Shown: one piece after another, positions 1 to 64,000 of the stretch | Layout: every line of letters starts with the position of its first letter | Numbering within the stretch: position 1 is the first letter of the stretch | DNA from: Amedibacterium intestinale | GTDB lineage: Bacteria; Bacillota_I; Bacilli_A; Erysipelotrichales; Erysipelotrichaceae | Length of the DNA stretch: 64,000 bases | Direction of reading: 5' to 3' | Assembly (NCBI RefSeq): GCF_010537335.1 | Contig: NZ_AP019711.1 | Coordinates: 1,116,001 to 1,180,000 of the forward strand | Notes under the pieces: model-generated | What the model saw: the letters and a program-made list of their open reading frames with translations, nothing else | Database searches by the model: none | What the model was told of the DNA's origin: nothing | Translations under genes and position numbers: made by a program

Positions 1-622
1 CAACGATTCCTCTTGCTTTTCCATATGTAACAAATGTAGACATAAACACCATATTTTTTTGATCTGCTATTAAAATCTCTTTATCATATTCCTCTAAAGC
101 ATCTTTTTCCTGAGCTTCGCTTTCTCCTGTTAAGGCACTTTCTTCTACTTTTAAACTTTTCGATGAAAACAAACGAATATCAGCTGGTATATAGCTTCCT
201 GTTTCTAGTTCTACAACATCGCCTACAACCAATTCCTTTGAATCAATTTCCTTGATATAGCCATCACGTATGACATAGGCTTTAGGACTTGATAATTCTT
301 TTAAAGCATCGATTGCTTTTTCTGCTTTATATTCTTGAAATAATCCAATAAGCGCATTCATAAGTATTACCGCAAGAATAATACTTGCATCTATATACTC
401 TTTTAAAAAAGCTGATAGGAAAGCTCCAAAAATTAAAATAATAACCATAGGATCCTTGAACTGATTTACAAATAATTTCCATATACTATCCGTATGTTTT
501 TGTAAAAGCTCGTTCTCCCCATTTTCTAACAAACGCTTCTGTGCTTCTTTTTCACTCAATCCATTTACACTATTTGTATGTAACTCCTTTTCTAACTCTC
601 TAATTGTTTTACGATATGGCAT
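1..622 (-). CDS. P-type Ca2+/cation-transporting ATPase, N-terminal part (cut by window edge)
   Basis: Only the first 207 codons lie in the window; the gene continues beyond base 1. The start at 622 follows a GGAGG box 7 bases upstream. Visible parts are an N-terminal cation-ATPase domain (about residues 5-55), two hydrophobic segments (about 58-75 and 78-96) and the start of the actuator domain with the phosphatase motif TGES at residues 165-168. The order and spacing match type II (SERCA/PMCA-like) P-type pumps, which export Ca2+ or related cations across the cytoplasmic membrane using ATP. The phosphorylation motif DKTGT would lie outside the window, so ion specificity cannot be read. It is the last gene visible on this strand and is separated from the ftsZ operon by a terminator. 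Confidence 0.85.
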   Translation of the reverse strand, partial: MPYRKTIRELEKELHTNSVNGLSEKEAQKRLLENGENELLQKHTDSIWKLFVNQFKDPMVIILIFGAFLSAFLKEYIDASIILAVILMNALIGLFQEYKAEKAIDALKELSSPKAYVIRDGYIKEIDSKELVVGDVVELETGSYIPADIRLFSSKSLKVEESALTGESEAQEKDALEEYDKEILIADQKNMVFMSTFVTYGKARGIV

Positions 623-689
623 TCATATTTCCTCCTTCACATTGTACTTTATGGAATAATGAATACCTTTATGAATCTTTCGACAAAAC

Positions 690-723
690 AATATAAAAGA
701 TACACAGCAAAGCCATGTATCTT
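690..723 (-). terminator. Terminator of the ftsA-ftsZ operon
   Basis: On the minus strand an 8-bp perfect stem (AAGATACA/TGTATCTT) with an 11-base loop is followed by TTTATATTG. It overlaps the stop codon of the 146-codon gene and would end the ftsA-ftsZ transcript. Confidence 0.6.
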
Positions 724-1162
724 AATGCACTTTATATTTCTTTTTTATTTTTTGAAACTCTTCTTCTAAAAACTCTTTCAGATCTTCTATCTCAAATGCA
801 GTATCTTCAAAAATCTCATGATTTAAAAACATATCAAGGTAAATTCTTCTACATGTTTTTGTATCTTCATCATATTCTACAACAGAACCTGAATATGGCT
901 GCATAGATGGAAAACCTTCTACAGAAAGAAATGTGGAATGAAGTTGTCCTCGAATACCATCTATTTCAAATATAGCTGGACTAACAAGAACATTATGATG
1001 ATTTTCTATAAATTCCTGTAAATACTCTGTATGTTTATGACAGGAAGAAATGAAAATCATTTTCGTCTGCTCCTTTTGAAGCAGACTTAGAAATCTCTCT
1101 CTTACCTTATCCTGCATCGGATTTGATAAGAACATTGTATCTTCAATATAATATAATTTCAT
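722..1162 (-). CDS. Unknown protein encoded directly behind ftsZ
   Basis: I do not recognise this 146-residue protein. It has no signal peptide or membrane segment. It starts two bases after the ftsZ stop and has no ribosome site of its own beyond weak sequence inside ftsZ, so translation is probably coupled to ftsZ. The C-terminal third is rich in acidic and lysine residues (from about residue 115, ending in a KKKYK run) and probably helical. Position between ftsZ and the operon terminator suggests co-expression with the division genes. A role in division or envelope control is only inferred from that position. Confidence 0.75.
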   Translation of the reverse strand: MKLYYIEDTMFLSNPMQDKVRERFLSLLQKEQTKMIFISSCHKHTEYLQEFIENHHNVLVSPAIFEIDGIRGQLHSTFLSVEGFPSMQPYSGSVVEYDEDTKTCRRIYLDMFLNHEIFEDTAFEIEDLKEFLEEEFQKIKKKYKVH

Positions 1163-1164
1163 TT

Positions 1165-2241
1165 TTAACGTCTAAAGAAAGAAGGAATACCTTTATCATC
1201 ATCTTCATCTTCGATATAAGTTGAGTGAACTTCCTGAGATCTGGCAGACTTAACAGGCTGTGAAAAAGAAGTCTGTGCAGATGCAATATCTTCATCTTCC
1301 GCATCAAAACCAGTTGCGATAACCGTAACGATGATGGAATCACCAAGTTTTTCGTTAATAGCAACACCAAAAATAACATCTACATCATTTCCAGCAGCTT
1401 CACGAATCAATGCCATAGCATCTTCTGCATCAAACAAAGTAATGCTTTCTCCACCTGTAATATTTACGATTGCATTACGTGCACCTGCAATTTGTACTTC
1501 CAATAAAGGAGACTGAATCGCTTTTTCAGCTGCTACACGTGCTTTATCTTCTCCTTCAGCCATACCGATACCAATTAATGCAGAACCCTGATTTTCCATA
1601 ATTGTACGAACATCCGCAAAGTCAAGGTTGATCATTGCTGGAACTGCAATTAAATCAGTAATTGTCTGAACCCCCTGACGCAATACGTTATCAGCTGCCT
1701 GGAAAGCCTCTGTCAATGGACGTCTTCCAATTACTTCAATCAGATTATTGTTAGATACAATAATCAAAGAATCAACATATTGTTTCAATTCTGCAAGTCC
1801 TGCTTCTGCAGCCTGCATACGTTTTTTACCTTCAAAAGTAAATGGCTTTGTAACGATACCTACCGTTAAAGCACCTTCTTCTTTCGCAATTTTCGCAAAC
1901 AATGGTGCAGCACCTGTACCTGTTCCTCCACCTAAACCTGTTGTTACAAATACCATATCGCTGCCTTTGATTGCTTCACGAATTTCATTTTCACTTTCCT
2001 GTGCAGCGCGTCTTCCCATTTCTGGATTTGCACCAGCACCTAGACCTTTTGTTACTTCACGTCCCAAAATAATTTTATTTTTAACCAGAGAGTTGTTTAA
2101 TACAGACAAATCCGTATTTGCCACATAAAACTCTACTCCCTTTACACCTTCATTTACCATTCGGTTAACAGCGTTGCAGCCTCCGCCTCCAACACCAAAA
2201 ACCTTTATATTAGCTACCTGGTCAAACTGTAATTCACTCAT
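1165..2241 (-). CDS. ftsZ: Cell division GTPase FtsZ
   Basis: FtsZ is the bacterial tubulin homologue that polymerises with GTP into the mid-cell Z ring. The tubulin signature GGGTGTGA is at about residues 104-111, with the N-terminal GVGGGG nucleotide loop near residue 18 and the T7 synergy-loop region NLDFADV in the middle. After a variable acidic linker the protein ends in [12 protein letters not shown], the conserved C-terminal peptide that docks on FtsA. I choose the second ATG (2241) because it sits 6 bases from AGGA; the ATG at 2247 is only one base from that box. The product has 358 residues, a normal length. It lies 23 bases behind ftsA in the same operon. Confidence 0.97.
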
Positions 2242-2264
2242 CTTCATTCCTCACTCTCTTATAC

Positions 2265-3524
2265 CTATTTATCATTAAGTAAAATACTTTTCAGTTTTTT
2301 TGTAAAACCGCCTTCATCATCATTAGATTTCATTCTGCGGCTAACACTTCCAACAGAAGCCACTACGTCCTGCTGCGCACAGCTTACTCTCTCATCAGCA
2401 CGTATTTTCTGCTGCTCTTTCCAGCTATAAAACATACCAAGACAAACAGTTAATGAACAGTCTCTGGCACCGATTGTCTGTGGAACATAAATATTCCAAG
2501 GTGCATTTAATCCATCCAAAACATCTTTGATTGCCTGTATTTCACAGCCCTCTCCACTTAGTAAATACTGCACATCTCCATTTTCAATTATTGGCGCACA
2601 TGCTTCATTCACAGTATTCAGCCAGTTGCGAACCATAGGAGCTGTCATTTCACAAACATTTCGCTCGGTTAACTGACGCTGTACACCATTTTTTGCCCAA
2701 ACATAAATAACAGAATTTTGCGCATACGTCTCATTAAACGTGCAAGTATTCTGCAACAATCGAAAGCCAACATGTTCACTTAAATTTGTCTGTTCCAGCA
2801 ATCTTTCCATCCAGCTGCCATAACCAGTTAACAACACTTCACAATTTGCAAGCTTTCCATGTGTAAACAAGGATAAAGTTGTAGACTGACGTGATATATC
2901 TACCAGTACTACATACTTATCTACCGTCTGTTCAAAAACAGCTGCTTCCTGTGCAGAAGCATAAGAATCAAGGCAAACATCCAATATTTCTAAGCCTGCC
3001 CGTTCTACACACCTTGCATAAGAATACACAATGTCTTTATCTGCATATAATAAATCAACATCCATCAATAAAATATCACAAACTTCATCAATTGGAATTT
3101 TACGAGATGTAATCCCATTTACTATGTATTTGATACACCCTACATTAACCAATTCCACCTGTTCATCAGGTTTATATGATACTGCTTCATTTAATGCCTT
3201 TTGTACATCGCTTAATCGAATACGTTTACTGCTTTCCTGTGGAATAACATGAACTCTTCGATTATGACGCTGTACATTTACACTAGGAAGAGCTAGGAGA
3301 ACTCTTTCAATTCGATACCCTAATGCTTCCTGTGCCTGATGCAAGGTTTTTATAATCCCATTTACAACATTTTGCTCATCTGAAATTCTTTTATCTATAA
3401 CTCCAGTGACTGCCGCTTTTTCTACGCGTAAAATATTAAAACGGGTCTCATAAAATTCACCAACAACAAGTCGAACTTCATGATCCGCAATTTCTATAGA
3501 GGCAAATATTTCCTTTTTCTCCAT
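2265..3524 (-). CDS. ftsA: Cell division protein FtsA (actin-like membrane tether)
   Basis: FtsA binds the FtsZ tail, polymerises on the membrane and recruits the divisome. The 419-residue protein has the actin-fold start IASIEIADHEVRLVVG-like, a second phosphate-binding segment around VVLVDISRQSTTLSLF (about residue 205-220) and the late LLSGEGCEI segment typical of FtsA. The extreme C-terminus (TKKLKSILLNDK) looks like the usual amphipathic membrane-targeting helix. A GGGGG box lies 8-9 bases before the ATG. The sequence is divergent from the classical FtsA family but the coupling to ftsZ makes the assignment firm. A possible sigma-A promoter lies upstream. Confidence 0.9.
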   Translation of the reverse strand: MEKKEIFASIEIADHEVRLVVGEFYETRFNILRVEKAAVTGVIDKRISDEQNVVNGIIKTLHQAQEALGYRIERVLLALPSVNVQRHNRRVHVIPQESSKRIRLSDVQKALNEAVSYKPDEQVELVNVGCIKYIVNGITSRKIPIDEVCDILLMDVDLLYADKDIVYSYARCVERAGLEILDVCLDSYASAQEAAVFEQTVDKYVVLVDISRQSTTLSLFTHGKLANCEVLLTGYGSWMERLLEQTNLSEHVGFRLLQNTCTFNETYAQNSVIYVWAKNGVQRQLTERNVCEMTAPMVRNWLNTVNEACAPIIENGDVQYLLSGEGCEIQAIKDVLDGLNAPWNIYVPQTIGARDCSLTVCLGMFYSWKEQQKIRADERVSCAQQDVVASVGSVSRRMKSNDDEGGFTKKLKSILLNDK

Positions 3525-3586
3525 AAGGATGACCCCCTTACTTTCATTTCTACTTATACTTCTATATCATATCATAAATCGTGTAC

Positions 3587-3615
3587 TTTAAAAACACTTT
3601 CAAAGAAAATGTCAA
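3587..3615 (-). promoter_or_regulatory. Possible ftsA promoter
   Basis: On the minus strand TTGACA (3615-3610) is followed after 17 bases by TTTAAA (3592-3587). The -35 is perfect and the -10 is poor; an alternative TATGAT-like -10 lies closer to the gene. Confidence 0.35.
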
Positions 3616-3650
3616 AATATTTTTCCTAAAATAATAGCTCTATCGAAATT

Positions 3651-3685
3651 TAAAAGCAGGAAACATTTTACTTCAATTTCCTGCT
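3651..3685 (-). terminator. Terminator behind the Ig/cadherin-like membrane protein
   Basis: A perfect 9-bp stem AGCAGGAAA/TTTCCTGCT with a 13-base loop. On the minus strand it is followed by TTTAAATTT. Confidence 0.65.
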
Positions 3686-3691
3686 CTTCGT

Positions 3692-5131
3692 TTATTCTTT
3701 ATCTTTAAATTTATTCATAAGACTATCTGCTTCTATATTAGAAGCTTTTGACATTTTTCTTGCAGGCATATTTACCCTTTCATATTTTAAAGAAGTACCC
3801 TTTCTTTTAGAAGCCATCACAATAGAAACAATCATGCCAACAGCAAATATCCCCGCTGCAATACCAAATATAACATTCCACATTTGACTATTATCCAGTT
3901 TTTTCTCCATATCCTCTTTATATTTCACAAAGGCTTCTTGTGAAAGCGGAGCACTTCCAGAATATAGCTGTAATGTATTCTGTGTTTTTTCATACTGATA
4001 ATACACATATTTACCAGCATCGTTCATTACATAAATCAATGCATAGTTTTCTAGATTTTTATCATCAAAAGTCCATCCTGTAAATTCTTTTCCATCTACC
4101 TTTACTTTTGTGAAATTCATTCCTTCTCTTTTCTGAAGATTTTCTGGAACATCTATACGTACAATATTCTGACCTAAAACAGCCATTGGTTCATAAACAG
4201 AAACAACTTCCTGTTTTGTTTCATCATAAATGTAATAACCTTCTGTTCCCTCACTTTGTAAATACACTAATGTTATATTTAAAGCATTGTTTTTCCATGC
4301 AGGAATTTCTATACCATCCACTTTTATCTTTGTCTCATCAAATGCCTTAGATAATTTCCCGCCTTTTCCATTATGAGCAGAAACACCGAACTTCACTCCA
4401 TTATAAGTCATGTAAGTTAACGGTTTTTCATCAACATACACATTGATCGTATAAGTTGTAGATGAGCCATCTTCGGCACTGCATACAACAGATAGCTTAT
4501 TATTTCCAGGCTCTAATTCTCTTGTACCAGCACCAGAAACACTTGCTTTCGCATCTCTTGCACTCGCAGAAATCTTAATACTTGAAGCAGTAGATGGAAG
4601 AGTTACTTTATAAGAAGTTGTTCCTGAAGCAAAATTAGGAGAAAGTTTACCCTGGGATACACTCAAAGATGCAAGAGCACTATCAGTGTTTTTCTTTACT
4701 TCTTCCTTTGGTTCATCTTTTACAACATTCTGATTCGTATTATTTTGATTTCCTCCGCTAGAAGTTGGTCTATTCATAACTGTAACATAAGAACTTCCAC
4801 TAACATTTTGATCTAAGCCTGTATCATAGCTAGCCAATACTCCGGATACATTGATACCAATTGTTCCTGCTGATGTAGCTTTCACTGTATAAGACTGAGA
4901 GCTATTATCTAACCATATACTGTCATTTACTGCACCTGAAATATTTACATTCCCAGCAGAATTTGAGGCACTAACAGTAAATGTCACACTATCTCCTACA
5001 TAAACGCTTCCTGCACTAGCACTTACTGATAAACCTCCTGCCGCAAATAGTTTTACCGGCAAGCCTAGAACACTAACGATTACTGTTAAAGCAAAAGCCC
5101 ATATACATATTTTTTTCATTATTCTTTTCAT
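3692..5131 (-). CDS. Surface protein with Ig-like and cadherin-like domains, one C-terminal membrane anchor
   Basis: A 479-residue exported protein. It has a signal peptide (residues 1-31, ending near LFAAGG), an N-terminal beta-sandwich of the VSASAGSVYVGDSVTFTVSA type found in many Firmicute surface proteins, a low-complexity N/Q/E/K linker, then a cadherin-like beta-sandwich domain (LASLSVSQGKLSPNF onward). A second extracellular region follows, then one membrane helix (about 415-440) and a short basic cytoplasmic tail. The start at 5131 has AAGGAG at 6 bases. It lies 14 bases behind the dockerin-bearing glucosaminidase, so the two are co-transcribed. A role as membrane-bound partner or scaffold of that enzyme is inferred from the pairing. 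Confidence 0.8.
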   Translation of the reverse strand: MKRIMKKICIWAFALTVIVSVLGLPVKLFAAGGLSVSASAGSVYVGDSVTFTVSASNSAGNVNISGAVNDSIWLDNSSQSYTVKATSAGTIGINVSGVLASYDTGLDQNVSGSSYVTVMNRPTSSGGNQNNTNQNVVKDEPKEEVKKNTDSALASLSVSQGKLSPNFASGTTSYKVTLPSTASSIKISASARDAKASVSGAGTRELEPGNNKLSVVCSAEDGSSTTYTINVYVDEKPLTYMTYNGVKFGVSAHNGKGGKLSKAFDETKIKVDGIEIPAWKNNALNITLVYLQSEGTEGYYIYDETKQEVVSVYEPMAVLGQNIVRIDVPENLQKREGMNFTKVKVDGKEFTGWTFDDKNLENYALIYVMNDAGKYVYYQYEKTQNTLQLYSGSAPLSQEAFVKYKEDMEKKLDNSQMWNVIFGIAAGIFAVGMIVSIVMASKRKGTSLKYERVNMPARKMSKASNIEADSLMNKFKDKE

Positions 5132-5145
5132 CAAGTTCTCCTTTT

Positions 5146-7080
5146 CTATTTACCCATTATTTTATTTTTAATCCAAATATAATCTGCAGGGCTAATTTTA
5201 TTATCTTTATTTGCATCCGCAGCCTGTAAAGCTGTTCCTGTTAGTTTTGACTTATTCATAATATGATTTTTTACCAAAACATAATCTGCAGGTGTAAGTT
5301 TTCCATCAAGGTTAGCATCCCCCTGTTTATAACTAGGCTTTGGCGGTGTTGTTTCACTACCATTACCGTTATCGTTTCCACCATTGCCAGCATCAACTTT
5401 ATCTAGCAAGTAAATATCGTTATCAGCTTTTATGTACGCATAATTTTTAGAAAAATCATAAACACCATTACTGTCTGTATTTACATTGCTGCGATCACTC
5501 TTTAAGATTTCATCAGATTGAATTTTATACCATGTTCCCTGCGAATTTTTTACCGTATCTAAAATTACATACGAAAACTGATGAATTACTTTTCCTGCAT
5601 CATTTCCAGTTTGATAATATAATTTAGACTTGCTATCTGCTTCTTTATATACAGAAGCTGTAGCATTTCCTCTATCTATTCCAAGCTGATATTTCTGATA
5701 ATCTTTCTTGCCATTGATATTTTCTAACTGCCAGGCTTGAGCTGCTGCTTTTTCACCCCAATATGGATCAGAAGCATATTTCACATTCATTCCACTTTGT
5801 TTATCACCTAAGTGTGGACCATAATATCGCCAGTCAAATGGAGAAGCATAGCCTAAGGATACATAATTTTTCGCATAATCATTAATACAGGCTTCTACAG
5901 ATGCAAACGTACTTGCAGAAGTACCTGGACTAGAATCCACTGCATTTAATCCAAAAATATTGTTTTTGCTTTGTGCAATGGAGCTCATTCCCCATGCACT
6001 TTCATTGATGGCAAGTCCCATCATCAAGGCCGCATTCGCACCAAACTTTTCAGCACCCGTAAAAGCTGATCCTTTATTCCAGATTTTTGACTTGCTGGTT
6101 GTTCTTGATGCTATGTATTTATTTATATCTGCTGCCGAATAAGAAGTTTTTGTACGCTGTGATAAAAACTGGTAATAGTTATAGTAAGGCTGTGAAGCAT
6201 TTACTGCATTGCTGTAGCGATTATTTTTATAATCATCGATCATGGCTGCATAAGATGTATAAAAATAATGTCCGTCATAGCTGTAATACTTTGTATTAGA
6301 TTTTATATAATTTGGCTGATATCCTACCATTTGTGTAGAAGCAGCGCCACTTCCATAAACATTTGTACTTATATAATGATAAAATTTACCATTGTCCGCT
6401 TTATAATAACTTATATTTAAACTATTTGTATACGGTATAATTTCTACATTGGATGCATTTACCCAGCCAGTTACCCCAGCCATCTTGAATTTCACTTTAT
6501 TCCCACTAGTTGCCAGATACGCAGCATCTGCCGCATAGCTTGCATGTGTATATCCTGCAATGCCGGTACCATCTTCTGTATAGGAAGTTGTATCTCCAAT
6601 ATTCTTAAATCTTACAATAGATGGTGCAGTAGTGGAACGAAGCACATCCTTTGTATAAACAGACACTTCACTTGGAACTGCATATCTTGTCCTCAATTTT
6701 GTACTTTCAGACATCACTGCAGTTGAGCGATTGTTTTGAATGGAGAAGGCACTTTCCTGGGCCTCTTTCATCGTGTCTTCTTTCGCAACTGTTATCATTT
6801 CTCCATTTTCACTTTCTACTTTAACATCAAAAGTGATATGTTTTTGCTGCTGTTCAGGCATTTTTGTATTCTCCACAACATCTGCGCTTTCCGGCGTAAT
6901 ATATTGAATATTTCCATCTTTATCCATGGATAAAAACAATCCACTCTTATCAGAATAAGACTGTCCCTGCATCTTAAGCTCTTCATTAGATGCATACAAA
7001 TCTGATTTATTTATCATATAGAAACTTGCAGTTAAAATCGCTGCAGCAGATAACAAAGTTAGTACTTTCTTTTGTTTCAT
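5146..7080 (-). CDS. Secreted peptidoglycan glucosaminidase with SH3-like region and C-terminal dockerin
   Basis: A 644-residue exported cell-wall hydrolase. Order: signal peptide (MKQKKVLTLLSAAAILTAS...), a spacer, a bacterial SH3-like region, then a glucosaminidase domain (LytD/LytG-like) with the probable catalytic glutamate in GLAINESAWGMSS and the following NNIFGLNA motif. After a G/N-rich linker the last 60 residues form a type I dockerin with two Ca2+-binding repeats (GDANLDGKLTPADY and ADANKDNKISPADY). I start at 7080, where AAAGGA lies 9 bases upstream and a signal peptide begins; an upstream ATG at 7140 would add 20 residues that spoil it. Dockerins normally bind cohesins, so a cohesin-like receptor is expected on the cell surface. 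Confidence 0.88.
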   Translation of the reverse strand: MKQKKVLTLLSAAAILTASFYMINKSDLYASNEELKMQGQSYSDKSGLFLSMDKDGNIQYITPESADVVENTKMPEQQQKHITFDVKVESENGEMITVAKEDTMKEAQESAFSIQNNRSTAVMSESTKLRTRYAVPSEVSVYTKDVLRSTTAPSIVRFKNIGDTTSYTEDGTGIAGYTHASYAADAAYLATSGNKVKFKMAGVTGWVNASNVEIIPYTNSLNISYYKADNGKFYHYISTNVYGSGAASTQMVGYQPNYIKSNTKYYSYDGHYFYTSYAAMIDDYKNNRYSNAVNASQPYYNYYQFLSQRTKTSYSAADINKYIASRTTSKSKIWNKGSAFTGAEKFGANAALMMGLAINESAWGMSSIAQSKNNIFGLNAVDSSPGTSASTFASVEACINDYAKNYVSLGYASPFDWRYYGPHLGDKQSGMNVKYASDPYWGEKAAAQAWQLENINGKKDYQKYQLGIDRGNATASVYKEADSKSKLYYQTGNDAGKVIHQFSYVILDTVKNSQGTWYKIQSDEILKSDRSNVNTDSNGVYDFSKNYAYIKADNDIYLLDKVDAGNGGNDNGNGSETTPPKPSYKQGDANLDGKLTPADYVLVKNHIMNKSKLTGTALQAADANKDNKISPADYIWIKNKIMGK

Positions 7081-7211
7081 CCTCTCACATCCTTTAATAG
7101 AATACTTTACAATCACCCTCATTATATATGAGGATAGCATTTAATACAATCATTTCTATATGGGAAAATTTACAAAAAAAACACATTGTATAAAAAAGTT
7201 AAAAAAATTCC

Positions 7212-7240
7212 TTGCTTTTTTCTATATGTAATGCTATGAT
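7212..7240 (+). promoter_or_regulatory. rpmB promoter
   Basis: TTGCTT (7212-7217), 17-base spacer, TATGAT (7235-7240), followed by a strong GGAAGGAGG ribosome site before rpmB. Good match to sigma-A. Confidence 0.75.
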
Positions 7241-7282
7241 TACTAAGCGAATTATGTTTATATACGGAAGGAGGTAAACGGT

Positions 7283-7474
7283 ATGTCAAAAGTTTGTGCA
7301 ATTACAGGTAAAGGTCCTTTATCAGGTAATAGACGCTCTCACTCAATGCGTGCATCTCGTCGTAACTGGAATGTAAATTTACAGAAGGTTAAAGTCGTTG
7401 TTGATGGGAAACCTCAAACGATCCGTATTAGTGCTCGTGCATTAAAAACATTAAAAAGAAAAGGCACTATCTAA
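7283..7474 (+). CDS. rpmB: 50S ribosomal protein L28
   Basis: A 63-residue basic protein with the L28 hallmarks CAITGKGPLSGNRRSHSMRA and the C-terminal ISARALKTLKRKG segment. L28 sits in the large ribosomal subunit near the E site. Only one CxxC cysteine is kept (the single Cys near the start), so this is the zinc-independent form. It has its own promoter and terminator and runs opposite to its neighbours. In Bacillus rpmB lies beside the rlmN-prkC-thiN cluster, as it does here. Confidence 0.97.
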   Translation: MSKVCAITGKGPLSGNRRSHSMRASRRNWNVNLQKVKVVVDGKPQTIRISARALKTLKRKGTI

Positions 7475-7485
7475 GAGTGATCATT

Positions 7486-7509
7486 AAAACAGGGAAACCT
7501 GTTTTTTCT
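7486..7509 (+). terminator. rpmB terminator
   Basis: Stem AAAACAGG/CCTGTTTT with GAAA tetraloop, followed by a T run. Confidence 0.85.
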
Positions 7510-7520
7510 TTTATAAGACA

Positions 7521-7546
7521 AACGAAGCCGTCATTGTGACGGCTTT
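7521..7546. terminator. Hairpin between convergent rpmB and nucleoside kinase genes
   Basis: Perfect stem AAGCCGTCA/TGACGGCTT with a 3-base loop, starting directly behind the minus-strand stop codon. The T-tail is better on the plus strand; probably works in both directions. Confidence 0.6.
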
Positions 7547-9159
7547 TAATATACATCAAATACACTATTTCCAATGAATTCTGCTAAAATACTATGTCTT
7601 GGAATCGCATCACTTTCTCCTTCTACAAAATAAGATAAAAGTTTTTCAATACGATGAGCCTCTAAATATTCTTTCTGATCCACTGTAATTTCATTTAATA
7701 ATGGTAATACAATTGTTTTTAAAATAGGAAGTTCATATATCATAGATGAATTAAACACCGCATCTGCTTCTTCTTGATATGGATAAATATATTTTTCTTC
7801 TCCTTCAACTACATTTTTCCATAAATGAATTGTTTGGGCTGCACTCCAGCCTCGAAATTGATAATCTCTGGCAATACGTCTAATTAGACGATAATCTTTG
7901 GTTGGAATTGGATTATGTTCATCTAGATTCAAATGTGTTAATGCATTGATATAAATCTTAAACACGCTGTCTGCTGGCAAAGCATTTGTTATTTTTGGAT
8001 TTAATCCATGTATTCCTTCAATGATTAAAATTTGATTATCTTCTAAACACAGCGGTTCTTTTCGCCATTCTCTTTTCCCTTTTTGAAAATTAAACAAAGG
8101 CATTTGTACTTCTTCTTTCTGTAAGAGTTTTTTAAGACATGTTTGTAAAAGAGGAACATCCAAAGCTTCTAAACATTCAAAATCATAAGAACCATCTGCC
8201 AGTTTTGGAGTATCCTCACGATTTTTAAAAAAATCATCCATAGATAATGCTACCGGATTTTTTCCTAATATTTTTAAATGAATGGCTAAACGTCTAGAAA
8301 ACGTTGTTTTCCCTGCAGAACTGGGACCGGATATCAAAACGAATTTGATTTTTTCTTTTTGAACCATCTTCTCTGCTACTTGTGCCAGTTTTTTCTCTAC
8401 CATCGTTTCACTCATCAAGACCATATTCTGCATATCCCCATGTAGAATTTTTTGATTTAACTGTGCTACATTGCTTGCGCCAATAAGTCGTCCCCATCTT
8501 TCAAATTCCTGAAATACTTGAAACATCTTTGGCTGGTTCTTAAATACTTCTTGCGAGGAAAGCCATATCCCTCCTTCATAAAGACGTAATGAAAAATGTG
8601 TAAGATAAGTTGTATTCGGCAGTAAAATACCATAAAAATAACCATCTATTCCTTCCAAACTATAAATATTTACATTTTTTCTCTTCCGCATTTCAAACAA
8701 CTGTGCCTTATCTAGTTTATTTGTTTCTTTAAAAAAAGTAACTGCTTTTTGTAATGGCATACTTACTTTATGAATGATACACTTATGTTCGACCATGTCC
8801 TGCATTCGTTTTTGAATCGTTTGTACACATTTTTCATCAAGGTGTTCTTTTCCTTCCATTCTACAAAAATAACCATTGCTAAGGGAATGTTCCACATGCA
8901 CCTCACAATCAGGATACAACTGTTTAACTGCACTAATAAAAAGCATAGAAAGTGTTCTATCATAAATCTTTTTCCCTGTATCACTTTCTGGATCAATCGT
9001 TTGAAGTTTTCCATCTTCCATCATACAATAACTTACATCATGCAGATGCCCGTTAAATAAAAATGCATATACGTTTTTCTGTTCTTCTTTCGACAACAAT
9101 GAAAAAGCACATGTTCCTTTTTTTATATCCAACATTTTATCATTATATAAAATTTTCAA
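7546..9159 (-). CDS. Nucleoside kinase, uridine kinase/threonyl-tRNA-synthetase-like two-part protein
   Basis: A 537-residue protein. The N-terminal half resembles the TGS and second additional domain of threonyl-tRNA synthetase; the C-terminal half is a uridine kinase/phosphoribulokinase-type P-loop domain with SGPSSAGKTTF (Walker A) and the following MDDFF motif. Such fusions are common in Firmicutes and are annotated as nucleoside kinases that phosphorylate uridine or related nucleosides with ATP/GTP; the exact substrate is unknown. I choose TTG at 9159 because GAGGTGA lies 5 bases upstream. An upstream ATG at 9204 lacks such a site. Confidence 0.82.
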   Translation of the reverse strand: MKILYNDKMLDIKKGTCAFSLLSKEEQKNVYAFLFNGHLHDVSYCMMEDGKLQTIDPESDTGKKIYDRTLSMLFISAVKQLYPDCEVHVEHSLSNGYFCRMEGKEHLDEKCVQTIQKRMQDMVEHKCIIHKVSMPLQKAVTFFKETNKLDKAQLFEMRKRKNVNIYSLEGIDGYFYGILLPNTTYLTHFSLRLYEGGIWLSSQEVFKNQPKMFQVFQEFERWGRLIGASNVAQLNQKILHGDMQNMVLMSETMVEKKLAQVAEKMVQKEKIKFVLISGPSSAGKTTFSRRLAIHLKILGKNPVALSMDDFFKNREDTPKLADGSYDFECLEALDVPLLQTCLKKLLQKEEVQMPLFNFQKGKREWRKEPLCLEDNQILIIEGIHGLNPKITNALPADSVFKIYINALTHLNLDEHNPIPTKDYRLIRRIARDYQFRGWSAAQTIHLWKNVVEGEEKYIYPYQEEADAVFNSSMIYELPILKTIVLPLLNEITVDQKEYLEAHRIEKLLSYFVEGESDAIPRHSILAEFIGNSVFDVY

Positions 9160-9221
9160 AAAAATCACCTCTATTGCATAGTATATGCTTTTATTATAAT
9201 ACAAATTCTTTCATAAAACTG

Positions 9222-9247
9222 TTAAAAAGTCAGCTTTTCAGCTGACT
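9222..9247 (-). terminator. Terminator of the rlmN-thiN operon
   Basis: Stem AGTCAGCT/AGCTGACT with GAAA loop then TTTTT on the minus strand, overlapping the thiN stop codon. Confidence 0.85.
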
Positions 9248-9851
9248 AATCCTTTGCTTCTATCATTAATACACTTCCCTCATGTATTATAATTTCTGCA
9301 TAATCCTCTACAATCTCATTAGAAATTGCATATATATCCCGTTTATAAAGTTTCCTTTTTTCAAGCGGATAAGCAACCCCCTGCTCACTAATGACACTTT
9401 CTTTTAAAGGAATAAAAGATAAATAGGTATATTCTTTTTTAATTTTATAAGTACCTTGATGCAATACACGTATACGATTTTGATCATCCATAAGAATCAA
9501 AGGAAGATCTCGATGAATCAATAATGATAGATTTGCAATCTCATGATCCATTCTTCCCCCAAAACCACCATATACATAAATGGTTTTATATCCTTTTTCC
9601 AGTGCATAGGAAATTGCGGCTTCCGTATCTGTTTCATTTTTCTTTTCTGGAAGTCTTACGACTTCACTTTCAGAAGATATCCATTCATATTCCTGCTTGC
9701 TGACACTGTCAAAATCTCCAATAGCCCCTACCATCTTTACATGATTTTGTACACATAACAAGGCGCCATGATCAACACCGATCATATCCATTGATTTTAA
9801 AGAATCTGGAATATGTTTTGCCATCCCCAAGATAAGTACTACTTCAGACAT
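9246..9851 (-). CDS. thiN: Thiamine diphosphokinase
   Basis: ThiN transfers pyrophosphate from ATP to thiamine, giving the cofactor thiamine diphosphate. The 201-residue protein shows the family motifs in order: GVDHGA, GDFDSV, NETDTEAAI and GGFGGRMDHEIANL. It is the last gene of the rlmN-prpC-prkC-rsgA-rpe-thiN operon and its start codon lies inside the end of rpe (13-base overlap), so it is translationally coupled. No TPP riboswitch is visible, consistent with its housekeeping position in this conserved Firmicute cluster. Confidence 0.93.
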   Translation of the reverse strand: MSEVVLILGMAKHIPDSLKSMDMIGVDHGALLCVQNHVKMVGAIGDFDSVSKQEYEWISSESEVVRLPEKKNETDTEAAISYALEKGYKTIYVYGGFGGRMDHEIANLSLLIHRDLPLILMDDQNRIRVLHQGTYKIKKEYTYLSFIPLKESVISEQGVAYPLEKRKLYKRDIYAISNEIVEDYAEIIIHEGSVLMIEAKD

Positions 9852-10504
9852 AACAAAGAATCAACAGCTTTCATAATATCATTTTTGAAAACATAACTTC
9901 CTGCAACCAGTGTATCACAACCTGCTTCTACTGCTAAAACAGCGGTTTTATCATTGATGCCTCCATCGATTTCCAAACGTACATCTAAATCACGTTCATC
10001 AATTTCTTTACGTAAAACACGTACTTTTTCCAGCTGATCTTCCATGAAAGACTGCCCGCCAAAACCAGGTTCAACACTCATGACCAATACAACATCCATA
10101 TATTCCAGATAAGGAAGCAAAGTTTCTACAGATGTTTTTGGACGAAGAGAAACACCTGCCTTTACACCTCTTTCACGTATATGTTTACAAAGCTTTATAA
10201 CTTCTTCCATATTTTCCAACGCTTCTACATGGAATGTTAAAACATCCGCACCGGCATCTATAAAGATATCCGCATAGGTTTTTGGATCACTTACCATGAT
10301 ATGCACATCCATCACCTTATCTACTGCTTTTTTTACACCTTTTAAAATATCTGGCCCAAATGTTAGATTTGGCACAAAATGTCCATCCATCACATCAAAA
10401 TGAAGCCATTCTGCTTTGCTTTCGTTCACTTCTTTTAATTGTTCACTTGTTCTGGAAAAATCCAGAGATAAGATAGATGGCGCAATAATACATTTTTTCT
10501 TCAT
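9839..10504 (-). CDS. rpe: Ribulose-phosphate 3-epimerase
   Basis: Rpe interconverts ribulose 5-phosphate and xylulose 5-phosphate in the pentose phosphate pathway. The 221-residue TIM barrel carries the metal and catalytic motifs APSILSLDFS, FDVMDGHFVPNLTFG, SVEPGFGGQSF and LEIDGGIN. AGGAG lies 8 bases before the ATG. It sits 10 bases behind rsgA and overlaps thiN. Confidence 0.96.
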   Translation of the reverse strand: MKKKCIIAPSILSLDFSRTSEQLKEVNESKAEWLHFDVMDGHFVPNLTFGPDILKGVKKAVDKVMDVHIMVSDPKTYADIFIDAGADVLTFHVEALENMEEVIKLCKHIRERGVKAGVSLRPKTSVETLLPYLEYMDVVLVMSVEPGFGGQSFMEDQLEKVRVLRKEIDERDLDVRLEIDGGINDKTAVLAVEAGCDTLVAGSYVFKNDIMKAVDSLLCLK

Positions 10505-10514
10505 ACTCTTTCTC

Positions 10515-11381
10515 CTAATATTTTACCTTCGCATTTTTTATCATTTCTACGATTTCTACATAATGTTCATAGCGTTCTTTCTTAATACTTCCCTGCTCAC
10601 ATGCATTTCGTATCGCACAATCTGGTTCTTTCACATGGATACAGTCATTAAAACGACATTCATGTAAATAGTCTTGAAAATCAGGAATTCTTTCTGCCAA
10701 TGTTAAAGCATCCATATTTGTAAAATCCATGGAAGAAAATCCTGGTGTATCTGCAACCCAGCCACCAGCAATTTCATGAAGCTCACAATGTCTTGTCGTA
10801 TGCTTCCCTCTACCTAACGCTTTACTGATTTCCTGCGTCTGTAAATGAAAACTTGGATCGATACGATTCAACAAAGAGCTTTTTCCTGCACCGCTTTGTC
10901 CAGTCAATACACTAATTTTTCCTTTTAATGCCTGTATTAGTTCATCACATGCATATCCTTTTCCACTTACATAGACTTCATATCCACTTTCTTTATACTC
11001 TTTAATTTTCTGATGAATGATATCATCTTCTTCAATCAAATCCATCTTCGTAAAACAAAGAACAGGATGAATCTGTGCATAAACTACTTGAAAGATCAGA
11101 CGATCTACCAGTACAGTAGAAAAATCAGGATTTTTACAAGACATTACAATGATTGCCTGATCTACATTTGCGATAGAGGGACGAACCAATTCATTTTTTC
11201 TAGGCAGAATTTTCTGAATACCAATCTGATTCTCAAATTCTTCAATCATAACCAAATCTCCTACAACAGGAGATTTGCTTTTGCGAAGTTTTCCCATCGC
11301 AACACATAACAAACGATTTCCCATTTCATCCAGCACTTCATAACGACTGGAAACAATTTTAATGATTCTAGCCTTCTTCAT
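10515..11381 (-). CDS. rsgA: Ribosome small-subunit-dependent GTPase A
   Basis: RsgA (YjeQ/CpgA) is a circularly permuted GTPase that assists late maturation of the 30S subunit. The 288-residue protein has an N-terminal OB fold, then CFTKMDLI (G4), TGQSGAGKSSLLN (G1) and DTPGFSSMD (G3) in permuted order, and a C-terminal zinc site around CRFNDCIHVKEPDC. The start at 11381 overlaps the end of prkC by 14 bases; a longer ORF to 11444 has no support. In Bacillus the protein is a substrate of PrkC, and the two genes are adjacent here too. Confidence 0.95.
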   Translation of the reverse strand: MKKARIIKIVSSRYEVLDEMGNRLLCVAMGKLRKSKSPVVGDLVMIEEFENQIGIQKILPRKNELVRPSIANVDQAIIVMSCKNPDFSTVLVDRLIFQVVYAQIHPVLCFTKMDLIEEDDIIHQKIKEYKESGYEVYVSGKGYACDELIQALKGKISVLTGQSGAGKSSLLNRIDPSFHLQTQEISKALGRGKHTTRHCELHEIAGGWVADTPGFSSMDFTNMDALTLAERIPDFQDYLHECRFNDCIHVKEPDCAIRNACEQGSIKKERYEHYVEIVEMIKNAKVKY

Positions 11382-13041
11382 AATAGTATAACGTAATAAC
11401 GTTATCTCCTTCCTGTGTGTACCATGAGCCTTCCTGTGGATCAACCTTCACTACAACACCACTTTCAGCAGTTTCCCCTTCCGGCAGTGGCATTGCATGT
11501 AAAACAGGGCTAATTCCCTTCTCTTCCAGCATTGCCTTGACCTCTTCCACACGTTTTCCAACAAACCCTTCAATTTTAAAAGATACGCTTTGTGTTACCA
11601 CAAATTTTAATTCATATACTTTATCCGGATCTAATTTTTCTCCGACAGAAATACCACTTTGTTCTATAATATAGCCCGCTTTTTGCTGTGTCGTCTGCTT
11701 ATACTCAACAGATACATGCAGATAAGGAACTTTTTCTTCCAGCATCTGTTTTACTTCCTCAAAATTCTGATACGTATAATCTTCCAGCGTATAATACATT
11801 CCTTTTGAAACTTTCAACGTAATTCCATCTTTTGTCTGTACTCTTTTTTCACCTGATGGTTCCATTTCATATACGATACCTTTTTCTATATCATCTGTAT
11901 ATGCTTCTTCTATTTTAATATTGTTTTCTGAAAAACCAAGCTCTATCAATTCCTGTTTTGCTGCTTCTATCGTTTGATTTCTTACATCAGGAAGCTGAAC
12001 AATTTTATTACTTCCAAAAGCTGTAACAAACAAAAGAAAGCTAATAAGAACGATAAGCAAAACCATAACAATTATACCCATTGGTTTTCTTTTTTTCTTT
12101 TTTGTTCCTTTTACACTAGCGTTTTCTTTTTTTCCTTTGTTGACTTCTTTATTTACTTTCTTATTTCTTATATCAATAGTTGGATCATCATCAACCGGAA
12201 ATGTCAATTTTTCGACATTTTTATTCATCTCATCCATACAATGTTCCAAATCATATAACATTTCCTTTGCGCTTTGATAACGATTCATGCGATTTTTAAC
12301 CGTTGCTTTTATAATAATATTTTCAACAGACTGATATACTGTAGGATTAAATTCACGAATACTTGGAATTTCTTCTCTTAAATGTTTCATTGCTATTTGT
12401 ACAGGACTATCTCCTTTAAAAGGAACACTTCCTCTTAACAACTCATAAAACACAATTCCAAGTGCATAAATATCGACTTGATGATTGATCGTTTCTCCCT
12501 TTGTTGTTTCTGGCGCCAAATAGTGAGCACTTCCTAAAACTGCATCATCTCTTGTCAGCTGTACAACATCATGTGCTAAAGCAATTCCAAAATCGGTAAT
12601 CTTCACAGTGCCATCATCTGTTACCAAAACATTTTGCGGCTTGATATCACGATGAATAATATTATGTTCATGTGCGTGCTGCACCGCACTTACCAGCTGT
12701 TTCATAATGGATACAGCTTCTTTTTGACTTAATGCACCACGCTGAGAAATCATCTGCTTCAAAGTTCTTCCTCGAACATATTCCATGACGATATAATGTC
12801 TTCCTTCATATTCTCCAACATCATATACATCTACAACATTTGGATGATGCAATTTACTAACTGCACTGGCTTCTCTTTGAAAGCGAAGTAATGCAACTGG
12901 GTCTTTCCCCAACTCGCCGCGAAGAATTTTTACCGCAACTTCACGATTTAAAATCGTATCTAAAGCAAGATATACATCTGCCATGCCTCCTTCTCCTAAA
13001 GAAGACATCAGCATATAGCGATCAGAAATCATCTTCTTCAT
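11368..13041 (-). CDS. prkC: Ser/Thr protein kinase with PASTA domains
   Basis: A membrane eukaryotic-type kinase that senses muropeptides or lipid II and phosphorylates cytosolic targets. The kinase domain (about 10-270) has the glycine loop GEGGMADVYLA, the catalytic HRDIKPQN and the DFG motif. A lysine-rich juxtamembrane stretch precedes one membrane helix (about 325-345). Three extracellular PASTA repeats follow, the last containing a proline/glutamate-rich segment. The ATG overlaps the prpC stop as ATGA, with GGAGG upstream, so kinase and phosphatase are made together. Confidence 0.96.
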   Translation of the reverse strand: MKKMISDRYMLMSSLGEGGMADVYLALDTILNREVAVKILRGELGKDPVALLRFQREASAVSKLHHPNVVDVYDVGEYEGRHYIVMEYVRGRTLKQMISQRGALSQKEAVSIMKQLVSAVQHAHEHNIIHRDIKPQNVLVTDDGTVKITDFGIALAHDVVQLTRDDAVLGSAHYLAPETTKGETINHQVDIYALGIVFYELLRGSVPFKGDSPVQIAMKHLREEIPSIREFNPTVYQSVENIIIKATVKNRMNRYQSAKEMLYDLEHCMDEMNKNVEKLTFPVDDDPTIDIRNKKVNKEVNKGKKENASVKGTKKKKRKPMGIIVMVLLIVLISFLLFVTAFGSNKIVQLPDVRNQTIEAAKQELIELGFSENNIKIEEAYTDDIEKGIVYEMEPSGEKRVQTKDGITLKVSKGMYYTLEDYTYQNFEEVKQMLEEKVPYLHVSVEYKQTTQQKAGYIIEQSGISVGEKLDPDKVYELKFVVTQSVSFKIEGFVGKRVEEVKAMLEEKGISPVLHAMPLPEGETAESGVVVKVDPQEGSWYTQEGDNVITLYYYEEG

Positions 13042-13784
13042 GCCGCATCCTCCTTCTCAATAAGAATGACACTGACATTATCAAAACCACCTGCATCTAA
13101 AGCAGCCTGAATAAGAAGATCCACTTTCTTTTCCAATGAAAAATCACTTTCTAAAATACGGCGAATCATCGTTTCACTTACATACCCATGCAAACCATCA
13201 CTGCAAATCAAAAGACAGCGATAATCTTTATTAATTTTATTTACATCAATACGAATGTTATCCCAAACACCAACAGCATTTGTTAAAACATTGCGATTGG
13301 GATGGTTTCTAGCTTCCTCTTCACTGACTTCTCCTTTTTTCAACAAATCAGCCACATAGGAATGATCTTCTGTCAAGCAGATAAAATCATCCTCATACAA
13401 ACCATACGTACGCGAATCTCCCGCATTAAAAATATAGGCAGCATCCTCACATTGAATAACCCCTACCATAGTTGTTCCCATCCCATGTAATTTTGGGTTT
13501 GAAGAAGCCTCTGTATATACCAAATCATTTGCTTCTTTGATCGTATTTAACAGCCACTGCTTGATTTCCACATCTGTTTTTTTCGAAATATCAAACGCTT
13601 TAAAACTATCCTGCATATGACGAACAGCCATCTTGCTAGCAACATCGCCGCCATTTCCTCCGCCAATACCATCACAAACAATTCCCATCAATGCATGCGC
13701 ACCGTTTTCCACTACGGCAAAGCTATCCTGGTTATTTTTTCTGCGAAGCCCCGTATGCGTTTTTCCAAAACCATGCACAAGCAT
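13038..13784 (-). CDS. prpC: PP2C-type protein phosphatase
   Basis: Mn2+-dependent Ser/Thr phosphatase that reverses PrkC. The 248-residue protein has all PP2C motifs: RKNNQDSF, CDGIGGGNGGDVAS, NAGDSRTYG, LTEDHS, LLICSDGLHGYV and GGFDNVSVILI. The ATG at 13784 overlaps the rlmN stop as TAATG and lies close to AGGAAGG, so it is preferred over an upstream start at 13835. It overlaps prkC by four bases. Confidence 0.96.
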   Translation of the reverse strand: MLVHGFGKTHTGLRRKNNQDSFAVVENGAHALMGIVCDGIGGGNGGDVASKMAVRHMQDSFKAFDISKKTDVEIKQWLLNTIKEANDLVYTEASSNPKLHGMGTTMVGVIQCEDAAYIFNAGDSRTYGLYEDDFICLTEDHSYVADLLKKGEVSEEEARNHPNRNVLTNAVGVWDNIRIDVNKINKDYRCLLICSDGLHGYVSETMIRRILESDFSLEKKVDLLIQAALDAGGFDNVSVILIEKEDAA

Positions 13785-14833
13785 TACCTTCCTTCCTCTT
13801 CTTTGCGTAAATGTTTGATACGCAGCTGTCCACAAGCCGCATCAATATCGGCACCATGTTCTTTACGAATCGTACAGCGAATTCCCTGTTTCATCAAGGC
13901 ATCATAAAATACCATCGCACTGGCATGATCCACTCCTTTAAATCCATGTTCATCAACAGAATTATACGGAATTAGATTCACATAGGCATTTAATCCTTTT
14001 AATAATTTTGCCAATTGTTTTACATGTTCAGGTTTATCGTTTACACCCTTCAATAAAATATATTCAAAAGTTAAACGACGATTGTTTTCAGAAGCATAAT
14101 AACGAATTGCCTCCATTAGTTTTTCTAAAGGATATGCATGATTAACCGGCATCAGCTGATCACGCAGTTCATTGTTTGGCGCATGCAAAGAAATCGCCAG
14201 ATTGTATTGGGTATGTTCTTTTGCGAACTCATAGATACGAGGTACAACACCACATGTTGAAATCGTAATATGACGAGCTCCGATCCCTAAACCACGATCA
14301 TGATTTACCGTACTTAAAAAATTCATCACATTTTCATAGTTGTCAAAAGGCTCTCCTGTTCCCATAACAACAATGTGGCTTAAACGATCTTGGGTTTTAT
14401 CCAAATCCTGCTGCACATACAATACCTGTGCTACCATTTCTCCACTTGTCAGATTTCTTTTTTTCTTTGTTAAACCACTCGCACAAAAAGCACACCCCAT
14501 ATTACATCCTACCTGTGATGTAACACAAATGCTTTTTCCATAGTCAAACTGCATCAATACACTTTCAATCAAAGAACCATCTTCCAAGGCAAACAAATAC
14601 TTGCAGGTTCCATCACTGGAAACTTGTTTATCTCTTAATTCCAAAGAAGCAAGAGAATAGTTTTGTTTTAATATTTCACGAGTATCTTTCGATAAATCAC
14701 TCATCTCATCTATAGTCGAAACGCGTTTGCGATACAGCCACTGAAAAATCTGATGTCCACGAAATTTCTTCCATCCCTGTTCTAGTGCCATATCACACAT
14801 CTGCTCATAATTAAAATCATATAAACTTTTCAT
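13784..14833 (-). CDS. rlmN: 23S rRNA (adenine2503-C2)-methyltransferase
   Basis: RlmN is a radical SAM enzyme that methylates A2503 of 23S rRNA and A37 of some tRNAs. The 349-residue protein has the cluster motif GCNMGCAFCASG and the conserved second cysteine near the C-terminus (HGADIDAACGQL). The start at 14833 follows GGTGAT; a longer open frame to 15022 runs through a terminator and is rejected. It is the first gene of the operon that continues with prpC and prkC. Confidence 0.95.
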   Translation of the reverse strand: MKSLYDFNYEQMCDMALEQGWKKFRGHQIFQWLYRKRVSTIDEMSDLSKDTREILKQNYSLASLELRDKQVSSDGTCKYLFALEDGSLIESVLMQFDYGKSICVTSQVGCNMGCAFCASGLTKKKRNLTSGEMVAQVLYVQQDLDKTQDRLSHIVVMGTGEPFDNYENVMNFLSTVNHDRGLGIGARHITISTCGVVPRIYEFAKEHTQYNLAISLHAPNNELRDQLMPVNHAYPLEKLMEAIRYYASENNRRLTFEYILLKGVNDKPEHVKQLAKLLKGLNAYVNLIPYNSVDEHGFKGVDHASAMVFYDALMKQGIRCTIRKEHGADIDAACGQLRIKHLRKEEEGR

Positions 14834-14893
14834 TTTATCACCATGTATTATTTTACCATAAAAAATCTTTTGTTCATCACTGGATTTCACAAA

Positions 14894-14943
14894 TACAAAA
14901 AGAGTACAGACTTCTATAACATAAACCTTATAAAAGTCTGTAC
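14894..14943 (-). terminator. Terminator of tldD-tldE
   Basis: Perfect 10-bp stem GTACAGACTT/AAGTCTGTAC with a 20-base loop, then CTCTTTTTG on the minus strand. Confidence 0.75.
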
Positions 14944-14949
14944 AAATAC

Positions 14950-16281
14950 TTATTTTCCACTTACGGCTATATTCGCAAACAAAATACTTGGAGTTCCAAT
15001 TCCAGATAAATTCATCTTGCAATCATTTCCCACCATAGAAATATGATTCATCATATCCATGAAATTTCCTGCTATGGTAAATAAATTGATCGGTTTTACA
15101 ATTTTTCCATGTTCTACATAATAACCGCTGGACTGTAAAGAAAATTCTGTAGAAATTGGATTTAACCCTGCATGCAGCCCAGTAATAGAAGTTACGATAA
15201 TTCCCTTATCCATAGAAGCAATCATGGCTTCATAACTATGTTTCCCATTTTGAATATAGAAATTGGTTGGCGAAATACCTACAGCAGAGCTATATCCTCC
15301 TTTAAAACCATTCCCAGTTGAAGCTGTATGCATCATCATAGCAGATTTACTGTTATGAAGATACGTTTTTAAAACTCCATTTTCTACAACCGTTTTCTTA
15401 AAGCAGGCAACACCTTCATCATCAAATGGTGCGCTATTATAACCATTTTCCATCAAAGGGTCATCAATGATCGTTATTTTATCATCAAATATTTTTGTAT
15501 CCTGTTTATCTTTTAATAAAGAGATACCTTTAAATGCATCTTCTCCATCAAACAAGCCACTTAAAGCCGTAAACAAACTAGACATGGCTTCCTTTTCCAT
15601 CAACACTGGATACATACCACTTTCAACCGTATCCGCATGAAGTTTGGATATAACTTTATCACATAAGTTTTGACAGAAGGCTTCTACATCCACATCTTCT
15701 AAAGAAGATAGTGTGCACCAGTCATACTCACTTTTCGCATCTTCTCCATCTTTTGCCAATACCTGCATGCTTATAACACTGACACTGTCATGATCATCAA
15801 GTATCATACCTTTGGTATTACAGATACTTCTTGTAACATCAATTTCTGCATAGGAAGTTCCCATGACCTGTGAAATACGCGCATCCATAGAAAGAAGTGT
15901 TTTTTCCATCTGTTTCAACAAATCGATTTTTTTCGTATTTTCCATTGTTAAAAGCGTATTTTCTTTACGTTTTACTGTTGGATAAGAAGAAGCAGGCATC
16001 ATAATTTCCACTTTATCTTCACTGGAAATCGTTTGCGCATTGCGCTTGATCATTTCCAGTACGCTTTCCATTTCTTCCTCTCTCACTTCTTCTAAAAAAC
16101 AGTTTCCCATTTTTCCATTATATACGCCGCGCATTGCGATTCCATCACAATCTGATATCGTATAAGAATCAACTTTTTGTTCGTACACTTCAATTGATGT
16201 TGACGTATGTCTTTGTTCATAAATTTCAAATTCTTCTAATCCAGCTTTTTTCGCTGCTTCCATCCAAGCCTGTTTATTCAT
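14950..16281 (-). CDS. tldE: TldE/PmbA subunit of the TldD-TldE metalloprotease
   Basis: The inactive partner of TldD. The heterodimer degrades unfolded peptides and, in enterobacteria, trims microcin precursors and acts on CcdA antitoxin. The 443-residue protein has the family pattern (YTISDCDGIAMRG, NGFKGGYSSAVGISPTNFYI, SIVG-type C-terminus with FANIAVSGK) and, as expected, lacks the HExxxH site. The ATG at 16281 has GGAGG 8 bases upstream and overlaps the end of tldD by 8 bases, so the subunits are coupled. No bacteriocin precursor is visible nearby. Confidence 0.92.
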   Translation of the reverse strand: MNKQAWMEAAKKAGLEEFEIYEQRHTSTSIEVYEQKVDSYTISDCDGIAMRGVYNGKMGNCFLEEVREEEMESVLEMIKRNAQTISSEDKVEIMMPASSYPTVKRKENTLLTMENTKKIDLLKQMEKTLLSMDARISQVMGTSYAEIDVTRSICNTKGMILDDHDSVSVISMQVLAKDGEDAKSEYDWCTLSSLEDVDVEAFCQNLCDKVISKLHADTVESGMYPVLMEKEAMSSLFTALSGLFDGEDAFKGISLLKDKQDTKIFDDKITIIDDPLMENGYNSAPFDDEGVACFKKTVVENGVLKTYLHNSKSAMMMHTASTGNGFKGGYSSAVGISPTNFYIQNGKHSYEAMIASMDKGIIVTSITGLHAGLNPISTEFSLQSSGYYVEHGKIVKPINLFTIAGNFMDMMNHISMVGNDCKMNLSGIGTPSILFANIAVSGK

Positions 16282-17674
16282 TTGCACTTCCTCCTTCCTT
16301 TCCACCTACAATCATATCCTGCACACGTAAAGGAGGCTGTCCAACATCGGTAGGAATCGATCCACTGCTTGCCCCGCACATTCCCTGTGCACGAAGAAGA
16401 TCACTTCCTACCATATCAATTTTCATCAATACATCTGCACCATTTCCAATTAAAGTAGCACCTTTTACAGGCTTTGTAATTTTTCCATCAACGATTAAAT
16501 ATCCTTCATTAACCGCAAAGTTAAAATCACCGGTACTAGGATCAACACTACCTCCACCCATACGTTTCGCATAAAGTCCATAAGATGTCTTTTTGATCAT
16601 ATCTTCCAAAGTATCTTTTCCAGGGGCAATAAACGTATTCGTCATACGAGAAGTAGTTTCATATTTATAAGATTCTCTACGAGAACTAGAAGTAGATTCC
16701 ATTCCCATACGTTTTCCATTTAACGTATCTACCAGATAGCTTTTTAAAATTCCATTTTCGATAAGAACTCTTCTTTTCTGGAAATTTCCTTCATCATCAA
16801 TATTGCTGGAACCCCAGGCATTTGGAATCGTCCCATCATCAATCGCTGTTACACAGTCACTGGCTATTTTTTGATTTAGCTTGCTGCTAAACACAGACTG
16901 TCCTTTTGAAACTGCACTGGCTTCCAAAGAATGCCCGCATGCCTCATGGAAAATAACACCACCAAAACCATTGTCCATGATAACCGGCATCGTTCCACTT
17001 GGACAATCATCTGCATAAAGCATTGCCATGGCAATACGTGCTGCTTCTTTTCCTGTTTCTTCTGGAATCGCTTCCTCATAAAACTCCATTCCTTTGCTGG
17101 CACCTGGAGAGCATGTTCCCGTTTCTAATAAGTCTCCATCAGATGCAATCGCATTCACTGCCATTCTTGTATGAATACGTGTATCCTGAATATATTTTCC
17201 ATCACTATTCGCAATTGCCACATGCTGCTCTTCATCAATTAAACTAGCCATTACTTTACTGATATGTTCATCATATGCTTTGGCCGCATCATTGGCACGT
17301 TTCAACAATTCCACTTTTTTATCCATTGGATACTCTTTTGGATAAATTTTAACTGGATGCTGATTTTCATATACAACTTCTTCTAATGTTACCTGTTTTT
17401 GTACAGGATTTCCTTCCACTGCCATAGATAGTTTTTTCGCAAATTCCACTAAATTTTCTTCTGTTAAATCATTTGTATATGCGTAAACAGATTCAAATCC
17501 ATGATAGATACGAAGTCCAATTCCACGAACTACTCCGCTATTTACATTTTCTACGATTCCATTCAACATAGAAATACCATTTTTATATTTCTTTTCTTCA
17601 AAGATTTCCGCAAAATCTCCACCAGTAGATAAAGCGATTTCCAAAACCTTTTCTAATATTTCTTTTTTCAGCAT
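16274..17674 (-). CDS. tldD: TldD catalytic subunit of the TldD-TldE metalloprotease
   Basis: Zinc metalloprotease subunit; the metal motif HEACGHSLEA is at about residue 245-255, in the HExxxH form typical of TldD. The 466-residue length is normal. The start at 17674 (ATG) has GAGGTGA 5 bases upstream; the GTG three codons earlier is too near that box. It is the first gene of a two-gene operon with tldE. In bacteria without microcins the pair is thought to act in peptide turnover. Confidence 0.93.
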   Translation of the reverse strand: MLKKEILEKVLEIALSTGGDFAEIFEEKKYKNGISMLNGIVENVNSGVVRGIGLRIYHGFESVYAYTNDLTEENLVEFAKKLSMAVEGNPVQKQVTLEEVVYENQHPVKIYPKEYPMDKKVELLKRANDAAKAYDEHISKVMASLIDEEQHVAIANSDGKYIQDTRIHTRMAVNAIASDGDLLETGTCSPGASKGMEFYEEAIPEETGKEAARIAMAMLYADDCPSGTMPVIMDNGFGGVIFHEACGHSLEASAVSKGQSVFSSKLNQKIASDCVTAIDDGTIPNAWGSSNIDDEGNFQKRRVLIENGILKSYLVDTLNGKRMGMESTSSSRRESYKYETTSRMTNTFIAPGKDTLEDMIKKTSYGLYAKRMGGGSVDPSTGDFNFAVNEGYLIVDGKITKPVKGATLIGNGADVLMKIDMVGSDLLRAQGMCGASSGSIPTDVGQPPLRVQDMIVGGKEGGSANE

Positions 17675-17828
17675 ACTTTTCACCTCTTACGCTAAGTATA
17701 CTCTTCTTCATCCTTTAAAACAACAAAGAACACTTATAACATTATAATAATATTGAAAACCTCCATTTATTCATGATGTGTATTTGGTTTTCTTCATATA
17801 CAAAAAAGTTAGTTTTTCCAAAAAAATC

Positions 17829-17903
17829 TTATTGTGACTTTTCAACTAAATTCATCAATTCTTCTACATCTGATATTTCCTCAAGTATCAAGGTTTCTCC
17901 CAT
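17829..17903 (-). other. 24-codon open frame, possible gene relic
   Basis: Behind the radical SAM gene an ATG-started frame codes an acidic 24-residue peptide (METLILEE-like start with G2, then ISDVEELMNLVEKSQ). It has no clear ribosome site. The composition looks protein-like, so it may be the end of a decayed gene, but it could be chance. The rest of 17684-17915 shows nothing. Confidence 0.2.
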
Positions 17904-17915
17904 ATACAAATACTT

Positions 17916-18794
17916 CTATTTTTCATGAAATAAACTTAACTGTACATGGTTTTGTTTCATTTCAAATGTAGTTACATATTCAAAGATTTTTTTATTGTTA
18001 TGGATAATTCCATTTTCCTCGCATAACTGATGAAATAATTTCATTAAATGCAAACTATTTGGACTATCAATTTCATACTGCATCCCATATGTTTTTATAT
18101 ATTTTTCTTTCATGTGTGGAAACAATTTATCCAATTGCTCATAAAAATATTCTCTGTTTCCTTCTCGAAGTGTTAACCCCATACCAAAGCAAACAATTCC
18201 ATACACCTTTGCTTCTATACAATACTGAAGAATCCCTTTTATATTTTCCTCTGTATCATTAATAAAAGGAAGAATTGGACAAAGCCATACAACAGTAGGT
18301 ATTCCTTCTTCATGTAATCTTTTTAAAACTTCGACTCTTTCTTTTGTCGTACTAACATTTGGTTCAATTTTCTTACACAAATCCTCATCATACGTTGTCA
18401 ATGTCATTTGCACAACACACTTTGTCTGTTCATTAATTGCCTTTAACAAATCTAAATCTTGTAAGATTCGATTCGACTTTGTAAGTAAGCTCATCCCATA
18501 TCCATATTGATTTGCTAAAGACAAAGCTTTTCGAACATTTCTGATCTTTGTTTCAAGAGGAATATAAGGATCACTCATTGCCCCCATTCCTAACATACAT
18601 TTTTTACGCTTTCTTCTTAATGTGTTTTCTAATAATACAATGGCATTTTCTTTCACTTCTATATCTTCAAAATCATGTTCCATATGATAACATTTACTTC
18701 TGGCATCGCAATAAATACAGCCATGAGAACAACCACGATACAGATTCATTCCATTTGATGAAGATAAAATCCCCTTAACTTTTACATAATGCAT
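17916..18794 (-). CDS. Radical SAM protein of the SPL/Rv2578c-like family
   Basis: A 292-residue protein with the cluster motif CSHGCIYCD at about residues 22-30, MGAMSDPYIPLE and LLTKSNRI, which are features of the family related to spore photoproduct lyase. The true photolyase cysteine cannot be assigned, so the reaction is unknown. In this family some members repair DNA, others are uncharacterised. It is followed upstream by the GNAT/YoaP gene with a 13-base gap, so the two may share a transcript. Confidence 0.75.
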   Translation of the reverse strand: MHYVKVKGILSSSNGMNLYRGCSHGCIYCDARSKCYHMEHDFEDIEVKENAIVLLENTLRRKRKKCMLGMGAMSDPYIPLETKIRNVRKALSLANQYGYGMSLLTKSNRILQDLDLLKAINEQTKCVVQMTLTTYDEDLCKKIEPNVSTTKERVEVLKRLHEEGIPTVVWLCPILPFINDTEENIKGILQYCIEAKVYGIVCFGMGLTLREGNREYFYEQLDKLFPHMKEKYIKTYGMQYEIDSPNSLHLMKLFHQLCEENGIIHNNKKIFEYVTTFEMKQNHVQLSLFHEK

Positions 18795-18807
18795 ATGTAT
18801 ATATCCT

Positions 18808-19557
18808 CTACAATAAAAATTTCTTTTTTAAAAAAACTGCATTTAAAAGATGATGTGTCTCAAATTCACCTTTATAAAAAACTGCCCAATTATTAAAGAC
18901 ACAAGGAAGATTTTTCGCTTTTTCTAATGTATCCACCACAATTAGATGAAGTGGGATATTATGCTCATTACAATACTCCTTTACTTGTACAATACTATTT
19001 AAAATATACGGACATTGAAAATCATAATAAATGGTTAATTCATTTTCTTTGATACGCAGTTGTTTTGCACATTCTGTAAAATAAGGCTTGTTTCCATCAA
19101 AAGACAAAGCCAGCAATTCATATTCTTGTTTCACTGTATCAACAACTTCAAAGCCATAGTTTAGAAAAAATTTCTTATCTGATAAAAATGGTTTTTTCTT
19201 TTTTGAACTAAGAACACAAACACCTGCTTTCCCCTTTTCTTTCGCATCCCAGATACAATATTTAAGAAGTTCGTTTGCATAACCTTTTCCCTTAAAAGAA
19301 CCAGCTACCCAAAGGCAATAAATATACATATAATTATTCCCCTGAATAGGAACCCAAGCTGTTTCTAGTGGTGCATATTCAATAAATACTTTTCCCTGCA
19401 CATCCAATTTTCGAAAGACATGACCTTCAGTGAATCTTTCCTTTAACCATTTCTTTTTTTCTAATACACCCGCCTGATGTTTTTTATCAGAAATAGCACA
19501 ACATACATGTTCCCTGTCAATCGTGTCCATTGTTAGATTCATAAATTTTTCTGTCAT
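18808..19557 (-). CDS. GNAT acetyltransferase with YoaP-like C-terminal domain
   Basis: A 249-residue protein. The N-terminal two thirds form a GNAT fold with the acetyl-CoA loop GSFKGKGYANELLKY; the C-terminal third (from about residue 170, LTIYYDFQCPYI) matches the YoaP-type extension with a thioredoxin-like start. The start at 19557 has AAGGAGG 9 bases upstream. Substrate unknown. Neighbours are a radical SAM protein and a WYL regulator in the same direction; seven bases separate it from the regulator gene. Confidence 0.78.
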   Translation of the reverse strand: MTEKFMNLTMDTIDREHVCCAISDKKHQAGVLEKKKWLKERFTEGHVFRKLDVQGKVFIEYAPLETAWVPIQGNNYMYIYCLWVAGSFKGKGYANELLKYCIWDAKEKGKAGVCVLSSKKKKPFLSDKKFFLNYGFEVVDTVKQEYELLALSFDGNKPYFTECAKQLRIKENELTIYYDFQCPYILNSIVQVKEYCNEHNIPLHLIVVDTLEKAKNLPCVFNNWAVFYKGEFETHHLLNAVFLKKKFLL

Positions 19558-19614
19558 AAACACTTCCCTCCTTATTCTGTTTTCATTATACCAGAGCAAC
19601 CTTGACACCCTATG

Positions 19615-20514
19615 TCATGGTTTATGATATTCCCCTATTTTCTTTGCTTCTTTCCATACAGCATTTTTTAAATATTCTGGTTCCAAAATTTGAACATTTG
19701 AACCAAATGAAAGAAGATAACCAAGCAGCCAATCATCAACAGGCAACTTTGTAGAAACGATAAAATCATCATTTTCATCTTTCCTTATTTCTTCTACATC
19801 AAATTCATCATAAACGCGATAAGCCATCATTTGCGGAAAACGTAAAACAATCTGCTGAAGTTGTATTTGCTGCTCTTTTTCATTATTTTCTGATGGAAAT
19901 CGCAAAGGATGAAAGTGTCTGTTTACTTCATACAGATTTATGATACGTGTCAGTTTAAACATACGAAAATCTTTTTTAGATAAGCAATATGCTTTTACAT
20001 ACCAGCTTTTTGCTTTGTATGTTAATTTTATTGGACATATCACTCTATCCTTAATTTCTCCTCGTGTATTTGCATACGTAATACAAAGCATTGTATTCGT
20101 AAGGATTCCTTTTTTTAATGTTTCAAATACATGGGAATCTAATGATTTACTTCCCCAGCGTGAAAAATCAACTTCAAGCCAATGATCTTTTTGAACACGA
20201 AAGATAGAGGATAGTTTTGAAATAATATCATTTTCTCTATTTTCTGCAATTGCTACACTTTTTAATGCTGTCAAGATTTCGTCTTTTTCTTCATCAGATA
20301 AAAACAAACGGTCTATGACATAATCTTCAGCAATTTGGATTCCTCCATTACGACCTGTAGTTACATAAATAGGTACTCCTGCACTGCTAATAACGTCAAT
20401 ATCTCTATATATAGTTCTCACAGATACCTCAAATCTCTCAGCTAACTCTGGAGCAGTTGATTTCCCTTTTTCAAGTAAATAATACATAATTTTAAACAAT
20501 CTACTTTCCTTCAT
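19615..20514 (-). CDS. YafY-type transcriptional regulator (HTH plus WYL domain)
   Basis: A 299-residue regulator. An N-terminal DeoR-like winged helix (APELAERFEVSVRTIYRDI) is followed by a WYL domain (about 130-215, with KSWYVKAYCLSKKDFRMFKL) and a C-terminal WCX-like region. WYL domains bind nucleotides or other small ligands. The start at 20514 has AAGGAG 12 bases upstream. It probably controls its own transcript, which may include the downstream GNAT and radical SAM genes. Confidence 0.85.
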   Translation of the reverse strand: MKESRLFKIMYYLLEKGKSTAPELAERFEVSVRTIYRDIDVISSAGVPIYVTTGRNGGIQIAEDYVIDRLFLSDEEKDEILTALKSVAIAENRENDIISKLSSIFRVQKDHWLEVDFSRWGSKSLDSHVFETLKKGILTNTMLCITYANTRGEIKDRVICPIKLTYKAKSWYVKAYCLSKKDFRMFKLTRIINLYEVNRHFHPLRFPSENNEKEQQIQLQQIVLRFPQMMAYRVYDEFDVEEIRKDENDDFIVSTKLPVDDWLLGYLLSFGSNVQILEPEYLKNAVWKEAKKIGEYHKP

Positions 20515-20649
20515 ATAGAACTTTCGCTCCTTTTCTTTCATCATACAAATAGGAACATCGCATGTCAAGGTGGTGTTCTTTCTTTAAAACAAATAAAGGA
20601 TATATGAAAAAAAGCACCCACACTCTCATGCGCAGATACTTTTCATCCT

Positions 20650-21621
20650 TTATTTATCCTGTTTATTTTTATCTAATAAATTTAATATATTTATAAATCC
20701 TGTTGTTACGATTGCCATGACAGGAAATACGATCCACATAATCTTCCAATTATCATATTCTAATCCCTGCCAAATAAAGAAGAAAGCTGTTAAAGGCATC
20801 GTAATCCCCCATAGAAAATCATATTTTGCTGTCTTTCCTTCTTCCGCCTCTTTTATTTTCTTTTGTTCTTTTTCCTTATTTTTATTATGTTTATCAAAAT
20901 AAACAAAACGCTGATAAGAACTATCTATTATACCAGCTGGTATGATAAGCAATAAGGCAACCGCTACAAAAAGCACAAACCAGACTCCATTTTTATCACT
21001 ATATTGTGTATATAAAGCATCCATCAAAACTACCACACACAATCCTATGATGCATAAAAATACACCTAAAGTAATCATAAGAGTAAACTTCATTCGAAAG
21101 CGGCGATATTGTTCATGCAGCTGATCGATATCTGATTGTTTTACATAGATACGCTCATCCAAATGTTCACATAAGTGATGATCCATCAAACCAGATGCGA
21201 TAAAGATTGCTACACTAATTGCCACTGCCAACAAAAAGACTGCACCACCCATATCTGAGTTTCTCATCAAAATAGGAAAGCTTAACGCTCCTACAATGAA
21301 TGCCACACCAAAGGCAATGAAAAATGCGAACCGCTTTTTCCAGCGAAGCGTAGACTCTATCATTTCCATTGTATATACATAAGAGGCATTTCCTTCATTT
21401 TCACTTTCTGTATTCTGCACTACATTCTCATTGTTCAACAAATAATCCATAGATACATGAAATAACTTTCCTATTTGAATAAGCTTATCCATTTCCGGAT
21501 ATCCCTGTGCAGTTTCCCACTTGCTCACTGCCTGTCGACTTACACCAAGTTCATATGCCAAAGCTTCCTGCGACATTCCTTTTTCTTTTCTTAACTCCTG
21601 CAGTTTTTCATTAAATTCCAT
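20650..21621 (-). CDS. XRE-family regulator fused to a multi-helix membrane domain
   Basis: A 323-residue protein. The Cro/C1 helix-turn-helix occupies residues 5-60 (GMSQEALAYELGVSRQAVSKW). After a short linker come about six hydrophobic segments between residues 95 and 315, interrupted by a lysine/glutamate-rich loop around 240-260. This places a DNA-binding domain at the membrane; such proteins are common in Firmicutes but their signals are mostly unknown. GGAGG lies 7 bases before the ATG. Monocistronic. Confidence 0.85.
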   Translation of the reverse strand: MEFNEKLQELRKEKGMSQEALAYELGVSRQAVSKWETAQGYPEMDKLIQIGKLFHVSMDYLLNNENVVQNTESENEGNASYVYTMEMIESTLRWKKRFAFFIAFGVAFIVGALSFPILMRNSDMGGAVFLLAVAISVAIFIASGLMDHHLCEHLDERIYVKQSDIDQLHEQYRRFRMKFTLMITLGVFLCIIGLCVVVLMDALYTQYSDKNGVWFVLFVAVALLLIIPAGIIDSSYQRFVYFDKHNKNKEKEQKKIKEAEEGKTAKYDFLWGITMPLTAFFFIWQGLEYDNWKIMWIVFPVMAIVTTGFINILNLLDKNKQDK

Positions 21622-21725
21622 GTTGCCACCTCCTGCTTACAGATTAGCATTTTTACTGTATTTCACTACCAATTTATGTTTGCTTTTTGTCAAATACAGG
21701 TTGCATCAACCCAAAATTGCTTACT

Positions 21726-22367
21726 TTATCTATATTTTATATCTTTTTCATCATAAAATGAAGATAATACAGTCGCTAAAGCTTCTGGTGCATCAATATT
21801 CACTTCATGTCCCGCATGTTTTATAAAAACAAGATTTGCATTTAACAGTAATGTTTTTAACTGTATAGATGCATTCCTATTCGCCTTATCTTTTTCTCCA
21901 CATACAACAAGAGTAGGACAAACAATCTTTTTTAAACAGGTTGTAAAGTCCAAATCCATCATAGATTTGGTAAGAGATATCATATCTTGTTTTGAGATTC
22001 CCTGTTTTTGAAAAAGGGAATTTGGCAATATATGAAAGACAGTATTTTGAACCTTCAACAATTTCTTTGGCATTTTATACTGTGTTCCAATTAACACCAA
22101 AGATGCTACCTTATCAGGATTTGCAGTCGCATAATGCAGCGCAAGAATACCTCCTAATGATAATCCACATAAATGAAGCGGTTCTTGAAACTGTTCACAA
22201 TAGGATACAAATGCAGAATATAAGGATTCATAATCAGCATCCTTTTTTAAGAAAGAACATAGAGATGGGCAATGCATATTTTCTATCTCCGATATTTTCA
22301 AAAATTTTAACACATCATTCCAGCATAATAGATCCTGTCCTAATCCATGTAAAAATATATACGGCAT
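21726..22367 (-). CDS. Alpha/beta hydrolase
   Basis: A 213-residue hydrolase with the oxyanion start FLHGLGQD, nucleophile elbow GLSLGG (serine), acid in VVCGEKDKANR and histidine in KHAGHEVNID, so the catalytic triad is complete. No signal peptide. The ATG at 22367 has GAGGTGA upstream. The fold covers esterases, lactonases and MenH-like enzymes; no substrate can be assigned. Confidence 0.85.
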   Translation of the reverse strand: MPYIFLHGLGQDLLCWNDVLKFLKISEIENMHCPSLCSFLKKDADYESLYSAFVSYCEQFQEPLHLCGLSLGGILALHYATANPDKVASLVLIGTQYKMPKKLLKVQNTVFHILPNSLFQKQGISKQDMISLTKSMMDLDFTTCLKKIVCPTLVVCGEKDKANRNASIQLKTLLLNANLVFIKHAGHEVNIDAPEALATVLSSFYDEKDIKYR

Positions 22368-22546
22368 ACTCTCACCTCTTGTCATTTAACAATCTGCTAA
22401 TTTCATTATACAGGAATTTATTCTTAAAGTGAGAATATTTCTAATTCAGATAAATTTTAATGATTAAAATTATTCGTATATTTGAACATAGATTATGCTA
22501 ATACATATATTGATACAAGAAGTCCAATTATATTCCTTAAAGCAAA

Positions 22547-22561
22547 GAGAAAGCGTTTCCA
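22547..22561 (+). promoter_or_regulatory. Possible cre (CcpA) site
   Basis: GAGAAAGCGTTTCCA resembles the catabolite-responsive element TGAAAGCGNTTTCA and covers the -35 region of the lipoprotein promoter. Confidence 0.3.
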
Positions 22562-22584
22562 AAAAATACTTTCTTTGTTATAAT
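22556..22584 (+). promoter_or_regulatory. Promoter of the 203-residue lipoprotein gene
   Basis: TTTCCA (22556-22561), 17-base spacer, TATAAT (22579-22584) preceded by an extended -10 TG. The weak -35 with a TG motif is typical. Confidence 0.65.
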
Positions 22585-22625
22585 GAAGTTAGATAAAGCA
22601 GCTTACTTTTGGAGGTGAAGAACAT

Positions 22626-23237
22626 ATGAAAGCTAAGTTAGGTAAAGTTATGACATTGTTTCTGGTGACAGGTTTATTATTTGGGTGCAAAGCAAAATCA
22701 CAAAACATAACAAAAGTAAATACAGAGGAAGTATCAGTATCCATTATGGAGCCTGCAAAACTTACTGAAAAAGAATCATTTTATCTTAATGCATCTGGTG
22801 ATAATCTACTTGCCTATGATGCCAAATTCAAAGAGGATATTCGATCCCTTACGTTCAACTTATATAAATACACAGATAAGCATTGGGAAAAGATAGATAA
22901 AGGAAATATTCCATTAGATAATACGGGTGATGCTTGGATTGTAGTAAGTGAACATTTATCTGATTTTAAAATCTGTGTAAAAAGAGGAAATAGTATGATT
23001 TCCCAGCAAAAAGATCCACTGAAACCTTTATGGGAAGAAGGATATACAGCTGATACAGATGTCGTTCAAAAATATACAATTGAAAAAGATAAAGAATTTC
23101 CGGTTGTTGCCTATCGCAGATTTCATGTTGATGATACTTCAGAAAGAAAAGCGTATTTGAACGATTTTCAAAACACAGAGAATATAAAAGCAGATAAAAA
23201 TGATGAATATTTTATGTTGACCTTTATATTCGAATAA
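22626..23237 (+). CDS. Unknown lipoprotein
   Basis: A 203-residue protein with a lipoprotein signal peptide; the lipobox LLFGC puts the lipid-modified cysteine at residue 21. The mature part is hydrophilic with alternating beta-like segments and a mention-worthy Trp-rich stretch (HWEKI, DAWIVV, PLWEEG), but I recognise no domain. It has its own promoter and ends before a bidirectional terminator. The GGAGG site lies 9 bases before the ATG. Confidence 0.8.
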   Translation: MKAKLGKVMTLFLVTGLLFGCKAKSQNITKVNTEEVSVSIMEPAKLTEKESFYLNASGDNLLAYDAKFKEDIRSLTFNLYKYTDKHWEKIDKGNIPLDNTGDAWIVVSEHLSDFKICVKRGNSMISQQKDPLKPLWEEGYTADTDVVQKYTIEKDKEFPVVAYRRFHVDDTSERKAYLNDFQNTENIKADKNDEYFMLTFIFE

Positions 23238-23449
23238 TATTATTATAAGGTTGTTTTATAACATATTTTATAATTATTATGACTATATTCACGATATTTA
23301 TCGTATATCTTTTCTTAACTTGACAAATAAGGGAAATTAAATTTTCTTTGAGAATCACAATACTATCTAATCTGAAAATTACTTCCTTTAGGTATATAAA
23401 ATTATACAATAATTTTGATTACCTTTTATCAAAAGAAATTAAATCCACA

Positions 23450-23484
23450 AAAAAGGAGTGTTCGCTTCAAACGCACTCCTTTTT
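23450..23484. terminator. Bidirectional terminator
   Basis: Perfect 11-bp stem AAAAAGGAGTG/CACTCCTTTTT with a 13-base loop between convergent genes. The remaining part of the 300-base gap (23238-23449) is AT-rich and shows nothing else. Confidence 0.8.
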
Positions 23485-23538
23485 CCTTTTACATGGCTTG
23501 TTACAATATTTTTCTAATAGTAATGCAAACATAATGAT

Positions 23539-23778
23539 TTAATCAATAGGCGTTATCCAAGGTAAGAGATATGTAAGGATGTCAAGAATTTTTCCAAATT
23601 TTTCACCTGATGCTTTTTCTTTGGCCACATATGCAATTTGGTCTCGGCTAAATCCTTCTTTTTCTAAATTTTCTACTTCTTCTTCAGTTAAATTTTCTTT
23701 AATTAGTTTCTCTCGTTCTTCTTCCTCAAACAAAGGCTTATTATTATTTTGAGGTGTCTCTGTTTCTGATTTTTTCAT
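23539..23778 (-). CDS. Small acidic protein of unknown function
   Basis: A 79-residue protein starting at 23778, where GGAGG lies 5 bases upstream. It is very charged in the first half (EEEEREKLIKENLTEEEVENLEKE) and ends with a short hydrophobic segment (ILDILTYLLPWITP), so it may touch the membrane. No family is recognised. The 295 bases upstream (23779-24073) show no other gene. Confidence 0.6.
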   Translation of the reverse strand: MKKSETETPQNNNKPLFEEEEREKLIKENLTEEEVENLEKEGFSRDQIAYVAKEKASGEKFGKILDILTYLLPWITPID

Positions 23779-24073
23779 CTTTTCCTCCATTTCCCCACAC
23801 TTAAAGTTGTGTGGACATAAATAGTTCATCCAAAATTTCTACATACTTATTTGTATTACCTATAGAAAGGTGACACCTTACAGAACATTCAAAGAAAGTA
23901 AGACATTATCTTAGATACTTATAAATCGTTTTTATTAATTCTATCATATCCGAAATTCCCAAAATTTATAGTATTATTTTATTCATCTTTCTATGATAAA
24001 ATTAATTATATAGACCATCTTAACGAAAGAAGTGGAATTTGAACTCTTAAATACGTATGGAAGGCTATCAATA

Positions 24074-24919
24074 TTACTTAGTTTGCAAATCTATCACAAT
24101 GATTTCTGGTCGATTATTGATACGCAATGGAAGGATACTGTTTCCAAGTCCTCTGCTTACAATCATGGTAGTCTTTTCGTGCGTATATACACCACCATCA
24201 TATTTTGGGAATAAACCTTGATTTGGTGCTACAATTCCTCCAAGAAAAGGAAGACGAATTTGTCCGCCATGCGCATGACCACTTAACACTAAATCTACCT
24301 GTGCATCTGCATATTTTAAAAATAATTCCGGTCGATGAGATAACAGAATCGTATAATCTTCACTCTTTTTATCAGACATCAAATTTTCAAGTGCTGTTTC
24401 TTTTGTATCAGTAAAAAGATAATCCGATGTAAAAGCAGGATCTTGTAACCCCATCAATGTTATACTTTCTTTACCTTTTTTCAGTATGGTTTTTTCATCT
24501 TCCAAAACAGTGATACCGAGCGCTTTCATTTTCTTCTTTAACGATTCATATTCAGAACTTGCAGCTTCATGATTGCCGTTTACATAATAACATGGAGCAA
24601 TCTTTTGTGCTTTTTCCAAAAAATCCAATGCGATCGATACATTTGTTTTTCTAGAATCAATTAAATCTCCGCTAATCGCAATCATGTCTGGGTTTTCTTT
24701 ATTGATCATGCTTAGCAGTTTTTCATTATCATCTCCAAACTGTGCATTATGCAAATCAGATAAATGTACAATACGATACCCTTGAAAAGAAGTGGGTATC
24801 TTTTTATTGGCAATGTTTATATGATGCATCTGCAATGCACTGTTTCCCCACCAAAGCCAAACACCTGTAACGATAACCATAACTACAGCCAACACTATTA
24901 TCCATGTTCTTTTTTTCAT
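24074..24919 (-). CDS. Membrane-anchored metallophosphoesterase
   Basis: A 281-residue YkuE/YaeI-type phosphoesterase. One N-terminal membrane helix (residues 5-25) is followed by the dimetal motifs LSDLHNAQFG, SGDLID, NGNHEA and SGHAHGGQ in canonical order. Related enzymes cleave UDP-diacylglucosamine or act on wall intermediates at the outer membrane face. GGAGG lies before the ATG. It stands alone between two terminators or gaps. Confidence 0.9.
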   Translation of the reverse strand: MKKRTWIIVLAVVMVIVTGVWLWWGNSALQMHHINIANKKIPTSFQGYRIVHLSDLHNAQFGDDNEKLLSMINKENPDMIAISGDLIDSRKTNVSIALDFLEKAQKIAPCYYVNGNHEAASSEYESLKKKMKALGITVLEDEKTILKKGKESITLMGLQDPAFTSDYLFTDTKETALENLMSDKKSEDYTILLSHRPELFLKYADAQVDLVLSGHAHGGQIRLPFLGGIVAPNQGLFPKYDGGVYTHEKTTMIVSRGLGNSILPLRINNRPEIIVIDLQTK

Positions 24920-24976
24920 ATATTTCCTCCATTTTGGATATTATACATTATTCCTAAGGAAATTCTTTTAAGACTT

Positions 24977-25008
24977 TCTTAAATAAAAAGAAAAGAGGTT
25001 GCCCTCTT
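24977..25008 (-). terminator. Terminator of the priA-PAP2-rsmB operon
   Basis: Stem AAGAGG/CCTCTT with GCAA loop, then TTCTTTTTATTT on the minus strand, overlapping the rsmB stop region. Confidence 0.75.
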
Positions 25009-26251
25009 AACCTTTTCTTTGCATTTTTGCCATATAAAATCCATCGCTGTTGTATTCAAATGGGAAAATCGTTCTTTCTTCTAACAGTATAAAATCCTCA
25101 TGTTCCTTTAAAAATTTCGCTACTTGTTTTTCATTTTCTTTTTTATTTAATGTACATGTTGAATAAACCAAAATACCACCTTGTTTTACTTTTGCAGATG
25201 CACATTGAAGAATACTTTGCTGCAAAGGAAGCAAAGTATCCATATCTTCACTTTTCATATGATATTTAATATCACTTTTTCTTGATAATACACCATATCC
25301 ACTACATGGAACATCACATAAAACACGATCAAAATCTTCTTTCACTCCATCTAATACGGTCGCATCCATGCATTTTGCGTTTACAATCTTTACTCCTAGA
25401 CGCTGCGCACTTTCTTCCATAAGTTTTACACGATGTTCATGAATATCTCCACAGATTAGTTCTCCTTTGTTTTCCATTAACTGTGCAATATGCATAGATT
25501 TTGTGCCTGGAGCTGCACATACATCTAAAATACTTTCCTTAGGTTTTGGATCTAGGACTTCTGCCACAAGCTGGCTTGCTTCATCTTGAATAGCCAGTTT
25601 TCCTTCCTTATACCAGGTTGTAGAAGCAATGGATGTTCCTTTATAAACAACTGCATATTTCGCCAGTTTTCCTTCTTCAAACATAGGATCTTTTAAAACT
25701 TCTTCTTTCGTTGTTTTTAAGGTATTCACTCGTGCACTTTGCGGTTTGGTTTCCATATTGCTGAAGCATATATTTTTACAGATTTCTTCTCCATACTGTG
25801 CTTTCCACATTTGTACGATCCACTCTGGATGGGAAGTTTCAAGTGCCAGTTTCTCCACAAAATTACCACTAATTTCCTTTTTTCCCTGCTTCATCACATT
25901 ACGTAATATCGCATTTACCATATTTCCAACTTTTGCATGACTTTTTTTCTTTGCCAGCTCTACTGCATCATTGATAATCGCATAAGATGGTATTTTTTCC
26001 ATAAACAAAAGCTGATATACGCTCATATCCAGCAATAATGCAATTTTATCATCTGGTTTACGCTTAACAAAATCACTCCACTCATATCGACATAAGCGTG
26101 CATTTTGAAGTGTTCCATAAATGATCATTGTCGCAAGTGAGCGGTCTGCTTCCTCTACACTATCCAAATGTTTACGTAAATATAAATTGCTGTATGTATT
26201 TTCTAAACAGATTGCACATAATGCCTCCCATGCAAATTCTCTAGCTTTCAT
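25007..26251 (-). CDS. rsmB: 16S rRNA (cytosine967-C5)-methyltransferase
   Basis: RsmB (Sun) methylates C967 of 16S rRNA. The 414-residue protein has an N-terminal NusB-like helical domain (about 1-130) and a SAM methyltransferase domain with CAAPGTKS, the two catalytic cysteines in DVPCSGYGVL and VYSTCTL. The ATG overlaps the PAP2 stop (ATGA). In most Firmicutes rsmB is directly followed by rlmN; here a terminator and about 10 kb of other genes lie between. Confidence 0.94.
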   Translation of the reverse strand: MKAREFAWEALCAICLENTYSNLYLRKHLDSVEEADRSLATMIIYGTLQNARLCRYEWSDFVKRKPDDKIALLLDMSVYQLLFMEKIPSYAIINDAVELAKKKSHAKVGNMVNAILRNVMKQGKKEISGNFVEKLALETSHPEWIVQMWKAQYGEEICKNICFSNMETKPQSARVNTLKTTKEEVLKDPMFEEGKLAKYAVVYKGTSIASTTWYKEGKLAIQDEASQLVAEVLDPKPKESILDVCAAPGTKSMHIAQLMENKGELICGDIHEHRVKLMEESAQRLGVKIVNAKCMDATVLDGVKEDFDRVLCDVPCSGYGVLSRKSDIKYHMKSEDMDTLLPLQQSILQCASAKVKQGGILVYSTCTLNKKENEKQVAKFLKEHEDFILLEERTIFPFEYNSDGFYMAKMQRKG

Positions 26252-27033
26252 AAATACCCTCTCTTTCGAAACCAGTAACGATATACTAAATACATCGTAT
26301 ACGTTATCATAAATCCAACTGCTGTATCACTTAAATAATGAGCTCCCTGTATCATTCTTGATATCGGCATTGCCAATAACAATCCCCAAATAAGAAAGAA
26401 TTTCCATTTTGGCACTTTCTCATAGGGATTTTCCTTCCATTCCAGAAAACATAAGATAGCAGAGAATGCGGTTGTATGTCCACTGGGAAAAGAAACATTT
26501 CCGCTAAACAAACGAATCTGGTACCATGGTACAAACTGCAAAGCATGTTCCAATTGCCGATAGCGAATTCTTCCCCAAACCATTTTTATAACTGTTGTAA
26601 GAAGCATCGCACTTAACAAAACACACACATAAAACTGAAACCAGTGTATGCGACGCTTTATAAAATCATAGGAAAGCTGTTTTGTTAGTATATGTAGCAA
26701 AAACCATAAGACAATAGCCAATACAGCAACACCACTCCAAATAAACAGGTTATCATAAGATATCCAATATTTTTTTAAATCCCATAAAGCATAGATACAT
26801 GTGATAAAACTAACTATTTCCCATAATTTATTTCGATAAAAACGTGCAAATATCGCAAAGGAAAAAGATACCATGACAATCAGCGGAAATAATGCGATCT
26901 TTTCAAAAAATATTCCGAAATAAGGCATCTTCTTATATAGAAAATCCGTAATTGTATAATCGTAAAATGTTCCAATCACTAATGCTAGGCATCCAATTGC
27001 ATATGGAAGCCATATCCACTTTTTATTACTCAT
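26248..27033 (-). CDS. PAP2-family membrane phosphatase
   Basis: A 261-residue integral membrane protein with about six helices and the three PAP2 motifs: KMVWGRIRYR (first motif, with Tyr where Pro is usual), PSGHTTAFSA and SRMIQGAHYLSD. Family members dephosphorylate phosphatidate, undecaprenyl or phosphatidylglycerol phosphates at the outer face. It replaces the def/fmt genes normally found between priA and rsmB. AAGGAG lies 10 bases before the ATG; it is 15 bases behind priA and overlaps rsmB. Confidence 0.88.
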   Translation of the reverse strand: MSNKKWIWLPYAIGCLALVIGTFYDYTITDFLYKKMPYFGIFFEKIALFPLIVMVSFSFAIFARFYRNKLWEIVSFITCIYALWDLKKYWISYDNLFIWSGVAVLAIVLWFLLHILTKQLSYDFIKRRIHWFQFYVCVLLSAMLLTTVIKMVWGRIRYRQLEHALQFVPWYQIRLFSGNVSFPSGHTTAFSAILCFLEWKENPYEKVPKWKFFLIWGLLLAMPISRMIQGAHYLSDTAVGFMITYTMYLVYRYWFRKRGYL

Positions 27034-27048
27034 AAACCACTCTCCTTG

Positions 27049-29223
27049 TTAATCCAGCATATAAGGGGATAAATCTATATCCAGTCTTGCTTTTTGTTTT
27101 GTTTGTAAATGTTTATCATATACATCTTTTACATAATGTATTAAAAGCTGTTCATCTTTTCCTTTTAATAAAATACGGCAGCGCTCTTCATCACGTATCT
27201 TATGCAATTGGGCAGGTCCCAGTATTTTACAGTTTTCTTTTTTTGAAAGTATACGCATCGCTGCTTCTACACTTTGCTGTACATCCTGATTATTTTTGGA
27301 AGAAAAGACCATAGAAACCAGATAGCGATAAGGTGGATAGCCCGTTAGATGACGATACTGCATTTCCTGTTGAAAGAAAGATAAATAATCATGATGAGCA
27401 GCACATTGAATCGCATAATGATTGGGATCATATGCCTGTATGATAACTTCTCCTTTATATTCTCCTCTTCCACTTCTTCCACTTGCCTGTTCCAGCAAAT
27501 CATACGTCATTTCCGCACTTCGATAATCGCTTCGATTCAACAAGGCATCTCCATTAACAATACCTACCAGTGTAACTTTTTCTATATCCAATCCTTTCGC
27601 AATCATCTGTGTCCCTAACAAGATATCTGCATGTCCTTCATCAAAACTTTTTAATAGATTTTCATGTGCATGTTTTCTTGTGGTTGTATCGGCATCCATA
27701 CGCAAGATTCTAGCATCTGGAAATTTAATTTGGACAAATTCTTCTAATTTCTGTGTACCTAATCCCAAATATCTCCAGCTTGCTTCATGACAGTTTGGAC
27801 AATGGGTTGGTACGTTCATAGAATAACCGCATGTATGACATTTTAACACTTTTTCTTCTTTGTGATAAGACATAGCAACATCACAATGTGGACACATCTG
27901 TACATAGCCGCAGGAAATACAGCGAAGAATAGGAGTATATCCCCTGCGATTCAATAAAAGAATGACTTGTTCTTTTTTTTGTAAACGATCATAGATAGCA
28001 TCTAATAAAGCATCGCTTAGTAAATAGCTTTCCCCTTTCGCAACTGATTTACGCATTTCTACAATACGAACAGATGGAAAATTTCCATTGATACGATGTG
28101 GCATCTGCAAAAGAGCATACACCCCTTTATGTGCTCTGGCATACGATTCTAAAGATGGAGTAGCACTTGCCAGCAAGACTTTCGCATCATGATATTTTCC
28201 TCGATATATCGCAATATCCCGACAATGATATCTAGGCGTAGAGTCCTGCTTATAACTTGTATCATGTTCTTCATCCATAACGATCAATCCAAGACGATCA
28301 AAAGGCATAAAAACAGCACTTCTTGTCCCTACAACAATTTGTACCTTATGTTCTTTCACAAGCTGATACTGCTCATATTTTTCCTGTGCATTTAATCCTG
28401 AATGATAGATTGCCACATGTGCTCCAAAACGCTGTTTTACCCTTTTCACCATCTGCGGTGTTAAAGAAATTTCCGGCACAAGAAGTAAAACCTGTTTTCC
28501 TTTTTCAATTTCTTTGCTTGCCAGACGCAAAAAGACTTCTGTTTTTCCACTTCCTGTTACTCCATGTAGCAAAAATACACGATGATGCTTTTCCTGTTCC
28601 ACCTGTGCAATTACTTTTTTCTGATCTTCCTGTAAGATAAACTCTTCTTCTTTATTTTTTTCTATATTTTCTAGAATAGCTTTCTTTTCTTTTTCAAATA
28701 CTTCTACAAGACCTAATGCGATAAGTTTTTTACCTGGTATTTTCCATTTTTCATAAAAAACAGAACGAAGCATTTCTTTTTCTTTCTGTAAATCTTCATA
28801 GGCGCTTTGCTGTTTAGCAGTTAATTTAGTATCATTCTGCTTACATATTCTTACCCATGCTTCCATACGAATTGACCCATGTGTAGAACTTGGCTTTAAC
28901 TTTGATGGAAGCATACATTGAAAACAGCTGATTTTAGGGGCAATATATCTTTGTGCCATCCAATTACCTAATTCATATAATTCCTCATTCAACAAAGGAA
29001 ACTGATCAATTTGTGAGATGATAGGCTTTAGAGTGTAAGGAAAACGACGTACTTCCTCATCACTTATGTCCTCTACTTTTTCCACAAATCCAACGATAGT
29101 TTTAGAACCAAAAGGTACTTGTACACGCATACCGCGAGTTAATGTATATCCATCTGCACAATAAGTAAACGTATGGTCCAAATGATGAATTGGATGTTCC
29201 ACAAATACATAAGCCAGTTTCAA
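27049..29223 (-). CDS. priA: Primosomal protein N' (replication restart helicase PriA)
   Basis: PriA recognises stalled forks and reloads DnaB-type helicase. The 724-residue protein has the 3' DNA-binding domain, Walker A GVTGSGKTEVF, DEEH box, a zinc-binding module (CISCGYVQMCPHC and later CHTC, CPNC) and the C-terminal helicase domain (QASGRSGRG). I start at TTG 29223, where an AAGGGGG box lies 6 bases upstream; the ATG at 29250 has none. First gene of the priA-PAP2-rsmB operon. Confidence 0.94.
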   Translation of the reverse strand: MKLAYVFVEHPIHHLDHTFTYCADGYTLTRGMRVQVPFGSKTIVGFVEKVEDISDEEVRRFPYTLKPIISQIDQFPLLNEELYELGNWMAQRYIAPKISCFQCMLPSKLKPSSTHGSIRMEAWVRICKQNDTKLTAKQQSAYEDLQKEKEMLRSVFYEKWKIPGKKLIALGLVEVFEKEKKAILENIEKNKEEEFILQEDQKKVIAQVEQEKHHRVFLLHGVTGSGKTEVFLRLASKEIEKGKQVLLLVPEISLTPQMVKRVKQRFGAHVAIYHSGLNAQEKYEQYQLVKEHKVQIVVGTRSAVFMPFDRLGLIVMDEEHDTSYKQDSTPRYHCRDIAIYRGKYHDAKVLLASATPSLESYARAHKGVYALLQMPHRINGNFPSVRIVEMRKSVAKGESYLLSDALLDAIYDRLQKKEQVILLLNRRGYTPILRCISCGYVQMCPHCDVAMSYHKEEKVLKCHTCGYSMNVPTHCPNCHEASWRYLGLGTQKLEEFVQIKFPDARILRMDADTTTRKHAHENLLKSFDEGHADILLGTQMIAKGLDIEKVTLVGIVNGDALLNRSDYRSAEMTYDLLEQASGRSGRGEYKGEVIIQAYDPNHYAIQCAAHHDYLSFFQQEMQYRHLTGYPPYRYLVSMVFSSKNNQDVQQSVEAAMRILSKKENCKILGPAQLHKIRDEERCRILLKGKDEQLLIHYVKDVYDKHLQTKQKARLDIDLSPYMLD

Positions 29224-29360
29224 ACAATTACCCCCTTTTTTCGTATGCATATTATACCATGTTTTTTTATTTTCAACGCCTATTCTAAAGGATTATAAAA
29301 AAATAACAAAAGATATATAAGATATGATAGAATAAAGATAGATAAAAGGAGGAAGCTTTT

Positions 29361-30143
29361 ATGTGGAATCGCAAACAATTAAAAAGCAATGCGAAAGCAT
29401 TGATGAAACGCTCGTATTTAATGATGTTTCTTGCTAGTTTGATTATCATGGTTTTATCTGGAGATTTTAATACTACCTTTATTGAGACAAACTTTTCTGT
29501 TAATGTTCCCTATCAAGATATTACGATACAACTTCCTTTTTATGTAGATTGGTTATCTCCTGAAAAGTTCACATGGATTGTAAATAACTTTTTAAAAATT
29601 ACTCTTATCACTTCCATCATCTCCATCATTTACACAATTTTCATCGCAAATCCTTTACGTATCGGTAAAGCTCGATTCTTTATATTGAATAGAGAACAAG
29701 AACCAAGTTTAAAAGAATTGTTTTCTATATTTGATGGGCAGTATTTAAATATCGTAAAAATTGCTTTCATTACAGATGTCAAAATCATCTTATGGTCACT
29801 TCTGCTTATTATTCCTGGAATTGTAAAGTCTTATGAATACAGCATGATTCCTTATATTCTGGCAGAGAATCCATCCTTAAGTACCAAAGAAGTATTCCAA
29901 AGAACTTATGAATTAACATCAAATAGAAAAATGGACTTATTTATTTTAGATTTATCATTTTTTGGATGGTTATTGCTGTGTGGATTAACGATGGGTATTG
30001 GCTTGGTATTCCTGCAACCATATATGGATGCCACCCAAGCAGAAGCGTATGCTTTTTTGAAAAAAGATAAAGATGGAAATGAAGAAAAAATACCAGGAGA
30101 AACCATTCTAGATAAGATGTCACATATCCCTGGAGCAGAATAA
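29361..30143 (+). CDS. DUF975 membrane protein
   Basis: A 260-residue integral membrane protein with the DUF975 hallmark start (MWNRKQLKSNAKALMKRSY) and about five to six hydrophobic segments. Family function is unknown; it is widespread in Firmicutes. GGAGG lies 9 bases before the ATG. Its original terminator hairpin now flanks the IS1182 element. Confidence 0.85.
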   Translation: MWNRKQLKSNAKALMKRSYLMMFLASLIIMVLSGDFNTTFIETNFSVNVPYQDITIQLPFYVDWLSPEKFTWIVNNFLKITLITSIISIIYTIFIANPLRIGKARFFILNREQEPSLKELFSIFDGQYLNIVKIAFITDVKIILWSLLLIIPGIVKSYEYSMIPYILAENPSLSTKEVFQRTYELTSNRKMDLFILDLSFFGWLLLCGLTMGIGLVFLQPYMDATQAEAYAFLKKDKDGNEEKIPGETILDKMSHIPGAE

Positions 30144-30184
30144 AGCAGATGTATGTTTTATCTTCAAAACAGATTTATATTTAA

Positions 30185-30203
30185 AGCACTTTTCATGAGT
30201 GCT
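30185..30203. repeat. Left copy of the target duplication flanking the IS1182 element
   Basis: AGCACTTTTCATGAGTGCT, identical to 31853-31871. The sequence is itself a hairpin. Before insertion it was the terminator stem AAAGCACT/AGTGCTTT of the DUF975 gene. Because the repeat is palindromic, its outer T/A could belong to the IS, making the duplication 17 instead of 19 bases. Confidence 0.8.
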
Positions 30204-30256
30204 CAGACTGTTGACAAAGGTGTCGACAGTCTATTTTTTATATGATAGAATAAAAG

Positions 30257-30305
30257 AGGCAAAAAGATTCCTATTTTACCCAAAAACATATGGTTCTTTT
30301 TGCCT
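30257..30305 (+). terminator. Inward-reading hairpin in the IS1182 left end
   Basis: Perfect 11-bp stem AGGCAAAAAGA/TCTTTTTGCCT, followed by TTTTATAAT. It would stop transcription entering from the DUF975 gene. Confidence 0.6.
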
Positions 30306-30348
30306 TTTATAATGCTCAAAATGGTATAATAAAAGTGGGTAAAATAGG
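30270..30348 (+). promoter_or_regulatory. Inverted repeat able to sequester the transposase ribosome site
   Basis: CCTATTTTACCC (30270-30281) is perfectly complementary to GGGTAAAATAGG (30337-30348), which includes the first bases of the AGGAG box of the transposase. A TATAAT at 30325-30330 lies between them, so mRNA made from the internal promoter lacks the upstream arm. Confidence 0.6.
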
Positions 30349-30359
30349 AGTGATTACAT

Positions 30360-31853
30360 ATGGCAATGACAAAAAGAAATGGAAAAAATGATACTATCAT
30401 ACTGAATACAATAGAAGAATTAGTACCACAGGATCATGATGTTAGAATGCTGGAAAGCTGTATCGACTGGAATTTTATCTACCCTCTTGTAGAAAATCTT
30501 TACAGTGATGTTGGAAGACCAAGCATAGATCCTGTGGTTCTTTTTAAAATGATCTTCATCAATATTATTTTCGGAATAGATTCAATGAGAAAGACTTGTA
30601 AAGAAATACAAGTAAATCTTGCATATCGCTGGTTTCTAGGAATCTCCATGGATGAAAGGGTGCCAAATTATTCTACCTGGAGTCAAAATTATATCCGAAG
30701 ATATAGTAACAGCGAAGTATTTGAAAAAATATTTGATCAGATATTGAAACAGGCAATCTCTTATGGCTTTGTAGATATGGAAACTGTATATGGAGACTCC
30801 ACACATCAAAAGGCAAATGCGAATAAAAACAAGTATACAGATGAAGAAGTTGAAATCATGAAGAAAATATATGAAAACGATCTGCTGGATGAGATAAACA
30901 AAGATCGCGAGGAACATGGGAAAAAGCCGATAAAATCAAATGAAAAGGAAGAACTGAATTTCGATGAGGAAACAGGAAAGCTGAAAAGGGACATACAAAC
31001 AAAGCATATCAAAATCAGTAAAACAGATTCGGAGAGTGGCTGTTTCCATAAAGGTGAAAAAGAAAAATGTTTTGCTTATTCACATCAAACATTTTGCGAT
31101 AGAAATGGATTTGTACTGGCAAGCGTATGTGTTGCGGGAAACGTACATGACAGCGTGTCTTTCTTTTCAGCGTATAAAGTATTAAACGATAAATATATGG
31201 ATCAAATAAAAAATGTATGTCTGGATGCGGGCTATATAACACCGGCAATATGTAAGACGGTATTAGAAAATGGGCAAAAAATGTATGCGCCTTATAAAAG
31301 ACCAATGACAAAGAAAGGATATTATAAGAAGTACGAGTATGTATATGATGAAGGATATGACTGTTATCTGTGTCCAAATAATAAGGTGCTTTCATACAGC
31401 ACGACAAACAAGCTTGGATATAAAGAATACAAATCAAATCCAAAGGATTGTGAGAACTGTCCTTTAAGAGGAAGATGTACATCATCAAAGAACTTTCAGA
31501 AAGTAGTGACACGTCATGTATGGGAGGAATACCGGGAGGAGGTAATGGATGAGATAAGACATACACCGGAATGGAAAGAAATCTATCCAAGGCGTAAAGA
31601 AAGCATAGAGAGGGTGTTCGCAGACTGTAAAGAACATCACACGTTGAGATATACCAGGTTAAGAGGGCTACAAAAAAATCAGCATCAGTCGCTGATGATT
31701 TTTGCGTGTTATAATCTAAAAAGAATGTCCAGATGGAGGTGGAAAAACCTCTCTAAAACTGCACAAAATCTAATAAAAAGCACAATTTTAAATTATTTTA
31801 AGAAAAAAGAAAAGCGATACTTGTTTATAAGTACCACTTTGTCAACAATCTGA
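30360..31853 (+). CDS. IS1182-family transposase
   Basis: A 497-residue DDE transposase. N-terminal DUF772-type domain (DVGRPSIDPVVLFKMIF), then the catalytic aspartates in VYGDSTHQKANANKNKY and CLDAGYITPA, and the glutamate in ESIERVFADCKEHH; a CxxC-type cluster (CENCPLRGRC) lies before the last block. Reading frame complete. GGAGTG lies 10 bases before the ATG. The stop codon TGA spans the right IS boundary. Confidence 0.93.
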   Translation: MAMTKRNGKNDTIILNTIEELVPQDHDVRMLESCIDWNFIYPLVENLYSDVGRPSIDPVVLFKMIFINIIFGIDSMRKTCKEIQVNLAYRWFLGISMDERVPNYSTWSQNYIRRYSNSEVFEKIFDQILKQAISYGFVDMETVYGDSTHQKANANKNKYTDEEVEIMKKIYENDLLDEINKDREEHGKKPIKSNEKEELNFDEETGKLKRDIQTKHIKISKTDSESGCFHKGEKEKCFAYSHQTFCDRNGFVLASVCVAGNVHDSVSFFSAYKVLNDKYMDQIKNVCLDAGYITPAICKTVLENGQKMYAPYKRPMTKKGYYKKYEYVYDEGYDCYLCPNNKVLSYSTTNKLGYKEYKSNPKDCENCPLRGRCTSSKNFQKVVTRHVWEEYREEVMDEIRHTPEWKEIYPRRKESIERVFADCKEHHTLRYTRLRGLQKNQHQSLMIFACYNLKRMSRWRWKNLSKTAQNLIKSTILNYFKKKEKRYLFISTTLSTI

Positions 31854-31871
31854 GCACTTTTCATGAGTGCT
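31853..31871. repeat. Right copy of the IS1182 target duplication
   Basis: AGCACTTTTCATGAGTGCT, identical to 30185-30203, followed by TTTCTTTATTATT, i.e. the T-tract of the former DUF975 terminator. Confidence 0.8.
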
Positions 31872-31901
31872 TTTCTTTATTATTACACCATGATAAATAT
31901 A

Positions 31902-31954
31902 TAAAAAAACTGTAAAACAAATTTTCCTGCTTAGGGTACATCTTTGTTTTACAG
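31902..31954 (-). terminator. copZ terminator
   Basis: Perfect 12-bp stem CTGTAAAACAAA/TTTGTTTTACAG, then TTTTTTTATAT on the minus strand. Confidence 0.75.
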
Positions 31955-31979
31955 AATATATTTTGTTATGGATATCTGC

Positions 31980-32186
31980 TTACATAACATCGTATCCACA
32001 ATCTTCAATTGTTTCCTGAATCTTTCTTGCATCAAGCAAGCTTTCATCATAAATAACTTCTACTTTTTCTTCTTTGTGATCGGCATGACACTCGTTTGCA
32101 CCAGATAAAGCTAAAACTGCTTTTGTAACACGAGATTCACATCCTCCACACATCATACCTTTTACATTATATACAATTGTTTTCAT
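31980..32186 (-). CDS. Heavy-metal-associated (copper chaperone-like) protein
   Basis: A 68-residue ferredoxin-like HMA domain with the metal-binding motif GMMCGGCESRV near residue 10-20. CopZ-type chaperones bind Cu(I) and hand it to P-type ATPases or repressors. GGAGG lies before the ATG. No copper ATPase or CsoR is adjacent, so it is an orphan; a mercury or other metal role is possible. Confidence 0.88.
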   Translation of the reverse strand: MKTIVYNVKGMMCGGCESRVTKAVLALSGANECHADHKEEKVEVIYDESLLDARKIQETIEDCGYDVM

Positions 32187-32277
32187 AATAGCACCTCCTG
32201 TAAAAATATTTTATCACAGACTTCTATTTTCGTATATTTATTTGCCAGCGTTACACGCTATAACCAGGAGGTTTATC

Positions 32278-32844
32278 ATGAAACTAAAATTACTATTCTT
32301 ATGTTTGTTATTAAGCATTCAGCCCCTGCAGGCCAAATCAAATGAAAGTTATCTTATTGTAAGCAAAGATATGCCTTTTAGTATTATAGCTGTCATAGAC
32401 AATAAAGAACATGTTACTATGCATATCGTACCCGACCAGCTGATTCTGCCTTATAAGCAATCTACTATACAAGTAAAAGACACAAAAATTACGCAACAAT
32501 TTAAAGAACTGCTGGAAACAACTTTTCATTTATCTGTAAATCATATCGTTCAATTAAATTTAAAAAATATTTCTGAAGATATGAACGTCCCTTATACAAA
32601 AGAGAAGGTTTCCTCTTTTTCTTCCCTGTGTGATTATTTTAAACAGGTAAAAGATCATGTTCGCATACAGAATGTACTGCATTATAGTGATTACTTAAAG
32701 AGTAATATGAAAATAAGCGATTATTATGATTTATATAAAGTTTTTAAAAAAGAAAATATAAAATTTGATTATAGCTATCTAAACTACATAATAGAAGAAA
32801 ACTTTTATCTTCCACTAGATTTAACATTTCATAAAAAGGATTAA
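32278..32844 (+). CDS. Exported protein, possibly a shortened LCP-like domain
   Basis: A 188-residue protein with a signal peptide (MKLKLLFLCLLLSIQPLQA). The segment IVPDQLILPY... TTFHLSVNHIVQLNLKNI resembles the strand pattern of LytR-CpsA-Psr domains (IPxDT... and YYVKVNF), but the arginines and aspartates that bind polyprenyl phosphate are not visible. I therefore do not call it an LCP enzyme. GGAGG lies 6 bases before the ATG at 32278. Own terminator downstream. Confidence 0.65.
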   Translation: MKLKLLFLCLLLSIQPLQAKSNESYLIVSKDMPFSIIAVIDNKEHVTMHIVPDQLILPYKQSTIQVKDTKITQQFKELLETTFHLSVNHIVQLNLKNISEDMNVPYTKEKVSSFSSLCDYFKQVKDHVRIQNVLHYSDYLKSNMKISDYYDLYKVFKKENIKFDYSYLNYIIEENFYLPLDLTFHKKD

Positions 32845-32955
32845 TATATTCCTTTGAATTTCCAAGGTAAAGAAAGTGAATATCAATTCTAAACTTTATT
32901 TACTAAGACCAGTCAATTGTAACAGTTTAGAAGAAATTATCTTTTTAAATAGGAT

Positions 32956-32995
32956 AAAAAAGGCGTTTTTGAACTCTTGTTCATACGCCTTTTTA
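32956..32995 (+). terminator. Terminator between convergent genes
   Basis: Outer stem AAAAAGGCGT/ACGCCTTTTT with an inner GAAC/GTTC stem; serves the plus-strand exported protein and probably the minus-strand lipoprotein. Confidence 0.75.
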
Positions 32996-33067
32996 TAGTA
33001 ACTGAAATTACAACATAATCATATGCAATTTCAATTTATAATGTTGTTTCTTGAATATATAGACAAT

Positions 33068-33832
33068 TTATTCAGGTTCTACTGCGATAAACAAATGATC
33101 TCTTTCATCAATGTTATAGTTTTTTTCAAAGAAATCATACATTGTCCAGTTATAATAAAAGCGTTCAGCAGGAATGATTCCATATCCATCTTGATTATGA
33201 TCGGTAGTATCATAAGAATCCGCAACAATGATCACATCGTCTTGCGTAGTTTCTGTTCCTAAATCATCATAGCCTATAATCGTCTGCCAATGACCTCCCC
33301 AGTCATTCCATGCCACCATGACAGGGATACCTTTTTCTAAATATTGACGAATCATATCTAGATTTATTTTTTCACTTGCCTCTTCTTCAGAATAATCGTA
33401 GGTTGAATGAATTTTCATTCCTCCAACACCCTCAAAAATATTAATCATTGATCGTAAACTAGTTGCTTCTGCTTCTAATTTATTTGTACGAAAATTCGCA
33501 AGTGATTCTTCTGTATAACTTCCTAATTTATCATAATAATTCAAAACCATCAATGCACTGTCAACACCACAACTCCATTCAGATGACTGCTGCAATGTTT
33601 TGAAATTACTTAAAATAGTCAATGAATCTGTTGATTTCATATTATAAAAATCTGGGTGTGCATAATAAATAGAGTCTTCATGATCGCCATCTCTTTCAAC
33701 ACTATCTGCACCATCTTCTTTTGATAAATCAATCGGATTATTAATTTTCATTTCATCACTCATATTAACTTTGGCAGAACCACAGCCAGTCAATACAGCT
33801 GTAGATAATAACATTAAAAATAATTTTTTCAT
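33068..33832 (-). CDS. Lipoprotein with C39-like (papain-fold) peptidase domain
   Basis: A 254-residue lipoprotein; the lipobox LSTAVLTGC puts the modified cysteine at residue 17. The domain from about residue 80 shows the peptidase C39_2 pattern: Gln-rich entry then EWSCGVDSALMVLNYY with the probable nucleophile cysteine, and GHWQTIIGYDD with the histidine and a following Asp. Substrate unknown. GAGGGG lies before the ATG at 33832. It is not next to an ABC exporter, so it is not a bacteriocin-leader peptidase of the usual type. Confidence 0.8.
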   Translation of the reverse strand: MKKLFLMLLSTAVLTGCGSAKVNMSDEMKINNPIDLSKEDGADSVERDGDHEDSIYYAHPDFYNMKSTDSLTILSNFKTLQQSSEWSCGVDSALMVLNYYDKLGSYTEESLANFRTNKLEAEATSLRSMINIFEGVGGMKIHSTYDYSEEEASEKINLDMIRQYLEKGIPVMVAWNDWGGHWQTIIGYDDLGTETTQDDVIIVADSYDTTDHNQDGYGIIPAERFYYNWTMYDFFEKNYNIDERDHLFIAVEPE

Positions 33833-34104
33833 TAACTTACCCCTCTCACATATAGAACTCTTGTAACTGCTGATTATATTGATAGTATTCAATTTTTATC
33901 AGATTTATGTAGCTTTCTTTAGCATATTTTAATACTCTTATTGATTCTACAAATATGTGCTCATAAACTGAGATTTTAACCCGCAATAAGACTGATTTTG
34001 TCATCAAATCAGCAATGACCTGCTAAATACCAGCATATTTCAAAGAATCGATTTTATCTATTTGCTGGAATTTCTCAATAATGTCTTCATTTCTTTCAAC
34101 ATCG

Positions 34105-35184
34105 TTAAGAATTACTTGCGATAACTTTTACTTTACTAAATAATTCAGAAATAGTTTTTCTTGTTTTATCATCATATTTAAATACTTCATCATTTTTATT
34201 TCCAGTTCTTGGAATGTACGCATTGATACCTTCATAATCTCCACCTTCACCAGATAGTTCTTCCATAACTTCTTTATTTGGAGAAGTATATCCTACCTCG
34301 CTGGAATTATCCATTGCACCTTCATAGCTGGATACAAAGTTAATAAATTCATGAGCTAGTTCTGGATTTTTCGCATTCTTAGGAATGACCATTGCATCAC
34401 TCCACAAGTTTGTACCTGTTTCTGGCATATAGAATCCCATATTTTCATTTTCACTCATAACATAAGCTGCATCTCCAGAATAAATTAATCCTAAAGCTTT
34501 TCTTCCCTGTGCCATGTTATCAATGATCTCATCCGTAACAATTTCAGGCTCCATCGTTTCTACACATTTTACAAGCCATTCATATGCCTCGTTCAATTCT
34601 TTATCATTCGATGTGTTCATAGAGTATCCAAGAGCTTTTAAAGCCATCATAAAGCTGTCACGTTCAGAATCATATAAGTAAATATCCCCTTTGTATTTTG
34701 TATCAAGGAAGATATTGAACCCTTCTTTTTCCAAATCTTTGATATCCACTTTGGTTTTATCATAAACAATACCAACCGTTCCCCAGAAATATGGAACAGA
34801 ATAATCATTGTTTGGATCATATGGCAAACCTTTAATACCATCTACAAGTAAGTCCATACAGTTTAATTTACTCTTATCAAGTTTTTGGATTTTATCCTCA
34901 CTGATCAATCTTTCAATCATATAATCACTTGGCACAAGAACATCATAGCTTTCACCGCTGTCGATTTTAATGTACATTTGTTCATTGGATTCAAAGTTGT
35001 CCATAACAACTTTCGCACCTGTTTGTTTTTCAAACATAGGAATGACTTCCTGCCCTGTATATTCTCCCCAGTTATACACATAAAGGGTTTGCCCGGCATA
35101 TTTTTTATCCTCGTTACTAGAAGCGCATCCAGCCATCCCAAACAGCAGACTTACTGCCATGAAACATGTAAAAAATTTCTTCAT
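34105..35184 (-). CDS. Spermidine/putrescine-type substrate-binding lipoprotein (PotD-like)
   Basis: A 359-residue lipoprotein with lipobox LLFGMAGC (Cys20) and the PotD/PotF start YVYNWGEYTGQEVIPMFE, followed by DVLVPSDYMIERL and the later NLWSDAMVIPKNAKNPE. PotD binds polyamines for the PotABC importer. No PotA, PotB or PotC gene is visible within the window on either side, which is unusual. GGGGAGG lies 7 bases before the ATG. The last residues (KVKVIASNS) follow no typical PotD ending. Confidence 0.88.
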   Translation of the reverse strand: MKKFFTCFMAVSLLFGMAGCASSNEDKKYAGQTLYVYNWGEYTGQEVIPMFEKQTGAKVVMDNFESNEQMYIKIDSGESYDVLVPSDYMIERLISEDKIQKLDKSKLNCMDLLVDGIKGLPYDPNNDYSVPYFWGTVGIVYDKTKVDIKDLEKEGFNIFLDTKYKGDIYLYDSERDSFMMALKALGYSMNTSNDKELNEAYEWLVKCVETMEPEIVTDEIIDNMAQGRKALGLIYSGDAAYVMSENENMGFYMPETGTNLWSDAMVIPKNAKNPELAHEFINFVSSYEGAMDNSSEVGYTSPNKEVMEELSGEGGDYEGINAYIPRTGNKNDEVFKYDDKTRKTISELFSKVKVIASNS

Positions 35185-35211
35185 TGTAAAACCTCCCCGA
35201 TGATTCATATT

Positions 35212-35225
35212 ACTAAACTTTTAGT
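35212..35225 (-). promoter_or_regulatory. Palindrome between potD-like promoter and ribosome site
   Basis: ACTAAACTTTTAGT, a perfect 6-bp inverted repeat with a 2-base centre, in the leader of the PotD-like gene. Candidate operator; no regulator is assigned. Confidence 0.3.
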
Positions 35226-35246
35226 TTCATAAAACGAACAAGCATA

Positions 35247-35274
35247 ATTATACACATTTTATTTTTTTGCACAA
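35247..35274 (-). promoter_or_regulatory. Promoter of the PotD-like gene
   Basis: On the minus strand TTGTGC (35274-35269), 16-base spacer, TATAAT (35252-35247). An ATACC/GGTAT inverted repeat with a T-rich centre overlaps its upstream edge (35274-35290). Confidence 0.65.
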
Positions 35275-35299
35275 TACCTTTTTTTGGTATCCAAAATAG

Positions 35300-35821
35300 C
35301 GAAATGAATAAAAAAAGATGCTAAAAAAAGAAACAGAAAGATCAGCGTTATCCTTATTATATATAGGACTATTTTTGAGTTTTAAAAATATGTGATTTTT
35401 TGTCTTTTTTGTTTATTTATACTAAACAAAAAATTTTATATTTTTTTCGAAAAAAATAAGAATTTTCTTTGCACTTTTCAGATTTTTTAGATTTAACTTA
35501 TAAATAACATACTAGAAAAATGATTCCAGCACTTAAATCAAGTACTATTTTTCGTAAAGATTTATATAATTTAAGAAACTTTATCGCTGTTCATCTCACA
35601 TTAAAACCATATTCCTTTTACAACGATTAAACAAAATAAAACATATCTTTAATCAAAAATATCATAACGATATCACTTATGAATATGAAATTTATTTTAT
35701 CAATACAATTGAATAATAGGATCATACCAATAAGAAGCAAATACAAAATAGTATTTTTCTAACTTAAATAATTCTGATTTTCAAAATACAATTCATATGG
35801 AAACTTTAAATATAAATTTTT
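35300..35821. other. AT-rich gene-free stretch
   Basis: About 520 bases, very AT-rich, between the PotD-like promoter and the tRNA promoter. Two short open frames on the plus strand (36 codons from an ATG near 35520; about 45 codons without a start near 35570-35715) look faintly protein-like but are not recognisable. I see no RNA fold, repeat or intact gene. Confidence 0.4.
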
Positions 35822-35833
35822 TTAAAAAAAAGC

Positions 35834-35861
35834 TTGCAATTCCTGAGATATATTATATAAT
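35834..35861 (+). promoter_or_regulatory. tRNA promoter, copy 1
   Basis: TTGCAA (35834-35839), 16-base spacer, perfect TATAAT (35856-35861). The tRNA begins 13 bases further. Confidence 0.75.
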
Positions 35862-35873
35862 ATACGAGCACGA

Positions 35874-35961
35874 GGGGTCGTGGCGAAATAGGCAGACGCA
35901 ACGGACTTAAAATCCGTTGGGAGTTAATCCCGTGCGGGTTCAAGTCCCGCCGTCCCCACCA
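35874..35961 (+). tRNA. tRNA-Leu (anticodon TAA), copy 1
   Basis: An 88-base gene with encoded CCA. Anticodon TAA at 35908-35910, long variable arm and TTCAAGT T-loop identify a leucine tRNA reading UUA/UUG. The acceptor stem GGGGTCG/CGTCCCC has a T5-T68 mismatch in the middle; otherwise complete. Confidence 0.93.
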
Positions 35962-35971
35962 TTTTTTTTAT

Positions 35972-36045
35972 GGTTCCGTAGCCAAGTGGTAAGGCAATAG
36001 ACTGCAACTCTGTGATCATCGGTTCAAATCCGATCGGAACCTCCA
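35972..36045 (+). tRNA. tRNA-Cys (anticodon GCA), copy 1
   Basis: A 74-base gene with encoded CCA. Acceptor stem GGTTCCG/CGGAACC is perfect; anticodon GCA at 36004-36006; discriminator base is T (U73), the identity element for cysteine. Confidence 0.94.
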
Positions 36046-36059
36046 TTTTGATTAGTATG

Positions 36060-36085
36060 ACACGAAACGAAAGTTTCGTGTTTTT
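36060..36085 (+). terminator. tRNA terminator, copy 1
   Basis: Perfect 9-bp stem ACACGAAAC/GTTTCGTGT with GAAA loop and T run. Confidence 0.88.
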
Positions 36086-36106
36086 GTTATATTCTTAAAA
36101 AAAAGC

Positions 36107-36134
36107 TTGCAATTTTTCAGATATGTTATATAAT
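36107..36134 (+). promoter_or_regulatory. tRNA promoter, copy 2
   Basis: TTGCAA (36107-36112), 16-base spacer with several changes against copy 1, TATAAT (36129-36134). Confidence 0.75.
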
Positions 36135-36146
36135 AAACGAGCACGA

Positions 36147-36234
36147 GGGGTCGTGGCGAAATAGGCAGACGCAACGGACTTAAAATCCGTTGGGAGTTAA
36201 TCCCGTGCGGGTTCAAGTCCCGCCGTCCCCACCA
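36147..36234 (+). tRNA. tRNA-Leu (anticodon TAA), copy 2
   Basis: Identical to copy 1, including the T5-T68 acceptor-stem mismatch and encoded CCA. Confidence 0.93.
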
Positions 36235-36243
36235 TTTTTTTAT

Positions 36244-36317
36244 GGTTCCGTAGCCAAGTGGTAAGGCAATAGACTGCAACTCTGTGATCATCGGTTCAAA
36301 TCCGATCGGAACCTCCA
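36244..36317 (+). tRNA. tRNA-Cys (anticodon GCA), copy 2
   Basis: Identical to copy 1, with encoded CCA. Confidence 0.94.
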
Positions 36318-36331
36318 TTTTGATTAGTATG

Positions 36332-36359
36332 ACACGAAACGAAAGTTTCGTGTTTTTTT
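36332..36359 (+). terminator. tRNA terminator, copy 2
   Basis: Same ACACGAAAC/GTTTCGTGT stem with a seven-T tail. Confidence 0.88.
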
Positions 36360-36384
36360 ACATTCTTTACATTTCTTTCTTCTA

Positions 36385-36413
36385 TTGTATGTGCGTATTG
36401 TGTGTGCTATAAT
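36385..36413 (+). promoter_or_regulatory. nrdG-nrdD promoter
   Basis: TTGTAT (36385-36390), 17-base spacer, TATAAT (36408-36413). The expected start point, about 36420, lies inside the palindrome at 36415-36440. Confidence 0.75.
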
Positions 36414-36414
36414 G

Positions 36415-36440
36415 CAATTAGTTGAAAGCTCAACCAATTG
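36415..36440 (+). promoter_or_regulatory. Probable MarR-type operator over the transcription start
   Basis: CAATT-a-GTTGA-aagc-TCAAC-c-AATTG: ten of eleven bases in each arm are symmetric. The inner GTTGA-N4-TCAAC resembles known MarR-family half-sites. It covers the predicted +1 and ends at the ribosome site of the MarR-NrdG gene, so autorepression is likely. Confidence 0.6.
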
Positions 36441-36450
36441 AGGTGATAAC

Positions 36451-37593
36451 ATGGATAAAAATAATTATTTTTTAATCAACATTTCCCTCTTGCATCGATG
36501 CGGGCAAAAATACTATGATAAACTTTTGAGCGATACAAACATAAATGCTTCTCAGGTCCCCTTTCTAATTCTGATATATGAAAACGAGGGAATCAGCATG
36601 CAGGAACTTGCAGCACGTGGCTGTTTCGATAAAGGCACCATTACAAAAAGCATTCAGAAATTAGAAGAAAACGGCTATGTGCAAAGTGTTCCAAGTTTTA
36701 CAGATAAGCGGATTCGAAATTTATATACAAGTGAAAAAGCAAAGAACATCATACCTCAAATTTATATGATACGCAAACAGTGGTGGGAGCGTTTAACCGC
36801 AGGTTTAGACACCAGTCAACAAGAACAATTTTCTTTCTTATTAAATGAAATCAGCGAGAAAGCAAGAACTTATAACGAGGCAGATGAAAAGCAATCACTT
36901 CCTATCTTCGGAATTCAAAAATTAACGCTTCTAGATTATCCTTCAAAGATGGCTTCTACTTTATTTTGCGGAGGCTGTAATATGCGATGTCCGTTCTGTC
37001 ATAACAAAGGCCTTGTATTTTTAGATGAGACAATGCAGAAATTAGATAACGATGACATTCTTTCTTTTTTAAGAAAAAGAAAAAACATCTTAGAAGGAGT
37101 ATGTATCAGTGGCGGTGAACCACTTCTTCATGATACTTTAGAGCCATTTTTACGTATTCTTAAATCCTTTGGATACTCCATCAAATTAGATACAAATGGA
37201 AGTTTTCCTGAACGTTTAAAAGATTTGATTGAAAAAGGTTTGGTTGATTATGTTGCCATGGATATAAAAAACTGCATATCCCGTTATGAGGAAACGTGTG
37301 GTGTTAGTGATTTTGATGTTACACCAGTAAAAGAAAGTGTTTCTTATCTTATGGAACATCGTATTCCCTATGAATTTCGCACAACACTTGTAAAGGAATT
37401 TCATGATGAAAAAGCCATTCAAGAAATTGGTGAGTGGTTAAAAGGAGCAGACCACTATTATCTTCAAAACTTCAAAAATTCTTCCAGCGTCATTCAAAGC
37501 GGACTACATAGTTTTGAACCAGATGAACTATATGCATTTAAAAAAATTTTAGAGGAAACTATACAGCAAGTAGATATTAGAGGAATTGATTAG
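36451..37593 (+). CDS. nrdG: MarR-type DNA-binding domain fused to anaerobic ribonucleotide reductase activase (NrdG2)
   Basis: A 380-residue fusion. Residues 1-140 form a MarR winged helix (INASQVPFLILIYENEGIS, then MQELAARGCFDKGTITKSI as recognition helix and DKRIRN wing). Residues 150-380 form a radical SAM activase of the NrdG2 type: FGIQKLTLLDYPSK, cluster motif CNMRCPFCHN, CISGGEPLL and MDIKN. NrdG uses SAM and a 4Fe-4S cluster to create the glycyl radical of NrdD, encoded 15 bases downstream. A normal activase is 150-240 residues and has no DNA-binding part. The operator-like palindrome upstream suggests that the enzyme also controls its own operon. GAGGTGA lies before the ATG. Confidence 0.9.
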   Translation: MDKNNYFLINISLLHRCGQKYYDKLLSDTNINASQVPFLILIYENEGISMQELAARGCFDKGTITKSIQKLEENGYVQSVPSFTDKRIRNLYTSEKAKNIIPQIYMIRKQWWERLTAGLDTSQQEQFSFLLNEISEKARTYNEADEKQSLPIFGIQKLTLLDYPSKMASTLFCGGCNMRCPFCHNKGLVFLDETMQKLDNDDILSFLRKRKNILEGVCISGGEPLLHDTLEPFLRILKSFGYSIKLDTNGSFPERLKDLIEKGLVDYVAMDIKNCISRYEETCGVSDFDVTPVKESVSYLMEHRIPYEFRTTLVKEFHDEKAIQEIGEWLKGADHYYLQNFKNSSSVIQSGLHSFEPDELYAFKKILEETIQQVDIRGID

Positions 37594-37608
37594 AGAGGAG
37601 CAATGTAT

Positions 37609-39978
37609 ATGTATCGGGTTATTAAAAGAGATGGAAAAATTGTAGATTTTAATATTTCAAAAATTACACAGGCAATCACCAAAGCTTTTACTTCTGTAGA
37701 AAAGCCATATCATCCAGATGTTATTGATATGCTGGCAATTCGTGTTACCAGTGATTTTGCGAACAAGATTCACGATAACAAGATTTCTGTGGAAGATATT
37801 CAGGATAGTGTGGAAAATGTTTTAATACAGGCTGATTATGCAGATGTTGCGAAATCGTATATTTTATATAGAAAACAAAGAGAAAAAGTGCGTAATATGA
37901 AATCTACGATTTTAGATTACAAAGAACTTGTGAACAGCTATGTTAATGCGACCGATTGGCGTGTAAAAGAAAACTCTACGGTTACCTATTCTGTTGGCGG
38001 TCTTATCTTAAATAACAGTGGGGCTATTACCGCAAACTACTGGTTATCTGAAATTTATGATACTGAAATTGCCAACGCCCACAAAAGCGGTGATATGCAT
38101 ATCCATGATTTAAGCATGTTAACAGGATATTGTGCAGGCTGGTCATTAAAACAGCTAATACAGGAAGGTTTAGGGGGAGTAGAAGGCAAGATTACCTCAA
38201 AGCCTGCAAAACATTTAGCTACTTTATGTAACCAGATGGTTAATTTTTTAGGTATCATGCAGAATGAATGGGCTGGAGCGCAGGCATTTTCTTCCTTTGA
38301 CACTTATCTTGCCCCTTTTATTAAAGTTGATCAATTAGATTATGAACAAGTTAAAAAATGTATAGAGTCCTTTATATATGGTGTAAATACACCAAGTCGC
38401 TGGGGTACGCAGGCACCTTTTTCCAACATTACACTTGATTGGGTCGTACCTGCAGACTTAGCAAACCAGCCTTGTATTGTTGGTGGAAAAGAAATGGATT
38501 TCACATATAAAGACTGTAAAAAAGAAATGGATATGGTCAACAAGGCATTTATTGAAGTCATGCTGGAAGGAGATGCAAATGGAAGAGGATTCCAATATCC
38601 AATTCCTACCTACTCTATCACTTCTGATTTTGACTGGTCAGAAACAGAAAACAATCGTCTTTTATTTGAAATGACTGCAAAATATGGTACTCCTTATTTT
38701 TCTAACTACATTAACAGCGATATGGAACCAAGCGATGTACGAAGCATGTGCTGTCGATTACGTTTGGATTTAAGAGAGTTACGAAAAAAATCTGGAGGAT
38801 ATTTTGGAAGTGGAGAAAGTACAGGTTCCATTGGGGTTGTTACGATCAATCTGCCACGTATCGCATATTTAGCAGAGAATAAACAAGACTTTTATGTTCG
38901 ATTGGATCGTTTAATGGATATTGCGGCACGTTCTTTAAAAATTAAGCGAGATGTTGTAAGCAAACTTCTTAAAGAAGGTTTATATCCTTATACAAAACGT
39001 TATTTAGGTAGCTTCTCCAATCACTTCTCTACGATTGGTCTTATTGGGATGAATGAAGCCGGTTTAAATGCGAAATGGCTGAGAAAAGACTTAACCCATG
39101 TAGAAACACAAGAATTTGCGAAAGAAGTCTTAAATCACATGCGTGATCGTCTTGTATTGTATCAAGAACAGTATGGTGATTTATACAATCTAGAGGCAAC
39201 ACCTGCAGAATCAACAGCTTATCGTTTAGCAAAACATGACAAAGAACGTTATCCTGACATTATTTGCGCAAACGAAAATGGGGAAGCTCCCTACTATACA
39301 AACAGTTCTCATTTACCGGTTGGATTTAGTGATGATGTATTTGAAGCTTTGGATATTCAAGATGAACTTCAAACACTTTATACATCTGGAACAGTATTTC
39401 ATACATTCCTTGGGGAAAAACTTCCTGACTGGAAAGCTGCAGCCTCTCTTGTTCGAAGCATTGCACAAAATTATCGTTTACCATACTATACGATATCCCC
39501 TACGTACTCCATTTGTAAAACACATGGATATTTAAGTGGTGAACAGTACCAATGCCCTATATGTAAAGAAAAAACAGAAGTATGGAGTCGTATTACTGGA
39601 TATTATCGCCCTGTTCAAAACTGGAACGAAGGAAAAGCACAGGAATTTAAAGATCGTACAGAATACAAAAGCAGCAATCAGACTTTTGATGAAAGCTGTC
39701 ATCAATTAAACGCTTCAAAAACAATTCAAACCTTAGAAAAAAACAAAAAAGCAGACACACTGCTTTTCACAACACCTACCTGTCCAAATTGTCCTGCCGC
39801 AAAAAAAATGCTGGATGATGCAGGAATCAACTATACCGTAATTAACGCTATGCAAAATAAAAAACTTGCGATAGAATATGGAATATTGCAGGCACCTACC
39901 CTTCTTATTTTAAATGGTGAACAAAAAAGTATGTATTGCGGTTTAGAAAAGATCATAAAATATATTCATGAACAGTAA
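37609..39978 (+). CDS. nrdD: Anaerobic ribonucleoside-triphosphate reductase with C-terminal redoxin domain
   Basis: Class III ribonucleotide reductase, which makes dNTPs without oxygen. The 789-residue protein has an N-terminal ATP-cone (RVIKRDGKIVDFNISKI, about 1-90), the glycyl-radical barrel, a zinc site (CKTHGY ... CPIC) and the radical motif RITGYYRPV with the glycine encoded at 39598-39600 (residue 664). About 55 residues further a thioredoxin/glutaredoxin-like domain begins (LLFTTPTCPNCPAAKKML), with CPNC at residues 725-728 and the cis-proline segment LQAPTLLIL. The fused redoxin suggests reduction by a dithiol rather than only by formate. I start at 37609 (GGAG at 8 bases); 37603 is too close. 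Follows nrdG directly and ends at a terminator. Confidence 0.93.
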   Translation: MYRVIKRDGKIVDFNISKITQAITKAFTSVEKPYHPDVIDMLAIRVTSDFANKIHDNKISVEDIQDSVENVLIQADYADVAKSYILYRKQREKVRNMKSTILDYKELVNSYVNATDWRVKENSTVTYSVGGLILNNSGAITANYWLSEIYDTEIANAHKSGDMHIHDLSMLTGYCAGWSLKQLIQEGLGGVEGKITSKPAKHLATLCNQMVNFLGIMQNEWAGAQAFSSFDTYLAPFIKVDQLDYEQVKKCIESFIYGVNTPSRWGTQAPFSNITLDWVVPADLANQPCIVGGKEMDFTYKDCKKEMDMVNKAFIEVMLEGDANGRGFQYPIPTYSITSDFDWSETENNRLLFEMTAKYGTPYFSNYINSDMEPSDVRSMCCRLRLDLRELRKKSGGYFGSGESTGSIGVVTINLPRIAYLAENKQDFYVRLDRLMDIAARSLKIKRDVVSKLLKEGLYPYTKRYLGSFSNHFSTIGLIGMNEAGLNAKWLRKDLTHVETQEFAKEVLNHMRDRLVLYQEQYGDLYNLEATPAESTAYRLAKHDKERYPDIICANENGEAPYYTNSSHLPVGFSDDVFEALDIQDELQTLYTSGTVFHTFLGEKLPDWKAAASLVRSIAQNYRLPYYTISPTYSICKTHGYLSGEQYQCPICKEKTEVWSRITGYYRPVQNWNEGKAQEFKDRTEYKSSNQTFDESCHQLNASKTIQTLEKNKKADTLLFTTPTCPNCPAAKKMLDDAGINYTVINAMQNKKLAIEYGILQAPTLLILNGEQKSMYCGLEKIIKYIHEQ

Positions 39979-40008
39979 GGAGCATAGAAACATGCTCCTT
40001 TATTCTTT
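39977..40008 (+). terminator. nrd operon terminator
   Basis: Stem AAGGAGCAT/ATGCTCCTT with a 6-base loop and TATTCTTT tail, starting in the nrdD stop codon. Confidence 0.8.
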
Positions 40009-40671
40009 ATAAGTGTTATAACTGGGTACTTTCCCACTAATTACTTGAACAACCAAAGGTATTTCACTGCTTTCTTTAAACGGAGTGATTGACATCATCG
40101 TGATGGCTTCTGCTTCAATTTCTACTTTTAATATGATAGATACAAGAGAACTATTTACCCCATATGGTTCTATTTTGGTTTCTATTTCGCCTCCCACATC
40201 ATTAAACATACGAATATGAACTTTAAGTTTAGGTCCTTTATTCGCAAGAAAAAATATATTGCTTAAAGAACCAATTGGAATCTCATACACAATTCCATCC
40301 TCATAGTAAACAGATTGCGTAACAGGATCCTTTTTTCCATCCTGTGCAGCCTTTAATGAAGTATCAATCGTATCCAAAGCTTCATATAAGAGTTGATTTA
40401 ATTGATAAGAATCAAAAACAACCTGCGTTATCTCGCCATTTTCCCCTATTCTTGTCTTATACAGGTTCTCTGGATCATACTCTAGATTATTTATTACCTG
40501 TTTCACAATATTGTTGATCGCAAAGCCTGCATGTTGACGTGCAAGTGCATTTAACTGCGGTTCTATACAGCGATTAAAAACTAAAAACATGCCGTATACA
40601 AGAAAACCTGCAACAGCCACAATAAGAGTTCTTTTAACATTTTTATATTTTTTTATGCGTACTCTTCTCAC
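40000..40671 (-). CDS. yunB: Sporulation protein YunB
   Basis: A 223-residue protein with one N-terminal membrane helix (about 15-35) and the YunB pattern (IEPQLNALARQHAGFAINNIV; IPIGSLSNIFFLANKGPKLKVHI; the late ISGKVPSYN). In Bacillus subtilis yunB is expressed under sigma-E in the mother cell and mutants form defective spores. The start is GTG at 40671, inside the upstream DUF1805 gene. Its presence suggests that the host belongs to a sporulating lineage. Confidence 0.88.
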   Translation of the reverse strand: MRRVRIKKYKNVKRTLIVAVAGFLVYGMFLVFNRCIEPQLNALARQHAGFAINNIVKQVINNLEYDPENLYKTRIGENGEITQVVFDSYQLNQLLYEALDTIDTSLKAAQDGKKDPVTQSVYYEDGIVYEIPIGSLSNIFFLANKGPKLKVHIRMFNDVGGEIETKIEPYGVNSSLVSIILKVEIEAEAITMMSITPFKESSEIPLVVQVISGKVPSYNTYKE

Positions 40672-40960
40672 AAAGAAGCAAGGCTTCCTTTCCTTTCATA
40701 GCGGTATTTACCCCTATTTTCTGTGCAAAACCATTATATGATACAACTTCACTATCAAGTAAGTTTTTAAAACCCAAAGAACTCTTTACCAATATAAGCG
40801 CTACTTTTTTATCTAAACGATCAAAATATTCTTTAGAAAAGCAGAGCGGAGCCAATATAACATGCATGGAAACAAGAAAATAGATAGGATATTGCGGCAA
40901 TTTCATATAAATACCCAAAAAAGAATATTTCTCAACAGCAATACTGTGTATTTCTATCAT
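40643..40960 (-). CDS. yunC: DUF1805 protein (YunC-like)
   Basis: A 105-residue protein like B. subtilis YunC: central MHVILAPLCFSK, ALILVKSSLGFKNLLDSEV and the ending GMKGKEALLL-type (here AMKGKEALLLCEK). Function unknown. GGAGG lies 7 bases before the ATG at 40960; a longer frame to 41011 is not needed. It overlaps yunB by 29 bases. In Bacillus yunB and yunC are also neighbours. Confidence 0.82.
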   Translation of the reverse strand: MIEIHSIAVEKYSFLGIYMKLPQYPIYFLVSMHVILAPLCFSKEYFDRLDKKVALILVKSSLGFKNLLDSEVVSYNGFAQKIGVNTAMKGKEALLLCEKSTHKKI

Positions 40961-41006
40961 GATTTTCCTCCTATACACAAGTATATGTATATACCACAAT
41001 AACTTT

Positions 41007-41035
41007 GTCAAAAAAAAGAGCGCTTCTTACGCTCT
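41007..41035 (-). terminator. ktrB-ktrA terminator
   Basis: Stem AGAGCG/CGCTCT with a 7-base loop followed by TTTTTTT on the minus strand. Confidence 0.8.
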
Positions 41036-41705
41036 ATTCTATAAAATCAAGTTGTCCAATTTCATCAGAACCACTAACAATCACAATATGATCCTGGGCT
41101 TCAATACGATAATCAGGATCTGGACAAACATTCATATGATCTTCTAAATATCCACGAATCCCAATAACATTAATACCATAACGTTTACGCAAATCAAGTT
41201 CAATCAGCGTTTTTCCAACCCATGCACCCGGTGTTGGAATTTCCACAACACTATATTCATGGTCTAGGTCAACAATATCAACGATATTTTTACCCAATAC
41301 GCTTTTCGCAACCATTTCTCCCATTTCTTTTTCAGGACGAACAACCTTATTTGCACCTAATTCCTTAAAAATCTGCATGTAACGTTTATTTTTAGCTTTT
41401 GCCACAATATAAGGAACCCCTAATTCTTTCAGGTTAATGATTGCCATTACACTTTCTTCCAAATGAGAACCCATACTAACGATTGCAATGTCACAATCCT
41501 GTATACCTGCCGCTCTTAACTGGTTGATATCTGTAATATCGCACTGTATTGCCTGTGTTACAATATCCGCCATGCGATCCACACATTTAATATCTGTATC
41601 TACCGCAATAACTTCACAGTTAAATTTACTTAATGTTTTCGCAACTGTTGAACCGAAAATCCCAAGACCTAAAACCGCATATTGTCTATCTTTATATTTT
41701 TTCAT
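41034..41705 (-). CDS. ktrA: Potassium uptake regulatory subunit KtrA (RCK/TrkA family)
   Basis: A 223-residue cytosolic gating ring subunit. The Rossmann domain begins GLGIFGSTVAKTL with the acidic end AVDTDIK; the RCK_C domain fills the last 80 residues (AWVGKTLIELDLRKRYGINVIGIRG). It binds ATP/ADP and usually c-di-AMP and controls the KtrB pore. The start at 41705 has GGAG at 8 bases; the ATG at 41711 is only two bases from that box. It lies 11 bases behind ktrB. Confidence 0.94.
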   Translation of the reverse strand: MKKYKDRQYAVLGLGIFGSTVAKTLSKFNCEVIAVDTDIKCVDRMADIVTQAIQCDITDINQLRAAGIQDCDIAIVSMGSHLEESVMAIINLKELGVPYIVAKAKNKRYMQIFKELGANKVVRPEKEMGEMVAKSVLGKNIVDIVDLDHEYSVVEIPTPGAWVGKTLIELDLRKRYGINVIGIRGYLEDHMNVCPDPDYRIEAQDHIVIVSGSDEIGQLDFIE

Positions 41706-41716
41706 ACCCATTACTC

Positions 41717-43114
41717 CTAACCTACAATAATATTTCCTGTTGGATAAGAAACCTTATTTGACGCTGTATTGCCTGATTTGTGTCGTAAAATCGATATAAG
41801 AAGCGTAGAAATACCAATACGTCCAATATACATCATCATTATAATAACGATTTTTCCCAAAGACGTCAAATCCGCTGTAATACCTAAGCTTGAACCTACT
41901 GTTGCCAGTGCACTGGCTGCTTCAAAAGCAATTTTTATAAACTGTGCATTTTCTACGATACAAAGCAAAAATGTACCTGTTAATAGTGTTAACAAATTCA
42001 AAAAGAAAATCCCCATCGCATGTGTTACTAAATTTTGTCCGATTGTACGTTTCCATACAACCATTTTCCCATTCCCTTTCAGGGCACTCACAATATAGAT
42101 AACAAGCAATGCTACTGTTGTTGTTTTTACCCCACCTGCTGTTCCACCAGGAGAACCGCCAATAAACATGACCACGATCATCAGCAGCGATGTTGCACTT
42201 TGAAGTCCGCTGTAAGCAATCGTTGAAAAACCAGCTGTACGCAAGGCGATGGACTCAAAAAAAGCTGTCATTACTTTTTCAGGAAAAGTAAACGTCCCTA
42301 GTGTTTGAGGATTCTTATATTCCAATATAAGAATTAATAGAGCAGGTACAAGAATTAAAACTGCACTTACAAACAATACAATTTTCGTATGCAAAGACAA
42401 AGAATGACGGAATTTATGAAATGTTATCTTCCTTTTTAATAAATCTTTAATTTTATCTCGCATATCAAACCAAACCGCAAACCCTATACCACCAATAACA
42501 ATTAATGCCATTATTGTCAGACAAACAAGTGGATCATGTGCATATGCCTGAAGACTTGTCGAACCAAGCGTATCAAACCCAGCATTGCAGAAAGCAGAAA
42601 TAGATAAAAATATAGATTTAAAGATTCCATCCCACACTCCATAATCCGGAATCATACGAAATGCAAGAAGAATCGCTCCTACACCCTCAAAAATAAGTGT
42701 GTAACGAAGAATATCCAGCAAGAATGTTTTTGTATTCCATAAATTTTCCTGATTTAACATTTCACGAACAACAATTTTTTCATTTATAGAAAGCTTCCTT
42801 CTTGTCGCAATAATAAAGATTGCCATAAATGTCATCAAACCCAAACCGCCAACTTGAATCATCGCAAGAATAACGATCTGACCAAATAAATTAAATGTGT
42901 CCGCAACCGTTACCGTTGACAACCCTGTAACACACGTAGCACTTGCTGCTGTAAACAAGGCATCTAACGGGTTAAAAAATGAACCATCCTTTGTTGAAAT
43001 CGGCAAAGTCAAAAGAATCGCACCACTCAAGATCACAATCAAAAAACTAGCCGCAATCTTTTGCGCAGGAGACATTTTTTTAAACCCTAATGCCGAGTGA
43101 ATAATATTCGTCAT
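41717..43114 (-). CDS. ktrB: Potassium uptake transmembrane subunit KtrB (TrkH family)
   Basis: A 465-residue integral membrane protein with four pore-loop repeats, seen as the short glycine-rich selectivity segments TCVTGLS, CNAGFDT, RTAGFST and TVGSSLG. Together with KtrA it imports K+ using the Na+ gradient. AGGTGA lies 12 bases before the ATG. No c-di-AMP riboswitch fold is apparent in the leader (43115-43230). Confidence 0.94.
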   Translation of the reverse strand: MTNIIHSALGFKKMSPAQKIAASFLIVILSGAILLTLPISTKDGSFFNPLDALFTAASATCVTGLSTVTVADTFNLFGQIVILAMIQVGGLGLMTFMAIFIIATRRKLSINEKIVVREMLNQENLWNTKTFLLDILRYTLIFEGVGAILLAFRMIPDYGVWDGIFKSIFLSISAFCNAGFDTLGSTSLQAYAHDPLVCLTIMALIVIGGIGFAVWFDMRDKIKDLLKRKITFHKFRHSLSLHTKIVLFVSAVLILVPALLILILEYKNPQTLGTFTFPEKVMTAFFESIALRTAGFSTIAYSGLQSATSLLMIVVMFIGGSPGGTAGGVKTTTVALLVIYIVSALKGNGKMVVWKRTIGQNLVTHAMGIFFLNLLTLLTGTFLLCIVENAQFIKIAFEAASALATVGSSLGITADLTSLGKIVIIMMMYIGRIGISTLLISILRHKSGNTASNKVSYPTGNIIVG

Positions 43115-43230
43115 AATGTATATGTATCACCTAATAATCCTTTCTAAATTAGAAAACTTGATGTATTAAAATAACATATCACATACATTGTACACATTTA
43201 AAATAAATTTACAACATCAAATTTAAATTT

Positions 43231-43258
43231 AATATAAGAAAAGAGCCTTTCGGCTCCT
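43231..43258 (-). terminator. Rubrerythrin terminator
   Basis: Stem GAGCC/GGCTC with GAAA loop and TTTTCTTATATT tail on the minus strand. Confidence 0.7.
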
Positions 43259-43263
43259 TTAAA

Positions 43264-43800
43264 TTAATAATTTTCTTTTCTAACTTCAAAATATGCACGA
43301 GGATGATTACATACTGGACATACTTCTGGAGCAGTTTTTCCTTTGTGCAAATGTCCACAGTTCAAGCATTCCCACACAATTTCTTCTTCTTTTTCAAATA
43401 CAGTTCCATCTTCAATATTGCTCAATAATGCCGCATAACGTTCTTCATGAGTTTTTTCAATTGCTAATACACCTTCCATAACAGCTGCAATTTCATTAAA
43501 TCCTTCTTCACGAGCTTCTTTAGCCATACGTGCATACATATCTGTCCACTCGTAATTTTCACCAGCTGCCGCATCTTTTAAATTTTCCATAGTATCTGGC
43601 ATACCATTATGCAGCAGTTTAAACCATAGTTTCGCATGTTCTTTTTCATTGTTTGCAGTTTGTTCAAAAATGTTGGCAATCTGTACATAACCTTCTTTTT
43701 TTGCCTTAGAAGCATAGTATGTGTACTTGTTTCTAGCCATTGATTCTCCAGCAAAAGCTTCCAGCAAATTCTTTTCTGTTTTTGTACCTTTTAAATTCAT
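43264..43800 (-). CDS. Rubrerythrin
   Basis: A 178-residue non-haem iron protein that reduces H2O2 in anaerobes. The ferritin-like part supplies the di-iron ligands ([41 protein letters not shown]) and the C-terminal rubredoxin-like part has two CxxC knuckles (CLNCGHLH and [12 protein letters not shown]). GGAGG lies before the ATG. A perfect palindrome TCGTATACGA lies about 75 bases upstream of the start (43873-43882). Confidence 0.95.
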
Positions 43801-43872
43801 GATTTTCCTCCTTCTGTGTGTTTTTTCACACTTTATGATTTCTTACTATTATTATACACCTTTTTTTCTAGT

Positions 43873-43882
43873 TCGTATACGA
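43873..43882. promoter_or_regulatory. Palindrome upstream of rubrerythrin
   Basis: TCGTATACGA, a perfect 10-base palindrome just upstream of the likely -10 (TATAAT on the minus strand near 43853-43858). Candidate operator; short enough to be chance. Confidence 0.25.
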
Positions 43883-44048
43883 CAGGTCATATTTTTTATT
43901 TTTAATATTTTATGTCTCTTTTTAAAAAAATTAACTGAATTTTCTAATTATTTTTGAAAATTTATGATCAATATTAATTTTTTTAATAAAATTTCTATAC
44001 TTTTTTTTAAAAATGAAGTAATATTTCTATATAGGAGGAATTTTTTGT

Positions 44049-46142
44049 ATGACTAACAAACACCCTTTTGATGATTTTGGTATTAATTTATTTAGTGAAA
44101 ATGTGATGAAAGAATGCCTTCCTCATCCAATATATATGAAATGGAAGACCGCTACACGAAAAGAAGATGCACTTGATCGTACAACTGCAGATGCAATTGC
44201 GCATGCAATGAAAACCTGGGCCATGGAAAAAGGTGCAACACACTTTACACACTGGTTTCAGCCATTAACTGGAAGCACTGCCGAAAAACACGACAGCTTT
44301 ATAGAACCAGGAGAATATAATCAGCCGATTTCTCGTTTTTCTGGAAAATCTTTAATAAAAGGAGAAGGTGATGCCTCTTCTTTTCCAAGCGGAGGACTTC
44401 GTGCAACTTTTGAAGCACGTGGCTATACATACTGGGATTGTACTTCTCCTGCTTTTTTAAGAGACAATGTTTTATGTATTCCAACAATTTTTGTTTCTTA
44501 TAATGGAGAAACCTTAGATAAAAAAGCACCTCTATTAAAAAGTGCAGAGGCTATCAGCAAACAGGCTACTCGTATCGTAAATTTATTTAAAGATAAGGAT
44601 ATTAAACAAGTCAATGCCATGGTAGGTCTTGAACAGGAATATTTCTTAATTGATAAAGAATTATATAAGCAAAGAAAAGATCTTGTACATACAGGAAGAA
44701 CTTTGTTTGGTTCGATGCCTCCAAAAAGCATGGATATTCGCGGGCACTATTTTGGCAGTATACCTAATCGTGTACAGGCGTTCATGAAGGATGTAGATGA
44801 AGAACTATGGAAACTTGGTATTTATGCCAAAACAGAACACAATGAAGTAGCACCCTGCCAGTTTGAAATTGCCCCATTGTTTATCGACGCCAATGTAGCC
44901 GTTGATCAAAACCTGATCATCATGGATGTATTAAAAAAGAAAGCAGATAAACATGGACTTGCCTGCCTTTTACATGAAAAACCATTCCAGGGAGTAAATG
45001 GAAGTGGAAAACACAATAACTGGTCTCTTGTTACAGATGATGGTCAAAATTTATTAGAGCCGGGTGATCGCCCTCATGAAAACATTCGTTTCTTATTATT
45101 TGTATGTGCCATCATTGAAGCTGTAGATACCTATCCAGAGCTTCTTCGCATGGCTGCCAGCTGCTATGGAAATGATTATCGCTTAGGTGCTGATGAAGCT
45201 CCTCCTGCAGTTATCTCTATCTGTATGGGAGATGAATTGGAAATCATTTTAGAAAAACTTAGAAATGGAGAACATGAATTAAAAAATGTAGTAGAAACAC
45301 AACCTTATGCGATAGCGAACTTATCTTATGTACCAAAAGATACAAGCGACCGAAACCGTACTTCCCCATTTGCCTTTACAGGAAACAAATTTGAATTCCG
45401 TATGGTAGGAAGCAGCCGCAGTGCTTCTACAACAAATATTATCTTAAATTCTATCGTAGCAGATACCTTACGCAAAATTGCCGATCAGCTGCAGGAATAT
45501 AAATATATTGATGATATCCGCAAAAAATCATTAGACATTTGTCGCGACATTTTACAACAGCACCATCGTATTTTATTCTCTAAAGATGGTTACAGCAGTG
45601 AATGGCTGCAAGAAGCTGAAAAGCGTGGTCTTCCAAATATTCCTTTCTATGTTGATTCCATTCCTTCTTTAATTAATGAAAAAGCTATTCAGATGTTTGA
45701 ACGAAATGGCGTTTATAATAAACTGGAATTAGAAGCACGTGTGGATATTCTTTTCGATGAATATCGCAAATCCGTAAAAGCAGAAGTATTAACGATTTTA
45801 GATATCAGTAAAAAAGATTTCCTTCCTGCACTTGTAAAAGAAATTAAATTTTATAGCGATGCTCAAAATTCTTTAGGATTTAAAAATGAGTATTACGAAA
45901 GAAAAATTAATTTCTTAGTAAATCTGTTAAATTCACTAGACGAACAGTATCATACGTTAAAAAATAAAATGATGGAAAGAAATCAATATGAATCAAGCAT
46001 GGAAAAAGCGCAATATTTAAACCAAGAGGTACTTCCGCAAATGCATAAGCTTCGCCATATTCTAGATACTATTGAGGAAGCTGTTTCAAGTGAACAATAT
46101 CCATACCCAACATACGATGATATGTTTACATCTGTACAATAA
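44049..46142 (+). CDS. glnN: Glutamine synthetase type III
   Basis: A 697-residue GSIII enzyme, forming glutamine from glutamate, ammonia and ATP. It shows GLEQEYFLID, the CQFEIAPLF segment, the ATP/ammonia region NGSGKHNNWSLVTDDGQN and the GSSRSAS loop. The length is the usual for type III, about 250 residues longer than GSI. GGAGG lies 9 bases before the ATG. No GlnR box is visible upstream. It is monocistronic with its own terminator. Confidence 0.96.
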   Translation: MTNKHPFDDFGINLFSENVMKECLPHPIYMKWKTATRKEDALDRTTADAIAHAMKTWAMEKGATHFTHWFQPLTGSTAEKHDSFIEPGEYNQPISRFSGKSLIKGEGDASSFPSGGLRATFEARGYTYWDCTSPAFLRDNVLCIPTIFVSYNGETLDKKAPLLKSAEAISKQATRIVNLFKDKDIKQVNAMVGLEQEYFLIDKELYKQRKDLVHTGRTLFGSMPPKSMDIRGHYFGSIPNRVQAFMKDVDEELWKLGIYAKTEHNEVAPCQFEIAPLFIDANVAVDQNLIIMDVLKKKADKHGLACLLHEKPFQGVNGSGKHNNWSLVTDDGQNLLEPGDRPHENIRFLLFVCAIIEAVDTYPELLRMAASCYGNDYRLGADEAPPAVISICMGDELEIILEKLRNGEHELKNVVETQPYAIANLSYVPKDTSDRNRTSPFAFTGNKFEFRMVGSSRSASTTNIILNSIVADTLRKIADQLQEYKYIDDIRKKSLDICRDILQQHHRILFSKDGYSSEWLQEAEKRGLPNIPFYVDSIPSLINEKAIQMFERNGVYNKLELEARVDILFDEYRKSVKAEVLTILDISKKDFLPALVKEIKFYSDAQNSLGFKNEYYERKINFLVNLLNSLDEQYHTLKNKMMERNQYESSMEKAQYLNQEVLPQMHKLRHILDTIEEAVSSEQYPYPTYDDMFTSVQ

Positions 46143-46169
46143 CTGCTCAAACGAGCAGTTATTTTTAAT
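46138..46169 (+). terminator. glnN terminator
   Basis: Perfect 11-bp stem AATAACTGCTC/GAGCAGTTATT with AAAC loop and T run, starting in the stop codon. Confidence 0.88.
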
Positions 46170-46214
46170 TGAAATTTTACAATTATTTACTAAAAATTGA
46201 TGAAATATAAAAAA

Positions 46215-46251
46215 TTAACAGAATTTTAACATTTCCTTAACACAATTAACA
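46215..46251 (+). promoter_or_regulatory. Array of four TTAACA boxes (PhoP-type) upstream of the phosphate transporter
   Basis: Perfect TTAACA hexamers begin at 46215, 46226, 46237 and 46246, i.e. 11, 11 and 9 bases apart and therefore on nearly one helix face. This is the layout of PhoP/PhoB boxes of Firmicutes. The last box ends at the -35 position of the predicted promoter. Confidence 0.65.
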
Positions 46252-46273
46252 TGTTATCTTTACCAAGATTTAA

Positions 46274-46279
46274 TATACT
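46274..46279 (+). promoter_or_regulatory. -10 element of the Na/Pi transporter promoter
   Basis: TATACT, with no good -35 (ATGTTA at 46251-46256 region). Consistent with an activator-dependent promoter. Confidence 0.5.
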
Positions 46280-46316
46280 AAAATCATAACTTATAAAATT
46301 ACAGGAGGAAAATAAC

Positions 46317-47993
46317 ATGAATTTAACAAGCCTTCTAGGTTTATTCGGTGGGCTGGCACTATTCCTTTATGGAATGCATATGATGAGCAACGGATTAGAA
46401 AATGCTGCCGGAGACAGAATGAAAACAATCTTAGAAAAACTAACGAGCAATCGTTTCCTGGGACTTTTGGTAGGAGCTTTAATTACTGCTGTTATCCAAA
46501 GTTCTTCCGCAACAACTGTTATGGTCGTTGGATTTGTTAACTCTAAATTAATGACTCTTCAGCAGGCTGTCTGGATCATTATGGGTGCTAACATTGGAAC
46601 TACGATTACTGGTCAGCTAATAGCATTAGATGCAAGTAAGATCGCTCCAGTTATCGCATTTTGCGGTGTTGTCTTAGTTACTTTCTTAAAAAACAAGAAA
46701 TTAAACTCTATCGGAGATATTTTAGCAGGTCTAGGTATTTTATTTATTGGTATGGATATGATGAAAGAAGCAATGGTTCCACTACAGGAATCACAAGTCT
46801 TTATTGATGCCATGACAACCATCTCAAATCCAATTCTTGCCATTTTATTAGGAGCTGGATTTACTGCATTAATTCAGAGTTCTTCTGCTTCTGTTGGTAT
46901 TTTGCAGGCATTGGCATTAAGCGGCTTGATTCCATTAAGCAGTGCAATCTATATTATCTTTGGACAAAACATCGGTACATGTATTACAGCTGTTTTAGCA
47001 TCTTTAGGTGCCAATCGTATGGCAAAGCGTACTACGATCATTCACCTTTCATTTAATATTATAGGGACACTTATCTTCATGCTGTTTATCCAGTTTGTTC
47101 CATTTGTTAGCTGGATGGAAGCAATCACATCAAATCCAGCTGCACAGATTGCAAATACTCACACAACTTTCAACATTGTAACAACTTTAATTCTTCTTCC
47201 ATTTGGTAATTACCTTGCAAAACTTGCAGAAATTATCATGCCTGTGAAACCGGAAGAAATTGAAGATGCGAATTATGATGTACCATTAGTATTTGTTGAT
47301 ACCAATAACATTGGTTCATCTGCTATAGCAATATCTTCTTTAAGAAAAGAAGCTTTAGCAATGTTAAAACTTGCAGAGACAAACTTAGAAACAAGTATCG
47401 AATCTTTATATACACCAAATACTGATTTCAAAAAAATAGAAAAGCGTGAAAAACGTATTGATTTTATCAACTATGAAATCACAAATTACATGTCTAAAGT
47501 TTCTCAAATCAATATGAATGAAAATGAAACCATCACAAGCAATGCTTTATATAAATGTTTTTCAGATATTGAACGTATTGGCGATCACGCTATCAATATT
47601 CTTCAATATTCAAAAGAAGATTCTGAAATGCGTTTAACAAACACTCAAGAAATACAGGATGAACTTTCACAACTGTTAGAACTTCTAGAAAAAAGCTTCT
47701 CTTTACTGTTTGCTTATCGCTTAGATTCTAATGATGACTGTTATAGTAAAATAGAACGTATTGAAGATCGTATCGATGAATTAACTGCTACATATCGTCA
47801 AAAACAGATTGATCGTTTATATGAAAAGAAAGTTACCGCAAAAGACTGTGTTATTTATTCGGAAATTATGACAGACATTGAACGTGTCAGTGATCATCTT
47901 ATCAATATTATTCAGGAATGTAAAAGATGCAGTTTTACATTAAGTGATGATTTATTTACAAGTGGCTTCAGTGCTGTAAATCCTGCATCCTAA
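46317..47993 (+). CDS. Na+/phosphate cotransporter with C-terminal PhoU-like domain
   Basis: A 558-residue protein. The membrane part (1-310) has the two inverted repeats of the Na/Pi-cotransporter II family, each with a QSSSA motif (AVIQSSSATT and ALIQSSSASV). The cytosolic part (about 340-550) is a PhoU-like helical domain with two IERIGDHA/IERVSDHL-type repeats. It imports phosphate (or a related anion) with Na+. GGAGG lies 8 bases before the ATG. The PhoP-type boxes upstream fit induction under phosphate limitation. Confidence 0.92.
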   Translation: MNLTSLLGLFGGLALFLYGMHMMSNGLENAAGDRMKTILEKLTSNRFLGLLVGALITAVIQSSSATTVMVVGFVNSKLMTLQQAVWIIMGANIGTTITGQLIALDASKIAPVIAFCGVVLVTFLKNKKLNSIGDILAGLGILFIGMDMMKEAMVPLQESQVFIDAMTTISNPILAILLGAGFTALIQSSSASVGILQALALSGLIPLSSAIYIIFGQNIGTCITAVLASLGANRMAKRTTIIHLSFNIIGTLIFMLFIQFVPFVSWMEAITSNPAAQIANTHTTFNIVTTLILLPFGNYLAKLAEIIMPVKPEEIEDANYDVPLVFVDTNNIGSSAIAISSLRKEALAMLKLAETNLETSIESLYTPNTDFKKIEKREKRIDFINYEITNYMSKVSQINMNENETITSNALYKCFSDIERIGDHAINILQYSKEDSEMRLTNTQEIQDELSQLLELLEKSFSLLFAYRLDSNDDCYSKIERIEDRIDELTATYRQKQIDRLYEKKVTAKDCVIYSEIMTDIERVSDHLINIIQECKRCSFTLSDDLFTSGFSAVNPAS

Positions 47994-47994
47994 A

Positions 47995-48037
47995 TAAAAA
48001 AAGTGAAAGGAATATATGCTCCTTTCATTTTTTATAT
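47995..48037 (+). terminator. Terminator of the Na/Pi transporter gene
   Basis: Stem TGAAAGGA/TCCTTTCA with an 8-base loop, A run before and TTTTTT after; may also serve the minus strand. Confidence 0.75.
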
Positions 48038-48107
48038 ACAAGATCATATTTTATTTATTAAAAAGATACAATCTCTATAAGAAAAAGTAACTTTTAAAAA
48101 CAAATCA

Positions 48108-49280
48108 TTAATTTGTGTTGTTTTCTAAAGAGACAACATCACTTTCACTTGCATCTACCCCTTTTTTCTCTAAGCGATAATGAACAAATTCTTTTACAGC
48201 TACATAGAAAACCGCAAAGCAAGGAACACCGATAAACATTCCAACTATTCCAAACAGCCCTCCTCCAATGCATACCGAAAATAAGATACCGATACTTGGA
48301 AGTCCCAATTTATCTCCCAAAATCATAGGTCCCAATACATTCCCATCAAACTGTTGAAGAGCAAATACGAACAAAGCAAAATATACAGCCGTTATAGGAT
48401 GAATTATAAATAAAATAACAACTCCTGGAATAGCCCCAATAAAAGGTCCAAAAACAGGAATCATATTCGTTACGCCAACAAACACAGACAGCAGCAATGC
48501 ATAAGGAAATTGGAATATTAAAGAGCCAACATAGCATAAGATACCAATAATCAAGGAATCTATCGCTTTTCCAACAATAAAATTATTGAAAATTTTACTG
48601 CTTAACAAAGACATACGATGAAAATATTTCGATACTTCTTCAGGAAAAAGCGCATAATTAATCTTTCTAACATAACGAAGCAGTCGTTCTTTATCCATCA
48701 ACATATATAAAGCACTTACAATACCAAGTACGATATCTAATAATGTACTTCCAAATGCATACGTATATTTCAACATCTGTGGTAAAGCAACCGTAACAAA
48801 ATCTGTCATTTTTCCAAAAATATCTATTTGTTCAAAATAATTTCCTACTTCTTCAGCCCGAATTCCATGTTCCTTAATAAAGTCCTGAACAAACACCTCA
48901 AAGTTTTCCATATATTCTGGAAAGGAAGAAATCAAAGACAAAATACTGTCAATCAATTGTGGAATTAATAAAGCCAGGAAACATGAAACCGCCACAATTC
49001 CTAATATAATTGCTAGCAGTGCAGCGAATGCTCTTTTATGATTTTTCTTTAAAGGAAGATGAAGAAATAATTTTTCCTCAATCAATATCATTGGTTTATT
49101 TAATAAAAAAGCAATCGCGAAGCCAATAATAAAAGGCGTAGTTAAAGAAAGAACCTTTTTAAACAGCCCAAACAAGACATCAAAACGATAGAAGCAAAAG
49201 AAAATAGAGATAGCAACAAATATAATTACAGCTGCCAGCCAAACTTTATTTTTCATTTCCCCTGTCATTTTTACTTTCAT
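48108..49280 (-). CDS. AI-2E family transporter (PerM/YtvI-like)
   Basis: A 390-residue membrane protein with about eight helices. Family marks are the long middle loop with coiled character and the ending block NMIPVFGPFIGAIPGVVILF followed by GNVLGPMILGDKLGLPS. Members have been linked to autoinducer-2 export or Na+/H+ antiport; the substrate here is unknown. GAGGTGA lies 5 bases before the ATG. It is divergent from the trmH-like gene. Confidence 0.88.
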   Translation of the reverse strand: MKVKMTGEMKNKVWLAAVIIFVAISIFFCFYRFDVLFGLFKKVLSLTTPFIIGFAIAFLLNKPMILIEEKLFLHLPLKKNHKRAFAALLAIILGIVAVSCFLALLIPQLIDSILSLISSFPEYMENFEVFVQDFIKEHGIRAEEVGNYFEQIDIFGKMTDFVTVALPQMLKYTYAFGSTLLDIVLGIVSALYMLMDKERLLRYVRKINYALFPEEVSKYFHRMSLLSSKIFNNFIVGKAIDSLIIGILCYVGSLIFQFPYALLLSVFVGVTNMIPVFGPFIGAIPGVVILFIIHPITAVYFALFVFALQQFDGNVLGPMILGDKLGLPSIGILFSVCIGGGLFGIVGMFIGVPCFAVFYVAVKEFVHYRLEKKGVDASESDVVSLENNTN

Positions 49281-49408
49281 TTACATCACCTCAGTGCTTT
49301 CATTTTACCATGAAAATCCGCTTTCATTTCTTAAATTTTAGAAAGTTTTATTTTTTTCTTTTTCTGATGCCTTATTTCGTTTATAATAATGTCGAAATGA
49401 GGTGCATC

Positions 49409-50158
49409 ATGGAAAATTATATCGTAGAAGGAAATATTTCCGTTAAAGCTGTATTACTTGCAAACAGAAGAAAAGTAGAAAGAATTTATGTAGATCCTAA
49501 GAAAAAAGATCGAGATACATCATTTATCATTCGCAAAGCAAAAGAGATGCTTGTTCCTGTTCAGACCTTGCCAAGAGAAGAAATTGATGCATTGGCACAG
49601 GGAAAAACACATGGTGGACTTCTTGCGGTATGCTCAGAAAGAGAATATCAAAATTTAGAAGATATCGTACAAAAGCCAGATTTATTTTTAGCTTTGATTG
49701 AGGGAGTAGAAGATCCATTTAACTTTGGCTATATTTTGCGAACCTTATATGCGGCTGGCTGTGACGGTGTTATTATTCCACCAAGAAATTGGACAAGTGC
49801 TGCCGATGTCGTCACTAAATCCAGTGCAGGTGCTAGTGAATACATCAATTTGTTCCTAGCAGAAAACATGGAAGAAACACTTCAGTTATTAAAAAAACAT
49901 AAAATTTCAATCGTATGTGGACAAAGAAGCGATGCTATTTCTTTATACGAATATCGTTTCCCACAAAAAGTATGTATTGCGATTGGTGGAGAAATGCGAG
50001 GATTAAGCAAACTGGTACAATCTCAAAGCTCACAAAACTTGTTTATTCCCTATCATGCTGAATTCAAAAATGCTTTAACTGCTGCATCTAGTAGTGCTAT
50101 CTTCGCCTTTGAATATTTACGTCAAAAAGAAGCAAAGACAAAAAAACTCGATAAGTGA
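49409..50158 (+). CDS. TrmH/SpoU-family RNA methyltransferase
   Basis: A 249-residue SPOUT enzyme that 2'-O-methylates ribose in tRNA or rRNA. It has an N-terminal substrate-binding domain and the knotted SAM domain with EGVEDPFNFGYILR, the middle KSSAGASEYINLF and the ending IAIGGEMRGLSK. The start at 49409 has GAGGTG 6 bases upstream; the frame is open further to 49310 but without a ribosome site. Target nucleotide unknown. Confidence 0.88.
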   Translation: MENYIVEGNISVKAVLLANRRKVERIYVDPKKKDRDTSFIIRKAKEMLVPVQTLPREEIDALAQGKTHGGLLAVCSEREYQNLEDIVQKPDLFLALIEGVEDPFNFGYILRTLYAAGCDGVIIPPRNWTSAADVVTKSSAGASEYINLFLAENMEETLQLLKKHKISIVCGQRSDAISLYEYRFPQKVCIAIGGEMRGLSKLVQSQSSQNLFIPYHAEFKNALTAASSSAIFAFEYLRQKEAKTKKLDK

Positions 50159-50178
50159 TCATCGAGTTTTTTATTTTT
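50141..50178. terminator. Bidirectional terminator between trmH-like and rhodanese genes
   Basis: Perfect stem AAAAAACTCGAT/ATCGAGTTTTTT (12 bp) whose loop contains the plus-strand stop codon. Confidence 0.85.
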
Positions 50179-50485
50179 CTACTTCATATTCCCAATAGAT
50201 AATACCGCCAATATTATATACATTGGTTCTTCCTTGATCCTTTAAAAAATTCACATAGGCATTTGAACGCTGTCCGCTTCTACAATATACATATACAGGC
50301 TTATCTTGTGGAATCACATCTATCTGCTGTTTTGCCTTTTGTAAAGGAATACAAACAGCTCCTGGCAAATGACCTTCTTCATATTCATCCTGTTCTCTAA
50401 CATCCAGTAAAAAGAAGTCCTTGCCTTCCATCATTTCCTGATGCACTTCACTCATTTCTTTATCAAATTTCATTCTAAAAAACAT
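50171..50485 (-). CDS. Rhodanese-domain protein
   Basis: A 104-residue single rhodanese domain: LLDVREQDEYEEGHLPGAVCIPL and the active loop YCRSGQRSN with the catalytic cysteine. Such proteins carry sulfane sulfur as persulfide. GAGGTAA lies before the ATG. It is 12 bases behind a small membrane protein gene and probably in the ppiB operon. Confidence 0.9.
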   Translation of the reverse strand: MFFRMKFDKEMSEVHQEMMEGKDFFLLDVREQDEYEEGHLPGAVCIPLQKAKQQIDVIPQDKPVYVYCRSGQRSNAYVNFLKDQGRTNVYNIGGIIYWEYEVEK

Positions 50486-50497
50486 AATTTACCTCTT

Positions 50498-50848
50498 TTA
50501 ATCCGCAAATACAAAACCACAAAAAACATAAAGCATGTACATGTAAATTCCTTCTAATCCAAAAAAATGAAGAAACCTGCTTAACGGTGGCAACTGTAAA
50601 ATACCCAGCTGTAAAAACAGCAAAAGCAACAATACCACAATAGAAAATACTTTCGGCATCACTGCATTGGAGATTTTCTTATATTTTGCATTTAAAAAAT
50701 AACCAAAGAAAAATAAGGCTGCACATAAAAAGATAGTGTGAAATGTCTGTGTATAACTTCCTCTTAAATATGTATCCATCAGTCTTTGTAATAATGCACA
50801 AACAATTAAGATAGAAAAAGGTATCCCCAGACGTTTTAGTGAATCCAT
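50498..50848 (-). CDS. Small membrane protein of unknown function
   Basis: A 116-residue protein with four hydrophobic segments (about 8-22, 37-53, 66-85, 97-114). No family recognised. It starts three bases after the ppiB stop, with GGAGG inside the end of ppiB, so it is translationally coupled. Confidence 0.75.
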   Translation of the reverse strand: MDSLKRLGIPFSILIVCALLQRLMDTYLRGSYTQTFHTIFLCAALFFFGYFLNAKYKKISNAVMPKVFSIVVLLLLLFLQLGILQLPPLSRFLHFFGLEGIYMYMLYVFCGFVFAD

Positions 50849-50851
50849 GAA

Positions 50852-51292
50852 TTATTCTTCCTCCAGAATAACCACTTTCTCCATAACATCTCCATTCATC
50901 ATGTTTCTTACTGCACCCATATTATCTGTTACTTTACCAAATACAGTATGCACACCATCAAGATGAGGCTGTGGACAATGACAAATAAAGAACTGACAGC
51001 ATCCAGTATCTTTCCCGCGATGCGCCATAGACATACTTCCTGTTTCATGGCGATGTGGATTATTAGCCGTTTCACAAGGAATGGTATAACCTAAATCTCC
51101 TGTTCCATTTCCATAAGGACATCCACCCTGAGATACAAAGTTTGGAATTACACGATGAAATGTTTTCCCATCATAATACCCTTCTTTTACCAGCTTCACA
51201 AAGTTATTTACAGTAATCGGTGCATCATCTGGATACAGTTCAAAAGGAAGTTCTGCACCATTTTCCATTACGATTTTTCCATGTAAGATCAT
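50852..51292 (-). CDS. ppiB: Peptidyl-prolyl cis-trans isomerase, cyclophilin type
   Basis: A 146-residue cytosolic cyclophilin with FHRVIPNFVSQGGCP, GSMSMAHRG and HLDGVHTVFGKV, the family motifs. It speeds folding by prolyl isomerisation. The middle carries CCQFFICHCP with three cysteines near the active site, more than usual. GGAGG lies before the ATG. First gene of a ppiB-membrane protein-rhodanese operon. Confidence 0.93.
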   Translation of the reverse strand: MILHGKIVMENGAELPFELYPDDAPITVNNFVKLVKEGYYDGKTFHRVIPNFVSQGGCPYGNGTGDLGYTIPCETANNPHRHETGSMSMAHRGKDTGCCQFFICHCPQPHLDGVHTVFGKVTDNMGAVRNMMNGDVMEKVVILEEE

Positions 51293-51393
51293 ATAAAATT
51301 CCTCCTATTTAATTCCTAACTACTATACAATACTTCCTGTAAAAAAACAACTACACAACAAAAACATTCATATCTTTATCCGGTCTACGTGTA

Positions 51394-51438
51394 TCAAAAA
51401 AGAAGTGCTTTTACCAAACACAACACAACACTTCTTTT
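51394..51438 (-). terminator. Terminator of the VanZ-domain gene
   Basis: Perfect 10-bp stem AAAAGAAGTG/CACTTCTTTT, T-rich tail on the minus strand. Confidence 0.75.
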
Positions 51439-51449
51439 CCTGTATATCG

Positions 51450-52868
51450 CTATTTTTTTACTGCAGGAATCATAATTTGATTTGCAGCATATTCTACATT
51501 TGATTTTACATCAAACACATACACTGGCTGATAATACCCTTTACTATCCTGTTTATATCCAATATGTACTTTTCCAACATCTAACGTAATATCTTTATCG
51601 TAAAATCCAAACTCTTCATCATAAAGCTTTTCAAAGGCTTCCTGTTGAGAAATCAGCGGAAATTCTTTATATGGATTAGCAACAATGATTTCATTCCTAA
51701 TATTATCCAATTCTCCATTTTCATAATAGGTACATTCCAATTTCCCATCATATAGCGTATCTCCAATTTTGATTTTATCCGCCTCAAAGCTGTATGTTTG
51801 ACGTTCCTTGTTTATTGTTAAAGTAGTTCCTTCAGGTAAAAATATCCCATATTTCGATAATGCTTTCTCTAGTGTTTCTCTGCTTGCCTTTATACTTTGC
51901 TTGTTCTCTTCATCTCTAATATTTAATGTATTAATATTAATATTCCCGTTCTTAAAATAAATCCAAATATTATACTTTTCATCCACATCTTCATAAATAA
52001 CACATTCATCATAAACCATGACACTATCTTCATTGATTTTTGTATGCATTCTATCAAAAAAAGAAATCGCCACCTGTTTCGCTTCTTCTTTTGTATAACC
52101 TTCCATCTTATAAACCATTTCATTTACTTCCTTTGTATCGTATGTTTCTGATGAATGAATCGTAACATCAATATTATGTTTCATAGTGATATCCAAAGGA
52201 TAGGTTGGTATATTTCCTAATTCCTGCATTTGATAAACGATATAAGTACCACCAAAGCCAGCAATACAAAGAAATAGTGGGATTTGAAATAATATCGTTT
52301 TCATGATAGAAATTTTTTCTTTTTTCCTTGCACTCATAAAGCAAACAATAATTTTGTAGAATCCATAACCAATACATACCCCTATCGTATTATTTAATAA
52401 ATCTGCAGTTTCAAAAATTCCTAAATGGAAAAACAGCTGTATAAGCTCAATAGTTAAACTAAACAAAAAGCCTGCAAGATATGTTTTCCAAAATGTTTGA
52501 AATTTTTTATTTCCTAGTGGCAGCAAGAATCCAAAAGGAACAAATAACACGATGTTTACAACAATCAATCCCCACGCAGCAAAAGAAGCACTCATCCATG
52601 CTTCCTGATATGCGAAGAATGGAGAAAGAAGCATAGCACCATCATGATAGGAACCCCTTGATAATAATGTTCCTAGCACTACCACAAGAATATAACATAT
52701 AAAAACAAACCACCACAGCAGTTTATACTTATCCGCTTTTTTCTTTCCTTTGCCAATCTTTCGATAAACCAAATAACCAATACCAAAGATAGCAACAAGC
52801 AACACAGTCAAAAAAATTCCTATAAGTAGAAAATCTTTTCCCATACCTAATATGTCTCTTAATTCCAT
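51450..52868 (-). CDS. VanZ-family membrane protein with large extracytoplasmic domain
   Basis: A 472-residue protein. The first 180 residues are a VanZ domain with about five membrane helices (SFAAWGLIVVNIVLFVPFGF; SLTIELIQLFFHLGIFETADL). After one more helix (about 190-210) follows a long soluble part of about 260 residues with repeated YEDG/YDGKL-like beta segments that I do not recognise. VanZ of Tn1546 gives low teicoplanin resistance; most VanZ-like proteins have unknown roles. The added domain is uncommon. Its gene follows the aspartic-protease-like gene by 29 bases. Confidence 0.82.
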   Translation of the reverse strand: MELRDILGMGKDFLLIGIFLTVLLVAIFGIGYLVYRKIGKGKKKADKYKLLWWFVFICYILVVVLGTLLSRGSYHDGAMLLSPFFAYQEAWMSASFAAWGLIVVNIVLFVPFGFLLPLGNKKFQTFWKTYLAGFLFSLTIELIQLFFHLGIFETADLLNNTIGVCIGYGFYKIIVCFMSARKKEKISIMKTILFQIPLFLCIAGFGGTYIVYQMQELGNIPTYPLDITMKHNIDVTIHSSETYDTKEVNEMVYKMEGYTKEEAKQVAISFFDRMHTKINEDSVMVYDECVIYEDVDEKYNIWIYFKNGNININTLNIRDEENKQSIKASRETLEKALSKYGIFLPEGTTLTINKERQTYSFEADKIKIGDTLYDGKLECTYYENGELDNIRNEIIVANPYKEFPLISQQEAFEKLYDEEFGFYDKDITLDVGKVHIGYKQDSKGYYQPVYVFDVKSNVEYAANQIMIPAVKK

Positions 52869-52897
52869 AAAACCTATATCCCTTTCCTCTATAATAA

Positions 52898-53857
52898 TTA
52901 CACTAACAAGATCATAGACTTGCTGTTAACAAATCGTATTCTTCTTCCCTTAAAAACTTCATTTCCAAACACACCATCAAAAGTAAAACGATCAAACATA
53001 TCCACTGGTCCACTGATGGTATGTGTTAACCTGATTTTTGCACGATCTACATATACTTCTACATTCTTAAACATTTTCATCTGCATAGACTCCATGCCAT
53101 GCACACCAAAGCCTAGTCCCTTAACTTCCTGTTCCTCTTCCCAGCCATGTTTTCGCATACTGTCTTCCCCAAGCCAGCTTCGCTTTGATCCACTGTCAAA
53201 ACCAAAGGTCAAAACCTTTCCTTTTTCATCTTTCACAAGAAGAAATGGGAAATCTCCTGGAATCATATTTGGATTTGGAAAACGAAAGCGATTTTTCAAA
53301 ACTTTGCATTCATGAGCAATATCATCCAATTCAAAATCCAGGGTGGATAATACATCCCATCCTAAAAGACCATCAAAGGATAACATGTCTATATTGCCAA
53401 AGCGCAAAGAAAACGCATCCTGCGATAAAACGATCATTGCCTTGTTTCGATATGCGATACCACCAAACTGCATATCATCTATGACAATACTATCCAGATG
53501 TTTCTGTTTCCCACCTATGCTTCCTACTTCTATCGTCTGATTTTTCTTTTTCAAACCTAGTTTATCCAAGGTTTTCTGGCGAATCGTTGAAATTTGTGCT
53601 CCCGTATCCAGTATAAAATGACATAAGCAATGATTGATATATACAGGTACAACAAGCAAACCAAATAGATTACGTTTCATGGGAAGTGTAAATGTATCCT
53701 GATAAATTACTTTTTCCTCTTTTATACTTCCTAGTATACTTTCCCTTGCCTTTTGTATAGAATCTGAAAAACTTCCATTTCGTGTTATCTCCTGCCATTT
53801 TTGATAATCACAAGTATCTATAATACATGGTGATACACTTGTTACTTTACATCCCAT
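52898..53857 (-). CDS. Tandem retropepsin-like aspartic protease domain protein
   Basis: A 319-residue protein without signal peptide. From about residue 70 it has a clan AA aspartic-protease domain with active motif FILDTGAQIST and the later LLGWDVLSTLDFEL; a second half shows FGFDSGSKRSWL and GVFGNEVFKGRRIRFV. Two DTG/DSG halves in one chain mimic a two-lobed pepsin. Bacterial retropepsin-like proteins are mostly uncharacterised. AAGGAG lies before the ATG. It is divergent from the DUF4438 gene (82-base gap). Confidence 0.78.
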   Translation of the reverse strand: MGCKVTSVSPCIIDTCDYQKWQEITRNGSFSDSIQKARESILGSIKEEKVIYQDTFTLPMKRNLFGLLVVPVYINHCLCHFILDTGAQISTIRQKTLDKLGLKKKNQTIEVGSIGGKQKHLDSIVIDDMQFGGIAYRNKAMIVLSQDAFSLRFGNIDMLSFDGLLGWDVLSTLDFELDDIAHECKVLKNRFRFPNPNMIPGDFPFLLVKDEKGKVLTFGFDSGSKRSWLGEDSMRKHGWEEEQEVKGLGFGVHGMESMQMKMFKNVEVYVDRAKIRLTHTISGPVDMFDRFTFDGVFGNEVFKGRRIRFVNSKSMILLV

Positions 53858-53939
53858 AAAATCAACTCCTTGTTTAAGATTATATCACACTTTATGCTTG
53901 GATAATGATATAATTGAACCGATGAAAGGAGACGATATC

Positions 53940-54800
53940 ATGAAATTAAATAAGACCCAACTGCCAATCATGAGCGTACAGGGAAAAGTGGATCATCCTG
54001 GTATGAATGGAAATCCATCCCGTGCTGGGTATGATGGCTATTCCAGAATTCCTATGGCTACTGGAGGCATTACATATAATTATAAAATTGGAGATTCCTG
54101 CATGGGAATTGCGGGAGATCATATTGAACCGGGTGTAAGTTTAAAAAATCCAGCAGATAAAGAAAACAATGCTTTACAGGCATTCGCATGCATTGGAAAC
54201 AAGGCAAAAATTATCAGTGGCGATGCGAAAGGAAGATGTGGCTATGTTACCGGTAAACATGGCGGTATTGATCATGTCATGGTATATTTTGATGAAGAAA
54301 CACTTGATTTAATGACCTGTGATGATAAAGTGTTAATAAAAGCCTGTGGACAGGGATTAAAGATGCTTGATCATAAAGATATCTTTGTGATGAACATTGA
54401 TCCTGCTTTATTAGAAAACATGGCAATCCAAGATAAAAAAGACTATATAGAAGTACCTGTTGTAACTAGTGTTCCTGCTTACCTAATGGGAAGTGGATTA
54501 GGGAGTGCATCTACAATGCTTGGCGATTATGACATCATGACACAAGATAAAGAAGCAAACAAAACGTTTGGTATTGATAAACTTCGTTTTGGAGATATTG
54601 TCATGATTGAAGACCATGATAATAAAAATGGTCCACATTATAAACAAGGAGCCGTATCCATCGGTGTCATCGTACATTCTGACTCTTTCACAAGCGGACA
54701 TGGTCCAGGTGTAACAGTTATCTTAAGTGGTACAAAAGACAACATAAAACCAGTAATTAAGGAAGATGCGAATATCGCAAATTATCTTAATATCAAATAA
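53940..54800 (+). CDS. DUF4438 protein
   Basis: A 286-residue soluble protein of the DUF4438 family, recognised by the start KLNKTQLPIMSVQGKV, GIAGDHIEPGVS and the C-terminal HGPGVTVILSG block. Function unknown. The start at 53940 has AAAGGAG 8 bases upstream; an ATG at 53898 lacks one. Monocistronic, ending at a bidirectional terminator. Confidence 0.85.
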   Translation: MKLNKTQLPIMSVQGKVDHPGMNGNPSRAGYDGYSRIPMATGGITYNYKIGDSCMGIAGDHIEPGVSLKNPADKENNALQAFACIGNKAKIISGDAKGRCGYVTGKHGGIDHVMVYFDEETLDLMTCDDKVLIKACGQGLKMLDHKDIFVMNIDPALLENMAIQDKKDYIEVPVVTSVPAYLMGSGLGSASTMLGDYDIMTQDKEANKTFGIDKLRFGDIVMIEDHDNKNGPHYKQGAVSIGVIVHSDSFTSGHGPGVTVILSGTKDNIKPVIKEDANIANYLNIK

Positions 54801-54803
54801 CAC

Positions 54804-54850
54804 AGAGGATATGTATAAAATAAAAACTTATTTTGTACATTCCTCTTTTC
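54804..54850. terminator. Bidirectional terminator
   Basis: A long imperfect hairpin of about 20 bp from AGAGGATATGTA to TACATTCCTCTT around an AAAC loop, between convergent genes. Confidence 0.7.
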
Positions 54851-54852
54851 AT

Positions 54853-55620
54853 TTAAAAAATTTCCAATACAATACTCTTATCTTTATTTCCTTTATCTAA
54901 GGATTCCAAACGAAAAACAAGATTATCATCTAAATCCTTTCTTTCTAGATTTGAATATGTTTTTGTTTTTCCATCCTTTCCATCTATTGTTATATTATAT
55001 ACTTCTATCTGCAACCCCTTTTTATCAAAATATTTTTGCAGCATTTTAGCTTCTTGAACAGCCTGTGCAAGACTAGTTGAAACATCTACATGCAAACCAA
55101 ACGTAAGAGGAATATCTTTAAAACTCTCAATTTCATATTCATCATTATTGTTATATTTTAATTTTAAATACGCACTTGTTTCCTTTGTGTTTAATTCACC
55201 AATCACAACATGATGTTCTTTAGGTAATAGATTTTGAGTAAGAATTTCCATTTCCTTTTGAAATTCATCTATAAAACGCATAACCATATTATCTTCATTC
55301 TCAATATTTGAAAAGCTATCCTCTACCTTTTCAAAAGTAGTCCAGCTAATTGTAAAGTGCTCATCTTCTCCATCTTTACACAATTCCATCGTATAGAATG
55401 TTTTCCCCTCAATATCCTTGCTTGCATAATCAGTAGAGACTTCTATAACTTTATAACCTTGAGCACCTTGAATCCCTTTTAAATGCTGGTTCATCAAAAA
55501 TCTTCCTAAAACCTCATGAGATAAAGAACTGCATAACATACAGACAAGAAAAAGAAAAATCCCCCCGCCAACAACAATAGATTTCCATCTTTTTTGTATA
55601 AATATCTTCACTTTCTTCAT
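54853..55620 (-). CDS. Unknown membrane-anchored protein
   Basis: A 255-residue protein with a short basic N-terminus, one membrane helix (about 15-33) and an extracytoplasmic part with alternating beta-strands and charged stretches. No family is recognised. The start at 55620 has AAAGGAGG 10 bases upstream. Monocistronic. Confidence 0.75.
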   Translation of the reverse strand: MKKVKIFIQKRWKSIVVGGGIFLFLVCMLCSSLSHEVLGRFLMNQHLKGIQGAQGYKVIEVSTDYASKDIEGKTFYTMELCKDGEDEHFTISWTTFEKVEDSFSNIENEDNMVMRFIDEFQKEMEILTQNLLPKEHHVVIGELNTKETSAYLKLKYNNNDEYEIESFKDIPLTFGLHVDVSTSLAQAVQEAKMLQKYFDKKGLQIEVYNITIDGKDGKTKTYSNLERKDLDDNLVFRLESLDKGNKDKSIVLEIF

Positions 55621-55722
55621 AATATAGCTTCCTCCTTTAAGCATGTATATTATAAAATTTATAAAGTGATGATCTATAAACATTACATAAATATTTGCTT
55701 AAGAAATCTTCCATAGTTACAT

Positions 55723-55765
55723 AAAAAAAGATGAACTTTCCAGTTTAGAAAGATCATCTTTTTTT
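55723..55765 (-). terminator. Terminator behind the BI-1-family gene
   Basis: Stem AAAAAAAGATGA/TCATCTTTTTTT with inner CTTTC/GAAAG, strong T tail. Confidence 0.85.
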
Positions 55766-55772
55766 GTTGCGA

Positions 55773-56474
55773 TTAATCTCTATTTCCTAACATACGTAAA
55801 ATATAAAGGAAGATATTAATAAAATCAAGATATAACTCAAATGCAGAATAAATCGATATCTTTTTCAGCATTGTTTCATCATGCTCAAATTGAAAATACA
55901 AGGCTTTTACTTTCTGTGCATCATAAGCACATAAACCTGTAAAGATAAGTAGTCCTATGAAAGACATAACCATTGTATTTGTATCAATGTTAAATAACAT
56001 CATCACAACAGAAGCAATAAAAAATGTTAATAAAGCACCAAACAACAATGGTCCAAAGCGCAGTAAATTCATCTTTGTTCTTGTACCAATTACAATCAAG
56101 CTTCCAAAGTATACCAAGCTAACTAAAAAAGCAATGGAAATAGAACCAAGATCATATGCAAATGCTAAAGTAGAAAGTGTAATACCAAGCAATGCTGCAT
56201 ATGTGAAAAATAATATTTTGGCAGTTACCGTTGATAATTTATGGAGTCTAGCTCCAAACATAACCGCAACCACAAGCTGCACAATTAATAATACAGTAGA
56301 AAAAAATGGAATTGAAAATAAAGTAAACAGCATTCCTGTTTGAACTAACAAAAATGCAGATACAAAAGATACAAGGACACCTGCCATCATCCACATATAC
56401 GTATGAACAATATGTGTCTGCAAGGTTGTTCCACCTATCGTTCTTTGAAATTCTAAATCATGATTATCATACAT
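55773..56474 (-). CDS. Bax inhibitor-1 family membrane protein
   Basis: A 233-residue protein with seven membrane helices and the BI-1 patterns TYMWMMAGVLVSF near the start and GLLIFTGLCAYDAQKVK with the conserved Asp, then FELYLDFINIFLYILRMLG. Bacterial members (YccA/YetJ) can act as pH-dependent Ca2+ leak channels or modulate FtsH. GGAGG lies before the ATG. It follows the 275-residue unknown gene by 30 bases. Confidence 0.9.
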   Translation of the reverse strand: MYDNHDLEFQRTIGGTTLQTHIVHTYMWMMAGVLVSFVSAFLLVQTGMLFTLFSIPFFSTVLLIVQLVVAVMFGARLHKLSTVTAKILFFTYAALLGITLSTLAFAYDLGSISIAFLVSLVYFGSLIVIGTRTKMNLLRFGPLLFGALLTFFIASVVMMLFNIDTNTMVMSFIGLLIFTGLCAYDAQKVKALYFQFEHDETMLKKISIYSAFELYLDFINIFLYILRMLGNRD

Positions 56475-56504
56475 AGTAAACGCCTCCTTTATTTAGTATT
56501 TCTA

Positions 56505-57332
56505 TTATCCTTCTTGTTCATCACGTTGAATTTGACGAATAATTTCATAAGAATCACTTTCTTCATCTAACAAAGATTCATACTTTTTAAATATACGAAG
56601 TGTTTTTTCTACATCATCATCGATATAAGCCAAACCATAATGCAATACGACTTCTGTTTTATCACGATATGTTTTCAACATATCCAAAAACATCTTTTCT
56701 CCTTTTGAAGAATGCATTGCGACATAAGCCTGTGCCTGTTCATAGAAAAGCATCATTTTAACCATTTCACTAGTATTTGTAAAAACCTGAAGATACTTCT
56801 CTACAAACTTTACAATTCGCTCATACAAAGAAGCATCATTTCTTCCTTCCTGCATCATAATATCCAGCATATATGCCAAAGTACCAAGCATATCCATACC
56901 ATCATTCACTCTATATACCAGACCCTCTAAAGAAGTTTCTTGAAACTGCTTAGCACTTTTCATTAAGCTTCTAAACAATGTTTCCATATCATCAATTTTT
57001 TTATTCTCAGGTATTTGTTGATCTAACAGTTCACTTAATGCATGTGAAATTTTTCCATAATGCTGAAAAGAAAATTTCTCTCTATTTGCTATTTCAAGCA
57101 CTGCTTCATCTACAAAATCAATAGAATAACAGCTATCTGTATCATCGATCTTACATTCTTCAAATATTTTATCGCTAACACTTAAGTCATTTAATGTATT
57201 TGCTAATTCGTTATAAATCCTTTCATAACTCCAAGTACATCCAAGTTCTTTTAAATGCCTGCAAATTTCTTCTTTTGACATCTGTTTTAACTGTTCACAT
57301 GCTATTGAAAATGCTACTTTTTCTTTTGCCAT
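56505..57332 (-). CDS. Unknown cytosolic protein
   Basis: A 275-residue, mostly helical, acidic protein. It has no signal peptide or membrane helix. The second half (ASLYERIVKFVEKYLQVF ... HYGLAYIDDDVEKTLRIF) looks like helical repeats. No family is recognised. GAGGTG lies before the ATG at 57332. It shares a transcript with the BI-1-like gene downstream. Confidence 0.75.
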   Translation of the reverse strand: MAKEKVAFSIACEQLKQMSKEEICRHLKELGCTWSYERIYNELANTLNDLSVSDKIFEECKIDDTDSCYSIDFVDEAVLEIANREKFSFQHYGKISHALSELLDQQIPENKKIDDMETLFRSLMKSAKQFQETSLEGLVYRVNDGMDMLGTLAYMLDIMMQEGRNDASLYERIVKFVEKYLQVFTNTSEMVKMMLFYEQAQAYVAMHSSKGEKMFLDMLKTYRDKTEVVLHYGLAYIDDDVEKTLRIFKKYESLLDEESDSYEIIRQIQRDEQEG

Positions 57333-57384
57333 ACAACACCTCATTTATTATCATATTTACAGTATCATTTTTTTTAATTATTTA

Positions 57385-57416
57385 CAAGAAATAAACCTTG
57401 CGTATGTTACACAAGG
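57385..57416 (-). terminator. Terminator of the threonine dehydratase gene
   Basis: Stem CCTTG/CAAGG with an 11-base loop and TTTATTTCTTG tail on the minus strand. Modest stem. Confidence 0.5.
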
Positions 57417-57423
57417 CTCTTTT

Positions 57424-58623
57424 TTATATTTTTTCTACAAGATGTGGCTGGTATCCATTTTCTTCCAGCAAGTTTAAAACTTCCTGAATATGTTCATGGC
57501 TATTTGTTTCGATTACCATCCCAACCCTACACTGATTCGCAAGAATTCCCGGTTGAGAACGATTATGTTCTATAGATATGATATTCACATTACAGGATGC
57601 AATTAAATCAATGACACGACTTAAATTTCCTGGCTTATCAATAACATTTAGATTTAAAATAGCTTTTCTTCCTGTTTTTATTAAACCTAAATCAATAATC
57701 TTACTTAATAGATTTACATCGATATTTCCCCCGGATAAAACACTGACAACTTTATGTCCTTCCATATCTACTTTCCCAAACATAGCTGCCGCAACACTTG
57801 TTGCCCCAGCACCTTCTGCTACCATTTTCATTTTTTCCAGCAATACCAAAATCGCAGCAGCAATTTCTTCTTCGCTTACCGTTACTACTTCATCTACATA
57901 TTTCTGACACATTGCATACGTTAAATCCCCTGGAGTTTTTACCGCAATTCCATCTGCAATCGTAGAAACAGAATCTAATGTTATCATTTTATTTTCTTCC
58001 AAGGATTTTTTCATACTTGGCGCATTTTCTGCCTGAACACCAATGACACGACAATCTGGTTTTAAAGATTTAATGGCACATGCAATTCCGCTTATTAATC
58101 CACCACCACCAATTGGCACGATTACGGTATCTGCATCTGGCATTCTTTCTAAAATTTCCAAACCAATCGTTCCTTGTCCTGCCATAACATCTTCATCATT
58201 AAAAGGTTCAATAAAGACTGCACCGGTAATTTCCTGTAAATTCTTTGCATATGCATAGGCATCATTAAAAGTATCTCCCTGCAGTTCCACATCTACTCCA
58301 TAAGAACGTGTAGCTTCAATCTTGGATAATGGGGCAGTTTTTGGCATAACAATCGTTCCTTTAATCCCCATTTTCATACAGGCATAGGCAACTCCCTGTG
58401 CATGGTTTCCTGCACTAGCCGCAATAACCCCTTTTGCTTTTTCCTCTTCACTTAATTTTGATAATTTATAATATGCTCCACGCAACTTAAAAGCACCTGT
58501 TCCCTGTAAATTCTCAGCTTTGATCCATAAATTATCATGAATCTTTGTCGCATGAACAATTGGTGTTTTACTTGTAATATCATTTAATACAACTTTTGCA
58601 TCTTCAATTCTAGTGATATCCAT
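57424..58623 (-). CDS. ilvA: Threonine dehydratase (single ACT domain)
   Basis: PLP enzyme that deaminates threonine to 2-oxobutanoate, the first step to isoleucine or a catabolic step. The 399-residue protein has the PLP lysine in GAFKLRGAYYKL, AASAGNHAQGVAYA, the phosphate loop PIGGGGLISG and one C-terminal ACT domain (about 325-399). The short form with one ACT domain is typical of Firmicutes and may be biosynthetic or catabolic. GGAGG lies 8 bases before the ATG at 58623. Monocistronic, no leucine-family genes nearby. Confidence 0.92.
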   Translation of the reverse strand: MDITRIEDAKVVLNDITSKTPIVHATKIHDNLWIKAENLQGTGAFKLRGAYYKLSKLSEEEKAKGVIAASAGNHAQGVAYACMKMGIKGTIVMPKTAPLSKIEATRSYGVDVELQGDTFNDAYAYAKNLQEITGAVFIEPFNDEDVMAGQGTIGLEILERMPDADTVIVPIGGGGLISGIACAIKSLKPDCRVIGVQAENAPSMKKSLEENKMITLDSVSTIADGIAVKTPGDLTYAMCQKYVDEVVTVSEEEIAAAILVLLEKMKMVAEGAGATSVAAAMFGKVDMEGHKVVSVLSGGNIDVNLLSKIIDLGLIKTGRKAILNLNVIDKPGNLSRVIDLIASCNVNIISIEHNRSQPGILANQCRVGMVIETNSHEHIQEVLNLLEENGYQPHLVEKI

Positions 58624-58742
58624 ACTTCTATCCTCCATATGATTCTGCTTCTATTTTACACTGGAAAAGAAAATATGAAAAGGCTTTTTTCTATTATTTA
58701 GAAACACTTTTATATAAATGTTCATAAATCATAAACATTTGA

Positions 58743-58776
58743 ATAAAAAAGAAAGATGTTTCTTACGAAACATCCT
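58743..58776 (-). terminator. Terminator of the PEPCK/HPrK-like gene
   Basis: Stem GATGTTTC/GAAACATC with a 4-base loop, T-rich tail, overlapping the stop codon. Confidence 0.8.
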
Positions 58777-60472
58777 AATCTTTTTCAATAAACTCTAGTA
58801 ACTGTTTTGCGGCAAGATTTATGCCATCTCTATTTTCTTTACTTAATCCCAAGTGCGTATAAATCTCTCCAACAAAGACACCGTTATCGCGTAATGCTTT
58901 AAACATTTTATCAATTAAAGGATCACATACTTCCTGCTGCTGCATTGGTCCAAATGGATTCGCAAAATAGGTAGTAGATATACCAACTTCCTGCGTTGTT
59001 CCTTTCGCCATACGTTTTCCTTCAACACAAGTAGCCTTTGCATCTTCAATATTATCAAAACGATGAAGTCCTAATTTATCATCATAGTTATTTGCATAAG
59101 CAAACAAGTCAATACGATGGTTCATCGCAACAATCTCATAAGGAGCAGCTGGTGTAATAACACGTGCATTGTTGCTGGATTCTGGATTCATGAAAATAGA
59201 ACGGTCCATATCACGATATGGAGTACCTGGATCTAAATCGTCCAAACGAATAAAGGCACCGATTTCTGTTCCCTGACCATAAGGAATACCATCTTCCAAA
59301 TGAATTGTTCCCATATCATCAAAAACAACCTCGATATCTTTAATAACATCTTTTCCCGCAATCTTTAAGGCTTCAATAGATTCTGATTTTCCAGCACCAG
59401 AATCTCCCATCAACATGATCCCTTTACGTTTTCCATTTTTTAAAGTAATATTCACAAATGCCCCATGAATTGGAAGCCATCCATGCTGCATCTTACGAAC
59501 ATTATGAAGCGTTAAAGACATTTTCTTTAAATATCCAAAATATTCAATGCGCTCATTATAACTTACACAACCAATCCAGATATCTTCTTCTTTATCATAA
59601 TGGAATGTTGTCTGGTCTTTTCCATCTTCATTTCCAAACAAACAGATCAAATCCGGTTTTTTACGACATTCATCAACCGTTGCCAATTCAAACAGGTTTC
59701 CTAAAGAAACTGCTGAAGAAATAAAATCCCGATGGAAATAAACAAAAGCCAGCAAACTTCCGATTTTACATGGATAACAGAACCATGTGTCTTTATCTCC
59801 GCTAAACTCATGAATTGGATTGTTTTCTGTTTCTGTAAACATTCCTGTACGTTTATTTGATTTTGGATGCAAAATCATTGGAGTTCTCAGCATAACTGAA
59901 GTAATGAATGGAATATCCTTTAATGCTGCATACGTATCAGACAATTTAACATTTAAATTCTGCACAGAAATTGCCGCATTCGTACCAGCCTGCATCTGAC
60001 GATATACTCGATTTTTTCGTCCCATGATTTCTTCTTCCAAAGAACGGTATACTGCTAGAATTAAATTATTAAAATTAGAATCTGCCTGTACAAAACTTAA
60101 ATCCTGTAAAGCATTCCCACTTCCACTATGGATAACAGAAAATCTTTGATGTCGTTTCCAAAAGTTGTACATTTCTTCAATAAGTTCCAACAAACGACCT
60201 TTATCATGTAAATAAGGTGATTCAATTTCATCAATTTTAAAAATTCTTAACATACGGAATAATTTAATTAATTCTACTGTAGATTCTCGTGCTGTTTTCC
60301 CATTAATTACATAGTAGTATAAATCTTCATCTGCTTCTTTTAAATAATCAATGAAGTTATGCACATAATTAGAAAACGTACTAGACTTTAAAAGCTGTTC
60401 CGGATTTCTTGCATATCCTGCACTATAATTTAAAATAGCGAGTTCCTTGTTTAAATATAAAGTTTCTTTCAT
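58775..60472 (-). CDS. P-loop protein of the PEP carboxykinase/HPr kinase superfamily
   Basis: A 565-residue soluble protein. At about residue 352-365 it has the P-loop MLMGDSGAGKSES, the form shared by HPr kinases and ATP-type PEP carboxykinases, followed by FDDMGTIHLEDG, which supplies the metal-binding acidic residues. The length fits a PEP carboxykinase (oxaloacetate to PEP), but the first 330 residues are not clearly recognisable and the kinase-like alternative is open. AAGGAG lies before the ATG. The leader contains three TTATCG repeats. Confidence 0.65.
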   Translation of the reverse strand: MKETLYLNKELAILNYSAGYARNPEQLLKSSTFSNYVHNFIDYLKEADEDLYYYVINGKTARESTVELIKLFRMLRIFKIDEIESPYLHDKGRLLELIEEMYNFWKRHQRFSVIHSGSGNALQDLSFVQADSNFNNLILAVYRSLEEEIMGRKNRVYRQMQAGTNAAISVQNLNVKLSDTYAALKDIPFITSVMLRTPMILHPKSNKRTGMFTETENNPIHEFSGDKDTWFCYPCKIGSLLAFVYFHRDFISSAVSLGNLFELATVDECRKKPDLICLFGNEDGKDQTTFHYDKEEDIWIGCVSYNERIEYFGYLKKMSLTLHNVRKMQHGWLPIHGAFVNITLKNGKRKGIMLMGDSGAGKSESIEALKIAGKDVIKDIEVVFDDMGTIHLEDGIPYGQGTEIGAFIRLDDLDPGTPYRDMDRSIFMNPESSNNARVITPAAPYEIVAMNHRIDLFAYANNYDDKLGLHRFDNIEDAKATCVEGKRMAKGTTQEVGISTTYFANPFGPMQQQEVCDPLIDKMFKALRDNGVFVGEIYTHLGLSKENRDGINLAAKQLLEFIEKD

Positions 60473-60491
60473 TTTGTTCTGCTCCTTTCGC

Positions 60492-60530
60492 TTATCGCGT
60501 TATCGCAAAATAGGGCAAAGGCCTTATCGA
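60492..60530. promoter_or_regulatory. Direct repeats in the leader of the PEPCK/HPrK-like gene
   Basis: TTATCGC at 60492-60498 and 60500-60506 and TTATCGA at 60524-60530, between a TATAAT-like -10 (minus strand) and the ribosome site. Possible operator. Confidence 0.3.
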
Positions 60531-60632
60531 CTATATTATACTATAGGTATAGTAAATAAGAAAGAAAAACTGTTTTCAAGGTTCATCATTTTTGTTTCAT
60601 TTAACAATCATTTGTTTCATAAAAATCAGATT

Positions 60633-61070
60633 TTATTGTTTATCATCTTTCTGCTTTTTTTCCAGTAATGTATTATATATATCTTTTGTTTCTTCTTCAC
60701 TTTTTTCATTAAAGATAATCGTTTCTTCATCTGTATACATAACAACAAAATATTTTTCATGATAATATACATACGCTCTGCATTGACCTATATCTTTAAA
60801 ATCTGCATCGCCGGAAAAATATCCATTATTCGAAAAACCCGCTCCTTTTTTTCCACCATGTATTTCAAAATCATCCAAATATTCAACTTTATTAATTTCA
60901 TCAAAGTCCACTGTATCATGAATAAATCCATCTAATTGTATAGATTCATTACTTATATTAATTTTAGCGCTCATATCTTGCATAGAAAAAAGAAATATAG
61001 CTGCGAAAACAATGAAAAACCCTATTCCAAAAATAAAAATACCAATAATTTTATACGTTTCTTCTTTCAT
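60633..61070 (-). CDS. Small membrane protein with PH-like domain
   Basis: A 145-residue protein. One membrane helix (about 8-30) is followed by a beta-rich part with a short strand pattern like bacterial PH domains (ISNESIQLDGF, FDEINKVEYLDDF, YFVVMYTDEETIIFN) and a charged C-terminal helix. Function unknown. AAGGAAG lies before the ATG. Confidence 0.72.
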   Translation of the reverse strand: MKEETYKIIGIFIFGIGFFIVFAAIFLFSMQDMSAKINISNESIQLDGFIHDTVDFDEINKVEYLDDFEIHGGKKGAGFSNNGYFSGDADFKDIGQCRAYVYYHEKYFVVMYTDEETIIFNEKSEEETKDIYNTLLEKKQKDDKQ

Positions 61071-61148
61071 ATTTCATCATCTTCCTTTCTTTTGAAAGAA
61101 GATACACTATCTTATCTATAATGATATCACAAAGAAATACTGTTTCAA

Positions 61149-61177
61149 TATAAAAAGACAGGCACAAGACCTGTCTG
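61149..61177 (-). terminator. Original terminator of proS, now separated from it
   Basis: Stem AGACAGG/CCTGTCT with a 7-base loop followed by TTTTTATAT on the minus strand. Without the ISL3 element it would start a few bases behind the proS stop codon. Confidence 0.75.
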
Positions 61178-61185
61178 AATTTATT
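61178..61185. repeat. Left target duplication of the ISL3 element
   Basis: AATTTATT, identical to 63693-63700. Confidence 0.8.
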
Positions 61186-61268
61186 GGTAATCTAAAATTA
61201 CGTGGTGTTTGAAAGGACAACACTTTATGCTGTGGTCTTAGTGACTGCAGCTTTTTTCATGCTCTCAT

Positions 61269-61282
61269 CATCTTTGGGGTAC
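61269..61282 (+). repeat. 14-base direct repeat near the ISL3 left end
   Basis: CATCTTTGGGGTAC, identical and in the same orientation at 63617-63630. Confidence 0.8.
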
Positions 61283-61352
61283 CTTTTCTGATATTTCCTC
61301 ATTATTTCGATCATCATTTATGTTATCATATCTTTAAATCAATATATAAAAA

Positions 61353-61392
61353 AAGTAAGAACCACAAAGTTTAGCGACCTAGGTTCTTACTT
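61353..61392. other. Hairpin before the first ISL3 gene
   Basis: Perfect 11-bp stem AAGTAAGAACC/GGTTCTTACTT with an 18-base loop, 20 bases before the first ATG. Could block transcription or translation entering from outside. Confidence 0.5.
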
Positions 61393-61411
61393 ACCCAAAG
61401 TAGGCATCTTT

Positions 61412-61891
61412 ATGATAACATTTAATAACTTTTCTCTCAAGTACATATCTCAAAAATCTTATGACGACTATATTTCTAAGATCGAACTTTCTTCCATCAC
61501 ATGTCCATGCTGTTCTCATCTTGGATTTCATTTTCATGCTTATTATAAAAGATCTTTACTTACACATAATGGTATTATTACCTTAAAGATATGCAGGATT
61601 ATTTGTCCTCACTGTCACAAGACTCACGCCATCCTTCCTGTTTCTTTAATTCCTTACACCAGACTCCTGGCTTCTGATGTAATAGAAATCATTCTCGATC
61701 ACGATACTGATAAAGATCATTCTAACCTTTTTCTTGATCCAGTTTACTTTTACTCCATCTTTCATCGATATCATTCCTTTTTACTGAATATTTCCTATTT
61801 CCCTTCAATTACTGATTTTTTCGTCTTTCATATTCATAGATTTCATAGAAATTTTGCTCAGTTGCGCGGCTTTCTTTTCATTCCCACATAG
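61412..61891 (+). CDS. ISL3-associated zinc-finger-like protein (DUF6431 type)
   Basis: A 159-residue protein with two CxxC pairs, CPCCSHLGFHFH (about residue 31) and CPHCHKTH (about 69), resembling the separate zinc-binding module encoded in front of some ISL3 transposases. It probably helps bind the IS ends. The ribosome site is weak. The last third is rich in F, H and Y. Alternative: a decayed N-terminal piece of a transposase. Confidence 0.65.
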   Translation: MITFNNFSLKYISQKSYDDYISKIELSSITCPCCSHLGFHFHAYYKRSLLTHNGIITLKICRIICPHCHKTHAILPVSLIPYTRLLASDVIEIILDHDTDKDHSNLFLDPVYFYSIFHRYHSFLLNISYFPSITDFFVFHIHRFHRNFAQLRGFLFIPT

Positions 61892-62009
61892 GATTCCTTT
61901 CCTGCCTTCCATTTTGCCTTCATAATGACACTGTAATGATCATTATAGACTGGAGGTTGATGAAAACATCCATTGTATTTTCAGTTCTTGATGTTTTCTT
62001 TTGATTTTT

Positions 62010-63410
62010 ATGAAAAACGATACTACTTCTGCGTCCATCAGTGACGACTATATCCTTCATCTCTTTCATCTCCAGAAAGAACAGATAGATTCTTTCCAGG
62101 TAAATCATCAGGATGATGGTGTTCATGTAAGGATCAAGCTTACCCCAAAGACTACTTCATGTCCTGTCTGCGGCTTTCCCACTTCCAAGGTAAAAAGCTA
62201 TGTACATAAACGCATAACACATTCCATGCTGAATACGGAAGCCTGCTATATCGATTACCAGGCCAGACGCTATATCTGCCCTGCATGTAATAAGACTTTC
62301 TATGAGGACAATCCTTTTACTTTCAAGGGAATGAAGATCTCTTTATTGACCGTATATAATGTCCTTCGAGATCTGAAAAACCCTGCCGATACATTTAAAA
62401 GCGTTGCACAGAGAAATCATATATCCTCTACTTCTGCCATGTCCATCTTTGACAGGCATGTCCAGATATCCAGAAGAAAACTTCCTGAATATCTGAATAT
62501 CGACGAAGTCTACAGTTTCAAATCTGAAAACAGTTCCTATGTATGTGTCCTTCTGGATTTCAACTCCCAAAATGTCATCGATCTTCTTCCAGGCAGGAAA
62601 AAGTCCGAACTCATCAATTACTTTTCTTTCATTCCCCGAGAAGAAAGATGTGCTGTAAAGGCCGTATCTATTGATTTATGGGAAACCTACAGGATCGTCG
62701 CAAAGATGATGTTCCCCAATGCCGCCATAGCTGCGGATAAATTCCATCTCATCCAGGAACTGAACAGAAGAGTAGACAAGGTGCGTCTGCGTACGATGAA
62801 TCAGTTAAAGAACTATAAGCTCATGGATCTGAAAAATGCAGATGCAGCTTCGATAGAAAAAGCTGAAAGAATGCGTAAACAGTATTACCTTTATAAAAAA
62901 TTCAACTGGCTTCTCTTCACAAACGATCCTGCATATACAGATCCAAATAGAGAAAAGAAATATAATAAAGTACTTCAGGGATACTATAACTATAACGATA
63001 TCCTGCATTATATGTGTTTGTATAACCCTGAACTTGAAGAAGCCATGAATCTGAAAGACAGGATGATATATTTCTATAAGAACAGTGATCTTGATAATGC
63101 AAGAAAAGATATCAATGAACTGATCAGTGCTTTCAGGGATTGTAAAGTACCTGAAATATCATCCTTTGCGAATACGATGACCAGATGGAAGACTGAAATA
63201 ATAAATTCTTTTATCGTCACGAATGAACATGGAAGAAAGATAAACAGCGGGATCATAGAAAACAGAAACAGGACGATCAAATGTATCAAGCACAATTCCA
63301 ATGGATATACCAATTGGAAACGATTCCGAAACAGAGTGCTTTATGTACTGAATAAAGATACCACTTATCACTTATACCCTAAGGAAGGAGAAAATGAAAA
63401 TGAACAATAA
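62010..63410 (+). CDS. ISL3-family transposase
   Basis: A 466-residue transposase. N-terminal zinc ribbon (CPVCGFPTSKV ... CPACNKTFYEDN), helix-turn-helix (TFKSVAQRNHISSTSAMSIF), then the DDE core with YLNIDEVYSFK, AIAADKFHLIQEL and the final SGIIENRNRTIKCIKHNSNG block. Frame intact. I use the ATG at 62010; a TTG at 62001 is possible. It overlaps the small downstream ORF. Confidence 0.92.
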   Translation: MKNDTTSASISDDYILHLFHLQKEQIDSFQVNHQDDGVHVRIKLTPKTTSCPVCGFPTSKVKSYVHKRITHSMLNTEACYIDYQARRYICPACNKTFYEDNPFTFKGMKISLLTVYNVLRDLKNPADTFKSVAQRNHISSTSAMSIFDRHVQISRRKLPEYLNIDEVYSFKSENSSYVCVLLDFNSQNVIDLLPGRKKSELINYFSFIPREERCAVKAVSIDLWETYRIVAKMMFPNAAIAADKFHLIQELNRRVDKVRLRTMNQLKNYKLMDLKNADAASIEKAERMRKQYYLYKKFNWLLFTNDPAYTDPNREKKYNKVLQGYYNYNDILHYMCLYNPELEEAMNLKDRMIYFYKNSDLDNARKDINELISAFRDCKVPEISSFANTMTRWKTEIINSFIVTNEHGRKINSGIIENRNRTIKCIKHNSNGYTNWKRFRNRVLYVLNKDTTYHLYPKEGENENEQ

Positions 63411-63558
63411 AATTTATTACCAACGTAAAGAAAGATGGCTCAAAAGAGAACTTTACATTAAAAAGCAGCGCCTTATGATGCTGGAGCTGGAAGTAGAAAA
63501 TCTACGATTGAAACTTCTTTTGGAAAAAGAAAAAAACAAAAATATTCTTCCATTCTGA
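63394..63558 (+). CDS. Small coiled-coil ORF of the ISL3 element
   Basis: A 54-residue frame starting inside the end of the transposase gene (17-base overlap), with AAGGAG 7 bases before the ATG at 63394. The product is very basic and its middle (QRLMMLELEVENLRLKLLL) has leucine-zipper-like heptads. No family recognised. Good ribosome site, overlap and helix pattern support it as real. Confidence 0.6.
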   Translation: MKMNNKIYYQRKERWLKRELYIKKQRLMMLELEVENLRLKLLLEKEKNKNILPF

Positions 63559-63568
63559 TATTAAAAAC

Positions 63569-63590
63569 GAGAGAGCTGATCAGCTCTCTC
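63569..63590 (+). terminator. ISL3 terminator
   Basis: A perfect 22-base palindrome GAGAGAGCTGA/TCAGCTCTCTC directly behind the small ORF. Confidence 0.65.
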
Positions 63591-63616
63591 ATCCTTTACA
63601 TCTTGTTTTCAATAAA

Positions 63617-63630
63617 CATCTTTGGGGTAC
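63617..63630 (+). repeat. 14-base direct repeat near the ISL3 right end
   Basis: CATCTTTGGGGTAC, same as 61269-61282. Confidence 0.8.
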
Positions 63631-63692
63631 TGATGCCCACAAGTTATTTTATTGTCCTTTGTTAGTTTTACCACACGTAATTTTACAAAGCC

Positions 63693-63700
63693 AATTTATT
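63693..63700. repeat. Right target duplication of the ISL3 element
   Basis: AATTTATT; its complement supplies the TAA stop codon of proS. Confidence 0.8.
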
Positions 63701-64000
63701 TTTGTAAAATTGTTTGTAGTTTTGTTACAACTTCATCAAGTTTCACATTTTCATTTTCGCTTGCCGTACGTGCACGGAATTCCACATTGCCTTCAGAAAT
63801 ACCTCTTCCTACTGTAATACGATATGGAATACCGATAAGTTCCATATCTTTGAATTTAACGCCGACACGTTCCTTACGATCATCTAATACTACATCAATA
63901 CCAGCTTTTTTCATTTCTTCATATAAAGCATTTGCAACTTTCATTTGCTCTTCATCTTTGCTGTTAACAACAACCACAGCCACTTCAAATGGCGCAATAG
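63696..64000 (-). CDS. proS: Prolyl-tRNA synthetase, C-terminal part (cut by window edge)
   Basis: The frame is open to the right edge and reads IAPFEVAVVVVNSKDEEQ, the start of the anticodon-binding domain of bacterial ProRS, followed by DVVLDDRKERVGVKFKDMEL, IPYRITVGRG and the end LQTILQK. About 100 residues are visible. The enzyme charges tRNA-Pro. The ISL3 element lies exactly at the stop codon but leaves the protein unchanged. Confidence 0.92.
   Translation of the reverse strand, partial: IAPFEVAVVVVNSKDEEQMKVANALYEEMKKAGIDVVLDDRKERVGVKFKDMELIGIPYRITVGRGISEGNVEFRARTASENENVKLDEVVTKLQTILQK

Follow-up and report, generated by a model that had tools for sequence, protein, structure and literature searches.

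The gene at positions 36451 to 37593 on the + strand of the analysed stretch of Amedibacterium intestinale DNA (64,000 nucleotides of contig NZ_AP019711.1, here called the window) joins a MarR-type DNA-binding domain to an NrdG2-type radical-SAM activase. Judged by comparative sequence data, this fusion is very probably a repressor of class III ribonucleotide reductase (RNR) operons. We also consider it probable, with less assurance, that it is a bifunctional activase-repressor of these operons that stands in for NrdR. We infer both that the fusion is the protein that binds the palindromes described below and that its binding represses.

The gene is a single open reading frame of 380 amino acids without internal stop. 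Residues 1-145 (36451-36885, + strand) comprise the dimerisation helices and winged helix of the MarR family (Pfam PF01047/PF12802), with the Pfam MarR match over the cut-off at residues 31-88 (E 6.7e-12). Residues 152-379 (36904-37587, + strand) form the NrdG2 radical-SAM activase domain, in which the CX3CX2C motif reads CNMRCPFC and is accompanied by GGEP. Here Pfam Radical_SAM matches residues 172-321 (E 1.1e-16), and the NCBIfam model TIGR02495 (NrdG2) matches residues 152-342 with 202 bits, against a curated cut-off of 131. The adjoining gene, nrdD1, starts 9 nt beyond the end of the fusion gene. AlphaFold2, given an alignment of 23 fused relatives, returned a single two-domain model of high confidence (mean pLDDT 92.6). 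With this model, Foldseek matched one half to crystal structures of the E. coli pyruvate formate-lyase (PFL) activase (3c8f/8fo0), and the MarR half to MarR (3bpx) and SlyA (1lj9) with target TM-scores of 0.86-0.92. Reading frame, Pfam, NCBIfam and AlphaFold2 therefore agree with the preliminary description, which had placed a MarR winged helix and a complete NrdG2 in one intact frame. Pfam found neither an ATP-cone nor a Zn-ribbon in the fusion, the two domains that NrdR (TIGR00244) holds in one chain. The fusion may work like NrdR, yet it is not an NrdR.

Of 60 relatives, 24 have the fused frame intact, and within the order at least 150 of 315 species do. Dielma fastidiosa (L044), a named isolate, has it as well, and it occurs in a second family of the class (G461, G555, G576). 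A wide scan covered 84,980 species genomes; among the matches listed, the best fused ones belonged to Erysipelotrichaceae, including Dielma fastidiosa, and to one unplaced Bacillota MAG, while the Clostridia matches checked among those listed were unfused NrdG2. A search for the architecture across genomes had been proposed earlier, together with the fear that a frameshift or two merged genes had produced the fused frame. Since the frame is intact in so many species of the order and in a named isolate, we reject a sequencing artefact. The open-licence literature searched holds no report of the fusion, or of a MarR protein with class III RNR.

Two features lie upstream in the window. Directly before the fusion operon, a tRNA-Leu(TAA)/tRNA-Cys(GCA) pair is tandemly duplicated with its flanks (35874-36045 and 36147-36317). 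About 5 kb upstream, an intact transposase-like reading frame of 497 aa resembles IS1182-type DDE transposases (30360-31853).

A near-palindrome of 26 nt, CAATTAGTTGAAAGCTCAACCAATTG, occupies positions 36415-36440, with its core TAGTTGAAAGCTCAACCA at 36419-36436 (+ strand). It stands right behind a predicted extended -10 element, TGCTATAAT (36405-36413, + strand), which is preceded at a 17-nt spacer by a putative -35 element, TTGTAT (36385-36390, + strand); all promoter calls were made by consensus match alone. Because the site directly follows the extended -10, it should cover the transcription start of the fusion operon, as had been claimed for it. The degenerate core TAGTTGRN4YCAACYA has one exact match in the 2.49 Mb genome, and that is this site. 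An equivalent palindrome is found upstream of the fusion gene in 19 of the 24 fusion carriers among the relatives (the window's genome included), at 10 of 11 named loci and, at 11/14 or better, before 35 of 40 further fusion genes. None of the three unfused nrdG2 genes checked has it. Several sites show paired changes in their halves (GTTGA/TCAAC, GTTGG/CCAAC).

The position of the operator relative to the predicted promoter varies. It lies directly downstream of the -10 in the window and in three relatives (G015, G047, G256), all with the -10 starting 11 nt before the operator, and further downstream elsewhere. In other promoters it lies upstream of the -10, with a TTGAAA-like half serving as the -35, as before the fusion gene of G226 and before nrdD2, a second class III reductase gene, of G248, G241 and G047. 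In these -35-containing operators the -10 begins 26 nt from the start of the operator. Both predicted placements, behind the -10 and around the -35, are those of classic promoter occlusion. A palindromic predicted operator that overlaps the own or target promoter is what the MarR family has. As the fusion is real and the conserved predicted operator overlaps its own promoter, direct autoregulation is the best reading of this site.

A second target is suggested by nrdD2. In the window's genome (G000), nrdD2 has its own nrdG, forming an nrdD2-nrdG operon that is unlinked to the fusion operon, and a one-mismatch site (13/14) lies 422 nt upstream of it. The pattern was derived from fusion-gene promoters, with no part played by nrdD2 promoters, and nrdD2 sites were counted at 12/14 or better. 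In a first set, the site was found in 9 of 10 genomes with the fusion versus 0 of 20 without, and in a second, new set in 33 of 40 versus 4 of 39. Pooled, this gives 42/50 versus 4/59 (Fisher p 2e-17). Counted by genus, the figures are 20/26 with the fusion and 0/22 without (p 2e-8); related genomes are not independent and the count per genus corrects this only in part, the threshold and pattern are simple, and many genomes are draft MAGs. Shuffled controls gave 6 hits in 960.

Four genomes have the nrdD2 site and no detected fusion. The fusion ends at a contig end in G148, and nrdD1 runs off the contig end in both G148 and G134; the other two (G112, G069) are drafts from fusion-carrying genera. 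Conversely, 8 of the 50 fusion genomes have no 12/14 site at nrdD2, and none was found in G015 and G256, near relatives of the window's genome. The predicted nrdD2 link is thus weak in the window's own genome, and the strong evidence for a second target comes from other genera. Across 15 fusion genomes scanned genome-wide, the exact palindrome occurs 19 times, 16 times before nrdD2 and three times before the fusion gene, with none elsewhere; the nrdD2 site played a part in the choice of these genomes, the lack of further sites did not. The genome-wide scans, the nrdD2 comparison with shuffled controls and the restriction of exact sites to fusion genes and nrdD2 led us to reject a chance palindrome.

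The preliminary description had proposed a one-protein feedback loop. Its autoregulation is supported by the conserved predicted operator at the fusion's own promoter. The one-protein loop is too narrow, because the unlinked nrdD2-nrdG operon is a second target in the comparative data, which points to an RNR regulator instead.

Unlike in G000, the fusion gene is only a few kb from nrdD2, on a single contig, in three genomes of genus g32 (G145, G111, G091; L247, L248, L250). Another palindrome, TTGTTGCAAATGCAACAA or near to it, stands before nrdD2 in many fusion-free genomes and also in G261 (L181, L207, L208, L214-L216, L219, L209/L210, L218, L223), hinting at another regulator of class III RNR. 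In G000 there are two further one-mismatch sites, one in a prophage-like gene and one before a MarR/MFS operon; we rejected an extension of the regulon to either. In this operon (L032/L036, G000:C1 about 135,360-135,870), a free-standing MarR gene is followed by an MFS transporter, and two TAGTTGATATATCAA-like palindromes are found at the promoter. For this reason, related MarR proteins of this genome may recognise similar half-sites.

NrdR (TIGR00244) is absent from G000; it was found in none of the 60 relatives, where only the ATP-cones of reductases appeared, below the cut-off, and in none of 294 genomes of the class, those without the fusion included. The positive controls B. subtilis, L. 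lactis and E. coli all matched. According to published accounts, nearly all bacteria have NrdR (PMC4009431, PMC9110341), and a review from 2014 names just Rickettsia, Helicobacter and Desulfovibrio as being without it (PMC4009431). It senses through its ATP-cone (PMC9110341). We found no report of its absence from Erysipelotrichales in the open-licence literature searched.

The fusion's partner, nrdD1 (37603-39978, + strand), encodes a class III RNR (Pfam NRDD E 7e-191, NCBIfam PRK08270). It has an ATP-cone at residues 5-94 (37615-37884, + strand; PF03477 E 8.5e-25), the presumed nucleotide sensor, and a C-terminal glutaredoxin/thioredoxin-like domain at residues 718-775 (39754-39927, + strand; PF00462/PF13192, with a match to thioredoxin 1fo5). 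In the window, NrdD1 has the SMCCR loop, the Zn cysteines and the Gly-radical motif of a catalytic class III RNR. Its own redoxin-like domain (CPNC) suggests a self-supplied reductant instead of formate.

In 13 genomes, 11 of one clade plus G032 and G087, the NrdD1 encoded behind the fusion gene has lost the SMCCR cysteine loop of a catalytic enzyme, and with it the C-terminal redoxin, so that the C terminus is shortened. The loop aligns to the SCCR motif of characterised NrdD. The T. maritima enzyme depends on that motif, its C329A and C330A variants being inactive, and the cysteine loop is also essential in N. bacilliformis (PMC4493059). The other active-site Cys is replaced in all but one of the 11-genome clade, most of which keep the glycyl-radical motif and Zn cysteines, and G032/G087 are also without the Zn and Gly-radical sites. 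On the fusion tree, the loss of the loop needs two separate events.

These dead NrdD1 proteins are, by the substitution pattern, under purifying selection and not decaying, since the three pairs whose dS could be measured have dN/dS values of 0.05, 0.08 and 0.07. The ATP-cones of these proteins retain scores of 74-83 bits and are conserved as much as the rest of the protein or more, whereas in catalytic NrdD1 the core is more conserved. The catalytic motifs of nrdD2 are intact in the dead-clade genomes examined. Retention of the fusion as an nrdD2 activase is disfavoured, because a separate NrdG over the cut-off was found in all 15 genomes tested, and the examined genomes with dead NrdD1 thus do not need the fusion to activate nrdD2. 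All 13 genomes with dead NrdD1 keep the nrdD2 operator at 12-14/14; at least five of them (G012, G022, G221, G231, G032) keep it while the fusion's own-promoter operator is lost. In one of the 13, G014, the CX3CX2C cysteines of the radical-SAM half are lost, and the MarR domain and both operators are kept. Most dead-clade fusions, and nearly all fusions overall, keep these cysteines, so some radical-SAM role may persist in the clade. The joint retention of dead NrdD1, fusion and nrdD2 operator, with the cysteines of G014 gone, indicates that the pair outlived its own chemistry, which a regulatory role would explain.

In the mechanism that we propose, the MarR half would form a dimer that binds TAGTTGRNNNNYCAACTA, the palindromic site in the promoters of class III RNR operons. 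It would thus target the nrdG2-nrdD1 operon that encodes the fusion and, in most relatives, nrdD2-nrdG, which is unlinked to the first. Bound MarR would cover the start site or the -35 box and so block RNA polymerase. The NrdG2 half would activate NrdD1 wherever NrdD1 is catalytic, and the contact between the two probably also carries the signal. The ATP-cone of NrdD1 would read the ATP/dATP state and alter the grip of the attached MarR domain, and the fusion with NrdD1 would thereby take over the job done elsewhere by NrdR. This input is suggested by the kept ATP-cone, by the fact that NrdG binds NrdD as its natural substrate and by the use of the same domain for sensing in NrdR; we put it forward tentatively. 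Equally tentative is the picture for the dead clade, in which reductase and activase have become a nucleotide-sensing transcription switch: a dead NrdD with its ATP-cone binds to the NrdG half of a MarR-NrdG2 repressor and sets the expression of the active reductase, a reinvented NrdR function.

Some other Fe-S proteins regulate transcription by the state of their cluster. By this precedent, the MarR half might be a mere autorepressor under the control of NrdG2 and its iron-sulfur cluster, SAM or oxygen state, as the earlier model had it, and the conserved own-promoter operator and the CX3CX2C kept in nearly all fusions fit this. We think it unlikely, as it leaves aside the conserved, unlinked second target and the genomes that keep the nrdD2 site after losing the own-promoter site. 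As a general signal, oxygen, SAM or cluster status is doubtful too: G014 retains the MarR domain and both operators without cluster cysteines, and two lineages retain the fusion and the nrdD2 operator though the partner of NrdG2 is dead. Such an input is possible where NrdD1 is catalytic. A further proposal, to which we give little credence, is that dead-looking NrdD1 still makes deoxynucleotides by an altered mechanism and that the fusion is retained as its activase. It agrees with the Zn cysteines and glycyl-radical motif that most members of the large clade retain, and with the CX3CX2C of most fusions. Against it stand the essential cysteine loop of characterised NrdD, the replaced second active-site Cys and lost redoxin, the complete absence of Zn and Gly-radical sites in G032/G087, and the presence of an intact nrdD2 with its own nrdG.

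The binder itself could be another protein. If a free-standing MarR bound the palindrome, the fused MarR domain would be a structural or dimerisation module; the genome does encode further MarR proteins, one of them preceded by similar half-sites, and these could bind similar palindromes, which is a point against the fusion as binder. We judge this improbable nonetheless, as the nrdD2 palindrome tracks the presence of the fusion across genera, and as closely related fusions are most alike in their MarR half (100, 96 and 97 % identity in three pairs, versus 93, 79 and 85 % for the radical-SAM half). It is scarcely credible that the palindrome is no protein site and acts as an RNA hairpin, be it an attenuator or a leader element. 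In a transcribed 5' leader it could fold, and it does lie downstream of the -10 in several promoters, but the -35-containing sites lie upstream of the predicted -10 and would hence not be transcribed, and the palindrome precedes nrdD2 only in fusion-carrying genera. A repressor of class III RNR operons, acting through its own MarR domain, remains our preferred reading of the fusion.

For a class that appears to lack NrdR, the fusion is a concrete candidate, with a defined operator, for matching deoxynucleotide supply to demand. Dead NrdD1 would illustrate a rare event, the conversion of a core metabolic enzyme into a regulator, in two lineages; catalytic and dead forms of the protein exist side by side to be compared.

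The proposed system resembles NrdR (Zn-ribbon plus ATP-cone) as a dedicated repressor with palindromic sites at RNR operon promoters and with an ATP-cone protein as part of its proposed sensor. It differs in that the DNA-binding domain is an unrelated MarR, the ATP-cone resides on the separate NrdD1 protein, and the palindrome is unlike the NrdR box (acaCwAtATaTwGtgt). With MarR/SlyA/MexR-type repressors, the fusion shares the full-length MarR fold with dimerisation helices and a palindrome that overlaps its own promoter, whereas the C-terminal radical-SAM activase and the predicted class III RNR targets set it apart. Stand-alone NrdG2 (TIGR02495) likewise has a radical-SAM domain over the curated cut-off and a gene that adjoins nrdD; in Clostridia and in G011, G019 and G034, however, it lacks both a MarR domain and an upstream palindrome of this kind. 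Finally, trigger enzymes such as BirA and PutA are enzymes that also repress transcription. Like them, the fusion would hold enzyme and repressor in one chain and control genes of its own pathway, but the enzyme in it is a glycyl-radical activase, whose pairing with NrdD1 outlasts the catalytic loss of that partner.
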